64,000 nucleotides of DNA from positions 1-64,000 of the forward strand of contig CAMWMD010000005.1 of assembly GCA_947175265.1 (NCBI GenBank), written 5' to 3'. The notes below the pieces were generated by a model. The model was not told the DNA's origin. It did no database searches and saw only the letters and a list, made by a program, of their open reading frames with translations. Positions 1-64,000 of the stretch are shown here, piece by piece; positions within the stretch are counted from its first letter, which is position 1; every line of letters begins with the position of its first letter. The position numbers and the translations under genes are program-made. The DNA is from an uncultured Porphyromonadaceae bacterium. GTDB taxonomy: Bacteria > Bacteroidota > Bacteroidia > Bacteroidales > Muribaculaceae.

Positions 1-261
1 AATTTGAAGATCAATATATTTAAAATTTTTTTATCGTGCAAATGTACGACTTCATTGTCTTGCTTTTGGACAAAATTGCACCTCATCGAAAATTATAACT
101 GACTTTCTTTCCTCAAGCTTAATATTTTTTATCTGCTGAAGTCGAAAGAAGACCTTGTGAGTTTTCCTTCCACTGAAGCAACTTATTGTAGATCTTTCTT
201 TTGAAAATTATAGGAGACAACATAACTATATGATATTATTTTGCGAATTTACAAAAAATTA

Positions 262-311
262 TCTGACCACCAAATTCAAAACAACCATATTCACTCTGAC
301 CACCAAATTCA
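262..311. repeat. two 17-bp direct repeats
   Basis: The 17-mer tctgaccaccaaattca occurs at 262-278 and again at 295-311, exactly 33 bases apart. No gene covers this AT-rich stretch. Spaced direct repeats of this kind are found at the ends of IS21-family elements, where they bind transposase, so this may be a leftover element end; no transposase is present in the window, so that is inference. Confidence 0.5.
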
Positions 312-366
312 TTTAAGAAGACTGTAACTATGCTGATACCCTACATAGTCTAACTTGTACTGCTGC

Positions 367-414
367 TTATACTCTTACTTATACTCTTACTTGTACTCTT
401 ACTTGTACTCTTAT
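367..414. repeat. 12-bp tandem repeat, four copies
   Basis: Four head-to-tail copies of a 12-mer, tt(a/g)tactcttac, lie just downstream of the stop codon of the Abi_2 gene. The first two copies are identical and the last two carry a G. It is a simple tandem array without an obvious role. The rest of 1-477 holds no gene that I can see. Confidence 0.7.
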
Positions 415-477
415 CTTGCACATGCAATTACTTTTAATAGTATAGAGGCCCCTAAGTTCAGAGACCTAAAAGAATAT

Positions 478-1368
478 TTACTGCCACAGTTTCTCATCTT
501 GCCAGTCATTTGGAAACCCCATCGCTGATACATCTATATTGGGATATTTACCAAGTAAAGACCTGAAACGAGCGGCAAACGTGTTCTGAGGATTGACCGC
601 CTGAAGAAAATACAGCAGAATTGACATAATATAGTACACACGCTTAGTATCAGCCGGAATATCTATAAACGGCAAATGAGTCCTGCGAGGAACGAGTGCG
701 TTTATACTTAACCTACGGTTCCATAACCTGCTGTGATGGGCGCATATATTGCGAACATAAACTATTGAGTGCAGCCACGACTCCATAATTGTATCAGTAA
801 GGCCATAAAATCTCGCTACTTTTCTACGCGCATGACCGGCTTTAAGCCAGCGGTACATCATTGACAATGTACCGAATGAACTTACTTCAAATGTCATCCA
901 GCTTGGCGGAAAGACATTTGAATACCTGCGTTGAAAATCAACGATTGCATCATCATCACTTCGGCGCAATTCTGCCTCCAGACTTGATAATAATCCCGCA
1001 TGACGATTGGCATCCCTGAAATTTGTAGCATTTTCAAACCAATATATACCAGACTCGTCTCCCATTATCAAAGACAGCTGTGTCCTGATGGAAATTTCAA
1101 TTTTTTCCATCTCAGAGCAAATCATCTTCCTGAGTTCAGAGTCAAATTTATAGAGGTTATAGGCATCATCAAAACTTGCGCCGAGTTTGAAAGTTCGAGA
1201 ACCCGGCACCCGAAACGGAGTAAGATAACTCTTCATTCTGAAAAGACTAATGTTTTCAAGAATGTGTTGCGCTCTGTTTTCATCAGTGAAAACCAGACCT
1301 TCGGATTTCAGAAGTCTTATCTGGTCAGCAACTGAGATTTGTGGTTGATTGTAGCGTGGCAGTGTCAT
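478..1368 (-). CDS. Abi_2 (AbiF/AbiD-like) HEPN protein
   Basis: A 296-residue protein of the Abi_2 abortive-infection family. The start of the protein (PRYNQPQISVADQIRLLKSEG) has the usual family pattern, and the C-terminal half has the HEPN RNase signature R-x4-H within RNICAHHSRLWNR. Family members are phage-defence or toxin-like proteins presumed to cut RNA; there is no signal peptide, so it should be cytoplasmic. The length is normal and the catalytic R and H are intact. The gene stands alone, directly behind a promoter and a structured U-tract hairpin on the same strand (see the ncRNA entry). The ATG at 1368 is chosen because the U-tract ends right at it; there is no Shine-Dalgarno sequence. 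AbiF versus AbiD subfamily cannot be settled by eye. Confidence 0.85.
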   Translation of the reverse strand: MTLPRYNQPQISVADQIRLLKSEGLVFTDENRAQHILENISLFRMKSYLTPFRVPGSRTFKLGASFDDAYNLYKFDSELRKMICSEMEKIEISIRTQLSLIMGDESGIYWFENATNFRDANRHAGLLSSLEAELRRSDDDAIVDFQRRYSNVFPPSWMTFEVSSFGTLSMMYRWLKAGHARRKVARFYGLTDTIMESWLHSIVYVRNICAHHSRLWNRRLSINALVPRRTHLPFIDIPADTKRVYYIMSILLYFLQAVNPQNTFAARFRSLLGKYPNIDVSAMGFPNDWQDEKLWQ

Positions 1369-1426
1369 AAAAAAGAAAAACTTACCCTGAGCGCGCTGTT
1401 CTTACGGGAAGCGGGGTAAGTATGTT
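1369..1426 (-). ncRNA. Hairpin RNA with U-tract ahead of Abi_2 (AbiF-RNA-like candidate)
   Basis: Read on the minus strand, the segment after the promoter begins with CTTACCC (1420-1414), which pairs perfectly with GGGTAAG (1387-1381). An inner CGCT/AGCG stem (1413-1410 with 1397-1394) also forms. The hairpin is followed at once by TTTTTCTTTTTT and then the ATG of the Abi_2 gene. This is a rho-independent terminator layout, so most transcripts should end as an RNA of about 50 nt with occasional read-through into the toxin. CTTAC could also pair with the internal GTAAG, giving an alternative fold. A conserved abiF RNA motif upstream of such genes is known to Rfam; identity to that motif is inferred from position and shape only. 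Confidence 0.6.
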
Positions 1427-1430
1427 ACTG

Positions 1431-1461
1431 CAAATTTACCAATTTTTTTTGAAATAACAAA
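1431..1461 (-). promoter_or_regulatory. Promoter of the Abi_2 RNA/gene unit
   Basis: On the minus strand TTTG (1461-1458) is followed after exactly 19 bases by TAAATTTG (1438-1431). This is a perfect match to the Bacteroidota housekeeping promoter (TTTG, 19-21 bases, TAnnTTTG). Transcription would start about 1424-1427, at the base of the hairpin RNA. Confidence 0.8.
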
Positions 1462-1502
1462 ATTCTCATCAAGTATTGCGTATTTTGGGCGCTTCTAGCC
1501 AT

Positions 1503-1531
1503 ACAAAAAGGAATCCCTTTTACGATTCCTT
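1503..1531 (-). terminator. Rho-independent terminator
   Basis: On the minus strand AAGGAATC and GATTCCTT form a perfect 8-bp stem with an 8-base loop, and the right arm runs into TTTTTGT. It ends transcription of the candidate RNA and/or the helicase operon. Confidence 0.75.
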
Positions 1532-1735
1532 CTAAGAGTGTGCTTTGAAAATGATTGCAGACACCGCAAATATTCCCTGCGCTCCATATTCGAGGCAATC
1601 CTGTATCTTCTGGTCAGCGGCTGCCGATGGCGAATGCTTCCAAAGGATTTTCCGAAATGACAGTCGGTCTATAAGTTTTACCAACACACTCTTAAACTTC
1701 CTTTCCCTTCACTATCCCCCTACTTACACGAACAA
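1503..1735 (-). ncRNA. Candidate structured RNA, 6S-like
   Basis: This stretch between the helicase and the Abi_2 unit has no convincing ORF. On the minus strand its two ends pair perfectly over 10 bp (TAAGAGTGTG at 1694-1685 with CACACTCTTA at 1542-1533). A 3'-half hairpin GATTGC/GCAATC is visible inside, and a strong terminator follows immediately. A roughly 200-nt RNA with a closing stem, open middle and terminator resembles 6S RNA (the Bacteroidales-1 class). The 5' end is uncertain; the upstream -7-like sequence AAAATTTG is imperfect. The 80-aa plus-strand ORF here is not credible. Confidence 0.4.
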
Positions 1736-1783
1736 ATTTTATTTATTTTTATACTGCCCGATAAAAGTAAGTATTGAGATAAT

Positions 1784-3823
1784 TTAGACATTGGTATTAA
1801 AGGAATAATCCTTTATCTTTTTCCTTAGGGCTTTAACTTCCTCAGGCTTTTCCTTCTTTTTCTTATTCATTAATTCCATAAACTTCTCAATTTCCATATC
1901 TGAATCAAAGGCTTTAATCAATTCTTCAACGTTGTCATCGGATTGACTCAATGTGAGTCCTTTCTTATGCATTAATGTACGCAAAGCAAGAACTCCCTTG
2001 TCATACTCTGGAGAAAACTCCACCACTTTCTGAAGAAGATGCAGACCCGGATCTGTAGTATACAATTCATTGAAGACGCCGGCGAGATAAAGGAGCTTTA
2101 CATCCGGTGTAGACATATCAAAGGTCTCTGCTATATGAGAGATCAGACTGTCAGCCTCTTCATATCGTTTTAATTTTGTAAGTATACGAACCTTTACATA
2201 CTTTGCCTCATAACAATCATGAACAGCCAATACCCCGTCAATCGCTTGCAACGCTTCTTCAAATCTCTTTCCATAAAGACACAGCAACCCCAATAGAAAT
2301 TGTGCTGTCCAATGATAGGTGGTATTCAATTTCTCCGGCACTTCCACTATACGGCCAAATAGATTTTCATCATCGATTACAGTATCAAGAAATCTTTTAG
2401 CCATACGGATACCCTCTTTTAGATCTCCTACCTCAGCCCTTTTAAGAACTAAATCAAGATATGCCCCCGCTGCTTCATCAACATTATGGTTCTTAATAGC
2501 ATCATAGGCAATTTTTCCGCTTTCTATTTCCCGGCTTATATCCTCTTGGTTATTGTAATCATTCGCATACTTTAGGATTTCCGCGCTCGTATTGGCATAT
2601 TTGGGGTATACTTTCCTTGTCAGATACAACCCATCGAGGCTCTTGACCCTGCTTAAAGCAACATACAACTGTCCGGATGCAAACAATCCACTGTTAAGAT
2701 TGAAATGGAGCTTATCAAAAGTCATTCCCTGACTTTTATGTATCGTGATCGCCCATGCCAACCGGAGAGGATATTGGGTAAAAGTGCCCAAAACTTCCTT
2801 ATTAATTTTCTTTTCTTTAGCATCATATTCATATTTTACTGAATCCCAATCACACTTTGCTACCGTGCATATTACACCCTCCTTTGTCTTAACCTGGATT
2901 TCTTCCTTATCTAACTTATGTACCACCCCAATCGTACCGTTCACCCATTGCTTGGTGGCCTCATTACGTGTAAACATTACCTGGGCTCCAACTTTCAGTA
3001 TGAGCTTCTCCTCGACCGGAAACCTTTTCTCCTCAAAACGTCCCGTTACAGTTCCCTCATATACGTATTCCTCTCCCGGCAGCTCTGCCAGCCGTTGACG
3101 GTTAATTTTGTCAGCTTCCCTATTCACACTCGTCAATGTCACAGCGAGTTCATCTCTCTCCGGAATAATAATACGTGTATTCAATAAAGCGATATCCTCC
3201 TTGGTCATCCGGTTCATCCTTACATTCTCAAGAATACGGATATATCTTTCATCTTCCTGACGATACACCTTTTGAAATTCTATTTTTACCATCCTTATGC
3301 GCTTTATCGCAAAAGAATTATAAAAGAAGAAATTATTGCTCCTATATATATCCATCAGGAATTGTTGCTCGGGCCCCGCTTTTACTACCGGTGGCAATTG
3401 AAACATATCCCCTACAAATACCATTTGCTTGCCTCCGAAAGGCTTGTAAGTCCTCAGATATTTGCGCATTGTGGCATCAATGGCATCCATGACATCTGCC
3501 CGCACCATCGATACCTCATCAATGATTATCGTATCAGCATGAATCAGGGAAAGGATATGGGATTGGCTCATGTGTCCTACCGTTCCGGGCATACACGCCT
3601 CCATAGGCAACCCGAAAAATGAATGTATCGTTTCTCCCCCTGCAAGGATAGCCGCCACTCCTGTAGAAGCCAAGGTTATAAAATTTTTATATTTTACCTC
3701 CCTTTGGACATTACGCAAAAAAGTGGTCTTACCGGTTCCTGCCCTTCCCGTAAGGAAGAAGCAGGAATTAGTATCGGCTATCAGTTCGTAGGCATACTGT
3801 TGTTCGATATTATTCTGATCCAT
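1784..3823 (-). CDS. Pif1-like helicase with C-terminal repeat domain
   Basis: A 679-residue cytoplasmic ATPase of the Pif1/RecD-like superfamily 1 helicases. Motif I is GRAGTGKTT near residue 26, motif II is IIIDEVS near 100, GDMFQLPPV near 138 is motif III, and the C-terminal helicase part has AITIHKSQGMTFD and YVALSRV near 360-395, so the motor looks complete. Residues from about 440 onward are alpha-helical, with TPR-like repeats, and end in a lysine-rich tail (NKKKKEKPEEVKALRKK). It is the last gene of a minus-strand operon behind two small paralogous proteins, 24 bases after the nearer one. The role is unknown; Pif1-like helicases act on DNA forks, G-quadruplexes or RNA-DNA hybrids, and some sit in accessory or defence clusters. 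Confidence 0.85.
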   Translation of the reverse strand: MDQNNIEQQYAYELIADTNSCFFLTGRAGTGKTTFLRNVQREVKYKNFITLASTGVAAILAGGETIHSFFGLPMEACMPGTVGHMSQSHILSLIHADTIIIDEVSMVRADVMDAIDATMRKYLRTYKPFGGKQMVFVGDMFQLPPVVKAGPEQQFLMDIYRSNNFFFYNSFAIKRIRMVKIEFQKVYRQEDERYIRILENVRMNRMTKEDIALLNTRIIIPERDELAVTLTSVNREADKINRQRLAELPGEEYVYEGTVTGRFEEKRFPVEEKLILKVGAQVMFTRNEATKQWVNGTIGVVHKLDKEEIQVKTKEGVICTVAKCDWDSVKYEYDAKEKKINKEVLGTFTQYPLRLAWAITIHKSQGMTFDKLHFNLNSGLFASGQLYVALSRVKSLDGLYLTRKVYPKYANTSAEILKYANDYNNQEDISREIESGKIAYDAIKNHNVDEAAGAYLDLVLKRAEVGDLKEGIRMAKRFLDTVIDDENLFGRIVEVPEKLNTTYHWTAQFLLGLLCLYGKRFEEALQAIDGVLAVHDCYEAKYVKVRILTKLKRYEEADSLISHIAETFDMSTPDVKLLYLAGVFNELYTTDPGLHLLQKVVEFSPEYDKGVLALRTLMHKKGLTLSQSDDNVEELIKAFDSDMEIEKFMELMNKKKKEKPEEVKALRKKIKDYSFNTNV

Positions 3824-3847
3824 GCGTAGTTTTTTATGACAATTTTA

Positions 3848-4354
3848 TTAATGAGATTCCAAAAGTGGAAGCATCTTCATAAGACGGGGGTTATAATCAT
3901 CGTCAAGGAAATCCTTAAAACACCCCTCCACAAGTCTTTTCGCTTCTTTCCTCATAATATCGTCAGTTGTTTTTATCCCCATGAGTTTTACTCCGGAAGC
4001 AAGATAATTAAATATCAATTCCTCACATTCCTGCGGAATATCCACTGATTGACGATGGACTTTCTCAAAATCCTTTTTCTGCACCAACTCCAGTTTATTG
4101 CCATTGAACGCATAGAGCTCTATGGTGTTCAGATAGGTCCAAATATGATATTGTCCCACTTTCTCCTTAATAAGGACATTCTCGCAGAAACGTATCCCTT
4201 CGTAAGTATAGTTGCCTCCTACTGTCTCATAATTATTTATAAGAAACATTTTCTGGCCTCTATCCCAAACGGGAGTTGGCTTCTTCGGTGTACCGAAAGA
4301 AGGGAGGAGAGTATTAAAGAGATCTTTACTGAGAGCTTTTTCAAAGGATGCCAT
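3848..4354 (-). CDS. Hypothetical protein, paralog of the gene upstream
   Basis: A 168-residue soluble protein without signal peptide or membrane segment. I do not recognise a named family. Its middle (TYEGIRFCENV, then TYLNTIELYAFNGNKLEL) aligns well with the middle of the neighbouring 151-residue protein (TYFKGVRFSPRL, then TFLNGITLYAWDGTKASM), so the two arose by duplication. The C-terminal third is helical and ends in LLESH. It lies 24 bases before the helicase gene and 30 bases after its paralog, so all three are probably co-transcribed and may work together. Confidence 0.75.
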   Translation of the reverse strand: MASFEKALSKDLFNTLLPSFGTPKKPTPVWDRGQKMFLINNYETVGGNYTYEGIRFCENVLIKEKVGQYHIWTYLNTIELYAFNGNKLELVQKKDFEKVHRQSVDIPQECEELIFNYLASGVKLMGIKTTDDIMRKEAKRLVEGCFKDFLDDDYNPRLMKMLPLLESH

Positions 4355-4384
4355 ATTTATTCAATTTTAAAGATTCATTATTGA

Positions 4385-4840
4385 TTATGCAATCTGTTTT
4401 TGATAGTTTTCCATCTCTTCCACCATTTGGCGAGAAAAAGAGAGAACTTGATGCTCAGGTATAGACTGACCCAAGATTTTTGCCTGTCCCAAAAGGTATT
4501 CCTTTAGAATTTCTATTGCCTCATTTCTGGCGAAAGACTCTGAAAACGTTCTCCAATTATCGAATCCTCCATAAAAACGACGCCCTATCATTGACGCTTT
4601 TGTCCCATCCCAGGCATAGAGAGTAATGCCATTAAGGAATGTGTAGGCATATCCCTGACCGATGTCATAATGCACGGCAAGGCGAGGAGAGAAACGGACT
4701 CCTTTAAAATATGTGTTGTTGGATGCGCTTGTATAACCCGTAGTAAGATATAGATTATGTTTCGCATTGTAGGTAAGTGCTGCTCCGGAGAGTGCGGGAA
4801 GTGCTTTTGAAGCCAACTGGATAAGTGCTGAGTTTGCCAT
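4385..4840 (-). CDS. Hypothetical protein, first gene of the helicase operon
   Basis: The ORF track gives 176 residues, but the first 25 codons overlap a promoter -7 element, so the start MANSALIQL at 4840 (151 residues) is preferred. No signal peptide or known motif is visible. The central segment with LNGITLYAWDG is shared with the next gene, and the C-terminus is helical (EILKEYLLGQAKILG). It opens a three-gene operon with the paralog and the Pif1-like helicase. The function is unknown. Confidence 0.75.
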   Translation of the reverse strand: MANSALIQLASKALPALSGAALTYNAKHNLYLTTGYTSASNNTYFKGVRFSPRLAVHYDIGQGYAYTFLNGITLYAWDGTKASMIGRRFYGGFDNWRTFSESFARNEAIEILKEYLLGQAKILGQSIPEHQVLSFSRQMVEEMENYQKQIA

Positions 4841-4890
4841 AATGTATGTTTTTGTTTTTTGTTTTTTTGATTCCCTCAAGGTTTTCATTA

Positions 4891-4898
4891 CAAAATTA
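4891..4898 (-). promoter_or_regulatory. -7 promoter element of the helicase operon
   Basis: TAATTTTG on the minus strand matches TAnnTTTG perfectly. It lies about 50 bases before the ATG at 4840 and inside the longer ORF, which argues for the shorter protein. No clear TTTG sits at -33. Confidence 0.6.
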
Positions 4899-4915
4899 TA
4901 TACCACCAATGTCAT

Positions 4916-5283
4916 TTAGGTAAACAGACCTTCACCATTGTATGAAATAGAAATGATATTGTATGAAGGATGAACACCTACCGGGATTTTAAGAAATAAA
5001 AAGATAATGAAATCCTGAGTTTACATGGCAAATTTATACAATACGACAGACGCGACTATAATCCTTACAATTTTGCGGAAATTACCTTTGAATACGGTTT
5101 TATACGAACTGCAAGGTTGCAATACTGCGTTTCAAGCCCTGCAAAGAATACATGACAAAACCTAAGAAGCGACCTGATTAAAAAATCCTTCAGTCACTGG
5201 AAAAAGGAGTTAGAAACCTTTGATGAATATTATCAGCCCATGTTGACAAGAAATCATATTAGGAAATCATTATTAATCAAACT
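4916..5283. other. Intergenic stretch without a recognisable gene
   Basis: There are only short open frames, for example a 46-codon frame from 5023 (MANLYNTTD) and a stop-free but start-less stretch in another frame (SHWKKELETFDEYYQPM). I do not recognise either. Given the repeats and gene scar to the right, this may be decayed accessory DNA. Confidence 0.4.
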
Positions 5284-5411
5284 ATTCCTCATATTCTTTG
5301 AAATTTGTGGATTCTATTCCTCATATTCTTTGAAATTTGTGGATTCTATTCCTCATATTCTTTGAAATTTGCGGATTTTATTCCACAAATTCTTTAAAAT
5401 TTGTGGATTTT
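5284..5411. repeat. Four 32-bp tandem repeats
   Basis: Copies start at 5284, 5316, 5348 and 5380 with a unit of the form attcctcatattctttgaaa plus tttgtggattct. The first two are identical, the third has one or two changes and the fourth is diverged. The fourth copy forms a 9-bp inverted repeat, ccacaaatt/aatttgtgg. The array lies 75 bases upstream of the ATG of a decayed ATPase gene and may once have been its operator array. Confidence 0.85.
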
Positions 5412-5486
5412 AGAATTATCAATCCAAATATTTTTGTGAATATATAAACTATAACTATATTTACACCGTCAATTTACACATAAGAT

Positions 5487-5611
5487 ATGAGTAAGATTAA
5501 TAGAGAACTCCAATCAATTATAGAGAAACAAATAGGAACCAACAAAGTCATTTTAGTTATGGGGATTTCAAAGTCATTACCCCTGACAACGTGGAAGAAA
5601 TATTGATGTAA
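5487..5611 (+). pseudogene. Scar of a deleted AAA ATPase (DUF4143-type) gene
   Basis: The ATG at 5487 opens MSKINRELQSIIEKQIGTNKVILVMG, which reads like the N-terminus of the AAA_14/DUF4143 ATPases that normally continues straight into the Walker A loop. Instead, the frame is broken and, in another frame, GDFKVITPDNVEEILM followed by a stop (5609-5611) reads like the C-terminus of the same family. About 1 kb of coding sequence is therefore missing. The motif aaagtcatt occurs on both sides of the junction (around 5544 and 5570). The family assignment is by eye. Confidence 0.5.
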
Positions 5612-5624
5612 TTAGGAAGCACGG

Positions 5625-6503
5625 TCACTTCTGAGGTTTACGCTCTCCGGAAGCCGTATTCCGGCGGGGAAAGGCATCGATCATGGAGCCGGGAGTCGCG
5701 TTGATAATCTCCACTCCCATGCTGGCGGCAAAATCCCGCAACAGCCAGTAACTGCGGAAGGCTACCGTCATGCTGCCGAGAACATCGTGGAGATGCAGAC
5801 CTGCGTACGCCTCACGCACCCTCTCCTTCTCCTTATCGTTGTCTTCATAGAAATGCGGCTGTATGCTGACCACGAAATTTTCATCGTCGACACTCAAAGT
5901 CTGTGTCCACGTATGGTCCGCTCCACAAAGATATATTCTGCGGAACCCCTCCCGCATCGCCGACATAATCGCCGGAATCATGACATTGCGAGGCCGAGGC
6001 ATACCGAGACCGTTGCGATACAGAAAATGAGACAACCCCTTGAATCCCTCCACCGGGGTCAGGTTGAAGGTTGATAATGTGAGATTGTCATTACCCATGG
6101 CCAAAGCCTTCACCAGATGAAGAGCCCTCACAGGCACAAACAAGGTCATTTTCCAACTTACTTTACGCAAGTTCTCCCAAAGTCGGGCTACGTTCGGATG
6201 TCCCGTCGCTGAAAAGAACACACCGTCGGCAAGAATATAATACCGGGGGCGGAGACTTGTGAAATCCGGAGTGTTGGCGAAGAAGTTGACCGCCATCAGT
6301 TCATTGCTCTCCAGCCATTCGCGTTCCCTGTCTATTGTCTGCCGGAGCGACGGGCCGTTACCCATGATTACTATCGAACTCCCCTCCGGCTGCGTGCGGC
6401 GGGAACTGACCCCCTTTGAAAGAAGCGCTACCTTCACAAGAGAAGCCAACGATGATGTGAAACGTCCCAATCCCTGTTGTATCTTGTCGTAATTCATAAT
6501 CAT
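5625..6503 (-). CDS. GNGPS-motif protein, MptE/DUF115-like
   Basis: A 292-residue protein with IVIMGNGPSLRQTID near residue 45, a nucleotide-binding motif shared by DUF115/MptE-like proteins and some glycosyltransferases (such as the Campylobacter GT42 sialyltransferases). A second family block is PRNVMIPAIMSAMREGFRRIYLCGADHTW near residue 170. In Bacteroidales such proteins usually occur in surface-polysaccharide loci; here it stands alone between a gene scar and the polyferredoxin gene. There is no signal peptide. A second start (MNYDKIQQ) lies two codons in. The substrate cannot be told. Confidence 0.55.
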   Translation of the reverse strand: MIMNYDKIQQGLGRFTSSLASLVKVALLSKGVSSRRTQPEGSSIVIMGNGPSLRQTIDREREWLESNELMAVNFFANTPDFTSLRPRYYILADGVFFSATGHPNVARLWENLRKVSWKMTLFVPVRALHLVKALAMGNDNLTLSTFNLTPVEGFKGLSHFLYRNGLGMPRPRNVMIPAIMSAMREGFRRIYLCGADHTWTQTLSVDDENFVVSIQPHFYEDNDKEKERVREAYAGLHLHDVLGSMTVAFRSYWLLRDFAASMGVEIINATPGSMIDAFPRRNTASGERKPQK

Positions 6504-6742
6504 TAACCTCTATCACCATCCTCCTATTACACTATTACAGGCCCTCAACTCCACGGAAGGCCGACTGTCTCCGCAAATTTAATAATTAAATATGAAACGG
6601 TATGAACATATCTCCCCTTTTTACATATCTGCACCAAATCCATCGACCGGATTCCTCAAAACCGACTCTTTCACGGATGCCAAAATAAAAGTATGAAATC
6701 CCGGAAACGACTCCACATATATGATTATCTAATTATTTTGTT

Positions 6743-6750
6743 TATATTTG
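6743..6750 (+). promoter_or_regulatory. -7 promoter element for the polyferredoxin cluster
   Basis: TATATTTG is a perfect TAnnTTTG match 28 bases before the ATG at 6779. The leader is short, and the -33 position lacks a clear TTTG. Confidence 0.6.
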
Positions 6751-6778
6751 CATTTTATTTCAGCCTAACAATCATGAT

Positions 6779-8254
6779 ATGCTTAAGAATATAAGAAGAA
6801 TTTCAGCCGTAATCTTCTTTTTGCTGATTACGTTGCTTTTCCTTGATTTCACTGGGTCGATACAGAGATGGTTCGGCTGGATGGCGAAAATCCAATTCCT
6901 GCCCGCACTTCTGGCCCTGAACATCGGAGTCCTGGCTTTCCTTGTGGTGATGACTCTCCTCCTTGGCCGAGTCTACTGCTCCGTCATCTGCCCCCTTGGT
7001 GTCATGCAGGATGGCTTCGGATGGATAGGGAGGAAAGTAAGGAAGAACCGCTACGGCTACTCCCGCCCCCTGAATATCCTGAGATACGTGATGCTGGGGC
7101 TTATGGCCGTGGCCATAATCGCAGGTATAGGGTCGTTTGTTGCCTTGCTGGCTCCATACAGTGCTTACGGACGCATTGCCCAGACACTGCTTGCCCCCGT
7201 ATGGCAATGGGGCAACAATCTCCTTGCCTCCTGGGCGGAAAGCCATGAGAGTTACGCCTTCTACAGCGTCGACGTATGGCTCAGAAGCGGAGTGACTCTT
7301 GCCGTGGCCGCCACCACACTCATAGTGCTCGGCATCCTCGCATACCGCAACGGGCGCACATACTGCAATACCGTATGCCCCGTTGGAACACTCCTTGGCT
7401 TCCTCGCAAGATTCTCATGGCTGCGTCCCGTAATCGACTCCGGGAAGTGCAACAGTTGCGGCCTCTGCGCACGCAATTGCAAGGCCGCATGTATCGACAG
7501 CAAGGCGCATAAGATCGACTACTCCCGTTGCGTCACATGCTTCGACTGCATCGGCAAATGTCACAAAGGAGCGATCTCCTACACCTTCCGCCGAAGCCTG
7601 CAGGATGAGACGGAGGGGGTCGCTGACGCTTCAAGAAGGCAGTTCCTCACGGTTTCAGGCCTGATTGCCTCCGCCACACTGCTTAAGGCAGAGGAAAAGA
7701 CCGTCGACGGCGGTCTCGCCACAATCACCGACAAGAAGATTCCCGAACGCAAGACAAAGATCGTGCCTCCGGGCGCCTTGAGCATCGCCAATCTGGAATC
7801 ACACTGCACGGCCTGTCAGTTATGTGTCGCCGCTTGCCCCAACGGCGTACTGCGCCCCTCGACACAGTTGGATTCCCTGATGCAGCCGGAATCCTCATAC
7901 GAAAGGGGGTATTGCCGCCCTGAATGCACACGCTGTTCGGAAGTATGTCCGGCAGGTGCCATAAGACCCATCACCCGCGCTGAGAAATCATCCGTACAGA
8001 TCGGACACGCCGTATGGGTTAAGGCAAACTGCATACCTCTGACCGACGGTGTGGAATGCGGCAACTGCGCCCGCCACTGCCCTTCGGGCGCAATCACAAT
8101 GGTTGCCTCCGATGCGGCGGATGTGAACTCCCCCAAGATTCCGGTGGTGAATACAGAGAGATGCATCGGCTGCGGAGCCTGCGAGAACCTATGCCCCGCT
8201 CGCCCTTTCAGCGCAATCTATGTGGAAGGCCACGAAAGACACAGAATAATCTAA
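6779..8254 (+). CDS. Membrane polyferredoxin (NapH/NosR-like) with internal Tat motif
   Basis: A 491-residue iron-sulfur membrane protein. The N-terminal 270 residues carry about four to five hydrophobic helices and the paired motifs CSVICPLG and CNTVCPVG typical of NapH/NosR/RdxA-like electron carriers, then two ferredoxin motifs (CNSCGLCARNC, CVTCFDC). At about residue 284, SRRQFLTVSGLIASATLL is a twin-arginine motif followed by a hydrophobic stretch. A second half with four more 4Fe-4S motifs follows (CTACQLCVAACP, CTRCSEVCP, CGNCARHCP, CIGCGACENLCP). The second half would therefore be moved across the membrane folded, by Tat. It probably passes quinone-derived electrons to the next gene product, encoded 15 bases downstream. 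Confidence 0.85.
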   Translation: MLKNIRRISAVIFFLLITLLFLDFTGSIQRWFGWMAKIQFLPALLALNIGVLAFLVVMTLLLGRVYCSVICPLGVMQDGFGWIGRKVRKNRYGYSRPLNILRYVMLGLMAVAIIAGIGSFVALLAPYSAYGRIAQTLLAPVWQWGNNLLASWAESHESYAFYSVDVWLRSGVTLAVAATTLIVLGILAYRNGRTYCNTVCPVGTLLGFLARFSWLRPVIDSGKCNSCGLCARNCKAACIDSKAHKIDYSRCVTCFDCIGKCHKGAISYTFRRSLQDETEGVADASRRQFLTVSGLIASATLLKAEEKTVDGGLATITDKKIPERKTKIVPPGALSIANLESHCTACQLCVAACPNGVLRPSTQLDSLMQPESSYERGYCRPECTRCSEVCPAGAIRPITRAEKSSVQIGHAVWVKANCIPLTDGVECGNCARHCPSGAITMVASDAADVNSPKIPVVNTERCIGCGACENLCPARPFSAIYVEGHERHRII

Positions 8255-8269
8255 CCTATAGAATTAATC

Positions 8270-9661
8270 ATGAGCCACATCATAAACCGAAGGGAGTTCC
8301 TGAAAAGACTCGGAATCGGAGCCGGAATCACCGGGCTTGCTCTGACCGGTTGCAAAAGGCCGGCCGAGAACCTGGCACGGGATAATTCTGCCTCCAAGGA
8401 TATCCCCACAGATAAAATGACCTACCGGATAAATCCCAAAACCGGTGAGAAAGTCTCCATCCTCGGATACGGGTGCATGAGATGGCCCAACAAGGAGGAT
8501 GACAGCGACGAAATCGACCAGGAGGCTGTGAACCGTCTCGTGGATACGGCCATTGCGCACGGCGTGAATTATTTCGACACATCCCCGGCCTATTGCAGAG
8601 GGAAATCGGAACACGTCACCGGTATCGCGCTCTCCCGCCATCCGCGTGATTCCTATTTCATCGCCACGAAAATGTCGAATTTCGCTCCTCAAACCTGGAG
8701 CCGGGATGCCTCCATCGCCATATACAGGAACTCGCTCAAGGAACTCCGCACCGACCATATCGATTATATGCTCCTGCATGCTATCGGAGGTGGCGAGGAT
8801 GCCATGAAGGTGTTCAACTCGCGCTTCATCGATAACGGAATCCTCGATTTCCTTGTGGCCGAAAGGGAGGCCGGAAGAATACGCAATCTCGGTTTCTCCT
8901 ATCATGGCGACATCGCTGTGTTCGACTGGGCTTTGGCTAATCATGACAAGTACAAGTGGGATTTCGTGCAGATCCAGCTCAACTATCTCGACTGGAAACA
9001 TGCCAAGGAACTGAATCCCCGCAACACCGACGGCGAATATCTGTATGGCGAACTTGAGAAACGCGGTATACCGGCCGTGATAATGGAGCCCCTGCTCGGC
9101 GGAAGGCTCTCCAACGTGCCTGACCATATAGCCGCTCGCCTGAAGCAACGCGAACCGGAAAACAGTGTGGCCTCCTGGGCCTTCAGATATGCCGGCACTC
9201 ACCCCGACGTGCTTACCGTGTTGAGCGGTATGACATACATGGAGCATCTTGAGGATAATCTAAGGACGTATTCCCCACTGAAACCTCTCAATGAGGATGA
9301 GATTCAATTCCTCTACGACACCGCCGACCTTATGGTGCAGTATCCCACCGTGGCCTGCAACGATTGCAAATACTGTATGCCCTGCCCTTACGGAATTGAC
9401 ATACCGGCCATCCTGCTCCACTATAACAAGTGCGTCAATCAGGGTAATGTCGCCGAGAGCACACAGTCGCCCAATTATGCCGAGGCCAGACGCGCATTCC
9501 TCGTGGGATACGACCGTTCGGTGCCTAAACTCAGGCAGGCGAGCCATTGCATCGGATGCAACCAATGCTCACCACATTGTCCACAATCCATTGATATCCC
9601 CAAGGAACTGCACCGAATTGACCGTTACGTGGAGGATCTCAAACAGGAGACCCTCTCATGA
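8270..9661 (+). CDS. Tat-exported aldo/keto reductase with ferredoxin domain
   Basis: 463 residues. The N-terminus RREFLKRLGIGAGITGLALTGC is a twin-arginine signal ending in a possible lipobox cysteine. The aldo/keto reductase barrel follows (GYGCMRWP; YFDTSPAYCRGKSE with the catalytic Asp and Tyr; FIATKM with the Lys; MLLHAIG with the His). The C-terminus holds ferredoxin-type motifs CNDCKYCMPCP and CIGCNQCSPHCPQSIDIP. Such AKR-ferredoxin fusions are common in Bacteroidales next to polyferredoxins; the substrate is unknown. It is co-transcribed with the upstream polyferredoxin and followed by tatA, which fits Tat export. Confidence 0.85.
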   Translation: MSHIINRREFLKRLGIGAGITGLALTGCKRPAENLARDNSASKDIPTDKMTYRINPKTGEKVSILGYGCMRWPNKEDDSDEIDQEAVNRLVDTAIAHGVNYFDTSPAYCRGKSEHVTGIALSRHPRDSYFIATKMSNFAPQTWSRDASIAIYRNSLKELRTDHIDYMLLHAIGGGEDAMKVFNSRFIDNGILDFLVAEREAGRIRNLGFSYHGDIAVFDWALANHDKYKWDFVQIQLNYLDWKHAKELNPRNTDGEYLYGELEKRGIPAVIMEPLLGGRLSNVPDHIAARLKQREPENSVASWAFRYAGTHPDVLTVLSGMTYMEHLEDNLRTYSPLKPLNEDEIQFLYDTADLMVQYPTVACNDCKYCMPCPYGIDIPAILLHYNKCVNQGNVAESTQSPNYAEARRAFLVGYDRSVPKLRQASHCIGCNQCSPHCPQSIDIPKELHRIDRYVEDLKQETLS

Positions 9662-9770
9662 AGCCTCGGAGGATATGTCTACCCTTCTGAAGACACGACC
9701 CGGTGGCAATCCCTCTTAGGGAAACCGACATACATTAATAATTTCTCAGATACTAAAACGACCTGACAAT

Positions 9771-9965
9771 ATGCATTCTTTATTTTTCATCGGAGGGTTA
9801 GGTGCCTCCGAAATACTCCTCATAGCACTCGTGGTGCTCCTCTTTTTCGGAGGTAAGAAAATTCCTGAAATGATGAAAGGCCTTGGAAAAGGTGTTCGTT
9901 CTTTCAAAGAAGGTATGAAGGAACTCGAACCCGAGACCAAGGATTCAGAAAATACCGAAAACTGA
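9771..9965 (+). CDS. tatA: TatA/E family translocase subunit
   Basis: A 64-residue protein: short N-terminus, one membrane helix (ASEILLIALVVLLFF), the conserved FGGKKIPEMMKGLGKGVRSFKEG hinge and amphipathic helix, and an acidic tail. This is classic TatA, the pore-forming subunit of twin-arginine export. It follows two proteins with Tat motifs, so it probably serves them. TatC is not in the window. Confidence 0.92.
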   Translation: MHSLFFIGGLGASEILLIALVVLLFFGGKKIPEMMKGLGKGVRSFKEGMKELEPETKDSENTEN

Positions 9966-10000
9966 CACAATCGGAATGCCGTGACCCAATGGCTTCCGCC

Positions 10001-10028
10001 GACGGACGATCCTCTCGGGTCGTCCGTC
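10001..10028. other. Strong hairpin after tatA
   Basis: GACGGACGATCC pairs with GGGTCGTCCGTC (one G-T wobble) around a 4-base loop, 38 bases after the tatA stop. It has no T-run on the plus side, so it may protect or terminate the cluster transcript but is not a canonical terminator. Confidence 0.5.
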
Positions 10029-10092
10029 TCCATAAAAAAAGCATGTTGCTGTTACGTTCCGGCGCCTTATCCGTATCTATAGTGTAAGCAAC

Positions 10093-10572
10093 ATGAAAAC
10101 AGACCGACTCACATATTCATTCCTGAACGTGCGTGACAGATTGCACCGGAATGCCCTGAGAATCCTCAAAAACGATGAGGATGCCAAGGATGCTCTTCAG
10201 GATACATTCTACAACCTTTGGAAGAATGAGCCACCCGCATCTGACACCGAAGCACGCAACAAACTCTTTACGGTATTACGAAATATCTGTATAGACAGGC
10301 TCCGCCGCAGGCAGACTGTACCGATAAATGAATCTGACCTCGGGGAAATCACAGTCCAACCCGGTTTCTCAGAGGATATGGAGCGCCTGGAGACCTTGCT
10401 TTCAACTGGCTTGACTCAAATTCAACGGGAAATATATACCTTTGCAGTACACGACTGCCTGGAGTATGAGGAGATTGCCTCTCGGCTAAACATGACGGTA
10501 GAAGCCGTGAGGATGAATATGAGCCGGGCAAGAAAGAGAATAAGGGATAATTACAAAAAACTGAACAGATGA
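10093..10572 (+). CDS. ECF-type RNA polymerase sigma factor
   Basis: 159 residues. Region 2 is visible at residues 12-45 (RNALRILKNDEDAKDALQDTFYNLWK) and the region 4 helix-turn-helix at 115-155 (YEEIASRLNMTVEAVRMNMSRARKRIRD). It should direct RNA polymerase to a small regulon in response to an envelope signal. The stop overlaps the start of the anti-sigma-like gene by 4 bases (ATGA), the usual coupling of such pairs. Confidence 0.93.
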   Translation: MKTDRLTYSFLNVRDRLHRNALRILKNDEDAKDALQDTFYNLWKNEPPASDTEARNKLFTVLRNICIDRLRRRQTVPINESDLGEITVQPGFSEDMERLETLLSTGLTQIQREIYTFAVHDCLEYEEIASRLNMTVEAVRMNMSRARKRIRDNYKKLNR

Positions 10573-11066
10573 AAGACAACGACCACATACTGACACTGCA
10601 GGAGACTGAGGAACTCTGCCGGTTATATATGGAGTGTAAACTTTCAGTGCTGGAAGAGAAGGAACTGCAGTATATCCTTGGGATGATGCCTTACAGTTCT
10701 CCCGTTATCGAGGAGGCGAGAGAATCCATGAGGGCTGAGGGGATATTATCCCTCAATACAAAGGCTCGTAAAAAGCCGGAAAGGAAATGGCTGCGGCGTG
10801 CCGTAGGAATCGCGGCTTCGGTATCCGTAATCCTCATGGTCTCCCTCTTCATTACAAATCATTCCGCCGATTCGGGGGAAGAGGAGATAATAATTGCATA
10901 CGAGGGGGGACGCCGTCTCAGCCCCGAGGAATCTGAGAAGGCTGTGGAGGAAGCACAGAGGAAAGCCGAGGCCCTTATGGCTATGGCAAAGGAAAAAGAG
11001 AGGGAGGAGGAACTGAAACAGGAATACTTCATAAGTTTAATGTCAGATAAATCATACAAGAAATGA
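10569..11066 (+). CDS. Membrane anti-sigma-like protein
   Basis: 165 residues with one membrane helix near 80-97 (AVGIAASVSVILMVSLFI), an N-terminal cytoplasmic part of about 75 residues that could bind the sigma factor, and a charged coiled-coil tail (SEKAVEEAQRKAEALMAMAKEKEREEELK). Its position directly after the sigma gene with a 4-base overlap supports an anti-sigma role; no zinc-binding HxxxCxxC motif is seen. The stop overlaps the next start by 4 bases. Confidence 0.7.
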   Translation: MKDNDHILTLQETEELCRLYMECKLSVLEEKELQYILGMMPYSSPVIEEARESMRAEGILSLNTKARKKPERKWLRRAVGIAASVSVILMVSLFITNHSADSGEEEIIIAYEGGRRLSPEESEKAVEEAQRKAEALMAMAKEKEREEELKQEYFISLMSDKSYKK

Positions 11067-11449
11067 AGCGGTATCTCTTAATAATAATATGTATCCTTGG
11101 AGGATTGACGGCTATGGCAAAACCTCCGCATCTGAATGTCGAGAAACTTTTCGACGGTTCGTATAATTCCGACCACACCGTATATATCCACATATCCAAA
11201 TCCAAGGCGAAATATTTCCGTGGCTTTACCGTAACCCACAATGCCGCCTTGGTAAAGAAGGTGACGGATCTGTTCAAAAAGGATGTGGAAAGAGCCGAGA
11301 CCTCGCAGGAGATAATACAGAACGGAGGGGTGGCATATACTTCAATGACAATAAAGAACAACGGTCATGAAATTAACATCGGCTTATCCTACTCTCCGGG
11401 CGATGTCTGCTATCTTTTCATCAGCGGCCCTAATGAGGCGTTCAAATAA
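11063..11449 (+). CDS. Small secreted protein of the sigma-factor operon
   Basis: 128 residues with a signal peptide (MKRYLLIIICILGGLTAMA). The mature part of about 110 residues is soluble and resembles the small uncharacterised periplasmic proteins often found in ECF sigma operons of Bacteroidales (DUF6108-like, tentative). It is translationally coupled to the anti-sigma-like gene and may take part in signalling or in the envelope response. Confidence 0.65.
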   Translation: MKRYLLIIICILGGLTAMAKPPHLNVEKLFDGSYNSDHTVYIHISKSKAKYFRGFTVTHNAALVKKVTDLFKKDVERAETSQEIIQNGGVAYTSMTIKNNGHEINIGLSYSPGDVCYLFISGPNEAFK

Positions 11450-11476
11450 TCTGATAATCTAAATCCACCGGCAATT

Positions 11477-13615
11477 ATGAAAAAATTATTTATGCTGCTC
11501 TTCGGAGCGGCAGCACCCTTCACGTCTCTTCTCGGACAGGAGACCAACGACTCAGTAGCGGCAGCTATGGAAAAGCAACTTAATCTAAATGAAGTGGTTG
11601 TTATGGCCAAACGTCTGGTTATGAAACAAGAACCTGATCGTATCGTGTATCTTACCAAGAATGATCCCTACGCAAAAGGATTGAACGGATTCGAACTGCT
11701 TGACCGCATTCCCCGCGTCTCGGTGATTAGCGATCAGGTCAGCGTAGCGGGGAAAAACTCTGTGAGGTATATCATCGACGGACACCTGCTCGAGATGACT
11801 GACGATGCCTTGACCATGAAACTGAAAAATCTTCAGGCTGATGGAATTGAGAAAATAGAACTCCTCACTTCTCCCCCTGCCAAATATGCAAGCGGTAATA
11901 ATGTGGCCTACATCAGTATCACAACCAGAAATGAATCGCTCGGCACTCGTGGCAACGCATGGGGAAGAGGGCGGTACAGTGATCAATTCGATTACTCTCT
12001 GGGGGGAAATGTAAGCCATTCGACTCGTAGAATCGAGTTTTCCGCTGATGCGGGATGGAACGACTCAAAAGGTATCAACGACATTGACCGTGATTACACT
12101 TTTACCGATCATACTCAGGTCTCTAGCCGGAGAAACAGGTTCGAATGGAAAACCCTCGGGGCAAACGCTCTATTCAAATATAAGTTTACACCGAATTTTT
12201 GCGCCGGAACAATAGTGAATTACAGCAGGAACATGATCAAAAACGACCTTACGGACAGAACAACGGATGGCGATTCATACATGCTCTCGACTTCTACCGG
12301 ACCCTCTAATCCCGAAAACGCAATCACACTCACAGGTTTTATGGACTGGAACCTTGATTCTTCCGGAAAGATTCTGAGCCTCACCTACAACTGGTTCGAC
12401 AAGCGCAGCATGGCTTCTTCATATGTGACCACAATCTGGGATAATGGTGACGGATCCGGCCTGACAAGGGATGCCGACAACGTATACGCCATACACTCCA
12501 TAAAACTTGACGCCACACTCCCTTTCCGGAATTTCAAGGTGGAGACCGGCGCGGCATATACTTCAATAGGCAACAATACCAATCTGAGCATCGACAATGA
12601 TATTGACGGGGTGCCCTTTAATGATCCGACCCAAAGCAACCATTTCATCTATAATGAGAAAACAACGGCCTTATACCTCACCGCACAAAGGAGCCTCGGC
12701 AATTCCCTTTTCGGGAAAATCGGGGTGAGATTCGAACACACCGATGTAAGGGGTATACAGAAAACCGACAACTCCCGGCATGACCAAGGAAATGATTACG
12801 TTTTCCCGTCGGTATTGCTGAGTTGGAACATTCCGGAGGGTGGGCGCCTTTCCGCCGACTATTCCATGGGCATCACGCGCCCGAGTTTCGGGGATATGAA
12901 TCCGTTCCGCTATTATAATACCGTAAGAGACTACTTCACCGGAAATCCGGACCTTGAATCCGTCATAGGCCATAACGTAGGGATAAACTACAGTTTCAAG
13001 GGGTTATATGCCGTAGTCTATGGCTCATGGAACAAAAATGCAATCAGCTATATCACACGCTTTACCCCGGAAGGGATGCAATGGTCGACACCGGAGAATT
13101 GTCTCAACACTATGAAGACCGGTCTTTACGCCTCCTACAACCGCTCGCTGTTCAATTGGTGGAATCTAAATGTGGGTGGAGAGGTGTTCTATTCCCTGAC
13201 AAAATCCAAGATATCCGATTTCAGGGATGCAAATGACAGCGGCTGGAGCGGTAAGATCGAATTGAACACCTCATGGATGCTAAACCCTCGGAAGACACTT
13301 ATATTCAATCTCCGTTGCAGCCATTATTTCCCCTACCGGGAGAAAATGATAAGATATGAGAACCGTACTTTTCTCAATTGTGAATTAAGATATATGCTTC
13401 TTGACAACCGACTGACACTCACGGCCTCCGTGACAGACCCGTTCGGTTGGAGCATAACTAAGTCGAACGCCTATTTCAAGGATTACAGTATGTACACAGA
13501 GACCAACATCCACCAGCACTCAGTAGCCTTCCGCATCGCTTACTCATTCGGAGGGAAGAAAGTCTCCAATGTCTACAGAGATACCAAGGAACGCGAATCG
13601 CAACGCTCATATTAA
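11477..13615 (+). CDS. Outer-membrane beta-barrel receptor (TonB-receptor-like)
   Basis: 712 residues. After a signal peptide (cleavage near LLGQ) a short TonB-box-like segment LNEVVVMAKRL leads into a plug domain (GFELLDRIPRVSVISDQVSVAGKNSVRYIIDG), then a barrel of about 550 residues of the outer-membrane beta-barrel family seen in Bacteroidetes receptors. There is no N-terminal carboxypeptidase-like domain. It is the last gene of the sigma/anti-sigma operon, 27 bases behind the small secreted gene, so it is probably a target or sensor of that sigma system. The ligand is unknown. Confidence 0.85.
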   Translation: MKKLFMLLFGAAAPFTSLLGQETNDSVAAAMEKQLNLNEVVVMAKRLVMKQEPDRIVYLTKNDPYAKGLNGFELLDRIPRVSVISDQVSVAGKNSVRYIIDGHLLEMTDDALTMKLKNLQADGIEKIELLTSPPAKYASGNNVAYISITTRNESLGTRGNAWGRGRYSDQFDYSLGGNVSHSTRRIEFSADAGWNDSKGINDIDRDYTFTDHTQVSSRRNRFEWKTLGANALFKYKFTPNFCAGTIVNYSRNMIKNDLTDRTTDGDSYMLSTSTGPSNPENAITLTGFMDWNLDSSGKILSLTYNWFDKRSMASSYVTTIWDNGDGSGLTRDADNVYAIHSIKLDATLPFRNFKVETGAAYTSIGNNTNLSIDNDIDGVPFNDPTQSNHFIYNEKTTALYLTAQRSLGNSLFGKIGVRFEHTDVRGIQKTDNSRHDQGNDYVFPSVLLSWNIPEGGRLSADYSMGITRPSFGDMNPFRYYNTVRDYFTGNPDLESVIGHNVGINYSFKGLYAVVYGSWNKNAISYITRFTPEGMQWSTPENCLNTMKTGLYASYNRSLFNWWNLNVGGEVFYSLTKSKISDFRDANDSGWSGKIELNTSWMLNPRKTLIFNLRCSHYFPYREKMIRYENRTFLNCELRYMLLDNRLTLTASVTDPFGWSITKSNAYFKDYSMYTETNIHQHSVAFRIAYSFGGKKVSNVYRDTKERESQRSY

Positions 13616-13662
13616 TTCATGCAGGAAAGACACCATATATCGTAAAAACTGTCTGATTACGA

Positions 13663-13863
13663 TTAAAGGATTGCCCCAATTATCAGGGACAATCCTTTAA
13701 TCTCTTTCATCATTGACACATCATAACTGCTCCCGGCCTTATCATCCGTAAATGTTATGGTCACTTTATTATCATAGTTGTTGAATCCTCGGCACTTTGG
13801 TTTGGAGTATGACGATAAAGTGACTATGCACATCATCAGTATTGTGAATATTACAGTCTTCAT
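13663..13863 (-). CDS. Small secreted protein
   Basis: 66 residues with a clear signal peptide (MKTVIFTILMMCIVTLSSYSKP) and a mature part of about 44 residues (VTITFTDDKAGSSYDVSMM). It is convergent with the preceding receptor gene. No family is recognised; the signal peptide argues that it is real rather than a shadow ORF. Confidence 0.5.
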   Translation of the reverse strand: MKTVIFTILMMCIVTLSSYSKPKCRGFNNYDNKVTITFTDDKAGSSYDVSMMKEIKGLSLIIGAIL

Positions 13864-14362
13864 ATTATTTTCAATTAGAATATTATTTACCCTGTATCAT
13901 CTTCCGGTAGTGTTTGAACGGTCTGCGCCGGCATCAATGTTTATAAGAGTATGTTTACTTTTGTAAGATATGTCCCCCTTTTTAATCCGAAGTGCTTTCT
14001 TTGCCATGCAATCGTTGTGTACTTACCTCATTTTTCTTTTAAATTTCTCTTCGTCTTGCAAGGAAATTACAATTTTTGCTTTTTTTATTTTTTGGAACGG
14101 AACGATTTTAACATATTTTTGAGGCTTTCTACCCTCAAATTCCTTTATTAACCATTATCTACTAATATGTTGCAAAAATCACCATATCTTGCAAAACGTT
14201 CCACCCCTGAAACGATTCCGGTGTAATGTCTCCTCTCAGAAAATACTTTTAAATTAATGAGCGACGAACCCCTTGTCATGCCTCTCCAGTTTTAATGTAA
14301 TTGGCGTTATGATTTTGAAGTAAAATATGGAGGGAACAGGGCTCTATCTCACAATTTTTTAA
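13864..14362. other. Intergenic, AT-rich, nothing recognised
   Basis: About 500 bases without a supported gene, rich in T-tracts on the plus strand. The 62- and 66-codon plus-strand ORFs here lack features of real genes. Confidence 0.4.
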
Positions 14363-14370
14363 TACATTTG
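14363..14370 (+). promoter_or_regulatory. -7 promoter element
   Basis: TACATTTG is a perfect TAnnTTTG match 20 bases before the ATG at 14391, so the AAA-ATPase gene has its own promoter and a very short leader. Confidence 0.6.
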
Positions 14371-14390
14371 CAATAATTAAGGCAACGTGT

Positions 14391-15950
14391 ATGGAAATAT
14401 TAGAAAAATACCCAATCGGTGAACAGGACTTCAAGAGTGTCCGGGAAGGTGGTTATGTATATCTTGACAAAACAAGATATATCAATACAATCATACAGAG
14501 TGGCGATAAGTATCTTTTCCTTGCCCGACCCCGCCGATTCGGAAAATCCCTGTTCCTTTCAACCCTTCAATACTTTTTTGAAGGCAGACGCGACCTTTTC
14601 AAAGGATTGTTTATAGATTCTACCGACTGGAATTGGGAATCATATCCTGTGCTGCGCATTGACCTCAACACACAGAAATACGCCGATTCCGGTCTGTTGG
14701 GAAACGTGCTTGAGACACTGTTTCAGAATTGGGAGAAAAGATACGGAATCAAAAAGTTGTTTCCCGATTATGCACAGAGATTCAACTATATTCTACAGGA
14801 AATTCACTCCGTCACCGGGAAGCAGGTCGTCATTCTCGTGGATGAATATGACAAACCTCTTGTGGGAAACCTCAACAAGGATAAGAATTTTGAGGATTAC
14901 CGTGAGCAACTGGCAGCCCTTTACTCCAACTTCAAGAGCAGTGCCGAACATATACGCCTGGTGTTCCTGACAGGGGTAAGCCGTTTCTGTAAACTCTCGG
15001 TTTTTTCCGACCTCAATAACCTTAAAGACATCACTTTCTCCAATGATTATGCCGATATTTGCGGCATTACATCTGAAGAACTTTCAACCCGCCTACAGTC
15101 AGGCATACACTTACTGGCTCAAAACCTGGAAGTGGATTATCAGGAAGCGGCATCACTCTTGAAGGATAATTACGACGGTTATCATTTTGCAAGGAAGGGA
15201 AGCGACATCTATAATCCCTGGTCATTGTTGAGTTGTCTTTCCGAAAAGGAAATAAAGGATTATTGGAATGAGACGGGATTGCCCACCATAGTCGCAGAAT
15301 CACTAAAACGAATTAACGCCAATCTGGAGAGTCTTTTTGACTCATATTGTTCGGAAGATGAACTCAAAGGGTTTGATCTCCTGAACCCTAACCCATTCGC
15401 ATTGCTTTATCAGACGGGCTACCTCACTATAAAGTGTTACGAGCGGAAAATTAACAGCTACCGTCTCGGAATTCCAAACAAAGAAGTAAAAAGAGGATTT
15501 TTCAAAATCCTTCTTCCTTATTACGTCAAGACCAAAACTGAAACAAGCAACCGTATAGTAGATGCTATAGTAAGGCATTTCATTTTTGGGCAACCGGAAG
15601 AGGCGATGAAAGCCATGCAGTCTTATTTCGCAGGTATTGACTATAAAATGCGACTAGATAATGAAAATAATTTCCATAATGCCTTTTACCTCCTGTTGGA
15701 TATCATCGGTCTTGATACAACCACTGAATCGCACACCTCAGAGGGCAGCATAGATATCGTGGTGAGGACTGACGACTATATCTATGTCATCGAACTGAAA
15801 TATGATAAATCCGCAGAGGCAGCCTTACGTCAGATTGAGGAAAAACACTATTGTAGGAAATACCTTACAGAAAACCGGAAGTTATTCAAAATCGGGGTTG
15901 CGTTCTCTTCCAAAACCCGTTGCATTGAAAACTGGATAATCACAGACTGA
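14391..15950 (+). CDS. AAA-ATPase-like protein with PD-(D/E)XK nuclease domain
   Basis: 519 residues of the AAA-ATPase_like/PDDEXK_9 family, common in many copies in Bacteroidales. The Walker A-like motif is RPRRFGKSLFLS near residue 47 and the Walker B-like motif is VVILVDEYDKPLV near 145. A C-terminal nuclease-like core reads SIDIVVRTDDYIYVIELK near 460-480. All key residues look intact. The cellular role is unknown; a nuclease or defence function has been suggested for the family. It stands alone with its own promoter. A second, diverged copy lies at 42695-44254. Confidence 0.88.
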   Translation: MEILEKYPIGEQDFKSVREGGYVYLDKTRYINTIIQSGDKYLFLARPRRFGKSLFLSTLQYFFEGRRDLFKGLFIDSTDWNWESYPVLRIDLNTQKYADSGLLGNVLETLFQNWEKRYGIKKLFPDYAQRFNYILQEIHSVTGKQVVILVDEYDKPLVGNLNKDKNFEDYREQLAALYSNFKSSAEHIRLVFLTGVSRFCKLSVFSDLNNLKDITFSNDYADICGITSEELSTRLQSGIHLLAQNLEVDYQEAASLLKDNYDGYHFARKGSDIYNPWSLLSCLSEKEIKDYWNETGLPTIVAESLKRINANLESLFDSYCSEDELKGFDLLNPNPFALLYQTGYLTIKCYERKINSYRLGIPNKEVKRGFFKILLPYYVKTKTETSNRIVDAIVRHFIFGQPEEAMKAMQSYFAGIDYKMRLDNENNFHNAFYLLLDIIGLDTTTESHTSEGSIDIVVRTDDYIYVIELKYDKSAEAALRQIEEKHYCRKYLTENRKLFKIGVAFSSKTRCIENWIITD

Positions 15951-16143
15951 TTCCACTTTACAGCCAATCTTGCATATCCCTTTTTCCTCTGATTCCGTTT
16001 TGGGCATGTTTTGATTATAAAATCATTATTATGGTATTAATCAGCAGTTTCATTTTTCAATTATTATGATTTGAATATGAAACTATAGGTTTTGACGTGA
16101 AGTTGTGCTAACTTTACGCATATCACTATCACCCCTCTTGAGA

Positions 16144-16293
16144 CCACCCTCCGGGTGGCAGCCGGACGGTTAGAGGGCTGGCATCTCCATGACGTGTAAG
16201 AATAGGAAAATTAAGGTAAAAAATGAGTTAAGCAGTGTAACGAAACAAACGTGGCCACAAATTGGAGATGTCAGGTGGCCACATTTGTTTTTT
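16144..16293 (+). promoter_or_regulatory. Structured leader with terminator/anti-terminator pairing
   Basis: Three structures are visible. CCACCC-TCC-GGGTGG is a tight hairpin at 16144-16158. A 16-bp stem with one mismatch (16243-16258 with 16275-16290, GTGGCCAC core) is followed by a T-run, giving a rho-independent terminator. The terminator loop (16263-16274, tggagatgtcag) is fully complementary, allowing one G-U, to 16178-16189 (ctggcatctcca). The upstream segment can thus invade the loop or disrupt the terminator. It lies about 85 bases before the regulator gene and looks like an attenuator or a small RNA. Confidence 0.6.
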
Positions 16294-16378
16294 ATCCCAT
16301 TTTATTATAACTTTACATTCCCGTACCGCTTGCGGACGGAAAGAAACTCCCTAAATCAAAATACCAACTGACCTTAAG

Positions 16379-18025
16379 ATGAAACTAACGGCTTCACTCA
16401 AATATCTAATCACCATACTCCTCCTTTTGGGTTGCATGGCCTGTCAGAATAAAGACGACAAAAATCCAGAGGACGTCAGGTCGCTCTACGTCACTCTCGA
16501 TAATGAGATAGAGGGATACCAAAACTATGACTCAAAAAAGAATCTGAGAATTGAGGAACTGAAGCAGCATTATCTTAAAGAAAAGGATTCCGCGAAAGGT
16601 CTTGAGATCATAAACCGACTCGTGTATGAGTTCAACAGTTACAATGCCGATTCCGCTCTGTATTATGTCGACAAATGCCTGCAACATCCCCTCGTCAGGA
16701 ACGACAGACACGAAACCATGCGCCTGATAATACGGAAAGCCGATATATATGCCCATGCCGGTCTGTTTTCAGATGCCTTGGCTACTCTCGCCTCCCTCCC
16801 GAGGCAAGAGATACCCGATAAACTCCTTGAAGAGTATTTCGCAACATACTGCGCACTGTATCAGTATCTCAGTGAATATACCTCCGAACATGACACCTCT
16901 TCACTATATGTGGAGAAACGCGCGATTTATGCCGACTCCCTGCGTCAGGTCACTGACCAAGGCTCTTTCAACGACCTCATTTACGTCTACACCGAGAAGG
17001 CAAGAAACGGCGACACCGAGACCGCGATATCAGCCCTGAAGGGTGAACTTTCAAAATATCAGCCCGGTATGAGGGAATACTCCATAATAGCATCAACTCT
17101 GGCATACATATACAAGACCGTAGGTAATGACACAGAATACAGGCGAAACCTGACCATGAGCGCGATTTCCGACGTGAAGGGCTCCGTGAAAGAGAATATG
17201 TCGTTCCGCGAACTCGCGACGGTGATGTTTGAGGACGGTGATGTCGAGCATGCCAACCACTACCTGAAGAAAAGCATCGCCGATGCCAATTTCTATTCCG
17301 CACTCATGCGCAACGCCCAGTCAAGCAAGATGCTTCCCGTGATTGACGAGGCATACGCCATCCGCCAGAAACAACTCAACTCACGCTTGAGGACAATGAT
17401 GTGGTGCAGCATAATTCTTTCCTGCATACTTATAGTCACCGTTTTCCTTATCCTGAAACAATTCCGCAATCTGCATGAGGCAAATAAAAAGATACGCCTC
17501 GCAAATGAGGAACTGGCTGAAAAAAACTCCGAACTCGCCGACAAGAACGTGCTCCTGCGCGAGTCGAACCGTACAAAGGAACAGTATGCCGGACTATTCA
17601 TGGAATATTGCTCTTCCGCAATCTCATCGCTGCAGTCATATCAGAAATCACTCAAGGTGCTCGCAGCCCAGGGGGGAAACAGGGCTGCCCTCTTGAAGAA
17701 ACTCGAATCCACAGAAATTTCGGAGGAGATGTTGAAAAGATTCTACCGCATGTTTGATGAGGCCATACTTCAACTCTACCCCGACTTCATCGAGAAATTC
17801 AACAGCCTCCTGCTTCCCGAGGAGAGGATTACACCTAAATCCGGCGAACTCCTGAACACTGAACTCCGCCTCTACGCTTTGATAAGGATGGGCATCGACG
17901 ACAGCGCAAAGATAGCTCGCTTCCTGCGATGCTCCATATCCACCGTCTACACATACAGGTCGAAAATAAAGAAAAGGGCCCTCCGTCCCGACTCCTTTGA
18001 AGACGATGTGAAGGAAATTTCCTGA
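16379..18025 (+). CDS. DUF6377-type membrane regulator of the starch locus
   Basis: 548 residues. It begins with a lipoprotein-like signal (LLLGCMAC), then about 300 residues of TPR-like helices, a membrane helix near 341-358 (MMWCSIILSCILIVTVFLIL), a coiled coil (NEELAEKNSELADKNVLLRE) and a C-terminal helix-turn-helix-like region (ALIRMGIDDSAKIARFLRCSISTVYTYRSKIKKRA). This architecture matches the DUF6377 regulators found beside SusC/SusD genes. It should sense a glycan in the periplasm and activate the downstream operon from the membrane, much as SusR does. A structured leader precedes it. Confidence 0.8.
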   Translation: MKLTASLKYLITILLLLGCMACQNKDDKNPEDVRSLYVTLDNEIEGYQNYDSKKNLRIEELKQHYLKEKDSAKGLEIINRLVYEFNSYNADSALYYVDKCLQHPLVRNDRHETMRLIIRKADIYAHAGLFSDALATLASLPRQEIPDKLLEEYFATYCALYQYLSEYTSEHDTSSLYVEKRAIYADSLRQVTDQGSFNDLIYVYTEKARNGDTETAISALKGELSKYQPGMREYSIIASTLAYIYKTVGNDTEYRRNLTMSAISDVKGSVKENMSFRELATVMFEDGDVEHANHYLKKSIADANFYSALMRNAQSSKMLPVIDEAYAIRQKQLNSRLRTMMWCSIILSCILIVTVFLILKQFRNLHEANKKIRLANEELAEKNSELADKNVLLRESNRTKEQYAGLFMEYCSSAISSLQSYQKSLKVLAAQGGNRAALLKKLESTEISEEMLKRFYRMFDEAILQLYPDFIEKFNSLLLPEERITPKSGELLNTELRLYALIRMGIDDSAKIARFLRCSISTVYTYRSKIKKRALRPDSFEDDVKEIS

Positions 18026-18168
18026 CGGAAACCTCATCCGGAAAGGTCAAATCCTTTTGCAGATTATTGATTTAACACCCTCTTCTCGATACATATATAC
18101 CTAATTCACTGAATATTGCAATCTTGATATGTTTTGATTGAGATTTGACACACTTGATTATGGGGAAA

Positions 18169-18191
18169 ATGTTGATGAACTTTGTCAACAT
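18169..18191. promoter_or_regulatory. Operator-like dyad before susC
   Basis: ATGTTGA and TCAACAT form a perfect 7-bp inverted repeat around 9 bases, 57 bases ahead of the susC start. It is a plausible binding site for the neighbouring regulator or a leader hairpin. Confidence 0.4.
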
Positions 18192-18247
18192 CTAACCGCG
18201 ACACCTTTAATCACAGTGAAAACTCATCACAATTAAAACATACAATA

Positions 18248-21211
18248 ATGAAAAGGAAACCATGGAAATTTCAGGGAGTGCTCCGGATATTGGTCTGGAT
18301 GATCGCTCTACTGGCTGTCCCGGCCGCATCGGCGCAGACATTGAATGTCTCGGGAAAAGTGACAGATCCCAACGGAGAAGAACTCATCGGCGTGACCGTT
18401 TCCGTGAAAGGGAAACAATCACTCGCCACCTCCACTGACCTCGAAGGTAAATACACCCTTAAGGATGTCCCCTCCGACGGCACCCTTATTTTCAGTTACG
18501 TCGGGTTCGGAGCAGTCGAGAAGCCCGTGAAAGGGCAGACTGTCATCGATGCCGTAATGAAAGAGGATGCCGAGATTCTCGGTGAGGTGGTCGTGGTCGG
18601 ATACGGCTCTCTCAGCCGTAAGGAGGTGTCAAGTTCCATTGTCCAGGTGAACAGAGACGACTTCCAGAAAGGCGCCATGAACAACCCCATGGAGATGCTC
18701 ACCGGTAAGGTGGCCGGCCTCAACGTCTCTTCCACCGCAACAGCCGACCCTAACGGCTCTGCCTCCCTTCAGGTGCGCGGAGCGACATCCCTCAGCGCTG
18801 GCAACGGCCCCCTCATCGTCATTGACGGTGTGCCGGGTGGAGATATACGCACCATTGCCCCTCAGGATATCGAATCTATGTCTGTGCTTAAAGACGCGGC
18901 CTCGGCATCTATCTACGGCACGCGAGGCGCCAACGGCGTAATCCTAATCACGACAAAGAAGGGCACCGGCGACGTGGGGCTCCCTGTCGTCACCTACGAT
19001 TCATACGCCGCTGTGGCATTCGCCAAAGACAAGCCCGAGGTGCTGTCGCCCTACGAATGGCGTCTCGCACGCCGTGGCAACGACTACGGCGCAAGCACCG
19101 AATGGTATGACCTCATCACCCGCAAGGCTTCATACGACACCAACCAGTATATCGGTATCGACGGCTCCCTCCCCAACGGAGGCTACTACACCGCCTCACT
19201 CAACTATAAGAATGCAAACGGTCTTGACATCGTGAGCAAACGCGAGGAATTCGGCGGCCGAGCCGTGGTCTCAGCCAACACTCTCGCCAACCATCTACGC
19301 ATCACTGCCTCCATCAATGCCCGAAAGGTGAAGGAGAAATGGGGCGACAGCGGGATGTTTGACACCGCCCTCGGCATGAACCCCACCATACCCGTATTCA
19401 ACGAAGACGGATCATATTACCAGCCCACGTCTCCGACCGACATCAAGAACCCTGTCCAACAGTTGAAGGTCAACACCTCAGAAGGGAACCGCACCTATCT
19501 GCTCGGCACGACCGACGTGAAATACAGCATCTGGAGCAACGAGAAGCACAGTGTCAGCACCACACTCTCCTACTCCTACAACTACAACGACCTCAAGAGC
19601 GATTACTACACACCCACGACATCGGGCGAGTCTTACTGGGGAGGATATGCGGGACGTGCATCAATGCAATATCAGAAATGGTGGACAAACCGTCTCGAAT
19701 GGATAGGAAACTACAGTTTCTCTTCCGACGACCATGAAGTGAAGGTGGTCGGTGGCTATTCTTTCGAACGCAGCAACTGGGAGCAGATGTTCATGCAGAA
19801 CAACGACTTCACATTTGACAAGCCTCTCTGGAACGGCATAGGCTCCGGCTCCTGGCTCGGCGACGGTAAAGCTCAGATGTATGGCGGAAAGAGCGAATCT
19901 TCTCTCGTCGGCTTCTTCGGACGCGTCAACTACGCCTGGAAGGGGATGATTATGGCCGCCGCATCTATCCGCCATGAGGGCTCTACAAAATTCGGTAAAG
20001 ACAAGAAATGGGGCTCATTCCCTTCAATATCTGTGGCTTGGGAAATGGCGCAGGCTCCATTCCTGTCTGACTACGTCCAGACTGTACAGAGCCTTAAGCC
20101 GAGAGTATCATACGGCGTGACAGGCCGAAGCGATTTCGATGCCTACAAATCTCTCGCCACTTACTCCCCCAACGGCACATATTTCATCGACGGAGCATGG
20201 GTGACAGGCTACCGCCCCTCAAACAACGCCAATCCTGAACTCGGCTGGGAAAAACTCTCAAGCATGAACGTAGGTGTGGACTTTCAACTGTTCAACCGCC
20301 TTTACGGCTCAATCGAGTATTTCGACCGCCGTTCGCAAGATCTCCTCTACAACTACACCGCTCCACAGCCCCCCTACGTATATCCCGACATACTCGTCAA
20401 CGTGGGCACGACAAGGAACACCGGTATAGAACTCGCCCTGAACGCTGATGTGGTGGTGAATCGCCCCGTGACTTGGACCACCGGCATAAACTACTCCTAC
20501 GGCACCACCAAACTCACGAAACTCTCCAACTCCGTATATCAGGCCTCCTATCTTGACCTATATCAGAAACCGGGCGTGGGAACAAGCGAATACTTCTTCC
20601 GTGTCGAGGAGGGTGGACGCATCGGCCAGTTCTGGGGTTATGAATATGCCGGCGTGGATGAGAACCATAACATGCTCGTATATACGGCCGACGGAGAGAA
20701 AGTGCCTGCGGCTGCCGCCGACCCCAAAGACAAAAGATATATCGGTGACGGCGCTCCCAAGCATTTCCTCACATGGAACAATACCATTAAGTGGAAAAAC
20801 TTTGACCTCAGCCTCATGTTCAACGGCGCTTTCGGATTCCAGATTTTCAATATGCGCAGATACGGAATGGGTCTCAAGGGGAGCGGCAGCGACAACGTGC
20901 TGCGCAGCACATACCTGAAGGACCGCGACGTATGGTCCGGCGGAGGGGTGATCTCCTCATACTTCCTTGAGAACGGCGACTATTTCAAACTTGAGAACGT
21001 GACCCTCGGTTACACTGTCCCCGTGCGCAGCCGCCTGATCGACTCCCTGCGCCTGTATCTCGCCGCGAAGAATATATTCACACTGACAAGTTACTCCGGC
21101 ACGGATCCCTCTGCCGTGACATCCACAGGCATCACTCCGGGTATAGACGTATCATCCGCCTATCCTTCCGCCACACAACTCACGTTAGGCGTGACTCTGA
21201 AATTCCGTTAA
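18248..21211 (+). CDS. SusC-like TonB-dependent transporter (alpha-glucan locus)
   Basis: About 987 residues from the ATG at 18248; the 22 extra N-terminal residues in the ORF track would mask the signal peptide (ending VPAASAQ). The order is carboxypeptidase-like domain (VSGKVTDPNGEELIGVTVSVKG), TonB box and plug (VVVVGYGSLSRKEVSSS, then SVLKDAASASIYGTRGANGVILITTKKG), and a barrel ending QLTLGVTLKFR. It imports malto-oligosaccharides across the outer membrane with the SusD lipoprotein encoded 28 bases downstream. Its neighbours (CBM26-like, GH13, GH97) set the substrate as starch-type glucan. Confidence 0.93.
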   Translation: MKRKPWKFQGVLRILVWMIALLAVPAASAQTLNVSGKVTDPNGEELIGVTVSVKGKQSLATSTDLEGKYTLKDVPSDGTLIFSYVGFGAVEKPVKGQTVIDAVMKEDAEILGEVVVVGYGSLSRKEVSSSIVQVNRDDFQKGAMNNPMEMLTGKVAGLNVSSTATADPNGSASLQVRGATSLSAGNGPLIVIDGVPGGDIRTIAPQDIESMSVLKDAASASIYGTRGANGVILITTKKGTGDVGLPVVTYDSYAAVAFAKDKPEVLSPYEWRLARRGNDYGASTEWYDLITRKASYDTNQYIGIDGSLPNGGYYTASLNYKNANGLDIVSKREEFGGRAVVSANTLANHLRITASINARKVKEKWGDSGMFDTALGMNPTIPVFNEDGSYYQPTSPTDIKNPVQQLKVNTSEGNRTYLLGTTDVKYSIWSNEKHSVSTTLSYSYNYNDLKSDYYTPTTSGESYWGGYAGRASMQYQKWWTNRLEWIGNYSFSSDDHEVKVVGGYSFERSNWEQMFMQNNDFTFDKPLWNGIGSGSWLGDGKAQMYGGKSESSLVGFFGRVNYAWKGMIMAAASIRHEGSTKFGKDKKWGSFPSISVAWEMAQAPFLSDYVQTVQSLKPRVSYGVTGRSDFDAYKSLATYSPNGTYFIDGAWVTGYRPSNNANPELGWEKLSSMNVGVDFQLFNRLYGSIEYFDRRSQDLLYNYTAPQPPYVYPDILVNVGTTRNTGIELALNADVVVNRPVTWTTGINYSYGTTKLTKLSNSVYQASYLDLYQKPGVGTSEYFFRVEEGGRIGQFWGYEYAGVDENHNMLVYTADGEKVPAAAADPKDKRYIGDGAPKHFLTWNNTIKWKNFDLSLMFNGAFGFQIFNMRRYGMGLKGSGSDNVLRSTYLKDRDVWSGGGVISSYFLENGDYFKLENVTLGYTVPVRSRLIDSLRLYLAAKNIFTLTSYSGTDPSAVTSTGITPGIDVSSAYPSATQLTLGVTLKFR

Positions 21212-21239
21212 TCTCTTTCCATTCCTAAAATCAGATATA

Positions 21240-23036
21240 ATGAAAATCAATAGATATATTTCCGGCCTGCTAACAGCGACCGCGCTCGTCATGGGTGCCT
21301 CATCTTGCACTGACCTTGACGAGAAGACTTTCGACCGAATCGATGCCTCCACCTATTATCAGGACGAGAACAGCGTCAAGGGTGCCGTGGCCTCAATATA
21401 TGCCAGTGCCTTCAGCGGATTCCTCGAATACTTCTGGTATCTAAACGAATTCCCGGCCGACCAGATTGCTTGGCGCACTTGGAACGGTGGCGCCTGGGGT
21501 TACGATGAGGCTGCGAAGTTTGTGCTCTCAACCCAGACATGGAACTCCGAATCCGTCATAATCCGCCAGGCTTGGGAGCACGCTTGGGAGACAATCGGCC
21601 TCTGCAATACCCTCATCAACGACCTCGAGAGCCTTGACCCGGGTGCGTTGAAAATGACGGAGGCGCAATTGAAATCATACATCGCCGAGGTACGCACGAT
21701 GCGCGCATGGGCTTATTACAACAACTTCGAACTCTGGGGTGGCGCTCTTCCGCTCAACATATCGGCCGGGAACGACATCCCCGGGTCGGCAGACCCCGAT
21801 TTCAACAAGGGGTGTCAGGTTATCTGGGATTTCATCGTCAACGAACTTGACGGCTGCAACGACGACCTTACCGCCGAAGACGGCTCAAGCGGAACACGCA
21901 ACCGCATGAACCAGGGTGTGAACCGCATGCTCAAGATGCGTATGCTCCTCAATTCTCAACTATTCACTGGTGTCGACCGGTTCAGTGATTGCGAGACTCT
22001 CTGCCAGGAAATAATCAACGGCGATTACGGCACTTACTCCATAGCCGGCGACTACCGCCAGATATACGGCATAAACAACAGCACCTGCCCCGAAGTGGTG
22101 TTCGCTTTCGCAACAGAAGCTGGAAGGCTCACCAACAACAACCGCAACACACCCTTCCTACCCTATAACTACGACGAGATGTTCGGATTCTCATGCGATC
22201 AGGGTGGCTGGAACTGCGTCTGCATGGTGCCTTCGAAAGACAATACCGGAACCCTCGTCCCCAACGCCGGAACTGCCGACCCGAAGAGTTTCCTCTTTGA
22301 TTACGGCGACAAACTCGGGGCTCCCTTCGACCGTATGAACGATGCCGATATACGTAAACAACCCTTCCGTTGTGACGCTCAAGGCAACTGGGAAGGTATT
22401 TTCGCAATGGGGCCGCAACTTGACTACACCACAGGCGCCCCCGTCCTTGCCGATGCCGACCTTCAGGACAAACCTCTGATATATGTCGACCAGGTGGGCA
22501 CATTCCTCAATCTCGGCCGCGACCTCGAACCCGTAATGAGCCCCCGCTGGGGTCAGACCAATTCCGGTTACCGTGTGCTTCGCTACCCCATCTATCCCAC
22601 ATCGACAGGCATTGACTGGCGCGACGCCGACCAGGTGGAGTTCCGTCTTGCCGAAGTCTACTACACTTTGGCCGAGTGCAAACTCCGTAAAGGCAGTTCC
22701 GGTGAGGCTAAGCAGCTTGTGAACGATGTGCGCCAACGCTACTATGCCCCCGCCAATATCAGCGAGATCGAGAAACCGGGCCCCGGCTTCACAGCCTTCG
22801 ATGCTGACTGGATGCTCAGCGAATGGGGTCTTGAATTCCTTGACGAAGGGCGACGCCGCCGCACTGACCTGCGCCGTTTCGATAAGTTCACTCAGGGGCA
22901 ATGGTGGTTCTTCGGACGCGCAACCGAGACCGACCGCGAAATGCCCGCGAAACGCGACCGCCGTTACGAATGGTACCCACTCCCGCAGGTAGCCCTCATG
23001 GTGAACCCGGGTCTTGTTCAGAATCCTAACTATTAA
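21240..23036 (+). CDS. SusD-like glycan-binding lipoprotein
   Basis: 598 residues. The lipoprotein signal ends LVMGASSC, followed by the TPR-like SusD fold (MRAWAYYNNFELWGGALPL near 155; a C-terminal block with LDEGRRRTDLRRFDKF and PLPQVALMVNPGLVQNPNY). It caps the SusC barrel at the cell surface and hands over bound oligosaccharide. It is third in the order regulator-SusC-SusD-SusE/F-like-GH13-GH97. Confidence 0.93.
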   Translation: MKINRYISGLLTATALVMGASSCTDLDEKTFDRIDASTYYQDENSVKGAVASIYASAFSGFLEYFWYLNEFPADQIAWRTWNGGAWGYDEAAKFVLSTQTWNSESVIIRQAWEHAWETIGLCNTLINDLESLDPGALKMTEAQLKSYIAEVRTMRAWAYYNNFELWGGALPLNISAGNDIPGSADPDFNKGCQVIWDFIVNELDGCNDDLTAEDGSSGTRNRMNQGVNRMLKMRMLLNSQLFTGVDRFSDCETLCQEIINGDYGTYSIAGDYRQIYGINNSTCPEVVFAFATEAGRLTNNNRNTPFLPYNYDEMFGFSCDQGGWNCVCMVPSKDNTGTLVPNAGTADPKSFLFDYGDKLGAPFDRMNDADIRKQPFRCDAQGNWEGIFAMGPQLDYTTGAPVLADADLQDKPLIYVDQVGTFLNLGRDLEPVMSPRWGQTNSGYRVLRYPIYPTSTGIDWRDADQVEFRLAEVYYTLAECKLRKGSSGEAKQLVNDVRQRYYAPANISEIEKPGPGFTAFDADWMLSEWGLEFLDEGRRRRTDLRRFDKFTQGQWWFFGRATETDREMPAKRDRRYEWYPLPQVALMVNPGLVQNPNY

Positions 23037-23048
23037 TAATCGCCGGAA

Positions 23049-24488
23049 ATGAAAAAACATAATATATTCAGTCTGATTCTCCTCATGCTCCTCCCCCTGC
23101 TGGGCGGATGCTCTAAGGATGAGATAATATTCGACAGCGAACTTCCCCGCTTCGAACTGCGCCCGGGATATGAACTCCTCGAGGTGATTGTGCCTCAAGG
23201 TACGCTTGCCACCGACAAAATATATATCGTCGGTGAGTTCAACGGCGGGATGGATGCCGTGGGCAATCCGTTGTGGCAACTCGAGAAGGCACCCGACACC
23301 GATGTGAAATGGGGAATATATCTTGACCCCAAGACATTCGCAAACGGAAAGACCCTCGCCGATGGATATACCTTCTATTCCGCGGAACAGGGTGAGGAAC
23401 GCAGCCTTGACAATCAGCCCGTGGTGCATAGGGAGAACCCCGGACCCGGAAACCGGGCCAACGTGATCGCCTACCGCTGGGCCGACTATTTCAACAAGCC
23501 CGCGAACCCGGATGAGATAGACCATGACGGCTACGTCATATATGTGGTGGATAATTCCGGTTATGAGGAGTTGGCCCTCTATGCCTGGGGTGATACCGAG
23601 ATATTCGGCGGTTGGCCAGGTGTGCAGCCTACCGGAAAGGTTGAGAAAGACGGCATCGTATACCGGTATTTCGACACGGGTGCCGCAAATGAGGGTATGA
23701 ACGTCAACCTTATATTCAACAATAACGGAAACGGCAAGCAACTCCCCGACTATAACGTGACCCTAAATCAGGATTTCTATCTGGAACTCACCCCTGACGG
23801 AGCGAACGAGTTCGACCCCTCGAATGTGGTCACCCACGACGGCTACACAATCTATGTGGCGGACCAGTCGGGCTGGGATGAACTCTACCTGTACATGTGG
23901 GGCGATGTCAACGACCTCAACGGCGCATGGCCCGGTATGCCGGTGACAGGCACTCAGGTCATAAATGGTGTCACCTACAAATATTTCGACCTCGGGGCTG
24001 CTAATTGTGATGCCGGGCTAACAGAGCATGTGATACTCAACAACGGCAACGGCAAGCAGATTGACGATGTGGTGGTGTTCGGCCTCGACCGCGACGTCTA
24101 TATCGAACTGAAGAGCAACAAAGCCACGGAGATCGACCCCGCCACTTATCAGCCCGGAGGGGAGGATCCTACCCCCGACCCCGTGCCTGACCCCGTGCCC
24201 GAGCAAGACTACAACATCTACGTCCAAAATCTCACCGGCTGGGCCGACTTCTATATCTATGCTTGGGGCGATGAGGAATATTTCGGCGGTTGGCCCGGAG
24301 CTCAGGCTTCATCTACCACGGAAATAGACGGCGTGACGTATCTCGTATTCCCCATAAAAGGTAAGGGACAGATCGAGAACCTTATCTTCACTGACAATGC
24401 CGGAAACCAGTATGACGCCATGCAGGTGACCTTCGACCGCGACTATACGATAATCGCAAATCTTGAATCAGCCGAACTGAAAAAATGA
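23049..24488 (+). CDS. Surface lipoprotein with three CBM26-like starch-binding modules
   Basis: 479 residues with a lipobox (LLGGC) and an N-terminal SusE-like region to about 150. Three repeats follow, each with a Y/W-rich block and the signature (Y/M)AWGDxxxFGGWPG or YMWGDVNDLNGAWPG, at about residues 158-250, 255-365 and 395-479. A proline-aspartate linker (PDPVPDPVPEQD) precedes the third. The aromatic signature is that of CBM26 starch-binding domains. It takes the place of SusE/SusF and should hold starch on the cell surface. The stop overlaps the amylase start by 4 bases. Confidence 0.85.
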   Translation: MKKHNIFSLILLMLLPLLGGCSKDEIIFDSELPRFELRPGYELLEVIVPQGTLATDKIYIVGEFNGGMDAVGNPLWQLEKAPDTDVKWGIYLDPKTFANGKTLADGYTFYSAEQGEERSLDNQPVVHRENPGPGNRANVIAYRWADYFNKPANPDEIDHDGYVIYVVDNSGYEELALYAWGDTEIFGGWPGVQPTGKVEKDGIVYRYFDTGAANEGMNVNLIFNNNGNGKQLPDYNVTLNQDFYLELTPDGANEFDPSNVVTHDGYTIYVADQSGWDELYLYMWGDVNDLNGAWPGMPVTGTQVINGVTYKYFDLGAANCDAGLTEHVILNNGNGKQIDDVVVFGLDRDVYIELKSNKATEIDPATYQPGGEDPTPDPVPDPVPEQDYNIYVQNLTGWADFYIYAWGDEEYFGGWPGAQASSTTEIDGVTYLVFPIKGKGQIENLIFTDNAGNQYDAMQVTFDRDYTIIANLESAELKK

Positions 24489-24496
24489 CCGTACAA

Positions 24497-25828
24497 ATGA
24501 AAAAAATGAATAAGATATCATTGCTAATGGCAGGGGTAGCCGTCGCTCTCGGCGGCTGCACCTCCTACGAGATAGATATGCCGGCCAATCCGGAGCCTCC
24601 CAAAATCGGAAATGAGGTATCTGCAAATGTGATATATCAGGCGAATCCCCGCTTTTTCGGAGAAAACAATTGCCTACAAGGCATTACGGCGCAACTCCCG
24701 CGAATCTCCGGAATGGGTTGCGATATCCTTTGGGTGATGCCTATATTCGAGCCGGGACAACTCAACAGCATAGGATCACCCTACTGCATAAAGGATTTCA
24801 AAGGTATAAATCCGAAATACGGCAATGAAGCCGATTTCTCGGCCCTCGTGCAGGATGCCCACGGGCGGGGGATGAAAGTGATTCTCGACTGGGTGGCAAA
24901 CCACACCTCCTGGGATCATCCCTGGATAACATCATACCCCGACCGCTATCAGCATGATGCCGACGGCAATATCGTTTCGCCCTCCGGATGGGCCGACGTG
25001 GCGCAACTGAATTTTGAGAATCCCGATACACGCTCTGCCATGGAGGAGGCGATGACCTACTGGGTGACCAAATTCGGAATAGACGGGTTCCGTTGCGATT
25101 TCGTGGATGGGGTGCCTCATTCATTCTGGAGCGAGGTGATTTCAGATTTGAAAGCGTCAAATCCCGATATAATCATGCTGGCTGAGGGCGCGAGCGCAGA
25201 TTATTATACTGACGGGTTCACTATGATCTACGACTGGAATTGTCCTACGGCCATTTCCGGGGCGTTCAAAGGCGGAAAGCCGGCGGAGGCCGTGAAGGAG
25301 GCGCAGGAGGCCTTGGCGAAAGTGCCCGACGGTAAATCCATACTGCGCTATGTATTCAATCATGACGTGGCTTCAGAGAATAACGTGGCCACCATGTATG
25401 GGAAATGGGAGGCGGTCCCGGCCGCTTACGTGCTCGCCGCGATGCTGAACGGAACCCCGATGATCTATTCTTCAATGGATGTGGAAAATATGTCGGGAAA
25501 ACTTTCGTTTTTCGATTATAGGACGCTGACATTCTCCTCCGCGCTATCCGAGAAATACGGAGCCATTAATGACGCCTTCAGGAATTCGGCCGAGGTCAGG
25601 AGAGGGGTGCTTCAGGATTTCTCCAATTCATCGGTGGCATGCTTCATGCGTTCTGTCCCGGGGCATAATCTTCTGGTGGCTGTAAACACCTCCGACACCC
25701 CTGAGTCTGTAAAGACCCCTATCGTTATGGCCGGAGCCTCCGCTACCGATATGCTGACAGGTTCAGAGTTGGTTATCCCTGTGACGCTGGATCTGGAACC
25801 TTACTCCTACACCATAATCCTGCAATAG
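24497..25828 (+). CDS. GH13 alpha-amylase-family lipoprotein (SusG-like)
   Basis: About 443 residues from MKKMNK at 24497; an upstream ATG at 24485 overlaps the preceding stop and is an alternative. The lipobox (VALGGC) places it on the cell surface or in the periplasm. Family regions are intact: DWVANH (region I), GFRCDFVD with the Asp nucleophile (II), MLAEG with the Glu acid/base (III) and FNHD with the transition-state Asp (IV). It should cut alpha-1,4-glucans into oligosaccharides for SusC/D. It is short, with no added CBM; binding is delegated to the preceding lipoprotein. Confidence 0.9.
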   Translation: MKKMNKISLLMAGVAVALGGCTSYEIDMPANPEPPKIGNEVSANVIYQANPRFFGENNCLQGITAQLPRISGMGCDILWVMPIFEPGQLNSIGSPYCIKDFKGINPKYGNEADFSALVQDAHGRGMKVILDWVANHTSWDHPWITSYPDRYQHDADGNIVSPSGWADVAQLNFENPDTRSAMEEAMTYWVTKFGIDGFRCDFVDGVPHSFWSEVISDLKASNPDIIMLAEGASADYYTDGFTMIYDWNCPTAISGAFKGGKPAEAVKEAQEALAKVPDGKSILRYVFNHDVASENNVATMYGKWEAVPAAYVLAAMLNGTPMIYSSMDVENMSGKLSFFDYRTLTFSSALSEKYGAINDAFRNSAEVRRGVLQDFSNSSVACFMRSVPGHNLLVAVNTSDTPESVKTPIVMAGASATDMLTGSELVIPVTLDLEPYSYTIILQ

Positions 25829-25895
25829 CCCCGCTCTCCCATTGCTTAACCGAATCATGGGCTTGACTTGATTTATAATTAACTTGATTTCATAT

Positions 25896-27995
25896 ATGAT
25901 GAAAATACTGATGACACTTCTCATGTCGGCTGCCACCCTATCGGCGGCAGCCGTCGACATATCCTCTCCTGACGGTGCGTTACGCCTAAACGTCGATGTG
26001 GATGCCGCCGGAACACCGGTGTATTCTCTCGACTATAAGGGGAAACAACTCGTCGCTCCCGGCAAACTCGGCCTGAGTGCCGACGAGACACGCTTCACCG
26101 ACGGATTCCGTATCGTGGGTATGGACACCGTAACTGTCGACCGCACTTGGAAGCCGGTTTGGGGAGAGTATGACAAGGTGCGCGACCATTTCCGCGAACT
26201 TGCACTCCACCTCCGTGCCGAGAATCCCGACAGGGAATTGATTCTGCGTTTCAGGGTATTCAACGACGGCCTCGGCTTCCGATATGAACTCCCCGTGCAG
26301 AAGGGATCAAACTACCTGACTCTGCGCGATGAACTGACCGAGTTCAATTTCACCGGCGACCATAAACTTTACTGCATACCCGGCGACTATGATACCGACG
26401 AATATCTTTGGTCGGAGACCTCTTTCAGCGCTCTTCCGCAGGCTTTGGGCAACTATCGCCGCCATTCGGAGGCTCAACGCACCGGGGGGACGACCATACA
26501 GACTCCCATGCTGATGAAGACGGCTGACCCCGTCTACGTCAATATCCATGAGGCGGCTCTCGACGGATACCCCGCCATGCTCCTCGATGTGGACACTGAG
26601 AAGAATGCAATGTCGGCTCATCTTGTGCCCGACCGTCTCGGGGTGAGCGCATATCTCCAGCTACCGTTCAATACTCCGTGGCGCACTCTTATTGTCAGCG
26701 ATGATGCGCGTGACATCCTTGCCTCCCAGCTTGTGCTCAATCTCAACGAGCCTTGCAAGATTGAGGATACATCCTGGATCAAACCGATGAAATTCATGGG
26801 AGTATGGTGGGAGATGTTCACCGGAAACCAAAAGACGTGGGCTTATTCCGACGATTATCTCGCAAAACCGGGTGTGACCGATTACTCTAAACTCAAGCCC
26901 AACGGACGGCATCCGGCGAATACAGAGAATGTGAAGAAGTATATTGATTTCGCCGCCGACAACGGTATTGACGGGGTGCTCGTGGAAGGCTGGAACGAAG
27001 GCTGGGAAGACTGGGCAAGTTTCCGCAAGAACCGCCAGTTCCTCTTCGATAAGCCATATCCCGACTTTGACCTCCCCTACCTCCGCGATTATGCCAAGGA
27101 GAAAGGTGTGAAACTGATTATGCACCATGAGACAGCCGCGAATGCTGCTGACTATGAACTGCAACTTGACCGTGCCTTCCAATTCATGAAGGATAACAAC
27201 TATGATGCGGTGAAAACAGGGTATGTGGGTGCCATAATACCTCGCTCGGAGCATCACACTTCCCAGTGGATGGTCGATCATGCGCGCCACGTCATTGAGC
27301 GTGCCGCCGACTATAAGATAATGGTTGACAGCCATGAGGCTCCCCGTCCTACCGGACTTTGCCGCACATATCCCAACTGGTTGGCTCAGGAATCGGCGCG
27401 CGGTGGTGAGTTCGAGTCGATGGGTGGCAATCCCCCTTCACACACCTGCATGTTGCCGTTCACCCGCTTGAAAGGTGGCCCTATGGACTATACACCCGGA
27501 CTTTTCGAGACCCGGATGAGTTATTACAATGAGGGTAAGGATTCCCAGGCCGGCACTACGCTTGCCCGCCAGTTGGCACTCTATCTCACGATGCCCTCGC
27601 CGATGCAGATGGCCTGCGACCTCCCTGAGAATTATCAGCGGTTTCCGGATGCCTTCCAGTTCATAAAGGATGTTCCCGTAGATTGGTCTGACTCGAAATA
27701 TCTTGAGGCGGAGCCAAACCGCTACATCACCGTGGCGCGGCGTGACAAGAACAGCGACGACTGGTTTGTCGGGGCAATCACCGACGAGAATCCCCGAACG
27801 GCCACCATCGACCTCAGTTTCCTCCCCAAAGGTGAGAAATTTGAGGCCACCATCTACGAGGATGCCCCCGACGCTCACTGGAAAGATAATCCCCAGGCAT
27901 ACCGTATCCGCAAAGTTGAGGTCGATTCCCGCAAGAAACTTAAGCAGCCCCTTGCAGCCGGGGGCGGGGCAGCCATAATGCTCCGTAAGAAGTAA
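25896..27995 (+). CDS. GH97 alpha-glucosidase (SusB-like, inverting type)
   Basis: About 699 residues; the ORF-track start is a TTG, and the ATG at 25896 gives a clean signal peptide (MMKILMTLLMSAATLSAAA). The N-terminal beta-sandwich is followed by the barrel with VEGWNEGWEDW, LIMHHETAANAADYE and MVDSHEAPRPTG. The Glu residues in HHE and DSHE are the ones that mark inverting GH97 enzymes such as SusB; retaining members carry Asp instead. It is periplasmic and trims imported malto-oligosaccharides to glucose. It lies 67 bases after the GH13 gene and is last in the locus. Confidence 0.93.
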   Translation: MMKILMTLLMSAATLSAAAVDISSPDGALRLNVDVDAAGTPVYSLDYKGKQLVAPGKLGLSADETRFTDGFRIVGMDTVTVDRTWKPVWGEYDKVRDHFRELALHLRAENPDRELILRFRVFNDGLGFRYELPVQKGSNYLTLRDELTEFNFTGDHKLYCIPGDYDTDEYLWSETSFSALPQALGNYRRHSEAQRTGGTTIQTPMLMKTADPVYVNIHEAALDGYPAMLLDVDTEKNAMSAHLVPDRLGVSAYLQLPFNTPWRTLIVSDDARDILASQLVLNLNEPCKIEDTSWIKPMKFMGVWWEMFTGNQKTWAYSDDYLAKPGVTDYSKLKPNGRHPANTENVKKYIDFAADNGIDGVLVEGWNEGWEDWASFRKNRQFLFDKPYPDFDLPYLRDYAKEKGVKLIMHHETAANAADYELQLDRAFQFMKDNNYDAVKTGYVGAIIPRSEHHTSQWMVDHARHVIERAADYKIMVDSHEAPRPTGLCRTYPNWLAQESARGGEFESMGGNPPSHTCMLPFTRLKGGPMDYTPGLFETRMSYYNEGKDSQAGTTLARQLALYLTMPSPMQMACDLPENYQRFPDAFQFIKDVPVDWSDSKYLEAEPNRYITVARRDKNSDDWFVGAITDENPRTATIDLSFLPKGEKFEATIYEDAPDAHWKDNPQAYRIRKVEVDSRKKLKQPLAAGGGAAIMLRKK

Positions 27996-28022
27996 GCCGT
28001 CAAATCCAAAGGCAATAAAATT

Positions 28023-28072
28023 GATAATGGGTGTGAATCAAATGAATAAAGTTTTGATTCGCACCCATTATC
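28023..28072. terminator. Convergent hairpin terminator
   Basis: A 20-bp stem with a single mismatch (GATAATGGGTGTGAATCAAA and its near-complement) surrounds a 10-base loop. It lies between the convergent GH97 gene and the RiPP operon and marks the left edge of the AT-rich island. Confidence 0.7.
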
Positions 28073-28095
28073 CATCTCCGCCATCAAGCCTCCAC

Positions 28096-28299
28096 TCATA
28101 AAATGAAATGCCTAAAGATTGATTCTCCGTTTGAATATGGATAAGGCAATAGGCATACGACAGCGAGAAGAGCAATAAATACGATTGCTATTATAACTGT
28201 TCCCCATCGCACTAAGGAAGGGGGAATTTCTCCGATGAGCTTACGGACTTTTTCTGAGCGAAGCTCAATCTTATCATGAGCATTGTTGGTAGTTTCCAT
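28096..28299 (-). CDS. 67-residue membrane protein resembling the HlyD N-terminus
   Basis: The sequence begins with a polar stretch (IELRSEKVRKLIGEIPPSLVRWG), then one membrane helix (TVIIAIVFIALLAVVCLL), PYPY, and it stops 12 residues later. The first 55 residues look like the N-terminus of Bacteroidetes HlyD/membrane-fusion proteins that partner C39 ABC exporters, but the coiled-coil and barrel parts are absent and no continuation is found in any frame. It is the last gene of the RiPP operon, 2 bases after the ABC exporter. It is either a true small exporter partner or a truncated fusion protein. Confidence 0.65.
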   Translation of the reverse strand: METTNNAHDKIELRSEKVRKLIGEIPPSLVRWGTVIIAIVFIALLAVVCLLPYPYSNGESIFRHFIL

Positions 28300-28301
28300 T
28301 T

Positions 28302-30488
28302 TTAGTTACCGAGTTCAAGTTGATTTTTTATGAGGTTGTAATATGCACCTTTCTTATCGATGAGAGAGGTGTGATTGCCGGTTTCCACAACTCGGCCTCC
28401 ATCAAGCACGATAATCTGATCAGCGTTTTTGACGGTTGATAGACGATGGGCTACGACTACGACTGTACGCCCTTTGTAAAACTCTTCGAGATTTTCCACT
28501 ATGGCTCTCTCATTCTTGGCATCGAGGGCATTTGTCGCTTCATCAAGAAAGATAAAGTCAGGATTCTTATAGACAGCGCGGGCTATGAGAATACGCTGCT
28601 TTTGTCCTTGGCTTAATCCGATACCGTCACGTCCTATCAAGGTATTGTATTTTAATGGCAACCCCATTATATAGTCATGAATATTTGCTATCCGGGCGGC
28701 TTTTTCAAGACGAGTCACGTCAATATCGCCATCATCTACAGCAATGTTTCTGGCAATGGATTCAGAGAAAATTACTCCATCCTGCATGACAACTCCACAA
28801 TGACGTCGCCACCATTTAAGATTGTATTCATTTAAATTTTTTCCGGCAACGAATATTGAACCGGACCTAATCGGATAATATCCAAGCATAAGTTTTATAA
28901 GAGTAGTCTTTCCACTTCCCGATGCCCCGACTATAGCTGTAACTTTCCCTTCCGGTATATTGAAAGCCACGTTTTCAAGAGTCTTATTGATAGCATGCGG
29001 ATCATACTTGAAATCAATATGGTCAATACATATTGATTTTTGGGATTTGAAAGATACTGCCTGATTATCATTCGACTCCTCGTTTTCCCCCTCATGAATC
29101 TCATTTATGCGTTCAAGAGAGATCTTTACATCCTGTAAGGAGTAAATGAATGACATCAAATGCTCTACCGGTGAGTTTAATTGCCCTATTATATACTGCA
29201 CTGCAAGCATTGAACCAAGAGTCATGTTCCCGTTTATAACCGCAGTTGCTGCCAGCACTGTGATTATTATGTTTTTAACTTCATTTATAAAAATACATCC
29301 AGCCTCTTGAGATTGTTGTAATTTTAATGCCTTAAGTTGAACTGAGAATAAGTCTGTTTGAGTGTTTTCCCAATCCCATCGCCGACGTTGTTCGCAGTTT
29401 TGAAGCTTTATTTCTTGCATGGATGTAATAAACTCGTATGTTTTATTTTGATTTATAGCTTGTTGCTCAAAAATTTCATAATCAAGTATTTTTCTTTTAT
29501 TAAGAAATTTAGCCATCCATGCACCATAGAGGAGGCTACCTAAAATGAAGACTCCAAATATTAATCTATCATAGATGAATAGAACAATGCCAAAAACTAT
29601 GAAACTTAGCATTGTAAACATTGCACCTAAGGTCTGACTGGTCAAAAAAGTTTGCACTCGATTATGATCTGCCATTCGCTGCATTAAATCACCCATCAAC
29701 TTTGTATCAAAAAATGACATGGGTAATTTTAACAATTTTATAAAAAAATCACTGACAAGAGAGACGTTTATTCGTATTGAAATATGTAACAATAGCCATC
29801 TACGAATAAAATCCGTAGCAGTTCTTCCTATAACTATTGCGAGCTCTCCTAATAGAATCAGCCAAATTAAGCCGATATCCTCATGTCGAATACCTATGTC
29901 TACAATTGATTGAGTCAAGAAAGGCAGGATAAGTTGAAGAATACATCCGAGCAATAGTCCACATAGAATTTGAAGGAAGTACCGTCTATATTGATAAAAA
30001 TAACTATATAGAAATTTGAATGATTTAGTATTTTGAGATTGCTCTTCTTTAATAGTTCCGAAGTTCTCCGTTTTATTAAAAAACACAGCAATACCCATTT
30101 CCTCTCCATTCGATGTGGTGCTAATCCAGTGTTGCTTAAATTCTTCCTCGGAGTAAGTTATAAATCCTTTCCCGGGATCAGCGATATAATATTTTCGATG
30201 TCTGATTTTATATAAAACTACAAAGTGATTTTGGTCCCAATGCAACACGCAAATTGTGTTTAGTTCGGACAATTTTTTTATATTTATTCTAGTCGCTAAC
30301 GATGATAAACCTATTTTCTCAGAGGCATCACGTAAGCCTAGAAGGGAGACTCCTTCATTCGTGGGAAAACAAATCTTGGATAATGTCTCTAAAGAGTACC
30401 TTTCTCCATAGTATGAACAAACCATTGCTAGACAAGCAACTCCACACTGCATGTAATCATGCTGTTTATAAAAGACTATTTGCCTCAT
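28302..30488 (-). CDS. C39 peptidase-containing ABC exporter (peptidase/ATPase PCAT)
   Basis: 728 residues. The N-terminal C39 cysteine protease has the Cys in DYMQCGVACLAMV near residue 15, His in LHWDQNHFVV near 91 and Asp in IADPGKG near 107. A six-helix membrane domain spans about 160-440, then the ATPase: Walker A GASGSGKTT, signature LSQGQKQR, Walker B FIFLDEATNALD and the H-loop VVAHRLST. It should remove the double-glycine leader of the peptide encoded at 34908-35093 and export the product across the inner membrane. It is preceded 5 bases away by the receptor gene in the same operon. Confidence 0.93.
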   Translation of the reverse strand: MRQIVFYKQHDYMQCGVACLAMVCSYYGERYSLETLSKICFPTNEGVSLLGLRDASEKIGLSSLATRINIKKLSELNTICVLHWDQNHFVVLYKIRHRKYYIADPGKGFITYSEEEFKQHWISTTSNGEEMGIAVFFNKTENFGTIKEEQSQNTKSFKFLYSYFYQYRRYFLQILCGLLLGCILQLILPFLTQSIVDIGIRHEDIGLIWLILLGELAIVIGRTATDFIRRWLLLHISIRINVSLVSDFFIKLLKLPMSFFDTKLMGDLMQRMADHNRVQTFLTSQTLGAMFTMLSFIVFGIVLFIYDRLIFGVFILGSLLYGAWMAKFLNKRKILDYEIFEQQAINQNKTYEFITSMQEIKLQNCEQRRRWDWENTQTDLFSVQLKALKLQQSQEAGCIFINEVKNIIITVLAATAVINGNMTLGSMLAVQYIIGQLNSPVEHLMSFIYSLQDVKISLERINEIHEGENEESNDNQAVSFKSQKSICIDHIDFKYDPHAINKTLENVAFNIPEGKVTAIVGASGSGKTTLIKLMLGYYPIRSGSIFVAGKNLNEYNLKWWRRHCGVVMQDGVIFSESIARNIAVDDGDIDVTRLEKAARIANIHDYIMGLPLKYNTLIGRDGIGLSQGQKQRILIARAVYKNPDFIFLDEATNALDAKNERAIVENLEEFYKGRTVVVVAHRLSTVKNADQIIVLDGGRVVETGNHTSLIDKKGAYYNLIKNQLELGN

Positions 30489-30493
30489 AATTA

Positions 30494-32848
30494 TTAGAAA
30501 GTCCCGTTATCAATGTCAATGTTATTTAGTTTTTTATTGAAATGACTATTTTTCCCTCGAGAAAAATTCCAACTAAATCCTATAACAACCATGGATCGAT
30601 TATCATTTATCCATGAGTTACAAATATGTTTAACTAAATTATTATTCAATATTTGTTCTCTGTATTTTGCTTTCGTTAGGAACCATTGACAACTTGCACT
30701 GATTCTTATATTCTTATATTGAAAATAAGAATTTAACGAGCTTATATTTTCATCTGAAATTAGGTTTGACCCAGAAATTTGATCTGTAGGAATATTACAT
30801 TTATAACTTATTCCCCAATTTTGACTGTTATAGGCCAATTGTATAAATGTAGGTAAATATAGGTTCCTTGTTACCTGTCCTTCATTATTTATAAGCCTTT
30901 GTTCAAGAGCCATACTGATGACTCTTAAATTTACTTTATCAGATAGAAAGCTAAGTTTTCCTGAAAATATTCCACCGTATTGAATGAAATTTTTAGCGTT
31001 GCTATCTTTAGCTATTATATATTCTTGTTTATTAATCATTTCAGAGGTATAAAATAGGTCTATAGGACTAGAGTCTAAATTATAAGTAACCCCTAATGTC
31101 ATATCAAAAATATCTCCCAAATATCTGTATCCTAATATATTAGTATAACTAATACCCGATTTAAGATCGGGATTTCCAGTATGTATTAAATGAGAGGTTA
31201 CATATTCGGCATTATCACTAAGTTGAGTTAATGTTGGTATGATAGGATAAGATTTTGCATTAAAAGATATATGATGCTTTCCTTTAAGTGCCCAATCCAT
31301 GACTATCTGAGGTGTAACATAAAATTTACTATAATTAGATTCGCTTGTCGAAGATTTTAACAATGTTCCCCCTATGCTAACTCGATACATGATTTTATGA
31401 AAAACGCCTGAGTATTCTCCATATATATAGTTGGAAAAATAATTTGATTTATATTTAGACTCAGTATAGTTTGTAAGTATATTCTTACCTTTTGCTGAGG
31501 CTTGGTTAAAGGTACTCTTATATCCAATTGAAAAAGAATTAAGTCCCAGTCGTTTAGTATAGAATAATTCCCCTATCAATGACATTTTAGAGGTTTCTCT
31601 ATTCATGTTATCATTAAATGATGAGGAATTATTGTTAGCAAAAATCTCCTCTGCAGAACTATGTAAATCTCCCTTAAAATAAGTTGCAACGATGTTACCG
31701 GCCAATTCAGAGTCGTTTTTTAATTTTTTTGATATATATAAATCTAAAGATGGTCTGAAGTAATTAGAGTTTGTTTTTTTGTTCCCTACACCTGTATTAT
31801 TAATGTCATCTTCTTGAATAATAATATTACTTGTTGAATTATCAAACTTGTTTTCAAATTCAGGTTTAATTGTAGCTTGAAAGGAAATTCTATTTGGGTC
31901 AGAGTATATATATTTAATCTCTGGGATATGAGTTGTGTATCCGAATTGATTATGAGATTTTGACTCATAATCAATGGTATTCTTTTTGAAGTAATAGGAA
32001 TAATCTTCATTTAAGAATCTATCTCGATAATTTCGGTAATTAATTTGATAATTTATAACAAACTGATTTTTACCATAAATAGCCCTTAGAAAAATATTGT
32101 CATTAAAGAAACCTGCTGTTATGGCATGGGAGATGTCTATTCCACCGTTTAGGCCATTGTCTAAAGTTTTGGTAACAACATTAATTACGGCGGTTGTATT
32201 TGAATACCGGGCAGACGGTATGGTGTAATATTCTACATATTTAATTTTATTTGCCGGAATACTTTTTAAGTCTGTTATGGATGAATTAATTCCATTTATT
32301 AGAATGCCAACATTTCCTCCGGATAATTTGGATAAATTACCGGAGATGGGATCTATTGTTAAATCACTGATATTTTCTAATAAGTCAGCAGAATGTCTGG
32401 CTCTTGAGCATTGCTCAGAGGTGAATCTGTATTTTGTGTGATCTGCATATACCGTGTTGCGATTGGCTGTGACAACAACCTCATTCAAGTTTTTTGCATC
32501 TGTTGCCATTGTAAAATTGCGCACAATAGTATTGCTACCAGATGGCATTCTAAGAGTAATTATTGATTTATTATCAATATATCCTATATACGAGATTTTA
32601 ATTGTATATTTTCCCGGAGCCAAGTTATCTATTATGTACAAACCTTTTAAGTCGGTTAAAGCACCTGTAATTGGTGTGATTGAATCGTTGGATGCAAATA
32701 TCGTAATATTAGCAAATTGAAGAGGCTCATTGCTTCCTTCAATTTTTCCTTTCAAGGTTATTTGTGAATAACCTTGAAAGGAATTTATTATGAATGAGAA
32801 AATTAATACTATTAATCTTAAAGTTTTAACAGACATATCGCAACACAT
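30494..32848 (-). CDS. TonB-dependent-receptor-like outer-membrane protein of the RiPP operon
   Basis: 784 residues (a start at MSVKTLRL, four codons in, is also possible). There is a signal peptide, a carboxypeptidase-like domain (LKGKIEGSNEPLQFANITIF), a plug (VGILINGINSSITDLKSIPANKIKYVEYY) and a large barrel of the outer-membrane beta-barrel family. Codon use is strikingly AT-rich compared with the other receptors in the window. Being inside the peptide operon, it may pass the mature peptide, or a cofactor bound by it, across the outer membrane. Its start overlaps the preceding stop by 1 base. Confidence 0.85.
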   Translation of the reverse strand: MCCDMSVKTLRLIVLIFSFIINSFQGYSQITLKGKIEGSNEPLQFANITIFASNDSITPITGALTDLKGLYIIDNLAPGKYTIKISYIGYIDNKSIITLRMPSGSNTIVRNFTMATDAKNLNEVVVTANRNTVYADHTKYRFTSEQCSRARHSADLLENISDLTIDPISGNLSKLSGGNVGILINGINSSITDLKSIPANKIKYVEYYTIPSARYSNTTAVINVVTKTLDNGLNGGIDISHAITAGFFNDNIFLRAIYGKNQFVINYQINYRNYRDRFLNEDYSYYFKKNTIDYESKSHNQFGYTTHIPEIKYIYSDPNRISFQATIKPEFENKFDNSTSNIIIQEDDINNTGVGNKKTNSNYFRPSLDLYISKKLKNDSELAGNIVATYFKGDLHSSAEEIFANNNSSSFNDNMNRETSKMSLIGELFYTKRLGLNSFSIGYKSTFNQASAKGKNILTNYTESKYKSNYFSNYIYGEYSGVFHKIMYRVSIGGTLLKSSTSESNYSKFYVTPQIVMDWALKGKHHISFNAKSYPIIPTLTQLSDNAEYVTSHLIHTGNPDLKSGISYTNILGYRYLGDIFDMTLGVTYNLDSSPIDLFYTSEMINKQEYIIAKDSNAKNFIQYGGIFSGKLSFLSDKVNLRVISMALEQRLINNEGQVTRNLYLPTFIQLAYNSQNWGISYKCNIPTDQISGSNLISDENISSLNSYFQYKNIRISASCQWFLTKAKYREQILNNNLVKHICNSWINDNRSMVVIGFSWNFSRGKNSHFNKKLNNIDIDNGTF

Positions 32849-33567
32849 TATTTGTTGATAAAGAAAGAGCTTTCACTAAGCCAATAATCAGGTTTATTAG
32901 CCTGTGAACCAATTGTAAGTGTAATGTCTATAGCTTTTCCATATAAAGGGTTCTCTTTTGTATCATATACAGTGATCTTTTCAATTACATTCGCAGGAAT
33001 TTGATTGAATGCTGACGTTTTCTCCGACCCAACGACATTCCCGTTTATACAGAATAAGACACCACGTTCATCTGTTGTAAACCATCCATCATCGTCATGG
33101 TTTATGCTTTCAAGTGAGAGAAGTATATCATTAAGATTAGATGCTGTAGCGGGGAGATTTTCTTTTGAGAGAACTTGATTCTCATAACGTATGGGGCTGC
33201 CTTTCAGCTTTATGCGGATATTTGTAGTCGCATTCCCGGAAAATGGTTTGTTGTCCCAAATTTCAGGAATAGGAGTAATTTGGAGTTTACGAACATAAGA
33301 ATTTGGAGATTCTACTACTATATAGTAACTCTTGGTATGATCGTATGGCTTTATAGTATAGTTACCCATTGGTCCGCATACGGCAAAGTATGCAAGATTT
33401 TTTAGAGTACTGTCGGAATATAGTTTTACTGTAGAGAAAGGCACTACTGTTTGTGTTGAGTCCATTTCACTATATATGGTCCCATTTATCCAGATATTGG
33501 ACTGACTGAACAATGGCATTGAACTTATGAACATAAATGCCATTATGATAATCTTAGATAGCTTCAT
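32848..33567 (-). CDS. Secreted plug-like protein without a barrel
   Basis: 239 residues with a signal peptide (ending SMPLFSQ), a carboxypeptidase-like domain (IWINGTIYSEMD...VPFSTVKLYSDS) and a segment that mirrors a receptor plug (NDILLSLESI, then GVLFCINGNVVGSEKTSAFNQIPANVIEKITVYD). It then ends without any barrel. It overlaps the radical SAM gene by 14 bases and the receptor gene by 1 base, so the three are translated together. It may be a stand-alone plug or periplasmic partner of the receptor. Confidence 0.7.
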   Translation of the reverse strand: MKLSKIIIMAFMFISSMPLFSQSNIWINGTIYSEMDSTQTVVPFSTVKLYSDSTLKNLAYFAVCGPMGNYTIKPYDHTKSYYIVVESPNSYVRKLQITPIPEIWDNKPFSGNATTNIRIKLKGSPIRYENQVLSKENLPATASNLNDILLSLESINHDDDGWFTTDERGVLFCINGNVVGSEKTSAFNQIPANVIEKITVYDTKENPLYGKAIDITLTIGSQANKPDYWLSESSFFINK

Positions 33568-34837
33568 TTCTTTTAGCGATTATTTTTTGTTTTAGATTTA
33601 GAAGAATCATATTTTCTTTGCTTATTGAATCCTTAAAAGGACATTCAATTGAATTTATATCTGTCGCTTCTATGAGTTGCTGGGAACATATTCCCGGACA
33701 ACAAGGGAGTAGAGAACAGTCTAGACATTTCTGAGGTATTTGGGCAGATAGACGATGATTTATTTTAGATGTATTCCATTCAATATAACCATCAGAGTTT
33801 AAGATGCCTTCAGGATTCTCTTTTGTGAAGTCTCTTGCAGTGCATTTGAAAACTTTACCATCATAATTAATGACGGCATGGTTATAGTTGTCTGCATAAC
33901 AAGATTCAAACTTTTGGGCAAGTCTAAAAGTGTTTACTATGAAATTTCGATTATTTATTCGTTCTATTGCATGGAAGAGATTGGCATAATCTTCTTTAGT
34001 TGCTGAATATTGCCATATTCTATGCAATGAGATGAATGTTCTTTTTCTATTTAAGAAATCCAGATCTTCAATTAGGTTGTCTATCTTGGCAAGAACTCTA
34101 TTGTCATAGTTTATTCTAATTGTGAAATAGAATTCTGCATCCACGCTATTGAATAGTTTTAACCCATCAATGATTTTCTTATAAGAGCCCTCATTGGTGA
34201 TTTTTGATTTATATGTGCGGACAGAATTGTGCATGTCTTCGTCACCATCAATCGTTATTTGAAAACGAGTTGGAAATGACTTAAGCAACTCTGCATATCT
34301 CTCATGCAAGAAAGTTCCGTTGGTTACGAAGGTAAGATTAACTTTATATCCGAACTCATCTGATAATGATTTCACTCCGTCTAAAAGTTTCTTGATGGCA
34401 CGATAGTTCATCATAGGTTCTCCTCCAAAGAAAGACAGTTCTAGAACCTCAAAAGGTTCAGTTGTGGTTTTTATCTTTAGATGCTCAAGGATAGTGTCAA
34501 CTAAACTTAAGGTAAGAAACGACTTCCTGAGATGGGTCTCATAACAATACCAACAACCTAGATTACATTCCAGAGTTGTATTGATTATTAAATTATAAAT
34601 ACGGTTAGAATGCTTCCTAGTGAAGAAAAATGATTTTACCAGATTTTTCTCACAAACGTCATCATTAACTAAAAAGCCCTTATCTAAAAGTGTTTGTGTT
34701 ACTGATGAGAAAGCGTCTCTACAATCAAGTACCGACTTTATTTCTTGATTGATGAATATGAACTGATTAGTCAGAGAATTGAAAATCAGTTCTCGCCCAT
34801 CTAAGTTTAAGTGGTGATTATAAATACTTGGTTTCAT
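33554..34837 (-). CDS. Radical SAM/SPASM peptide maturase
   Basis: 427 residues. The first 85 residues are PqqD/RRE-like (LIFNSLTNQFIFINQEI, TLLDKGFLVND) and could bind the leader peptide. The radical SAM motif CNLGCWYC near residue 91 binds the first 4Fe-4S cluster, followed by GGEPMMN. The C-terminal SPASM domain holds further cysteines (CTARDF, CLDCSLLPCCPGIC, ECPF). It belongs with the maturases of Bacteroidales double-glycine RiPP systems. The predicted product is a thioether or carbon-linked crosslink in the precursor at 34908-35093; the exact chemistry cannot be told. Confidence 0.9.
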   Translation of the reverse strand: MKPSIYNHHLNLDGRELIFNSLTNQFIFINQEIKSVLDCRDAFSSVTQTLLDKGFLVNDDVCEKNLVKSFFFTRKHSNRIYNLIINTTLECNLGCWYCYETHLRKSFLTLSLVDTILEHLKIKTTTEPFEVLELSFFGGEPMMNYRAIKKLLDGVKSLSDEFGYKVNLTFVTNGTFLHERYAELLKSFPTRFQITIDGDEDMHNSVRTYKSKITNEGSYKKIIDGLKLFNSVDAEFYFTIRINYDNRVLAKIDNLIEDLDFLNRKRTFISLHRIWQYSATKEDYANLFHAIERINNRNFIVNTFRLAQKFESCYADNYNHAVINYDGKVFKCTARDFTKENPEGILNSDGYIEWNTSKINHRLSAQIPQKCLDCSLLPCCPGICSQQLIEATDINSIECPFKDSISKENMILLNLKQKIIAKRNEAI

Positions 34838-34846
34838 AATTTTAAG

Positions 34847-34889
34847 AAAGAGACTCTACGCTCCACATAATAAGGCGTAGAGTCTCTTT
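34847..34889 (-). terminator. 15-bp perfect hairpin between precursor and maturase
   Basis: AAAGAGACTCTACGC and its exact complement enclose 13 bases. On the minus strand the hairpin follows the precursor stop by 18 bases and ends 9 bases before the maturase ATG, running into TTTCTT-like sequence. It probably acts as a leaky terminator or a processing/stability element that keeps precursor mRNA in excess. Confidence 0.7.
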
Positions 34890-34907
34890 TGCTGCACTGA
34901 TGATTGG

Positions 34908-35093
34908 TTAATTGTTTTTGGGACAGTTGCAATTATTACATGCGCAATTACCATCGATTTCTATGCCCACGAAGTCTAAGACTTCTTTGAGTACTTTGCC
35001 TAAGCCGCCTCCATTGATAGATGCTAGCTCGTTCTCAGACGACAGGATCTCAAGATCCATTTCGTCAAACTTTACAGATACTTCTGTCTTCAT
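34908..35093 (-). CDS. RiPP precursor peptide with double-glycine leader and Cys-rich core
   Basis: 61 residues. The leader ends LSSENELASINGG: Ser at -11, Glu at -8, Leu at -7, Ile at -4 and GG at -2/-1 fit the double-glycine signal cut by C39 proteases. The predicted core of 32 residues starts GLGKVLKEVLDFVGIEI, an amphipathic helix, and ends with GNCACNNCNCPKNN, where four cysteines alternate with Asn and Ala. It is encoded directly before a radical SAM/SPASM maturase and in the same operon as a C39 exporter. The Cys tail is the likely modification site. Confidence 0.85.
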   Translation of the reverse strand: MKTEVSVKFDEMDLEILSSENELASINGGGLGKVLKEVLDFVGIEIDGNCACNNCNCPKNN

Positions 35094-35207
35094 TTCATAA
35101 TGGTTTTAATTGTTTATTAAAAGGTTATAATCACTACATCCGGAAGGATGATTTTACTTTTCCGTAATGCCCGGTTTTCAGTTGAATCAATGTCTTATGG
35201 GATCTCT

Positions 35208-35576
35208 TTAGTTATATAAATATCCTGTTGCTATCCACGTTTCACTGATGATCTTTATTTTATAGAGTCCGGGAGTTGAGATTTGGAATATTGTATTTAT
35301 CTCGGGATCGTATCCTATGATAGTTTCGTTTAGATAAAGGAAAGTTTCACCGGTTGCCTCGCCGTCATAGCAAATGTTTAGAGTTCCGCTCCCCTCATCA
35401 TAATATACATCTATATTGATGCGCATAGGCGCACGATGTACAACAGGGGTAGAGTTATTCTTTCGCTGAACTTCTAATTCTACTCGTGTAGTTGAAGAAG
35501 CGCCGGATGACCCTTGAGCAACCAATGGAAAAGAGAATGCTATCATTACAAGAATGAGAGAAAAAAATTTTTTCAT
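35208..35576 (-). CDS. Small secreted protein (DUF3244-like)
   Basis: 122 residues from the start MKKFFSLILVMIAFSFPLVAQ at 35576; the longer ORF would bury this signal peptide. The mature part of about 100 residues is beta-rich and ends GLYKIKIISETWIATGYLYN, resembling the DUF3244 Ig-like secreted proteins of Bacteroidales. It lies 114 bases before the precursor gene. Its role is unknown; immunity or binding of the peptide is possible but unproven. Confidence 0.7.
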   Translation of the reverse strand: MKKFFSLILVMIAFSFPLVAQGSSGASSTTRVELEVQRKNNSTPVVHRAPMRINIDVYYDEGSGTLNICYDGEATGETFLYLNETIIGYDPEINTIFQISTPGLYKIKIISETWIATGYLYN

Positions 35577-35717
35577 TTCAATATGATTTTTGGTTGGTTT
35601 TGATGTTGCAAAATTACAATGGCCTACTTTCATCCACCAAAACAAAACTTTCATATTTGAAAACTATCACAGTTTATAAATACTTAAAAATAAGGGTTAT
35701 ACAAATATGCGAAATAT

Positions 35718-36209
35718 TTAGTTTTGCACATTATCTTTCTGACTTTCATATAAACCATAATCTGAAAGTTTTTGGAGGTAATTTCGCAGATTTGTAGTCT
35801 TGGAAGGCATCCCCAACTTACGCCGGATTGACCAACTAAGATTATAATGACTCTTGAAGCCTGTTATATGTTCATATTCTTTACCAGATAATCCACATAT
35901 CAAGGCACACATATATCTTATCTCATGTATTGAGAACCGATTCAAGTTGGTCAATACCTTTAATGTATGATTTGTTTTAGATATAGTATCCAGAAGCCTT
36001 TCCCATGGAATTTCCTCCATTCGAAACATGTCATTCCCAAAGTCGGATGCCAATTCTTTAACTTTCAGGGATTCATTTAGCAGCCTTTCATGAATGTGAA
36101 GTAACTCCTCATGGGTTCTCCCATTGTCGGCTATAGCATACAATAATTTGGAGAGGACTTTTAATGCAAGCCCCCTCTTTGATAATGATAAGACATTTTT
36201 ATTAGGCAT
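35718..36209 (-). CDS. Short helix-turn-helix regulator related to the adjacent TPR regulator
   Basis: 163 residues from MPNKNVLSL at 36209; the 11 extra track residues overlap a perfect promoter -7 element. The C-terminal 60 residues (FSIHEIRYMCALICGLSGKEYEHI...SIRRKLGMPSKTTNLRNYLQKL) align with the C-terminus of the 586-residue regulator upstream (LTVGEINYVCLYAIGLRGKEVGNY...GIRKKLGIDKHETNIGIYVRKL). It lacks the TPR, membrane and coiled-coil parts. It is probably a DNA-binding regulator of the RiPP operon that has lost or never had its sensor. Confidence 0.65.
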   Translation of the reverse strand: MPNKNVLSLSKRGLALKVLSKLLYAIADNGRTHEELLHIHERLLNESLKVKELASDFGNDMFRMEEIPWERLLDTISKTNHTLKVLTNLNRFSIHEIRYMCALICGLSGKEYEHITGFKSHYNLSWSIRRKLGMPSKTTNLRNYLQKLSDYGLYESQKDNVQN

Positions 36210-36217
36210 TTTTATTG

Positions 36218-36247
36218 CAAAAATAGCACATGATACTTTCATTCAAA
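36218..36247 (-). promoter_or_regulatory. Promoter of the short regulator
   Basis: TTTG (36247-36244), an 18-base spacer, then TATTTTTG (36225-36218), a perfect TAnnTTTG. The start codon at 36209 is only 8 bases further, giving a nearly leaderless mRNA. Confidence 0.65.
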
Positions 36248-36361
36248 GAATAAAAGTTTCATGCGCTATTCTTTTAATACGCTACTATATAGCATATTGA
36301 GATTAATGAAAGTCTTAAATCCGGCACACGGAAAGAAATACTTTCATCAAATGTGGCTTAC

Positions 36362-38122
36362 TTACAATTCTTTTAAAAGTTTGCGCACATAAATACCAAT
36401 ATTTGTCTCATGTTTGTCTATGCCGAGTTTTTTGCGTATGCCGCTGCTTATATTGACATGACTACGTTTCTTCATATAATTTCCCACTTCTTTGCCTCTT
36501 AACCCAATGGCATATAGACATACATAATTGATTTCGCCTACCGTTAAGCCGTGATCCTCAAAATACTGAATAAACCGGGGATGGGAAACTTGAAATGCCA
36601 GACGATTGCTGTTCATGAACTCTTCAGTATTGTCAGTGAGTTCTTTAATCCATGACTCGTAGGGCTTTTCATACTGTTCATTATCCGTTATATACCCGGC
36701 CATTAAAGCATTCAGCATCTCAATGCGGACTTTAATGGCTTGTTGGACTTCTGAAGGCAATTCCTCCTGTGAATCGATTAATTCCTTCAGACTTGCACTC
36801 TCATTTTCCAATACTTCAACACGGTGAGAAAGATTTTCTGCCTCCAAGGCTTTATTATCCCTTTCCAGTTGTAGATTTTTGTTCTCAAGTTCCAATTTCT
36901 CTCTATCGGATTTCAATCGCTTGTTTTCAAGTTCAGAAGACTTTGCCCTCTCAATAGCCAAGTCTTTTTGACTTTTATTACTACGGAAAAGCAGGAGCAT
37001 AATGATCACAACCATAATGAGGAAAATAATTCCACCTATACAACACCAAATAATTTTAGCTTTTTCCCTCGCATCTTGTTGGGATTTAAGTTCAATCTTA
37101 TGTTTCTCCTCAATAGATTTCGACTTTTGGTCGAATTTAAATGTGTTTATTGAATCTATGGAATGACTGAATTGCTTATATATTGTGAAAGCCTCTTTGT
37201 AATCACCCATATTTTCAAGAACCGGTACTAATATTGCTTGATATTTGAGGGTATTAAATCCGGGACGGTTATTACTGATATAATTAAGTAGATGCTTTGC
37301 CTCAACATAATTTCCTAATTTATAATGCGCTGATGCTAAGTTGAGTAAACCATTTGTATCAAGGTCGTAATTGTCTTCCTGACGCTCTATCAATCCTCTA
37401 ATCTCAGGTATGTCCCCAAACTCCAAAGCGTGAGATAGTCTATATCCGGTTAAGACAACTTCCTGTGTGCTATCCAAATCAGAAAAACCATCACATAATG
37501 CCAAAATGCTATCTCCTTTGTTTTGATTACCCAATAACATGGCTCCATTAAGTGCATTAAGTAAGCAATCAAACTCATTCCGTTTAAGTGACAAATCTTT
37601 ATATATCTTAGCTGCTTCCAAGTAACAGTTGGTATAACTATTAAAGTCATAGAAGTCGTGATATAATCCACCTTCCGCCACCAGTGTCCTTGCTATTGAT
37701 ACTGAGTCAGTGCTCTCTGAAGACACATCCATACTCTTAATAAATGCATTCAGTGCATTGTCTCTGTCTCCCATGTTCTGGAATATACGACCTTGATAGT
37801 AGTATGTTCTAAGTTTCTCATTTGCATTGCCTTTTTCCAGATAATAATCTATGGCCGGCTGTAACACTTGAAAATTCGTTGTGTCAATATAGTTCTTATC
37901 CAAAGCCATGGATAAGAGCAGGGCATATCGGGCTTGCTCTTCTCTTGATCCAAGGTCTGATTTTTCAATTCCTTTAAGAAGGCTTAACGCTGAATCCGGA
38001 TAAGACTCCATTAGCGATTCAGCACGGGTTAACGTTACTTGCACCTTATGATTTGAACAGGATGATATGCAACAGGCCAACAATAATTGAAGAAGCCCAA
38101 GGAAGTGATATATACGTTTCAT
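36362..38122 (-). CDS. TPR membrane sensor-regulator with C-terminal helix-turn-helix
   Basis: 586 residues: lipoprotein-like signal (LLLACCISSC), TPR repeats to about 330 (YYYQGRIFQNMGDRDNALNAFIKSM is typical), a membrane helix near 365-387 (IIWCCIGGIIFLIMVVIIMLLLF), a long coiled coil (LELENKNLQLERDNKALEAENLSHRVEVLENE) and a LuxR-like helix-turn-helix at the end. It has the same plan as the starch-locus regulator at 16379. It should sense an envelope or peptide signal and act on nearby promoters; the RiPP operon is the obvious target. Confidence 0.8.
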   Translation of the reverse strand: MKRIYHFLGLLQLLLACCISSCSNHKVQVTLTRAESLMESYPDSALSLLKGIEKSDLGSREEQARYALLLSMALDKNYIDTTNFQVLQPAIDYYLEKGNANEKLRTYYYQGRIFQNMGDRDNALNAFIKSMDVSSESTDSVSIARTLVAEGGLYHDFYDFNSYTNCYLEAAKIYKDLSLKRNEFDCLLNALNGAMLLGNQNKGDSILALCDGFSDLDSTQEVVLTGYRLSHALEFGDIPEIRGLIERQEDNYDLDTNGLLNLASAHYKLGNYVEAKHLLNYISNNRPGFNTLKYQAILVPVLENMGDYKEAFTIYKQFSHSIDSINTFKFDQKSKSIEEKHKIELKSQQDAREKAKIIWCCIGGIIFLIMVVIIMLLLFRSNKSQKDLAIERAKSSELENKRLKSDREKLELENKNLQLERDNKALEAENLSHRVEVLENESASLKELIDSQEELPSEVQQAIKVRIEMLNALMAGYITDNEQYEKPYESWIKELTDNTEEFMNSNRLAFQVSHPRFIQYFEDHGLTVGEINYVCLYAIGLRGKEVGNYMKKRSHVNISSGIRKKLGIDKHETNIGIYVRKLLKEL

Positions 38123-38249
38123 AATGTCATTAGGTCTGAGTATTGAATTTGAGTGGATGATTGAGGGTGTATTTCGGGGTTGCGAATTGTTTATGGTGTT
38201 CTATTTATGTTGTGTAATTGAAATTTTCACTTTCTTTCAAAAAGTTCTG

Positions 38250-38280
38250 CAAAGATAATGATAATTATGGATATAGCGAA
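38250..38280 (-). promoter_or_regulatory. Promoter of the TPR regulator
   Basis: TTCG (38280-38277), 19 bases, then TATCTTTG (38257-38250), a perfect -7 element. The leader to the ATG at 38122 is about 125 bases. Nothing else is seen between 38281 and 38470. Confidence 0.6.
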
Positions 38281-38470
38281 ATCACGATTTATTTGAATTC
38301 ATACTTGCCCTTCCGTATCTGACCTTTCCCATTTTGAGGCTCGGTATTGCACCGGAGTGATGAGGAGTGTATCAGTTTGAGTGTCTCATTATGTAGCCAT
38401 ACTGTTATCTCTTGTGATGAGTCGAGTTGGAACTATATTAGAATATTATATATCAAATCTTTCTTAAGCA

Positions 38471-38521
38471 TGTCTTGCATATAAGACAAAAACGTATTAA
38501 ATTTGTCTTGCTAATAAGACA
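38471..38521 (+). promoter_or_regulatory. Promoter overlapped by two operator-like dyads
   Basis: tgtcttgcatataagaca (38471-38488) and tgtcttgctaataagaca (38504-38521) are near-identical 18-bp dyads (TGTCTT/AAGACA) spaced 33 bases, about three helix turns. TTG of the first dyad (38475-38477), a 20-base spacer and TAAATTTG (38498-38505) form a good promoter, so a dimer on each dyad would cover -33 and -7. The only gene behind it is a relic. Confidence 0.65.
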
Positions 38522-38526
38522 CTATC

Positions 38527-38589
38527 ATGATCAACAAACAGATTCTACTGGAAGTGTTGCTGGAAAACCGTCAGAGACAATGCCCTTAA
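38527..38589 (+). pseudogene. N-terminal relic of an ATP-binding protein gene
   Basis: MINKQILLEVLLENRQRQCP and a stop. The first 16 residues read like the start of a Bacteroidales AAA_14/DUF4143 ATPase (which usually goes on into the P-loop domain), after which homology is lost. The promoter and operators upstream are intact, so this is the 5' stub of a deleted gene. The assignment is by eye. Confidence 0.4.
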
Positions 38590-38605
38590 CGGTATCTCCA
38601 CCCTT

Positions 38606-38665
38606 AGATATAGACATAAGAACAGGATGCGTCAGATGACGCATCCTGTTCTTATGTCTATATCT
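38606..38665. repeat. 60-bp perfect palindrome
   Basis: Two perfectly complementary 29-base arms with only two bases between them (centre at 38635-38636; inner arms gatgcgtca/tgacgcatc). It starts 8 bases after the stop of the minus-strand gene at 38674 and lies directly behind the ATPase relic. It is probably a very strong terminator hairpin; there is no T-run on either side. It also marks the right border of the AT-rich island. Confidence 0.85.
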
Positions 38666-38673
38666 TCTTTGCT

Positions 38674-39366
38674 TTATTCAGCGGCTGTCCAGGTGTCGGA
38701 TTGAGTGTAGGCATTGGGCTCTACGTCAAGCACAAGAACATATTTGCCATTGCCCGAAGCCATGTCAGGATCGATGATATATGTGTCGTCGCCCTGCTGC
38801 TCCACGAGGCGGAGGTTGACAAGATTCTCACCATAGTTTCCAACGGCCTGGAAAAGAGCCTCGGAGTCGGCGCGGGTACCCATATCCATACCCATGTCAT
38901 CCATCTCCTGAAGAAGCGACGTGCAGAAGGCACACTGCTCATAGTTGGCATTCTCCCTCTCTCCGGAGGCATAAGGGAAAAGGAAGAAATAGGAGAAATT
39001 GCTCAGTTCGCCGTTGTCTGCATCATACATAGCCACCGCGCTCACCTGAGGCACCATACCGTAATAACTTACAGCATAACCATCGGTAGGGTCAAGCCAA
39101 AGATTTCCCTCATCCTCTACAGGAATTATGTCAAGGCTCTTCTTCGTCTGAGCCTTCAGTTCCTCACTTGACAGATTATGGTCGGCTACACCGAACACTT
39201 TTGTCACAAGGTCTCGAGCCGTAACCTTCACAGGCATCTTCTTCTTGGATACAAGCATTTTCACGACCTTTGCGTCGGCCACGGGCGACTTCCTCTGCGC
39301 GAATCCCGCAAAAGTGAACATGAGTGCCAAAAGGGCCACGGTCGTGAATCTGATATTTGTCTTCAT
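38674..39366 (-). CDS. Secreted protein of unknown function
   Basis: 230 residues with a signal peptide (ending FAGFAQ). The mature part has an acidic second half, a CAFC pair near residue 148 (NYEQCAFCTSLL) and a met-rich DDMGMDMG stretch. I do not recognise a family. It stands alone, divergent from the receptor gene at 39652 with 285 bases between them. Its base composition is like the genome core, not like the RiPP island. Confidence 0.7.
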   Translation of the reverse strand: MKTNIRFTTVALLALMFTFAGFAQRKSPVADAKVVKMLVSKKKMPVKVTARDLVTKVFGVADHNLSSEELKAQTKKSLDIIPVEDEGNLWLDPTDGYAVSYYGMVPQVSAVAMYDADNGELSNFSYFFLFPYASGERENANYEQCAFCTSLLQEMDDMGMDMGTRADSEALFQAVGNYGENLVNLRLVEQQGDDTYIIDPDMASGNGKYVLVLDVEPNAYTQSDTWTAAE

Positions 39367-39621
39367 AATTAATGAGGAGCTAAGAGGTTTTTAGTGACGG
39401 CTGATTGCTCAAGCCGTATGGTTATGTGCAATATACCATTATAACAGAAAACAGGTAAGGGAGTTCGATAGCAGAATGTTAAAAATGTGAATGAGATTAG
39501 TTAAAATCCTCCCCTCACCGCCACTGTCTCCCTATTCGCGATACATGCCGGAAATTTATATTTATATCCTCATTTATCCCGGATTAGTATAATTTTTCCA
39601 ATCAAATATTCATAAATTCAT

Positions 39622-39629
39622 TAATTTTG
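39622..39629 (+). promoter_or_regulatory. -7 promoter element of the receptor/DUF4249 pair
   Basis: TAATTTTG is a perfect TAnnTTTG match 22 bases before the ATG at 39652. No good -33 TTTG is seen. Confidence 0.6.
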
Positions 39630-39651
39630 CACCAAAATAATTAAAAAGGTA

Positions 39652-41718
39652 ATGATAAGAAGGATATTTACAGTCATCATCCTTCTATTCCCCATTGCCG
39701 GTATGGCGGCAAAGGAAGATGTGATGACTGACACCGTCGGGTCCAGGTCTTTAAAGGAAATAGTTGTCACCGGGCAATCTGCTCAGCAGAGGATTTCAAA
39801 CGGCAAACTGGGAAGCGAGAACCTTGAACTCAAGAAACTTGCCTTGACCCCGCAATTGTTCGGGGAAACCGACATTATAAAGTCGATAACACTCCTACCC
39901 GGAGTACACGGCGAGGCTGACGGTGCCGGTGGTTTTGAGGTAAGAGGGGGCAACGCCTACCAGAACCTCGTGACGATGGACGGCATGACATTCTATAACC
40001 CTTCCCATCTTATGGGAATTTTCTCCACATTCAACGACGACGCAATGAGCATGGCCACTTTGCACAAAGGTCCAATACCTGCACAATTCGGTGGTGCCTC
40101 CTCCTCCGCTCTGGAGACATACATGAAACCCGGCGCCCTTAACAAGTATCATTTCTCCGGTACTATAGGTATACTCAACGCTAAAGTCGCAGCCGACGGT
40201 CCTATCATAAAAGACCGTCTTTCATTCTCCGTGGCGGCACGACGTTCTTACGTCGACCTGTTCCTGAAACTGATTCCGCAGTACAGACACACCGTGATGA
40301 ACTTCTCGGATGTCAATGCCAAGATTCATTACAAAGCGAACGCCAACAATTATATCGACGGCTCATTCTTCGTCTCACGCGATAATCTCGCGGTCTCCGA
40401 CCTCATGACCATGAACTGGGGAAACCTCGCCGGCAGTGTCAACTGGAATTGCAACACCGACAACGGCTGGAGCCTCACCACCACAGCCTCCGTCACTGAC
40501 TACACCACATCTATGGGTATGGACATAATGGCTTCGAGTCAGAAAATGACTCAGTATATCCAATCTTTCTCTATCAATGAAAGGGTAAGACACCACTTCA
40601 GCGATTCCCATTCATTGGAATTCGGAATCAGGTCGGAACTGCTGAGGGTAAAGTCGGGGGATATGTATGTCGATGCCGCCCACTATCTCGACATACGAAG
40701 CGGCTGGTGCAATGCCGCATGGATCGGTTATGAAGGTGATGTCTCCAAATGGCTGACTCTCTCCGCCGGTCTCCGCCTATCACTTTTCTCATCCCTGGCG
40801 GCCGGATGCTTCCATGAGTTCAAAGCTATCAATGAACCCGAACCTTTATATGCCGACAAGACCTACACTGACCTTGAACCTCGTGGCAGCCTGAGATTCA
40901 ATATCAACGGATTTCACAACATCAAGATAGGAGCATCAGTGACGACCCAGGATATACATGGCGTACGCTCCACCTCCACCACATTCCCTTTCGACCGCTA
41001 TGCCGTGACTTCCGTTGATGTGAAGCCCGAGAAGACCGTACTTTATTCCACAGGTTATGCCGGTATGACTCCCGACGGAGATTGGGACTGGTGTCTGGAG
41101 GGATATTACAAATCGATAAGGAATGTCTATGATTACAAGGATGGAATGGGAATGTTCTCTCGCGTTAATCTTGAGGAGATAATTCTCGGAGGCGACGGAC
41201 GGAGTTTCGGCATGGAACTTATGCTACGTAAAAACAACGGCAGACTGAACGGCTGGATTTCATATACCCTCTCCAAGACAGAGACCAGAATCCCGGGAAT
41301 AAACGGCGGAAGATGGTATGATGCCTCCAACGACCGCCGTAACGATATTGCCGTAGTGGCTATCTACGGCCTCAGTCCGAAATGGAAATTATCCGCTTCA
41401 TGGACTTTCTCATCCGGACGCCCCCTGACGGCTCCGGATGAGAAGTATGAGATAGCGGGCACCACCTGTTACTACTACTCCGGACGCAACACTTACAAGA
41501 CCCCACCATCCCATCGCCTGGACCTCTCAGCAACGTATACACGTGTAGGGCGCAGGGCTACCTCAATATGGGCCTTCGGGATATTCAACGTATATTCTCA
41601 TCAGAGCCCCTTCGTGATATACTTTGAAGATGACCCTTCCAAACCTTCCGGGACAAGAGCCGTGCAGCAATCGCTCTTCGGAATAATCCCCTCGGTTTCC
41701 TATACAATAAAATTCTGA
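39652..41718 (+). CDS. TonB-dependent receptor
   Basis: 688 residues: signal peptide (ending AGMAA), a short TonB-box-like segment LKEIVVTGQSAQ, a plug with SITLLPGVHGEADGAGGFEVRGGNAYQNLVTMDGM, and a barrel ending SLFGIIPSVSYTIKF. There is no N-terminal carboxypeptidase-like domain. The next gene, 4 bases downstream, is a DUF4249-type lipoprotein; such pairs are frequent in Bacteroidales and analogous to SusC/SusD, but their substrates are unknown. Confidence 0.88.
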   Translation: MIRRIFTVIILLFPIAGMAAKEDVMTDTVGSRSLKEIVVTGQSAQQRISNGKLGSENLELKKLALTPQLFGETDIIKSITLLPGVHGEADGAGGFEVRGGNAYQNLVTMDGMTFYNPSHLMGIFSTFNDDAMSMATLHKGPIPAQFGGASSSALETYMKPGALNKYHFSGTIGILNAKVAADGPIIKDRLSFSVAARRSYVDLFLKLIPQYRHTVMNFSDVNAKIHYKANANNYIDGSFFVSRDNLAVSDLMTMNWGNLAGSVNWNCNTDNGWSLTTTASVTDYTTSMGMDIMASSQKMTQYIQSFSINERVRHHFSDSHSLEFGIRSELLRVKSGDMYVDAAHYLDIRSGWCNAAWIGYEGDVSKWLTLSAGLRLSLFSSLAAGCFHEFKAINEPEPLYADKTYTDLEPRGSLRFNINGFHNIKIGASVTTQDIHGVRSTSTTFPFDRYAVTSVDVKPEKTVLYSTGYAGMTPDGDWDWCLEGYYKSIRNVYDYKDGMGMFSRVNLEEIILGGDGRSFGMELMLRKNNGRLNGWISYTLSKTETRIPGINGGRWYDASNDRRNDIAVVAIYGLSPKWKLSASWTFSSGRPLTAPDEKYEIAGTTCYYYSGRNTYKTPPSHRLDLSATYTRVGRRATSIWAFGIFNVYSHQSPFVIYFEDDPSKPSGTRAVQQSLFGIIPSVSYTIKF

Positions 41719-41722
41719 AAAT

Positions 41723-42556
41723 ATGAAACCAACACGTTTATCCTGCTTTTGTAAAATCGTAAGACGTATCACGGCTATCTCAGCCTTGATATTGCTGGCC
41801 GGATGCGAGAAGGAACTTGACTTCACATATCATGACGTGGAGTCGCCACTCGTAATCGAGGCTACCCTAACGCAGGATGGAGCATCTGTGAGGCTCACGC
41901 ACACCACACCGATGGACGAGGCTATGGATCTTGACCCCGTCACTGATGCCACGGTCATACTTACCGACCTCTCTTCAGGAACGGAAAGAAGCCTCCCACT
42001 GAGGGCTGACGGCTCTTTCGGCGACAATATCCCGGGGGTTTTGAATCATGAATATCAGGTGGAGGTAGTCTCTGCCGGCAACAGTTACCGCTCAGCCTCT
42101 ATGATGAAAGGGGAGACGGAAATTGTTGGGATGACTTTCCAGTGGATAAAGATGCCTTACGACTATGTGGCGGTGCTTCAGGTTTCGTTCAGGGAAATCC
42201 CGGGTGATGACGACAATTGTTTCTGGATTCGTCTCCTCCGGAATGGGAAGCCCTATAAATGGAGTGTGGTCGGCCGTAGGATTACCTCCGACGGTATAAT
42301 CAACTTCGTAACGATGACTTCAAGAAAGGATATCGATGAAGAGGATGAGAAAGACATCCTCCTTGACGGAGATAAAGTGACGGCACTCGTAACCCCCATA
42401 AGCCGTGAGATGGTGGATTACCTGACCGCTCTCGGCCAGGACAGCAACGGTCCCGAGATGTGGACCGGGGGATTCTGCCTTGGTTATTTCCTCGCATCTC
42501 CGGTGGCGGAAAGCAGTGTGACCTATCGGCCCGGGGAAATGACCGAATTTAAATGA
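41723..42556 (+). CDS. DUF4249-type lipoprotein
   Basis: 277 residues with a lipobox (LILLAGC) after a membrane-targeting stretch. The N-terminal half has the DUF4249 pattern (PLVIEATLTQDGASVRLTHTTPMDE...VTDATVILTD and a short HEYQVEVVSAGNSYRS strand block). It is expected on the outer membrane as the partner of the receptor just upstream. Confidence 0.8.
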   Translation: MKPTRLSCFCKIVRRITAISALILLAGCEKELDFTYHDVESPLVIEATLTQDGASVRLTHTTPMDEAMDLDPVTDATVILTDLSSGTERSLPLRADGSFGDNIPGVLNHEYQVEVVSAGNSYRSASMMKGETEIVGMTFQWIKMPYDYVAVLQVSFREIPGDDDNCFWIRLLRNGKPYKWSVVGRRITSDGIINFVTMTSRKDIDEEDEKDILLDGDKVTALVTPISREMVDYLTALGQDSNGPEMWTGGFCLGYFLASPVAESSVTYRPGEMTEFK

Positions 42557-42661
42557 AACTCTTTCCCGGAATCCCCTCACTAACCGATATATACCCGACG
42601 CATCAGGCCGCTTTTTTCATAACTTTACCCGGACTGGATTTTCTTATTGTGGAGTTTTGTT

Positions 42662-42669
42662 TATATTTG
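42662..42669 (+). promoter_or_regulatory. -7 promoter element
   Basis: TATATTTG is a perfect match 25 bases ahead of the ATG at 42695. It lies inside the longer track ORF, so the shorter start is correct. Confidence 0.65.
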
Positions 42670-42694
42670 CAGTCGGAATCAAAAAACAATCAGT

Positions 42695-44254
42695 ATGGAG
42701 GTGAGGAAGATCAAATATCCGGTTGGAATACAGACATTCTCCGAGATTATCACGGAGAAATATTTTTATGTTGACAAAACGGCACTGATATATCAACTTG
42801 TCAATGATTCCAAATACGTCTTCCTGAGCCGTCCGCGACGTTTCGGTAAAAGCCTTCTGATGTCTACCATTGAAGCATATTTCAAGGGTAAGCGGGATTT
42901 ATTCGCAGGGCTTGATATCATGAATCTGGAGACTGATTGGAGTGAATACCCAGTATTCCGTTTTGACCTAAGTGGAGAGAACTATACCTCCACCGAACGC
43001 ATGATAAATCATATAAAGTCGTACCTTGATATGATTGAGGAGGATTACGACCTCAAGGCAGAGGGATCCATATCTACCCGTCTGCGCCTCCTCCTGCGGC
43101 AGGCCTACCGGAAATATGGGCAAAGAGTAGTGGTGCTCATCGACGAATATGACAAACCGATTCTTGATTGCATGCACGACCCGGTTCTTAATGATTCCCT
43201 CAAAAACGAACTGAGGGCTTTCTATTCGGCAATAAAGGCAGCAGATGAATATGTACGTTTCTCAATGCTAACCGGAATCACAAAATTTGGGAAAGTCTCG
43301 ATTTTCAGCGGCCTGAATAATCTCCTCGACATATCGCTCCTTCCATCATATAATGCGATATGCGGTATCTCCGAGACTGAGTTTCAAGATAAATTCAAGG
43401 AATCCATCAGAATTTTTGCCCTATCACTGAATATCACTGAGGATGAAGCCTGGAATCAATTCAAGACTCTTTATGACGGCTATCATTTTTCAAGAACCGG
43501 AGATTTCATTTATAATCCCTTCAGTGTGCTCAGTGCATTGAAGATTGAGGAATTTAAAAACTACTGGTATGAAACCGCATCTCCATCTTTTTTAATCAAA
43601 TTGATTGAAACCCATTCCTACTGTCTGGAAAAACTTGATGGAACTCGGAGGAGAGAGTCTCAATTGGGTAATATCACTGATATTGAGAATGATTTCGTAC
43701 CACTCCTTTATCAATCGGGATACCTCACCATAAAGGATTATGATTCTCTCTCTGAGGAATATACCTTAGGTTTTCCTAACCTTGAAGTTAGAAAGGCTTT
43801 TTGGGAATCTATGGTAGATCATTTTTTCCGTCGTCCCGGCGGCGACAGCGCGTTTGATATAAATAAATTTCTCCGTGATATCTACAACGGGCAACCCGAA
43901 GAATTTATGAAAAGGCTCCAAAGTCTTTTTGCCGATACACATTCTGAATATGAAACCAATAAGGAGATTCATTTCCAGAACATGATGGCTATTGTGGCGA
44001 AGATGCTCGGCCTGACGGTTAGAACAGAAGTGCATTCAAGCGCCGGCAGATGTGATATGCAGATTCTGACACCTGGTTACATCTACATTTTTGAATTCAA
44101 GATTGACGGATCTTCCCGGTCTGCTTTATTACAGATTAAAGAAAAGGGATATATGATGCCATTTGCTTCAGATTCAAGAGCAAAGTTTATTATTGGTGCT
44201 AATTTCTCTTCCGTAACGCGCACACTTACCGATTGGATAATCGAAAAGATCTGA
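42695..44254 (+). CDS. AAA-ATPase-like/PD-(D/E)XK protein, second copy
   Basis: 519 residues from MEVRKIKYPVG at 42695; the track adds 16 codons that overlap the promoter. It has the same domain plan as the gene at 14391: KYVFLSRPRRFGKSLLMST near residue 45, RVVVLIDEYDKPIL near 145 and the nuclease-like GRCDMQILTPGYIYIFEFK near the end. The two proteins have the same length but are well diverged, so they are old paralogs rather than a recent duplication. The function is unknown. Confidence 0.88.
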   Translation: MEVRKIKYPVGIQTFSEIITEKYFYVDKTALIYQLVNDSKYVFLSRPRRFGKSLLMSTIEAYFKGKRDLFAGLDIMNLETDWSEYPVFRFDLSGENYTSTERMINHIKSYLDMIEEDYDLKAEGSISTRLRLLLRQAYRKYGQRVVVLIDEYDKPILDCMHDPVLNDSLKNELRAFYSAIKAADEYVRFSMLTGITKFGKVSIFSGLNNLLDISLLPSYNAICGISETEFQDKFKESIRIFALSLNITEDEAWNQFKTLYDGYHFSRTGDFIYNPFSVLSALKIEEFKNYWYETASPSFLIKLIETHSYCLEKLDGTRRRESQLGNITDIENDFVPLLYQSGYLTIKDYDSLSEEYTLGFPNLEVRKAFWESMVDHFFRRPGGDSAFDINKFLRDIYNGQPEEFMKRLQSLFADTHSEYETNKEIHFQNMMAIVAKMLGLTVRTEVHSSAGRCDMQILTPGYIYIFEFKIDGSSRSALLQIKEKGYMMPFASDSRAKFIIGANFSSVTRTLTDWIIEKI

Positions 44255-44407
44255 ATTGGTAGGCGAGCCTGTGTGGTATCATCCTATGAGATATTTCGAA
44301 CCCGGTATTTTCGATATGAGATAGATGATGAGCCAGCAGGATACGAACGTCGTCACACTGACCACCGCTATGGCTCCCGGTTATAAACAATCGCCGAAAA
44401 AACGAAA

Positions 44408-44431
44408 GGCGACCGAGCCCACCCGATCGCC
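44408..44431 (-). terminator. Terminator of galE
   Basis: On the minus strand GGCGATCGGG and CTCGGTCGCC pair over 10 bp with wobbles around a 4-base loop, followed by TTTCGTTTTTT. It lies 112 bases after the galE stop, beyond the heptamer repeat array. Confidence 0.7.
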
Positions 44432-44443
44432 ATTTAATCTAAA

Positions 44444-44548
44444 GCCTAACGCCTTGAGCCTCGAGCCTCGAGCCTTGAGCCTTGAGCCTTGAGCCTTGAG
44501 CCTTGAGCCTTGAGCCTTGAGCCTAACGCCTAACGCCTAACGCCTACA
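44444..44548. repeat. Fifteen tandem heptamers
   Basis: Units of 7 bases: gccttga (eight copies), gcctcga (two), gcctaac (four) and gcctaca (one). The array starts over the galE stop codon and fills the galE 3' untranslated region up to the terminator. Its purity suggests copy number changes by slippage. Confidence 0.9.
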
Positions 44549-45572
44549 CCCCCCTCACTTTCTTTTCCCACTCCCAGGCAGCCTTCAGCGTCTCGCCCAG
44601 CCTACGCTCAGCCTTCCAGCCAAGCACCTCATTAGCAAGAGTCGTCTCAGCCCACACAGCAGTAACGTCGCCAGGACGGCGAGGCGCCATCTTATAAGGC
44701 AACTTCAAGCCATTAACATCCTCGAACGTCGTGATCAATTCAAGCACCGACACCGGATTACCCGTACCGATATTGAAAATCTCATACTTCTCCTTCATCT
44801 TCCCCTCTGTCATCCTGTCTACAGCCGCCACATGGGCCTTCGCCAAGTCAACCACATCTATATAATCGCGCAGACATGTGCCATCAGGGGTATCATAATC
44901 ATTACCGAAAACGCTCAGGCATTCGCGGATTCCCGCCGCAGTCTGGGTGATGAAAGGCACCAGATTGTTAGGCACACCCCTGGGCAATTCCCCTATCAAT
45001 GCAGACGGATGGGCACCGATAGGATTGAAATAACGGAGGGCGATGCCATAAAGATCCGGATAAGCACGGCAGCAATCGCGGAGTATATCCTCCGCTATCT
45101 GCTTGGTGTTGCCGTAGGGAGAGGTAGCCGGCTGACGCGGGGTCGACTCCGTCACGGGAAGATGCTCCGCCTCCCCGTAGACGGTGGCCGAAGAGGAGAA
45201 CAATACGTTCGGACGGTTGAACTCCTTCATCATCTCCACGATGTTCATGAAGGACACCAGATTATTCTGATAGTATTTCAGAGGTTCCGCCATTGATTCC
45301 CCGACAGCCTTATAGGCCGCGAAATGAATCACCGTGTCAAAGCGATACTTCTCAAACACCTTCCTGAGCGCATCCTTATCGCAGGTATCGACTATTTCAA
45401 AGGCCACATCCTTACCCGTGATTTTCCTGACTCCATCCACCGCCTCCTTCTCGGAATTGGAGAGGTTGTCGATTATGACTACGTCATACCCTGCGTTTAT
45501 CAACTCTACAGCCGTATGCGAGCCTATGTAGCCCGCACCGCCTGATATAAGCACTGTCTTTCTGCTATCCAT
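44544..45572 (-). CDS. galE: UDP-glucose 4-epimerase
   Basis: About 342 residues from MDSRKTVLIS at 45572; the longer track ORF overlaps the promoter. It has the Rossmann motif SGGAGYIGSHTAVEL, FAAYKAVGES, SSSATVYGE, the catalytic YGNTK (Tyr and Lys) and LRYFNPIGAHPS with DYIDVVDLAKAH. It interconverts UDP-glucose and UDP-galactose in the cytoplasm. It is downstream of galK and a nucleotidyltransferase but has its own promoter. Confidence 0.95.
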   Translation of the reverse strand: MDSRKTVLISGGAGYIGSHTAVELINAGYDVVIIDNLSNSEKEAVDGVRKITGKDVAFEIVDTCDKDALRKVFEKYRFDTVIHFAAYKAVGESMAEPLKYYQNNLVSFMNIVEMMKEFNRPNVLFSSSATVYGEAEHLPVTESTPRQPATSPYGNTKQIAEDILRDCCRAYPDLYGIALRYFNPIGAHPSALIGELPRGVPNNLVPFITQTAAGIRECLSVFGNDYDTPDGTCLRDYIDVVDLAKAHVAAVDRMTEGKMKEKYEIFNIGTGNPVSVLELITTFEDVNGLKLPYKMAPRRPGDVTAVWAETTLANEVLGWKAERRLGETLKAAWEWEKKVRGV

Positions 45573-45616
45573 GTCTATTCTTTTATTAGGGTTTGTGTTT
45601 TCAGGTTTTATCCTCA

Positions 45617-45647
45617 CAAAGTTACAAAACCATTTTTACAACACAAA
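45617..45647 (-). promoter_or_regulatory. galE promoter
   Basis: TTTG (45647-45644), exactly 19 bases, then TAACTTTG (45624-45617): a perfect match on both elements. It allows galE expression independent of the galK operon. Confidence 0.8.
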
Positions 45648-45660
45648 CCCTTCCATTCAT

Positions 45661-46614
45661 TTACCTTTTTTCATTGCTCCCTTCAAAGAGATTCTCCGGA
45701 TACTCCCCACTATTATGAAGTTCTGCAAATTTTTTCATGACTCCCGGACGGTCTTCGGCGTATGTCACCCCAAACCATTTTGAATCTGTGTCAAGCACCT
45801 TTATTGAAGCCTCTCCTGACTTTATCAAAGCATCCGCCACATCGGGTATCACCTGTTCGGCCTTGGGAGTGGTCAATTCCTTCCGGAGAAATTTTATAAA
45901 CTCTCTTTCGGCAAAATCAAAATAATCAGGCGTGAAGCCCCACATATTCATGGAGACCGGTGTATTGGGATTCAACTTCTGTTCTTCCCCTTTTTCATCG
46001 ACAAACACTATATCGTGGTCGGGATTGTATGCTATCGATTTACGCTCTACTACTGAGGTGAGCTCGCCATCCTTATTCACACACACACCACGCGACACAC
46101 TTCCATTCTCTGTCATGGTGTTCCCAACCCGGAAGCCTACCATGGCATAATCTCCTGCTTTTTCCCTCTTACGCATCAATTCTTTGGCGATGACTTCAAA
46201 TGATTTTCTTCCATAAAAATCATCTGAGTTGATGACGGCAAAGGGAGTATCTATCACCCCTTTGGCCATAAGCACTGCATGCGCCGGCCCCCAGGGCTTG
46301 GTCCTCTCAGCCGGACATTCAAATCCCTCGGGGAGTTTGTCGACGCTTTGAAAGACAATCTCCACAGGGATATGACCCTCATATTTTGAAAGTATCTTAT
46401 TTCTGAAATCCTCTTCAAAATCTTTCCTTATGACGAAAACCACTTTTCCGAATCCTGCCCGTATCGCATCATAAATGGAATAATCCATTATGGTCTCTCC
46501 GTGTGGACCGAGGGCATCAAGCTGTTTCAAGCCCCCATAACGGCTGCCCATTCCCGCTGCCAATACAAATAAGGTGGGACGCTCTGTATCCGTTTTTGTC
46601 TGCATTTCTTCCAT
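45661..46614 (-). CDS. Sugar-1-phosphate nucleotidyltransferase family protein
   Basis: 317 residues. The nucleotide-binding motif is LAAGMGSRYGGLKQLDALGPHGE at residues 18-40, with NSDDFYG near 130 and a C-terminal segment (WFGVTYAEDRPGVMKKFAEL) found in this Bacteroidales subfamily of NTP-transferases. It should join a nucleotide to a sugar phosphate. It sits 8 bases after galK in the same operon; with no galT in the window, it is a candidate for activating galactose-1-phosphate, though this is inference. Confidence 0.8.
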   Translation of the reverse strand: MEEMQTKTDTERPTLFVLAAGMGSRYGGLKQLDALGPHGETIMDYSIYDAIRAGFGKVVFVIRKDFEEDFRNKILSKYEGHIPVEIVFQSVDKLPEGFECPAERTKPWGPAHAVLMAKGVIDTPFAVINSDDFYGRKSFEVIAKELMRKREKAGDYAMVGFRVGNTMTENGSVSRGVCVNKDGELTSVVERKSIAYNPDHDIVFVDEKGEEQKLNPNTPVSMNMWGFTPDYFDFAEREFIKFLRKELTTPKAEQVIPDVADALIKSGEASIKVLDTDSKWFGVTYAEDRPGVMKKFAELHNSGEYPENLFEGSNEKR

Positions 46615-46622
46615 CCTTTATC

Positions 46623-47777
46623 TTAAATACCTTCTTCCACTTCTTCAACCACCTTGTGAGCGCCGTCGCTGATCACTACCGGATAAACTTTCGGCTCATG
46701 ACCATATTTCTCCTTAAATTTAGTCTTGGCTGTCGCCTCAAACTGCGGTACGAGTTCCTTTTTCACAAGATTTATCGTGCAGCCCCCGAAACCGCCTCCC
46801 ATGATACGCGACCCGGTGACTCCACATTCTTTGGCGACATCATTGAGAAAATCAAGTTCCTCACAACTTACCTCGTAATCTTTTGAAAGACCCCGATGAG
46901 TCTCATACATTTTCTTTCCGACGGTTTCATAATCCCCTTCATTAAGGGCATCGCAGACTGCAAGCACTCTGTCTTTCTCCTCGATAACGAATTTGGCACG
47001 GAAATAATCCTCGGCAGTGATATCGGTGCGTATGGCATCGAGCATTTCCATCGTGGCATCGCGCAATGTTTCCATCCCGAGACGTTTGGCCACACGTTCA
47101 CATGAGGCGCGACGCTTATTGTAGGGTGAGTCGGCCAGTTCATGTTTCACTCTTGAATCAATAAGCACGAGTTCGTAATCTTCAGGATTAAACGGGAAAT
47201 ATTCAAACTCCATAGAGCGGCAGTCGAGGCGCATCAACTTCCCTCTCTGACCCATGACGGAAGCAAACTGATCCATTATGCCGCAGTTCACTCCGCAGTA
47301 GTTATGCTCTGTGCTCTGACCGATACGGGCAAGTTCAAACTTGTCGATATTATTATCGTTGAAAAGGTCGTTGAGGGCATAGGCAAAGCAGCTTTCGAGG
47401 GCGGCCGAAGAACTCAGCCCGGCGCCTAACGGCACATTCCCCGCAAAAACTGCATCGAATCCCTTCACCACTCCTCCTCGCTTCAGAATTTCGCGGCAAA
47501 TCCCGAAAATATATCTTGCCCACGATTGCTGGGGTGCATCCTCTTCATTAAGACCGAACTCAACTTCCTCATTGATGTCGATTGAGTACACCCGAACCTT
47601 GTCGGTCTCATTTGGAGCGATGGCTGCCATTATAACCTTATCTATAGCACCCGGAAAAACGAATCCTCCGTTATAATCCGTGTGTTCACCTATTAGATTT
47701 ATTCGCCCTGCCGATGCATACATCACCGGGCTCTCCGGAAAGCGGCTCTTAAACTCCGCCAAAATTTTCTCTTTCAT
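46623..47777 (-). CDS. galK: Galactokinase
   Basis: 384 residues of the GHMP kinase family: galactose signature GRINLIGEHTDYNGGFVFPGAI near 24, the ATP loop PLGAGLSSSAALE near 115 and GSRIMGGGFGGCTINLV near 325. It phosphorylates galactose released by the GH36 enzyme of the same locus. It starts 21 bases after the stop of the hybrid sensor, so the two are probably co-transcribed. Confidence 0.95.
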   Translation of the reverse strand: MKEKILAEFKSRFPESPVMYASAGRINLIGEHTDYNGGFVFPGAIDKVIMAAIAPNETDKVRVYSIDINEEVEFGLNEEDAPQQSWARYIFGICREILKRGGVVKGFDAVFAGNVPLGAGLSSSAALESCFAYALNDLFNDNNIDKFELARIGQSTEHNYCGVNCGIMDQFASVMGQRGKLMRLDCRSMEFEYFPFNPEDYELVLIDSRVKHELADSPYNKRRASCERVAKRLGMETLRDATMEMLDAIRTDITAEDYFRAKFVIEEKDRVLAVCDALNEGDYETVGKKMYETHRGLSKDYEVSCEELDFLNDVAKECGVTGSRIMGGGFGGCTINLVKKELVPQFEATAKTKFKEKYGHEPKVYPVVISDGAHKVVEEVEEGI

Positions 47778-47798
47778 TTCTGTCAGTTTTATATGTTA

Positions 47799-50700
47799 TT
47801 AATTCTGATTCCTCTTGTCTTCCTTAATCTGCTTGGCAAATTCATTGGGCATGACATTGAATTGCTTGAAAAACATTTTCGTGAAATACGATTGCGAACT
47901 GATACCTATCTTTACGGATATTTCCCCTAAAGATAAGCCGCCTCTCTTTATCAATTCTGCTGCTGTCTTCAGCCTAACCACCCTTATCAATTCCCCGGGT
48001 GCAAGATTGAACACTGCCTTTATTCGGCGCAAAAGATTTGATCGGCTCATGCACATCTTGTCGGCAAGCACTTCCACATTGAAATCTTCATCGGCCATAT
48101 TTTCCTTTATCGTGGCAAGCACTTTCTCCATGAATTTCTCATCTTCCCTGTTGACCGGAATATTGGCTGCCTCAAAGAACGGTTTCCTTGCAAATGCCTC
48201 TCTCGCTCGCCGCCGGTTCTCAAGCAACGTGACCACCATTTCCCTCAGATATTTAATAGAGAAGGGCTTCTCTATATATCCCTCGGCTCCGTATTGCAAT
48301 CCTTTCACCTTGCTTTCAAGATCATTCTTCGCCGTTATGAATACAACCGGAATATGAGAAAGTTCAGGATTGGCTTTAATCTGACGACACAGTTCCAAAC
48401 CGTCCATCTCAGGCATCATTATATCGGTCACTACTATATCGACCGATTTTTTCGACAATAGTTCAAGTGCCTCCCTCCCGTTGCCGGCCAAGGTCAGAAG
48501 AAATGATGAGGCCAATCTGTCGTGAAGCATCGAGCGTATCCCTTCGTTGTCTTCCACCAGGAGCACATGATAGGCTGTGGCATTAAGTGGGGTCTGATTC
48601 GTATCCTCTTCATATACAATGGTTGCCCCATGCTTGGCGGGAGCGTCTGCATCTGATGTCTTCTCTGAGACATTCACAGGAAGGGAGAGCACAAATACAT
48701 TCTCTTGCGATCCCTCGGCTTCAAGATACAACTCGCCTCCAAGCAACCTCGCCAACGAACGCGATAAGGGCAATCCTATTCCTACACCATTCTTCTGCTC
48801 CTGCGACTTATCTGTCTGATAAAAAGTCTCGAAAATTCGTTCTCTCTCTTCATCTCCGATCTTTTCGCCATCAGAGCCAACTTTTATGGTCAATCTCTCT
48901 TTGTCGGAAGTTAAAGCCACGGAAATCCTACCGGTTGCATATTTGAGTGCATTATTCAGGAGATTGCTGATGATTTTTGTGACCGCCTCCTTATCGGTGA
49001 CTGTTATCAGATTGGTCTTGGGCAAATCTCTCTCAAGTGTTTTCCCTTTCAAAGAGATTGAGGGCGCGAAACGGTCGAGGGTTAATGTGAGCAATTCATT
49101 CATATCTACAGCCTCATTCTTCAGACGCAATTTCCCCGCTTCTATCTTCTGGAAATCAAGCAACTGAGAAGTCAACTCAAGCAGCCGGGCGGTATTCTGA
49201 CGCGTAACCTTAAGGTAGTGCTCGGATTCAGGGTTGTCTAACCCTTGTTCCTCCATGGCCTCAAGCGGTAGGTCGATCAATGACAGGGGAGTGCGTATCT
49301 CATGCGCTATTTCGGTAAAGAAATTAAGTTTCTGCCTGTAAACCTCCTTTTCCTGATTGGAGGCAAATATCTCCTGTCGCTCCTTCAGGCGATTGAGTTC
49401 GCGGCGTCGATACCATACAAATATTAAAGCCACAATGCCTAAGAGCAGCAACACATAACAGGCAATAGCCCAACCTGTAGCCCACCAGGGAGAAAGAATC
49501 ACGAGCTTTATCTCATTTGTCGAGACCACCTCCCCACATTCCATTTTAACCTCGAGGGTATATGAGCCGGGAGCAAGATTTGTGAACGATAACCGGTTCC
49601 CTTCCATACGTATCCATTCTTCTCCGCGTGGCAGAAGCCGATAATAATATCTCTTAACCCCTTTCAGCCCTATGGCCGACGGAACTCCGATTGTCAATGC
49701 AAAAGTATTTTGACTGTATGATAGTTTTATCTCATCTGCATACACTATATTTCCTTCCGGCTCGAATGGCTCAACAAGCTTTAGAGAGGTAAACAATACA
49801 GGATAATCATCTTTCAGTGCTATTTCTTTCTCCGGATTAAATCTCACTACTCCATTGATAGTGCCGAAATAAAAGACAGAGTCCTCACCTCTGACGGCGG
49901 AATTATATGTGAATTCATTTGCCGGCAGCCCATCTCCTTTGGTAAACACTGTCACCATTCCGCTCTCAGGATTAAAACGAGTCAAACCATTGTTTGTGCC
50001 AAACCACAAGTTGCCCCTTTTATCTTCAAGCACCCTATACACTATTTCATCCGGCAAACCCTGCGCCTCACCGTAAGTCGTGAAATCCTCTGTTGCCGCA
50101 TTATAACGGCTTAATCCTCCCCTATCTGTTGAAATCCATATCCTTCCTTTGCTATCTTCCGTTATTGAATTGATGGAATTAGACTTCAAAGAGTTGGGGC
50201 GAGGAGAATCTTCGTCATATATAAATTTCTTATATTGTTCTTCCTCCGGATCATATCGGTATAGACCACTCCCCATTGTTCCGATCCATATCTTCCCGTC
50301 GGAGGCTTCGTATAGAGTAAATATCCAGTTATATTCTGTCGCTCCTACACGGATAAAATCTGATTCCCCGGCTGCTTTCCGATAGAGTGCATAACCCATT
50401 CCTACCCATTCCGTTTTATGGCTATCACGCAGATAGGCGTAAACAGTATTTTCTTGAAGAAGCTGATGTGGAAGATACTGATGCGGAGTTTTCCCAGCTT
50501 CATAGACCAGCAAACCATCTCTCTCCAGACCCACCAGGACTTTTTCTCCGCTGCGTGTGACACACATTGTGGCACATTTCGACCTTAACACCGAGGGAGG
50601 CTCAATAAATCTATTCGTGGCAACGTTCATGATGCTCACTCCGTTAGCCTCGCTCCCTATCACAAGTTGAGTGTCGCCCGGTGTGAAGGCCAACCCTCTG

Positions 50701-51788
50701 ACTCTTCTTGAATTTATATCGTAAGGCTCTATCGAGCAAAAATCAAAACCGTCATTTATTATATAGTTCACACCCCCGAACATTGTCCCGGCCCATAGAT
50801 TTTTCTCCTTGTCAGAATAAAGGGTATAGACCGTATTGTCTGACAACGAATGGGGATTAAGCGGATTATTGACGTATTGACTCTGTTCTCCGCTGCGACA
50901 ATCAATAGTGAACAAGCCTGTCTGAGTCCCTATCCACAATCTATCTCCTATCAATTCCATACTCCGCAGATACAAATTATCTCCCGGCAAACCGGGCAAC
51001 TGCTCCACAGAATGGTCTTTATCAAGATTAAGCTTAAACAACTCTACATTTTCAGTGGCCAGAAGCATGGCCGAGGGTCCCCAAGGAATAAGGCGTGAAA
51101 ATTTCTTCCCTTCGACAGGCATATTAATCTTCACCTCTACCATCGCATCATACCCTTTATCATAACGGAACAACTTTCCATTCGAACTGCATGCCCACAA
51201 GATGCCATCCTCCGTCACACAAAGATCATTGTAATAATCCTCTTTATACTGACTCCCGGCAGGCATCTCATATTTGCTGACCCCCTCCGGGGAATCTCTG
51301 AAAATGCCCATATCAGGAATCAACACCCAGATATTGCCTTTGCCGTCACCAACGATGTCTTGCACCCAGTTCATGAATCCATCCCCGAGTTTATCCCATT
51401 TATCTACGTAGGATATCATGTCTGTCTGAGGAGTATAGACGTAGACTCCCCGGTCGGTCCCGATCCATATATTCCCTGCCTCATCTTCGTAAAGTTTTCC
51501 TATGTTGTTGTTTCCCCGGTCCTTAACCATGTCTCGACATTCATACTTCTTTATATGCACACCATCATATCGGTTGAGTCCGTTAGTTGTGCCTATCCAT
51601 AAGAAGCCGTTCCTGTCTCTGAGGAGTGACTTCACATGATTGGCCGACAACCCCTCGTCTATGCTCAGATGAGAAAAAATCTGGCTACAGTGTTGCGCCG
51701 TAATATTGGGGAATAATGCAGGCATTATCCCCAATATTACAACTATGATTGCGACTCGCATATTTATGTAAGATGGCAAATTTTTCAT
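47799..51788 (-). CDS. Hybrid two-component system sensor-regulator (HTCS)
   Basis: About 1329 residues from MKNLPSYINMR at 51788. The order is signal peptide, about 14 periplasmic propeller repeats (FLWIGTTNGLNRYDG, IWIGTDRGVY and similar), a Y_Y_Y domain, a membrane helix (WAIACYVLLLLGIVALIFVWY), histidine kinase with FFTEIAHEIRTPLS, ATPase domain (NLLNNALKYA, GVGIGLPLS), receiver (LLVEDNEG, VTDIMMPEMDG, FITAKND) and an AraC-type helix-turn-helix at the C-terminus. All parts look intact. It senses an oligosaccharide in the periplasm and activates the SusC/D-GH36 genes. Confidence 0.95.
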   Translation of the reverse strand: MKNLPSYINMRVAIIVVILGIMPALFPNITAQHCSQIFSHLSIDEGLSANHVKSLLRDRNGFLWIGTTNGLNRYDGVHIKKYECRDMVKDRGNNNIGKLYEDEAGNIWIGTDRGVYVYTPQTDMISYVDKWDKLGDGFMNWVQDIVGDGKGNIWVLIPDMGIFRDSPEGVSKYEMPAGSQYKEDYYNDLCVTEDGILWACSSNGKLFRYDKGYDAMVEVKINMPVEGKKFSRLIPWGPSAMLLATENVELFKLNLDKDHSVEQLPGLPGDNLYLRSMELIGDRLWIGTQTGLFTIDCRSGEQSQYVNNPLNPHSLSDNTVYTLYSDKEKNLWAGTMFGGVNYIINDGFDFCSIEPYDINSRRVRGLAFTPGDTQLVIGSEANGVSIMNVATNRFIEPPSVLRSKCATMCVTRSGEKVLVGLERDGLLVYEAGKTPHQYLPHQLLQENTVYAYLRDSHKTEWVGMGYALYRKAAGESDFIRVGATEYNWIFTLYEASDGKIWIGTMGSGLYRYDPEEEQYKKFIYDEDSPRPNSLKSNSINSITEDSKGRIWISTDRGGLSRYNAATEDFTTYGEAQGLPDEIVYRVLEDKRGNLWFGTNNGLTRFNPESGMVTVFTKGDGLPANEFTYNSAVRGEDSVFYFGTINGVVRFNPEKEIALKDDYPVLFTSLKLVEPFEPEGNIVYADEIKLSYSQNTFALTIGVPSAIGLKGVKRYYYRLLPRGEEWIRMEGNRLSFTNLAPGSYTLEVKMECGEVVSTNEIKLVILSPWWATGWAIACYVLLLLGIVALIFVWYRRRELNRLKERQEIFASNQEKEVYRQKLNFFTEIAHEIRTPLSLIDLPLEAMEEQGLDNPESEHYLKVTRQNTARLLELTSQLLDFQKIEAGKLRLKNEAVDMNELLTLTLDRFAPSISLKGKTLERDLPKTNLITVTDKEAVTKIISNLLNNALKYATGRISVALTSDKERLTIKVGSDGEKIGDEERERIFETFYQTDKSQEQKNGVGIGLPLSRSLARLLGGELYLEAEGSQENVFVLSLPVNVSEKTSDADAPAKHGATIVYEEDTNQTPLNATAYHVLLVEDNEGIRSMLHDRLASSFLLTLAGNGREALELLSKKSVDIVVTDIMMPEMDGLELCRQIKANPELSHIPVVFITAKNDLESKVKGLQYGAEGYIEKPFSIKYLREMVVTLLENRRRAREAFARKPFFEAANIPVNREDEKFMEKVLATIKENMADEDFNVEVLADKMCMSRSNLLRRIKAVFNLAPGELIRVVRLKTAAELIKRGGLSLGEISVKIGISSQSYFTKMFFKQFNVMPNEFAKQIKEDKRNQN

Positions 51789-51816
51789 CCTTTGGTTTTT
51801 ATTAAGGGAGGAAATA

Positions 51817-51824
51817 CAAAGATA
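51817..51824 (-). promoter_or_regulatory. -7 promoter element of the HTCS gene
   Basis: TATCTTTG is a perfect match 28 bases before the ATG at 51788, in the 95-base gap after the SusD gene. Confidence 0.6.
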
Positions 51825-51883
51825 AGCATTTTTCACCATTCTTGCCCGATTACCTAACAGAAAGACATGGTTACAATCTTCTG

Positions 51884-53449
51884 TTATCTATAGCCGGCAT
51901 TCTGATCCGCGGGAGTTATGTCTTCGTTCTGCTCAATTTCCTCATTGGGTATGGGATAGCGGGTATTGTGCGGGTCGATGGTCCCTGAACGCTTCGCCCA
52001 TTTGTTGCGTTCCTTCACATACTCCACGAATTTCCCTGTGCGGATAAGGTCGAAACGGCGCCAGTTCTCCCCTATCAGTTCCCGCATACGCTCATCGAGT
52101 ATCCGTGTGCGGAATTCTTCCTGTCCCATGGTGTTCCATTTCTTATCGGCCGGAAGTTGGAAACCCCACGCTCTGTTTCTCACTTGATTGACAATCTCCA
52201 CAGCATCTGAAGTGCGGTTGAGTTCATTCAGACATTCAGCATAGCAGAGAAGCACATCGGCATAACGCAGCAGGGGTATATTCTTTCCGGAGTTCCACAT
52301 ATTGTTGATGCCATTCTCCGTATGCTGGTCGGTGCGGAAGTCTTCATATTTTTTTACGTGTGGCTTGAGTTCGTCATGATCTTCTCCAAGGTCTTCCCAA
52401 GAGACGCACGCAAGGTCGGGAATCTCACCATAATAGGAGAAGTCATAACGGATGGCCTCTTCACGGCGAAGGTCGCCGCTTTCCCAGATGCCCCCTTCCT
52501 CAACGCTCTTATATCCATATTCAGTTATTACTACATGGTCGTAGCCTGCGAAATAACAACCGTCGCTCCACCAGTTCTGAGCCACGCGCGACCCTATCTG
52601 GAATTGAATCTTGTTTTGGTTGGGATTGTTGTTAAACTGGAGTTCGAAGATCGATTCCCTCGTGTTGGGTGTGCGGTAATCAAAAAGATCGGCATAGTCT
52701 ACCAAAGAATATCCCATGGTCATCACCTTCTCGAAGCATTCCGCTGCTTTTGCGAAATCTCGCAGACCGGTCTCCACGGGTGCTGCCATATATGCTTTGC
52801 CAAGCATGGCATATCCTGCTCCGGCGGTGGCTCGCCCGGCATCATTGCTGCGCGGGGCGTAGTTGGCAGCTTTCTCAAGATCGGATATCACAAAATTCCA
52901 CGTGTCGGTCAGCGATTGGCGTCCATATCCCGTGGCTGCCACTTTCTCAAGGTCAATCAAGGGTATCTCTCCCCAGTAGGAGGCGAGTTCAAGGTCCATG
53001 AATCCTCTTATGAAACAAGCCTCACCAAGTAGTTCTGCCTCTTTTGTCCCCTCCTTTATCTCATTGCTCTCAAGCGCTCGTATTATCTTGGCGGCCGCCG
53101 TAACAACGGGATAACGGGCATTCCATTGGTCCTTTACTCTATTTGTCATAGAGTTCAGGTTTGCGTCGTAGTTGTCAAGGCTGGCGTTTTCTCCTCCATC
53201 TTTCATCTGAAGGGCGCCTCGTTGTATCTCATCAGTTCCTGTCATGAGAAACCATGCCCTCTCGTCCGAACGGGTGTTATCGCGCAAGGAACTGTAGATG
53301 CCCGTAAGGTTGGATTCTATATAGGTGAGGTCGCTGTATATCTCTGCCTCTGTCATCCCCATCTGGCTGTCCTCGTCGAGAAATCCTGAGCATGAGGTCA
53401 TCACGCCTGCCAGCATGGCGGCCATTATTGTTTTGATTGTTGATTTCAT
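51884..53449 (-). CDS. SusD-like lipoprotein (alpha-galactoside locus)
   Basis: 521 residues: lipobox (MLAGVMTSC), the SusD/RagB fold with CFIRGFMDLELASYWGEIPLI near 145, LLRYADVLLCYAECLNEL near 395 and RMRELIGENWRRFDLIRTGKF near 450, ending PITPADQNAGYR-like. It binds the substrate at the surface for the SusC encoded 12 bases upstream. Its neighbours suggest alpha-galactose-containing oligosaccharides. Confidence 0.93.
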   Translation of the reverse strand: MKSTIKTIMAAMLAGVMTSCSGFLDEDSQMGMTEAEIYSDLTYIESNLTGIYSSLRDNTRSDERAWFLMTGTDEIQRGALQMKDGGENASLDNYDANLNSMTNRVKDQWNARYPVVTAAAKIIRALESNEIKEGTKEAELLGEACFIRGFMDLELASYWGEIPLIDLEKVAATGYGRQSLTDTWNFVISDLEKAANYAPRSNDAGRATAGAGYAMLGKAYMAAPVETGLRDFAKAAECFEKVMTMGYSLVDYADLFDYRTPNTRESIFELQFNNNPNQNKIQFQIGSRVAQNWWSDGCYFAGYDHVVITEYGYKSVEEGGIWESGDLRREEAIRYDFSYYGEIPDLACVSWEDLGEDHDELKPHVKKYEDFRTDQHTENGINNMWNSGKNIPLLRYADVLLCYAECLNELNRTSDAVEIVNQVRNRAWGFQLPADKKWNTMGQEEFRTRILDERMRELIGENWRRFDLIRTGKFVEYVKERNKWAKRSGTIDPHNTRYPIPNEEIEQNEDITPADQNAGYR

Positions 53450-53461
53450 GATTGTCTTTGT

Positions 53462-56400
53462 TTAGAAGGTTAGATTCAGACCGAATGTAAAGGAGCGTGT
53501 GGCCGGATATCCGTAATCACCGGTCTCCGGATCGAAGCCCTTGTATTTTGTGACTGTGAAAAGATTTGATCCTGTGGCATACACCCTGATATTCTCGAAA
53601 TGAATTGCATCCATCCATTTTCTGGGAAGATTATAACTCAGTGTCAGTGTGGCAAGACGCAGGTAGGAGGTATCCTGAAGGGCAAAATCGGTATCCCAAG
53701 CGTAGTAGGGATTATAACCCGTCGCTGTATTGGTGATGACCCTCGGGAAGGAGCCGCCGGGATTCTGTGGACTCCACCGGTCGAGAAGATCTACTGATGC
53801 CATGGAGGTGCCTGTCGATGATATCAGCGATTCGTAATAATCGCTTATCTTTTTCCCTCCTATCGAATAGTTGAAGATAGCGTTAAGAGTCAACCCTTTC
53901 CATGAGAAATCTGTCGAGAACCCTCCGTACACCTTGGGATCCATGCATCCTACTATGTCGCGGTCATCCTGATCGACAACTTTGTCGCCGTTACGGTCGA
54001 GGGCGAAGAGGTCGCCTATTTCCACATTCTTTCCGTTGTAGTTTACACCTTCCCATTGCTCTCGGTTGGCTTCGGTGGCTATGCCTCCGCATCTTAATGT
54101 GTAGATCGAATTAAGAGATTCGCCGAGGAAAATGTTGCCTGTGCGTTCTGTGCCGTTGAGAATACGCTCTACTCCGTTATGCAGTTTATTCACTTCGTTA
54201 TGGTCTATCGACAGATTGGCTGAGATGTTCCATTTGAAGTCAGGTAGATCTATGGGTGTGGCTCCGATGGTCATTTCAAAGCCTCTGTTGGTCACAGAAC
54301 CGATATTTTCCCATTCCTCGCTATATCCGGTTGTCAGTGCAAGGGAATGCTTCATTAGCAGATTGTCGTTGTTTATGAAGAAACCGTCGAGCGACACTCT
54401 TATGCGATTGTTCAGGAATGCCATGTCTAAGCCGATGTTTGTCTGCTTCTGCTTCTCCCATGTCAGCAACGGATTGCCCAATAGTCCGCTCGTGGCGTAA
54501 GATGCCGATCCATTACTTACGGATGAATAATACATCGTGGCATACGCATAATTCTCTATATCCTGATTGCCCACAACGCCGTAGCCGACACGGAGTTTGA
54601 GATTGTCAAAGATGTGTTGGTTCTCCATGAATTTCTCATTCGTCACCGCCCAGTTGGCTGAGAAGGAGGGGAAGATGCCCCACTTGTGGCCGGGCCCGAA
54701 TTTTGAGGAGCCGTCGTAGCGGGCTGTGGCGGTGAGGAAATAACGGTTGTCGTAGTTATAATTGGCTCTGATAAGATACGACAACAGCGTCGATGCATAG
54801 AAATTGGAGCCTATTTCCTTCTTATCGTTGGCTGCCGCTCCCCCCAGATCGTTGAAGCCTAAGTCGTTGGAGGCAAATCGGTCGCCCTGGGCTTTGGTAT
54901 AATTGAAGGTCGTGCGTGAGGCGGATGTGCCGATAAGGAAATCTGTATTATGGACATCGGCAAACGTACGGCGGTAAGTAGCTGTATTGTCCCATTGCCA
55001 TGATAACTTTGTCCAGCGTTCATGCTTTGCACGGGCGTCGCCGTTGTAATGGCGTATCGACTGCTGTATGTAATCGGGTGTAAATTCCATCCAACTTTGA
55101 TTTGCAAGGTCAATGGCAAATGTGGAGCGTACGTTCAATCCCTCGATAGGATTGACATTTATGTAGTTTGACGAAATCAATCGGTCGCGCAGCCGCTTCT
55201 GGCTTATCTCCATGGAGTTGTAGGGATTGTAGTCATTGTTGTTCCCTTCCGTGTGGGCTCGGTAATAGAGGGTGAGATAGTCGTAGGTATACCTTGTCTC
55301 CGGATTCTGATACGGAGCCGGATTCAATAGCGGATTGGCTGCCATCGCCTGATTGAAAACATCGTCAGTAGGAATCTTATCTTCCGTTCGGGAGAATTGG
55401 GTGTTGGTGCCGACACGCAACCATGACTTGATATCTGAATCGACATTTACACGTCCTGAATAGCGATTATTCTTTGTTCCGATTGTAATACCCTTTATAC
55501 CGCTATAATTGAAGCTTGCGAAGAGATTATATTTTTCTCCACCGTTTGAAAAACTGAGCGTATGGCTTTGTGTTACGCCTGTCTGAGTAAAACGGTCAAG
55601 CCAATCGAACGATTCTCCTGAGAGATAGGTTTCAAGTTCCTCTGCGGAAAATGCGGTGTTTGTGCCCAGCAAAGTGTTCTGAATATAAGTTTCCCTGTTA
55701 GCGGAAGGATTGGAGTGGAGATAACCGTTGGCAAAGGCATCGATACGCAGGTCGCCAAGCTGGCGGGCGCTCATTGTCTTTGGCCTGTGGGCTATATGGG
55801 AGGTCTGCACCCACCCGTCGTAGGTCACTTTTCCTTCTCCCTTGCGTCCCTTTTTGGTTGTCACAAGAATCACACCGTTGGCGCCGCGCGAGCCGTAAAT
55901 TGCTGTTGCTGATGCATCCTTAAGCACCTGAATCGACTCCACATCCTCCGGGTTTATGGAATTGAAGGAGCCGAACTCTCCGTCCATCACAAGACCGTCA
56001 ATAACGAATATCGGCGACGACCCTGAATTTATCGTGTTGATGCCTCGCACTCTTACCGTGGCATCCTCCCCAGGTTTTCCGCTGGGAGTAACCATTAAGC
56101 CGGCCATCTTTCCCTGAAGAGCACCGGCTACAGTGGTTGAAGGAGTCTCATTAAGCTTTTCGGCATCGAGATAACCTACAGAACCCGTGAGGTCGGCTTT
56201 CTTCATGGCCGCGCCAACAACAATCACCTCATCAAGGATGGAATCGTTTTCACTCAAGGAGATATTTATCTGCCCGTCTGCCGGAACCTTGAATTCTCCT
56301 GTGACATATCCTATATATGACACCTGAAGAGTGCTCCCGACAGGTGCTTTGATCGTAAAGTCGCCGTCGATGCCGGTTGAGGTTCCCGTTGAGGTGCCCT

Positions 56401-56539
56401 TCACAAGTATGGTCGCTCCGATCAGGGGCTCCTGTGTGGCTTTATCCACTACCACTCCGTTGACTGTTATCGACTCTTGAGCCATGCCCGGCAAAATTGC
56501 CATCAGACTCATCAGAATAAATAATGTTATTTTTCGCAT
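53462..56539 (-). CDS. SusC-like TonB-dependent transporter (alpha-galactoside locus)
   Basis: 1025 residues: signal peptide (ILPGMAQ), carboxypeptidase-like domain (VNGVVVDKATQEPLIGATILVKG), TonB box and plug (DEVIVVGAAMKKADLTGSV; SIQVLKDASATAIYGSRGANGVILVTTKKG), then a barrel ending ATRSFTFGLNLTF. It forms the importer with the SusD that follows. It is separated from the upstream GH36 gene by 194 bases that contain paired dyads. Confidence 0.93.
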   Translation of the reverse strand: MRKITLFILMSLMAILPGMAQESITVNGVVVDKATQEPLIGATILVKGTSTGTSTGIDGDFTIKAPVGSTLQVSYIGYVTGEFKVPADGQINISLSENDSILDEVIVVGAAMKKADLTGSVGYLDAEKLNETPSTTVAGALQGKMAGLMVTPSGKPGEDATVRVRGINTINSGSSPIFVIDGLVMDGEFGSFNSINPEDVESIQVLKDASATAIYGSRGANGVILVTTKKGRKGEGKVTYDGWVQTSHIAHRPKTMSARQLGDLRIDAFANGYLHSNPSANRETYIQNTLLGTNTAFSAEELETYLSGESFDWLDRFTQTGVTQSHTLSFSNGGEKYNLFASFNYSGIKGITIGTKNNRYSGRVNVDSDIKSWLRVGTNTQFSRTEDKIPTDDVFNQAMAANPLLNPAPYQNPETRYTYDYLTLYYRAHTEGNNNDYNPYNSMEISQKRLRDRLISSNYINVNPIEGLNVRSTFAIDLANQSWMEFTPDYIQQSIRHYNGDARAKHERWTKLSWQWDNTATYRRTFADVHNTDFLIGTSASRTTFNYTKAQGDRFASNDLGFNDLGGAAANDKKEIGSNFYASTLLSYLIRANYNYDNRYFLTATARYDGSSKFGPGHKWGIFPSFSANWAVTNEKFMENQHIFDNLKLRVGYGVVGNQDIENYAYATMYYSSVSNGSASYATSGLLGNPLLTWEKQKQTNIGLDMAFLNNRIRVSLDGFFINNDNLLMKHSLALTTGYSEEWENIGSVTNRGFEMTIGATPIDLPDFKWNISANLSIDHNEVNKLHNGVERILNGTERTGNIFLGESLNSIYTLRCGGIATEANREQWEGVNYNGKNVEIGDLFALDRNGDKVVDQDDRDIVGCMDPKVYGGFSTDFSWKGLTLNAIFNYSIGGKKISDYYESLISSTGTSMASVDLLDRWSPQNPGGSFPRVITNTATGYNPYYAWDTDFALQDTSYLRLATLTLSYNLPRKWMDAIHFENIRVYATGSNLFTVTKYKGFDPETGDYGYPATRSFTFGLNLTF

Positions 56540-56577
56540 GATATAGTATTAGTTTTTGTCGCAGACTCTCCCGGAGT

Positions 56578-56689
56578 ATGACTCCTGATTCAGGATATAT
56601 TGATAATCTTCATCAATACTAACCTAACATTTATCACCTTATAATCAATTTCCCTATTCTGTAGAACCTTCTCCTGAATCAGGAGTCAT
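56578..56689. promoter_or_regulatory. Paired inverted dyads between GH36 and susC
   Basis: atgactcctgattcagga (56578-56595) is perfectly inverted at 56672-56689 (tcctgaatcaggagtcat). Each copy also holds its own 13-bp dyad TCCTGA-n-TCAGGA, and a smaller ATTGAT/ATCAAT hairpin lies between them. On the mRNA the arms form a long cruciform-like stem just ahead of the susC start. It may be an operator pair or a structure separating GH36 from susC expression. Confidence 0.6.
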
Positions 56690-56733
56690 TCTCTCCGGAG
56701 GGGAGTTGCCACTAAGTTTAACCTCTTTTGTTA

Positions 56734-58932
56734 TTATATCTCCTCTATATGGAGCACTGTGCTGTCGAAATTGTTTCCTATGCCGAGCGAGATTCCCTCG
56801 TTCATAAGATAGTCGCCCGGAAATACCTTCCCGTCGCCATAAAATGACGGCCAATCTTTTTTATTCAATTCTGTGATGCGGTATTGCTTATCGGGGTCGA
56901 GTCCCTTGAGGCGTGTCTGGAAGAAGGTGGTCCGGCCGTGATATTTGAGACTGTAGGCAAAGAAGACTGCCTCCTTCCCGTCTTTCGATACATACTGATG
57001 CGATGCCCACCCGGTTCCGTCCTCGGGGTTCTTGAGGCGGTAGAGATCCCCAAACTGCACTATGGGGCGAATCTTCTTATAGGCCTCAATTGCCTTCTGG
57101 GCAAACGCCCATTCCTCCTCATTAAGATGCTTGGGCTGCAACTCAAGTCCGAGGCGACCGGCCATCGCCACGTCAAAACGGTATTTTAGCGGTGCCGTCA
57201 TCCCCGTCTGATGGTTAGGACTTGTCGAAACGTGTGAGGCGGTGGCTATCGCGGGATAGAACAGATTGGTGCTGTTTTGAATCCGTATCCTGTCGAGAGA
57301 GTTGGTATTGTCGCTTGTCCAGAATTCGTCATGATATTTCAATGCCCCCATGTCAAGGCGTGCCCCTCCCGAACTGCATAGCTGAATCATGACATCCGGA
57401 TGTTTCTGACGAATACGGTCGTAGACTGAATAGAGCCCTTTCGTATAGTCTATCCAAAAATGCGACTGACGGTCGGCAGGAAGATAGTCCGAACCAAAAT
57501 CGGTCACAAAGCGGTTGGCATCCCATTTGATATAACTGATATCCCGGCTCATTCCCATGACATCATCGAAAGTCTTGACTATGAAATCCTGCACCTCCGG
57601 ATTAGTCAAATCAAGAATCCATTGCTGACGGATCTGGAGCTTGTCCCGATTCCCGCTCTTTACTATCCATTCCGGATGGGTCTCTGCAAGGCGGCTTTTC
57701 GGATTCACCATTTCCGGCTCTATCCAGATGCCGAATTTCAATCCTTTCTTTACGGCGTGCTTGGCCAGATAGTCGATTCCTCTCGGAAGTTTTTGAGTGT
57801 TTACTTGCCAGTCGCCCAGACCTGAGTGATCTGTATTGCGCGCATATTCTCCGTTTCCAAACCACCCGTCGTCAAGAACAAACATCTCGACTCCTATTTT
57901 GGCTGCATCATCAATCATGTCGGTGATGGTCTTCTCGTCGAAATCCATATATGCCCCCTCCCAACTGTTGAGCACTACCGGACGTTCCATATCCGAATGG
58001 GAAAGGGAGTGATGGCGAATCCAGTCGTGGAGATTGCGTGAGACTTGACCACGGCCCCGGTTGCTGAATGTCCACACCATCTCGGGGGTCGTGAGGCTCT
58101 CGCCGTTGTCAAGATAATAGGTGGAAGCAAAGTCGTTCACCCCTCCAACGACGTTCATACGTCCGCACTCATCTTGCTCGAACGTCAGTTTATAGTTGCC
58201 CGACCATGCGAGTGCTCCTCCGTAGACTTCCCCTGCATCTTCCCTCGCCGGCCCGTTGAGTGAGAGTAGAAAAGCGGGATTGGCTGTCTGGGTGGCCTGT
58301 ACACCTCGCTTCGATTCTATGCTCTTTATGCCCGGCTGAAGCTGTTCTTCCACAAGTTGCATCTCTGTGGCCCACACTCCGTGAAAATGGGTAAGATAGT
58401 AGGAGTCGGCATGAAGTGGAAGATAGGTGGAGGCGAGGTTCTCTACTGTGAGACGGCTCCCTTCATTATTGGTAAGGCGCGCCGACTGGGTGATGACGTT
58501 CTCTTTTCCGTAGGCCGTATAGATCAGGGTGAGCTCTATGTCATAGAGGGGGTCTTTCAGTTTGACTTCTGTACATGTCACCCCTTCCTCCGGTTGAGTC
58601 ACTGAATGGGATACATATTTCAGGTGGGTTGTATGCGACCCGTCGCCATGTATGAGTTTCAATGCCGGCGAAATCATCACATATCCTCCGTAAGCCGGAA
58701 AGGCCTGGGGGGCATAGCCGGCTCCGTTATCCGGCTGCTCTCGGTATTCCTTCGTGTTATAGGGCAATACGTTTTTAAATTTCTTGCCATAATAATTATG
58801 CACGAGATTACCGTTTCCCGATACGGTCATCACCATCTCCGTATCATCGGTCGATACCCGGATGGGGGAGTTTTCATTGGCAGAGACACTCAGTGAGGCT
58901 GCTGCAAGGGTTAGTGAAAGAAAAGTTTTCAT
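56734..58932 (-). CDS. GH36 alpha-galactosidase
   Basis: About 732 residues from MKTFLSLTLAAASLSVSANE at 58932, a signal peptide for the periplasm. An N-terminal beta-sandwich is followed by the barrel with VLDDGWFG, GLKFGIWIEPEMVNP, the nucleophile Asp in YIKWDANR and the acid/base Asp in FWTSDNTN, with CSSGGARLDMG between them. The length and residues are typical of GH36. It releases galactose from melibiose-, raffinose- or galactomannan-type oligosaccharides; galK and galE in the same locus then use the galactose. Confidence 0.93.
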   Translation of the reverse strand: MKTFLSLTLAAASLSVSANENSPIRVSTDDTEMVMTVSGNGNLVHNYYGKKFKNVLPYNTKEYREQPDNGAGYAPQAFPAYGGYVMISPALKLIHGDGSHTTHLKYVSHSVTQPEEGVTCTEVKLKDPLYDIELTLIYTAYGKENVITQSARLTNNEGSRLTVENLASTYLPLHADSYYLTHFHGVWATEMQLVEEQLQPGIKSIESKRGVQATQTANPAFLLSLNGPAREDAGEVYGGALAWSGNYKLTFEQDECGRMNVVGGVNDFASTYYLDNGESLTTPEMVWTFSNRGRGQVSRNLHDWIRHHSLSHSDMERPVVLNSWEGAYMDFDEKTITDMIDDAAKIGVEMFVLDDGWFGNGEYARNTDHSGLGDWQVNTQKLPRGIDYLAKHAVKKGLKFGIWIEPEMVNPKSRLAETHPEWIVKSGNRDKLQIRQQWILDLTNPEVQDFIVKTFDDVMGMSRDISYIKWDANRFVTDFGSDYLPADRQSHFWIDYTKGLYSVYDRIRQKHPDVMIQLCSSGGARLDMGALKYHDEFWTSDNTNSLDRIRIQNSTNLFYPAIATASHVSTSPNHQTGMTAPLKYRFDVAMAGRLGLELQPKHLNEEEWAFAQKAIEAYKKIRPIVQFGDLYRLKNPEDGTGWASHQYVSKDGKEAVFFAYSLKYHGRTTFFQTRLKGLDPDKQYRITELNKKDWPSFYGDGKVFPGDYLMNEGISLGIGNNFDSTVLHIEEI

Positions 58933-58992
58933 TATCATGGTCTGTAGTTTTTTGATTCGTCATGCGGCGGAAGTTCTGTTCCTTCGACACCG

Positions 58993-59000
58993 CAAAATTA
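58993..59000 (-). promoter_or_regulatory. -7 promoter element of the GH36 gene
   Basis: TAATTTTG is a perfect match 61 bases before the ATG. The -33 position has no good TTTG, which would suit a promoter needing an activator such as the HTCS. Confidence 0.55.
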
Positions 59001-59166
59001 CAACCCCTCTCACAACGCCTAAAATTCTTTTGCTCCATTTGCTTGGTAATTTCAGTCCTTTTTACTTTCACTCAGACCTTTGACTCATTTTTACCAATTA
59101 TCTGAACTAAAATTACCACCCTGCTCCCACTCTTCCCCTTCTCTGAGCAATTCTAATAAAATTAAA

Positions 59167-59190
59167 GGAGCCCATCCTACGACAGGCTCC
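59167..59190 (-). terminator. Terminator of secDF
   Basis: On the minus strand GGAGCC and GGCTCC form a 6-bp stem followed by TTTAATTTTATT, 35 bases after the secDF stop. Confidence 0.65.
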
Positions 59191-59224
59191 CTCAATTTAT
59201 TTCTATTTTATTGAATCCTCTCTA

Positions 59225-62197
59225 TCAGTTGAAGCGACGGTTGCCGTTGAGGGCAGGTTTCCCTTCGGCTTCCTTAGCCTGCTTCTTAGTGGAGTTCTTG
59301 ATGATGTTGTAGGCTATCGGGGCTGCGCAATAGAGAGAGCAGAACGTACCCACGATTACACCGAATATCATTGCGAACGTGAAACTGCGTATTGTGTCGC
59401 CACCGAGGAAGAAGATGCAGCAGAGTACGAGCAGTGTGGAGAACGAGGTCATGACCGTACGTGTCAATGTCGTGTTGAGCGACTTGTTGAACGTCACGTA
59501 ACGATCCTCCTTCGGATAGAGTTTCATCATCTCGCGCACACGGTCAAACACTACCACCGTATCGTTGATCTGATAACCGATGATGGTCAGCACGGCGGCG
59601 ATGAACGACTGGTCAATCTCCATAGAGAAGGGGAGGAAGCCCCAGCAGATGGAGTAGAAGCCGATGATGAGGAAGGCTGTCAGTGCCACCGCGCAGACAG
59701 CGCCGACTGAGAAGGCTATATTGCGGAAACGAACGAGGATGTAGAGGAACATGCAGACCACTGCGATACCTACTGCCCAGTATGCGTCGCGCTTCATGTC
59801 GTCGGCCACGGAGGGACCAACCTTCTGAATAGATATGATACCATGGCTCTCATCGGCTACCGTAAACGCACTCTCATCCATTACCTTGCCGTCGGCTCCG
59901 GTAAGCTCAGGCTTAAGGTTTTTATAGAGGAGACCCGTAATCTCGTTGTCAATGTTGGCATCCTCAGCTGCAATCTTATAGTTGGTAGAGATACGCACCT
60001 TGGAAGCATCATCAATTGTGATCACACCTACACTGACTGTCTTGTCGTTGGCCTCGGTCTGGAGGGCGTCAAGAAGACGTGCCTGGATAGCGGAGGGATC
60101 CACATCCTTCTCAAACTGCACCACATAGTTGCGGCCTCCTGAGAAGTCGATACCCTGGTTCATCCCGCGGAATACGAGGGAGGCGATGGAAATCACAATG
60201 AGGAAAAGCCAGAAGGCTGCCACAGGCTTAGCCTGCTTCAGGAAATTGACATGTGTGTTTGCAAGGAAATTGCGGCTGATCTTGGTGTCGAAGGTCATGT
60301 TGGCGCATCGGCCGTTCTTCGTGATGAGGTCGAAGGCTATGCGGGTCAGGAACACTGCTGTGAAGAATGAGCAGACAAGACCGATGATAAGGGTGGTTGC
60401 GAAGCCTTTGATCGGACCTGAACCGAAGATAAGGAGGATGACACCGGTGATGACCGAGGTAAGGTTAGAGTCGAAGATGGCCGAGAAGGCATTGCTGTAA
60501 CCTTCCGAGATGGCCTGACGGAGTTTCTTGCCGAGGCGGAGCTCCTCTTTGGTGCGCTCAAAGATAAGCACGTTGGCGTCAACGGCCATACCGAGGGCGA
60601 GCACGATACCGGCGATACCGGAAAGGGTGAGCACTGCCTGGAACGATGCGAGTATACCGAGGGTGAAGTAAAGGTTGAGGATAAGACCCACGTTAGCCAC
60701 AAGACCGGGCACTACACCGTAGATGAGGATCATGAAGACCATCAGGAGAGCGATTGCCACGATGAAGGAGAGGAAGCCCTGATGCACGGCCTCGGCACCG
60801 AGGCTCGGGCCGATAACGTTGTTGCTCACCACCTCGACTTTCGCGCTCATCTTACCTGACTTGAGCACGTTGGCAAGGTCGTTCGCCTCTTCAGGTGTGA
60901 AGCTGCCGGTAATCTGTGAGCGGCCGCCGGTAATCTCATTATTTACGTTCGGAAATGAGTAGACGTTGTTGTCAAGCACGATGGCTATGGGGCGGTTGAT
61001 ATTGTTGCGGGTGATGGTGGCCCATGCCTGAGCGCCGTTGTCGCTCATGGTCATGTTGACCATGTTGCCCTGAAGTTTGTCAAACTCGCTGCTTGCCGAA
61101 GTGATGACGTCGCCCTGGAGAGCCGGATCTCCCTTGAGGGCTACGAGTTGCCAGTAGGGAGTGGTGCGGTCTTCGCCGTTATCTTTCTTCAGCACGTTCC
61201 CCTGAGCATCAAAGACAGGCATATCGAGTGCCTTCACTGTCCAGGCTGCCGAAAAATCGCTGGGAAGTTTCTGCTTTGCGAGAGGTGAGGAGAGGATGCT
61301 GTCGACGAGGGCACGGTTCTGCGGAGTGACCATACCGATCACCGGGCTACCCTTGCGCTGTACACCACCGAGAAGTTCTATGAGATTCGTGTGGTTGACG
61401 GTATCCTGCTGAGCCCACATCTGGGCGAATGCGTTGAGATCATTGGAAATCTCGTCATAGTTGTATACTTCGTAGAACTCCAGGTTGGCTGAAGATTTGA
61501 GAAGCTCGGTGACGCGCTCCGGCTCCTTAACGCCGGGAAGCTCAAGAAGAATCTGGCCTGACTTGTCCTGAAGTTTCTGGATGTTAGGTGCAACTACACC
61601 GAACTGGTCAATACGTGTACGGAAAATGTTAAAGGCTGCGTCAACCTGGCTGTCTACCTGCTTCTCGAGAGCGGAGACTACCTCGGCATTGGTTGAATTT
61701 CCCTTAATCTTGGAGAGGAACTCTCCCTCGCGCTCAAACAATCCGGCCATTACGCCCGGCTGGATATAGGAGGCAAACTTGTTGATAAAATCCTTGTCCG
61801 AACCCTTTGCTCCGGCTGCCTGGGCCTTGGAGATGGCCTCATCAATCTGACGTAGCTGGCTCTCGCCGGCTGCATACTGACGGAGGATGTCGGGAACCGA
61901 AATCTCGAGAACAACGTTCATGCCACCCTTAAGGTCAAGACCGAGACCGATCTCAAGTTTGCGGACCTGATTGTAGGTGTAGCCCAAATATACCTTCTCT
62001 TTGTCGATTGAATCGTTGAACTGCTTCAGATTCTGTTTGTAGGCATCATTGGTGACGTCTGTGGTCTTCGACATCATGGCCGCATACTCCTGAGCCTTCT
62101 TCTCGTAGTGAGAGGTCACAAAGCTGAAGGAAATATAGAAGCCGCAGATGAGGACCAAAAGGACGGCAATGGTGCTGATAAACCCTTTGTTCTGCAT
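59225..62197 (-). CDS. secDF: SecDF fused protein translocase subunit
   Basis: 990 residues, the natural SecD-SecF fusion of Bacteroidota. The SecD half has an N-terminal membrane helix (ISTIAVLLVLICGFYISFSF), GLGLDLKGGMNVVLE near 88, a large periplasmic domain and the membrane block with ALGMAVDANVLIFERTKEE. The SecF half has DFSGGRNYVVQF near 695 and YQINDTVVVFDRVRE near 890. It uses the proton gradient to pull secreted proteins out of the SecYEG channel. It is conserved housekeeping, divergent from the partial gene to its right. Confidence 0.96.
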   Translation of the reverse strand: MQNKGFISTIAVLLVLICGFYISFSFVTSHYEKKAQEYAAMMSKTTDVTNDAYKQNLKQFNDSIDKEKVYLGYTYNQVRKLEIGLGLDLKGGMNVVLEISVPDILRQYAAGESQLRQIDEAISKAQAAGAKGSDKDFINKFASYIQPGVMAGLFEREGEFLSKIKGNSTNAEVVSALEKQVDSQVDAAFNIFRTRIDQFGVVAPNIQKLQDKSGQILLELPGVKEPERVTELLKSSANLEFYEVYNYDEISNDLNAFAQMWAQQDTVNHTNLIELLGGVQRKGSPVIGMVTPQNRALVDSILSSPLAKQKLPSDFSAAWTVKALDMPVFDAQGNVLKKDNGEDRTTPYWQLVALKGDPALQGDVITSASSEFDKLQGNMVNMTMSDNGAQAWATITRNNINRPIAIVLDNNVYSFPNVNNEITGGRSQITGSFTPEEANDLANVLKSGKMSAKVEVVSNNVIGPSLGAEAVHQGFLSFIVAIALLMVFMILIYGVVPGLVANVGLILNLYFTLGILASFQAVLTLSGIAGIVLALGMAVDANVLIFERTKEELRLGKKLRQAISEGYSNAFSAIFDSNLTSVITGVILLIFGSGPIKGFATTLIIGLVCSFFTAVFLTRIAFDLITKNGRCANMTFDTKISRNFLANTHVNFLKQAKPVAAFWLFLIVISIASLVFRGMNQGIDFSGGRNYVVQFEKDVDPSAIQARLLDALQTEANDKTVSVGVITIDDASKVRISTNYKIAAEDANIDNEITGLLYKNLKPELTGADGKVMDESAFTVADESHGIISIQKVGPSVADDMKRDAYWAVGIAVVCMFLYILVRFRNIAFSVGAVCAVALTAFLIIGFYSICWGFLPFSMEIDQSFIAAVLTIIGYQINDTVVVFDRVREMMKLYPKEDRYVTFNKSLNTTLTRTVMTSFSTLLVLCCIFFLGGDTIRSFTFAMIFGVIVGTFCSLYCAAPIAYNIIKNSTKKQAKEAEGKPALNGNRRFN

Positions 62198-62282
62198 TTT
62201 CTGTTTGGTTTTATTGTTGTTTGTTTGATTGTGTTTCGGTTAGTTGTTTCCCTTTTTGATGGGGGTAGCCACAACGACATCC

Positions 62283-62323
62283 CCCCTCGCTCCGCAAGGG
62301 GAATTTTTCAGCTTGCAAATATA
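62283..62323 (-). promoter_or_regulatory. secDF promoter element and leader hairpin
   Basis: On the minus strand TATATTTG (62323-62316) is a perfect -7 element. The leader of about 115 bases then forms CCCCTTGC-GGA-GCGAGGGG (62301-62283), and a further G-run/C-run pair (GGGG near 62280, CCCCC near 62262) may form a second stem. Confidence 0.55.
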
Positions 62324-62429
62324 GTTCAATTTTTTGACCTAACCCATATTTCTCTCATTAAAATTGTATTTTTTACCTTTTTTACACAATTTTCACCCTC
62401 CTCTGTCATCTCCTCTCATTTTTTATTGC

Positions 62430-62437
62430 TACTTTTG
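62430..62437 (+). promoter_or_regulatory. -7 promoter element of the Ig-like lipoprotein gene
   Basis: TACTTTTG is a perfect TAnnTTTG match 26 bases before the ATG at 62464. Confidence 0.55.
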
Positions 62438-62463
62438 ATGCCGTTTTTCTTAAACCCGTCTTT

Positions 62464-64000
62464 ATGGCTTCCGAGATGCATCCTTTTCGCCTTCACAGGC
62501 TACCCCATATCATCATCATGTCTGCCTTCCTACTGGCAATGGCAGCCTGTGCCTCTATCGGCAACCCTTCCGGTGGTCCACGTGACGAAGACCCCCCGAG
62601 GTTTGTGAAGGCTAATCCGGCCCCGGGCTCCACCAACGTCAGCCGTCAGAAGATTGAGATTGAGTTTGACGAACTCGTCAACGTGAAGGATGCTTTCACG
62701 AAAGTGGTCGTATCTCCCCCTTCCGTGCAGGTGCCACGTGTCACTTCGCTCGGAAGGAAGGTGACTGTCCAGTTTAACGACACCCTCCTCCCGAACACCA
62801 CTTACTCAATCGACTTCGCAAACGCTATCGAAGACAACAACGAAGGAAACAAACTCCAGGGTTTCACTTATACCTTCTCTACAGGAGAGACACTCGATTC
62901 GCTGAGGATATCCGGAATGGTGCTCTCCGCCGACGGGCTGGAGCCCCAACAGGGGATGCTCGTGGGTGTATACTCCAATCCCGCCGACTCCGCACTCTCT
63001 ACCCTCCCCTTCGAGAGGGTGGCAAAGACCGACGACCGGGGGCGCTTCTCTATTCTCGGCCTGAAGCCCGGGCAATACCGCATATTCGCAGTCAACGACA
63101 TCGACAACGATTACAAACGCTCTAACCCGGAGGAGGCAATGGCTTTCTATGATTTCACAATCTCTCCGGATTCCGAGAGGGTCATGGCCACCGACACCGT
63201 GTTCAATCTCCTGACAGGAGAGGTCGACACAATCCTAAACCGTGAGCGCACACGGTTCCTCCCGAACGATATCCTGCTGCGCTCTTTCGAGAGCGACTAC
63301 AAGGCTCAGTTCCTCCAGAAATACGAGCGCGTTGACTCCACACGTCTGTCGTTCATTTTCAACGCCCCCTCGAAGCAACTCCCCGAATTGTCGATTGTCG
63401 GAATCGACGGATATAAGGACTGGTACACTCTCGAGCGCTCCGCAAACAACGATACGCTCACCTATTGGCTACGCCCAAGAAGCTTAATAGCCGTGGATTC
63501 CCTCAGAATCGCCGCAACATACCTGCGCACTGACTCCGCTCAGAATCTCACCGCCGCGACCGATACCCTCCGTTTCTTTCGCCCGCAGGTGAAGCAGTCC
63601 AAAGACAACAAGAAGAAAAAGAAGGGGGAGGAAGCCGAGACCGACTCCCTCCCGCCACGCATACCCCCGCTCGGATACAAGATGATCACCTCCTCGACTC
63701 AGGAGGTATTCATGCCCGTGATAATGGAATTCGATACCCCTCTCGCCAAACTCGACTCCACCGCTTTCCATCTCGAGACGATGGTCGACTCCGTGTGGCT
63801 GCCCGTTAAGAAGGACTGGAAAATCGAGCCTTACGATACCTTGTCGCCGAGAAAACTGAAAGTGGAATATCCCTGGGATTATTCCACACAATATCGCCTG
63901 AGAGGCGACTCGCTCGCCGCAGAAGGTATCTACGGCCTTTTCTCCGACCCTATTGAGCATAGTTTCAAGACAAAGGGCGAGGAGGATTATTGTGCCGTCA
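62464..64000 (+). CDS. Ig-like-domain (Big_5) lipoprotein, partial at window end
   Basis: This gene is missing from the ORF track because it has no stop inside the window; I read about 512 residues in one open frame. A hydrophobic stretch and lipobox (HIIIMSAFLLAMAAC) are followed by ASIGNPSGGPRDEDPPRFVKANPAPGSTNV and EIEFDELVNVKDAF, the start of a Big_5 (bacterial Ig-like) domain of about 100 residues. A carboxypeptidase-like segment (RFSILGLKPGQYRIFAVND) and further beta-rich domains with a lysine-rich linker (KDNKKKKKGEE) come next. It is widespread in Bacteroidales near core genes; the function is unknown, with a surface or envelope location. Confidence 0.85.
   Translation, partial: MASEMHPFRLHRLPHIIIMSAFLLAMAACASIGNPSGGPRDEDPPRFVKANPAPGSTNVSRQKIEIEFDELVNVKDAFTKVVVSPPSVQVPRVTSLGRKVTVQFNDTLLPNTTYSIDFANAIEDNNEGNKLQGFTYTFSTGETLDSLRISGMVLSADGLEPQQGMLVGVYSNPADSALSTLPFERVAKTDDRGRFSILGLKPGQYRIFAVNDIDNDYKRSNPEEAMAFYDFTISPDSERVMATDTVFNLLTGEVDTILNRERTRFLPNDILLRSFESDYKAQFLQKYERVDSTRLSFIFNAPSKQLPELSIVGIDGYKDWYTLERSANNDTLTYWLRPRSLIAVDSLRIAATYLRTDSAQNLTAATDTLRFFRPQVKQSKDNKKKKKGEEAETDSLPPRIPPLGYKMITSSTQEVFMPVIMEFDTPLAKLDSTAFHLETMVDSVWLPVKKDWKIEPYDTLSPRKLKVEYPWDYSTQYRLRGDSLAAEGIYGLFSDPIEHSFKTKGEEDYCAV

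Follow-up and report, generated by a model that had tools for sequence, protein, structure and literature searches.

A conserved hairpin RNA in front of an Abi_2/HEPN gene, probably an RNA antitoxin from a divergent branch of abiF RNA

A compact hairpin RNA, encoded directly in front of an Abi_2/HEPN gene, is very probably the RNA antitoxin of that gene's product and a divergent branch of abiF RNA. It lies in the window, by which we mean the whole 64,000-nucleotide stretch of DNA analyzed here. We hold with good confidence that it acts both as a type III-like RNA antitoxin and as a leaky terminator of an AbiD/F toxin, so that promoter, RNA and gene would form a self-contained RNA-antitoxin/HEPN-toxin cassette. 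The initial annotation had proposed an RNA-antitoxin unit here, and that reading is supported because the hairpin covaries among relatives, the cassette has recognizable boundaries and the RNA shows profile-level homology to abiF RNA.

Results

The predicted toxin gene occupies 478-1368 on the minus strand, with its ATG at 1368-1366, its stop codon at 478 and an intact reading frame of 296 amino acids. Its product belongs to the Abi_2 (AbiD/AbiF) family, matching PF07751 over profile positions 1-184 of 184 (174.5 bits, 3.7e-51; threshold 25.6 bits), and PADLOC calls it AbiD (3.6e-70). A phmmer comparison with the PDB gave one match, 8vz6 'Abi family protein', over 290 residues (7.6e-66, 225.7 bits); this entry is PbAbiF (Zilberzwige-Tal et al., Cell 2025), which a review describes as a toxin neutralized by RNA (PMC12737573). 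As judged by sequence comparison, this similarity to a solved structure settles the fold of the protein. The HEPN motif R-x4-H is intact as R206-N-I-C-A-H211, and both R206 and H211 are present in 122 of 122 aligned sequences.

Upstream of this gene, the minus strand reads promoter, two-part hairpin, U-tract of 11-12 nt and then the ATG. The promoter is of the Bacteroidota type, with a -33 element TTTG (1458-1461), a spacer of 19 nt and a -7 element TAAATTTG of the form TAnnTTTG (1431-1438); in most relatives 19-21 nt separate a TTTG from the -7 box. Downstream of the promoter stands AACAUACUUACCCCGCUUCCCGUAAGAACAGCGCGCUCAGGGUAAGUUUUUCUUUUUU-AUG. The predicted antitoxin RNA of ~55 nt spans 1369-1426, and our model of the RNA class (R1) has its sole match in the window's genome at 1372-1426, with 83.3 bits. 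From promoter spacing and invariance we infer that the RNA begins with AACA; AAC is invariant in our alignment of distinct sequences (A1), and the fourth base is A in >90% of its rows.

The arms of the hairpin lie at 1421-1410 and 1397-1380. In the outer stem, the 5' arm ACUUACCC (1414-1421) forms eight pairs with the 3' arm GGGUAAGU (1380-1387), and six of the eight show compensatory changes in relatives. The outer stem stacks directly on the inner stem, in which CGCU (1410-1413) and AGCG (1394-1397) form four pairs that are 100% paired, with a single compensatory change, G-C to C-G, in L090. The stem is closed by an apical loop of 12 nt, UCCCGUAAGAAC (1398-1409); in A1 its flanking U, C and GA, C positions are invariant and its tip varies in sequence and length. 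On the 3' side a one-sided single-stranded bulge of 6 nt, CGCUCA (1388-1393), carries an invariant U at 1390 and sits where abiF RNA has its bulge. The hairpin runs into a U-tract (1369-1379) that abuts the start codon; the tract as written, TTTTTCTTTTTT (1380-1369), has 12 bases, one of which is C, and its first T pairs within the stem. This is the geometry of an intrinsic terminator. The arrangement that the initial annotation had described, TTTG-19-TAAATTTG followed by a hairpin and a U-tract ending at the ATG of the HEPN gene in terminator geometry, is thus what a direct reading of the sequence finds.

Folded as a single sequence, the RNA is unremarkable (-13 kcal/mol, z -1.50, with 20 of 200 shuffles equally stable), which would be compatible with an ordinary intrinsic terminator or a chance hairpin beside a promoter, unlinked to the gene. 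We therefore consider the relatives, for which the DNA 5' of each start codon was read in all fetched loci; the loci of relatives compared were 80 from GTDB genomes (97% to 39% identity), 4 from viral contigs and 30 from whole genomes. The motif stands upstream of Abi_2 in 80 of 115 fetched loci, and the hairpin is present in every locus with at least ~42% protein identity and intact upstream DNA. Alignment A1, which is nearly gap-free, comprises 39 distinct sequences. In it 98.7% of stem cells pair, a slightly conservative figure since L101 and L103, whose bulge is one base shorter, count as unpaired there, and the compensatory changes among homologues that the initial annotation had proposed to look for are found in 7 of 12 pairs (0 of 500 shuffles). 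The covariation score is 0.299, against 0.160 in shuffles (0 of 500), and when the pairing partner is slid by 1 to 3 columns as a control, pairing falls to 25-51%. RNAalifold independently recovers the same fold from the alignment. When relatives are compared, the arrangement is far beyond chance. Inner stem, loop flanks (UUC..C and GA.CAG) and bulge U are invariant or close to it, and the outer stem drifts in sequence with its pairing kept. In L112-L114 and L162 an extra small hairpin extends the apical loop of the abiF-type hairpin, from which it follows that the loop tip tolerates insertions.

The same alignment bears on the two-state switch raised in the initial annotation, in which CTTAC would pair either with a GTAAG in the loop or with the GTAAG of the 3' arm and so control read-through. 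Both GTAAG copies are there, the pairing of CTTAC (1420-1416) with GTAAG (1405-1401) is real in the window sequence, and the C-G pair in columns 11/22 is kept in 25 of 39 relatives. This alternative pairing is, however, unconserved and scores like shuffled columns, which do as well in 201 of 500 cases for pairs with a double change and in 155 of 500 for covariation; of the 31 sequences that have letters at its middle pair, 20 break it. We consider a switch of this kind highly improbable.

Conservation extends to the promoter. Among 73 distinct upstream regions, 60 have TAnnTTTG at a distance of 9 nt 5' of the outer stem, and 7 more have it at 10-11 nt. Four Fibrobacterota loci (L097, L099, L101, L103) have a TTGACA-like/TATATT promoter at the same place before the same RNA, which indicates that the RNA and not the promoter sequence is the conserved element. 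The spacer from stem to ATG is T-rich and 10-25 nt long in all but one of 80 relatives. Six loci of the same phylum (L139, L141, L146, L147, L153, L158) have a second, separate terminator hairpin between RNA and toxin gene; the end of the RNA and the terminator can thus be distinct elements. It should also be noted that in L015 and L017 a TAnnTTTG promoter adjoins the start codon of the Abi_2 gene and the locus contains no recognizable RNA, and that the Abi_2 genes L029 and L031 likewise have none that is recognizable; RNA control is hence not universal in the Abi_2 family.

Aligned at the nucleotide level with the closest loci (L032-L042, L069), the window resembles them from 1462-1486, level with the -33 box or just 5' of it, to 320-494, and in nearly all cases to 453-494, around the stop codon at 478; beyond these limits the flanks are unrelated. 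Being confined to promoter, RNA and gene, this similarity delimits a self-contained cassette at 478-1463 on the minus strand. The RNA gene lies directly upstream of the toxin gene, on the same strand and behind the same predicted promoter, as in type III toxin-antitoxin systems and as judged from sequence and promoter conservation. Together with covariation matched in 0 of 500 shuffles and a fixed place before Abi_2 in many genera, the cassette boundaries refute the ordinary terminator or chance hairpin, to which we assign a negligible probability.

The initial annotation had suggested a link to abiF RNA (Rfam RF03085) and had pointed to an Rfam scan as the check. Homology to that RNA is borne out by profile comparison, and membership of the Rfam family is not. 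A scan of the whole window and a relaxed scan of 1200-1800 gave no RF03085 match, whether the cut-off was the gathering threshold or an E-value of 10, so that the window RNA falls short of the at least 37 bits required of a member; at the gathering score, RF03085 likewise matched 0 of 20 other loci of the window RNA class. Sub-threshold Rfam matches in the window to Dicty_Class_I, EBv-sisRNA-1, 6A and SNORD38 were rejected as chance.

The architecture of RF03085 is nevertheless present, with stem, inner stem, loop and one-sided 3' bulge upstream of Abi_2, and a set of intermediates (L009, L011, L013, L018-L020, L139-L160) combines a canonical-like outer stem containing an unpaired A with the CUUCCC...CAGCG loop of the window class. 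A model built from canonical and intermediate abiF RNAs, none from the window class (R2), finds the window RNA at 1375-1424 with 32.7 bits (E 5.3e-7 in 112 kb). Two canonical RNAs, L001 and L022, had been left out of R2 because they were out of bulge register in alignment A2, which was dropped, and serve as independent positives; R2 recovers them at 40.7 and 44.5 bits. A model of canonical abiF RNAs only (R3) matches the intermediates and also the class members L101 (E 1.9e-6) and L103 (E 4e-7). Against the window R3 gave noise only, filters off included; it is through the intermediates, not by a direct match, that the window RNA is tied to RF03085. Since a profile trained without the window class detects it, we conclude from sequence comparison that the window RNA shares descent with abiF RNA and represents a divergent sister class outside the Rfam family as defined.

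The window's genome carries two more Abi_2 genes. One (G000:C11, L001) is directly preceded by an RF03085 match of 39.2 bits; this canonical abiF unit has the layout seen in the window, with a protein 32% identical to that of the window. The other (G000:C2:10987-11901, L166) has, like L026, a hairpin with a UCCCGUAGAAC loop before the gene, with a weak R2 match of 16.7 bits in L166, and is possibly preceded by a further RNA class.

When 82 Abi_2 proteins are placed in a tree, the 51 rows with a window-type RNA form one side of a single branch with support 94. The window-class RNA stands before 51 of 51 rows of that clade and before none outside it, which takes one change on the tree and was equaled in 0 of 500 label shuffles. 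The class spans Bacteroidota to Fibrobacterota, and Bacteroidales isolates with the cassette include Phocaeicola coprophilus DSM 18228 (L081) and Xylanibacter rarus (L044). PbAbiF (8VZ6) groups in this tree with the rows that have a canonical RF03085-type RNA.

RNAs of this kind also occur without a toxin gene. R1 was run against 395 genomes of the phylum, where 50 matches were checked for Abi_2 downstream and 29 had the gene, and against 393 genomes of the order, where 26 of 38 checked matches had it. A few of the remaining matches are contig ends, decayed Abi_2 genes or two false terminators; the latter, L156 and L159, resemble ordinary terminators and were not counted as members. A renewed PF07751 search left 26 of 32 genomes without an Abi_2 match anywhere, a proportion to be read with two limits in mind, namely that most of the 32 were chosen because an RNA lacked its gene and that the search can miss small remnants, as with a piece in G860 seen only by a profile of our own. 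Genome G801, a single contig 99% complete, has two such RNAs and no Abi_2 match. Stand-alone RNAs thus lie mostly in genomes without detectable Abi_2, often with a promoter present. In alignment A6 their cells are 97.7% paired with compensatory changes in 7 of 12 pairs, and in alignment A7, for the stand-alone intermediate type, 97.5% are paired; both alignments were fitted to the model and lean towards structure. Members with covarying stems and no adjoining Abi_2 include L117, L129, L131, L133-L136, L138, L174, L177, L178 and L197, and intermediates of this description include L145, L150, L155, L157, L179, L182, L190, L193, L200 and L204.

The surroundings of some of these RNAs deserve mention, with neighboring genes named by eye from their translations. 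In L046 (460-1010, the same in L003) a second, near-identical promoter and RNA without a toxin gene lies ~710 nt upstream of a complete cassette, and the DNA between the copies encodes a small nucleotidyltransferase-like protein. L160 (1969-2092, minus strand) and L206 (522-633, plus strand) likewise lack a toxin gene; each has two abiF-like RNAs of different class in tandem behind one promoter, closely followed by an hsdR-like frame (type I restriction) that is cut short in L206. In L190 a single RNA stands directly before an hsdR-like gene. A stand-alone abiF-like RNA in L204 (1489-1537, minus strand) directly precedes a HEPN-like and nucleotidyltransferase-like gene pair resembling a type VII toxin-antitoxin system, and in L131 a protein with a RNRVAH HEPN-like motif is encoded upstream of the RNA.

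Discussion

By analogy with characterized abiF systems, the cassette most probably works as follows. One promoter would yield an RNA of ~55 nt, with hairpin and U-tract stopping most transcripts and thereby producing many short RNA copies, and occasional read-through would produce an mRNA encoding the 296-aa HEPN ribonuclease. The short RNA would bind the toxin, as in the PbAbiF dimer with one RNA per subunit, and keep it inactive. Phage infection or stress that halts the RNA supply would then free the toxin to cut RNA and halt growth. Since the ATG follows immediately on hairpin and U-tract, protein bound to the RNA within the read-through mRNA may also block translation of that mRNA. Short transcript, leaky termination, neutralization of the protein by the RNA and trigger are steps that we infer.

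Another explanation would be that the hairpin acts in cis alone, as an attenuator or a protein-bound leader that keeps the HEPN gene's transcription or translation low, with no antitoxin role in trans. Terminator geometry and a U-tract touching the ATG fit this, and for L. lactis abiD1 a structured 5'UTR is reported, together with a short upstream transcript that terminates prematurely (PMC12373285). A plain attenuator would, however, have no need to keep inner stem, loop flanks and bulge invariant, and these are here more conserved than the outer stem, which varies by compensation. Homologous abiF RNAs are moreover reported to bind and neutralize the protein in trans (PMC12373285; PMC12737573), and promoter-bearing copies of the RNA are found without the gene (L174, L197 and, as a second copy, in L046). 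We consider a purely cis-acting role unlikely and favor the RNA antitoxin.

The family's history suggests another possibility. AbiD/F proteins are reported to be ancestors of Cas13, and abiF RNA the forerunner of its guide RNA (PMC12737573); on this ground the RNA might be a guide, as in Cas13, with its loop pairing to a target RNA and the HEPN nuclease directed there. The sole variable single-stranded stretch is, however, the 3-4 nt loop tip, the rest being nearly invariant across phyla, and nothing like a spacer or repeat array is seen, which makes a guide function very improbable for this antitoxin candidate.

Some RNAs of this type stand without an Abi_2 gene, and for this reason restraining the toxin encoded next to it may not be the RNA's only role. 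Tentatively, and with somewhat less than even confidence, we suggest that class and intermediate RNAs of this kind serve as solo antitoxins, immunizing their hosts against incoming AbiD/F toxins or against plasmid or prophage addiction, or that they have been adopted by other defense genes such as the hsdR-like neighbors in L160, L190 and L206. Some may also be relics of lost toxin genes. These toxin-less copies pose a testable question, namely whether bacteria keep antitoxin RNAs as immunity. More broadly, the current Rfam model misses a whole branch of RNAs that matches one protein clade one-to-one over several phyla, and annotators could detect such units with the class model and consensus presented here. 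The contrast between fixed parts (inner stem, loop flanks, bulge) and drifting parts (loop tip, outer stem sequence) also provides a map for binding experiments.

Among known systems, AbiFCd/RCd22 of C. difficile phi027, the best-studied relative, has the layout proposed here: one promoter serves RNA and toxin, transcription mostly stops ahead of the gene, and some of it reads through into the Abi_2 toxin; the toxin is bacteriostatic, and RCd22 neutralizes it by direct binding in cis and in trans, for which stem integrity is required (PMC12373285). As predicted from its sequence, the window would share the promoter, short RNA and termination with read-through before an Abi_2 toxin. RCd22 has two abiF motifs and a separate terminator, with a transcription start 168 nt before the ATG (PMC12373285), whereas in the window a single motif, right up against the ATG, would also serve as the terminator. 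In AbiFr/PbAbiF one RNA is reported to bind each HEPN monomer and bulge nucleotides to block RNase activity, the inhibitory C32/U38 being placed in the bulge (PMC12737573). PbAbiF is ~36% identical to close relatives of the window protein, and its R210/H215 align with R206/H211. With RF03085 abiF RNA as a whole, the window class shares the outer stem, the short inner stem, a pyrimidine-rich loop (GC-C/U-U-C-C/U-C ... GA), the one-sided 3' bulge and the place directly upstream of an Abi_2 gene. It differs in the loop, CUUCCC-N3/4-GA(A/U)CAGCG in place of CCUCUC...GAUGC, in the bulge, CGCUCA in place of UCAAAUC, and in the outer stem, which has one more pair, stacks on the inner stem and runs directly into the U-tract. 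With loop and bulge sequences different from those of canonical abiF RNA, the binding mode may differ as well.
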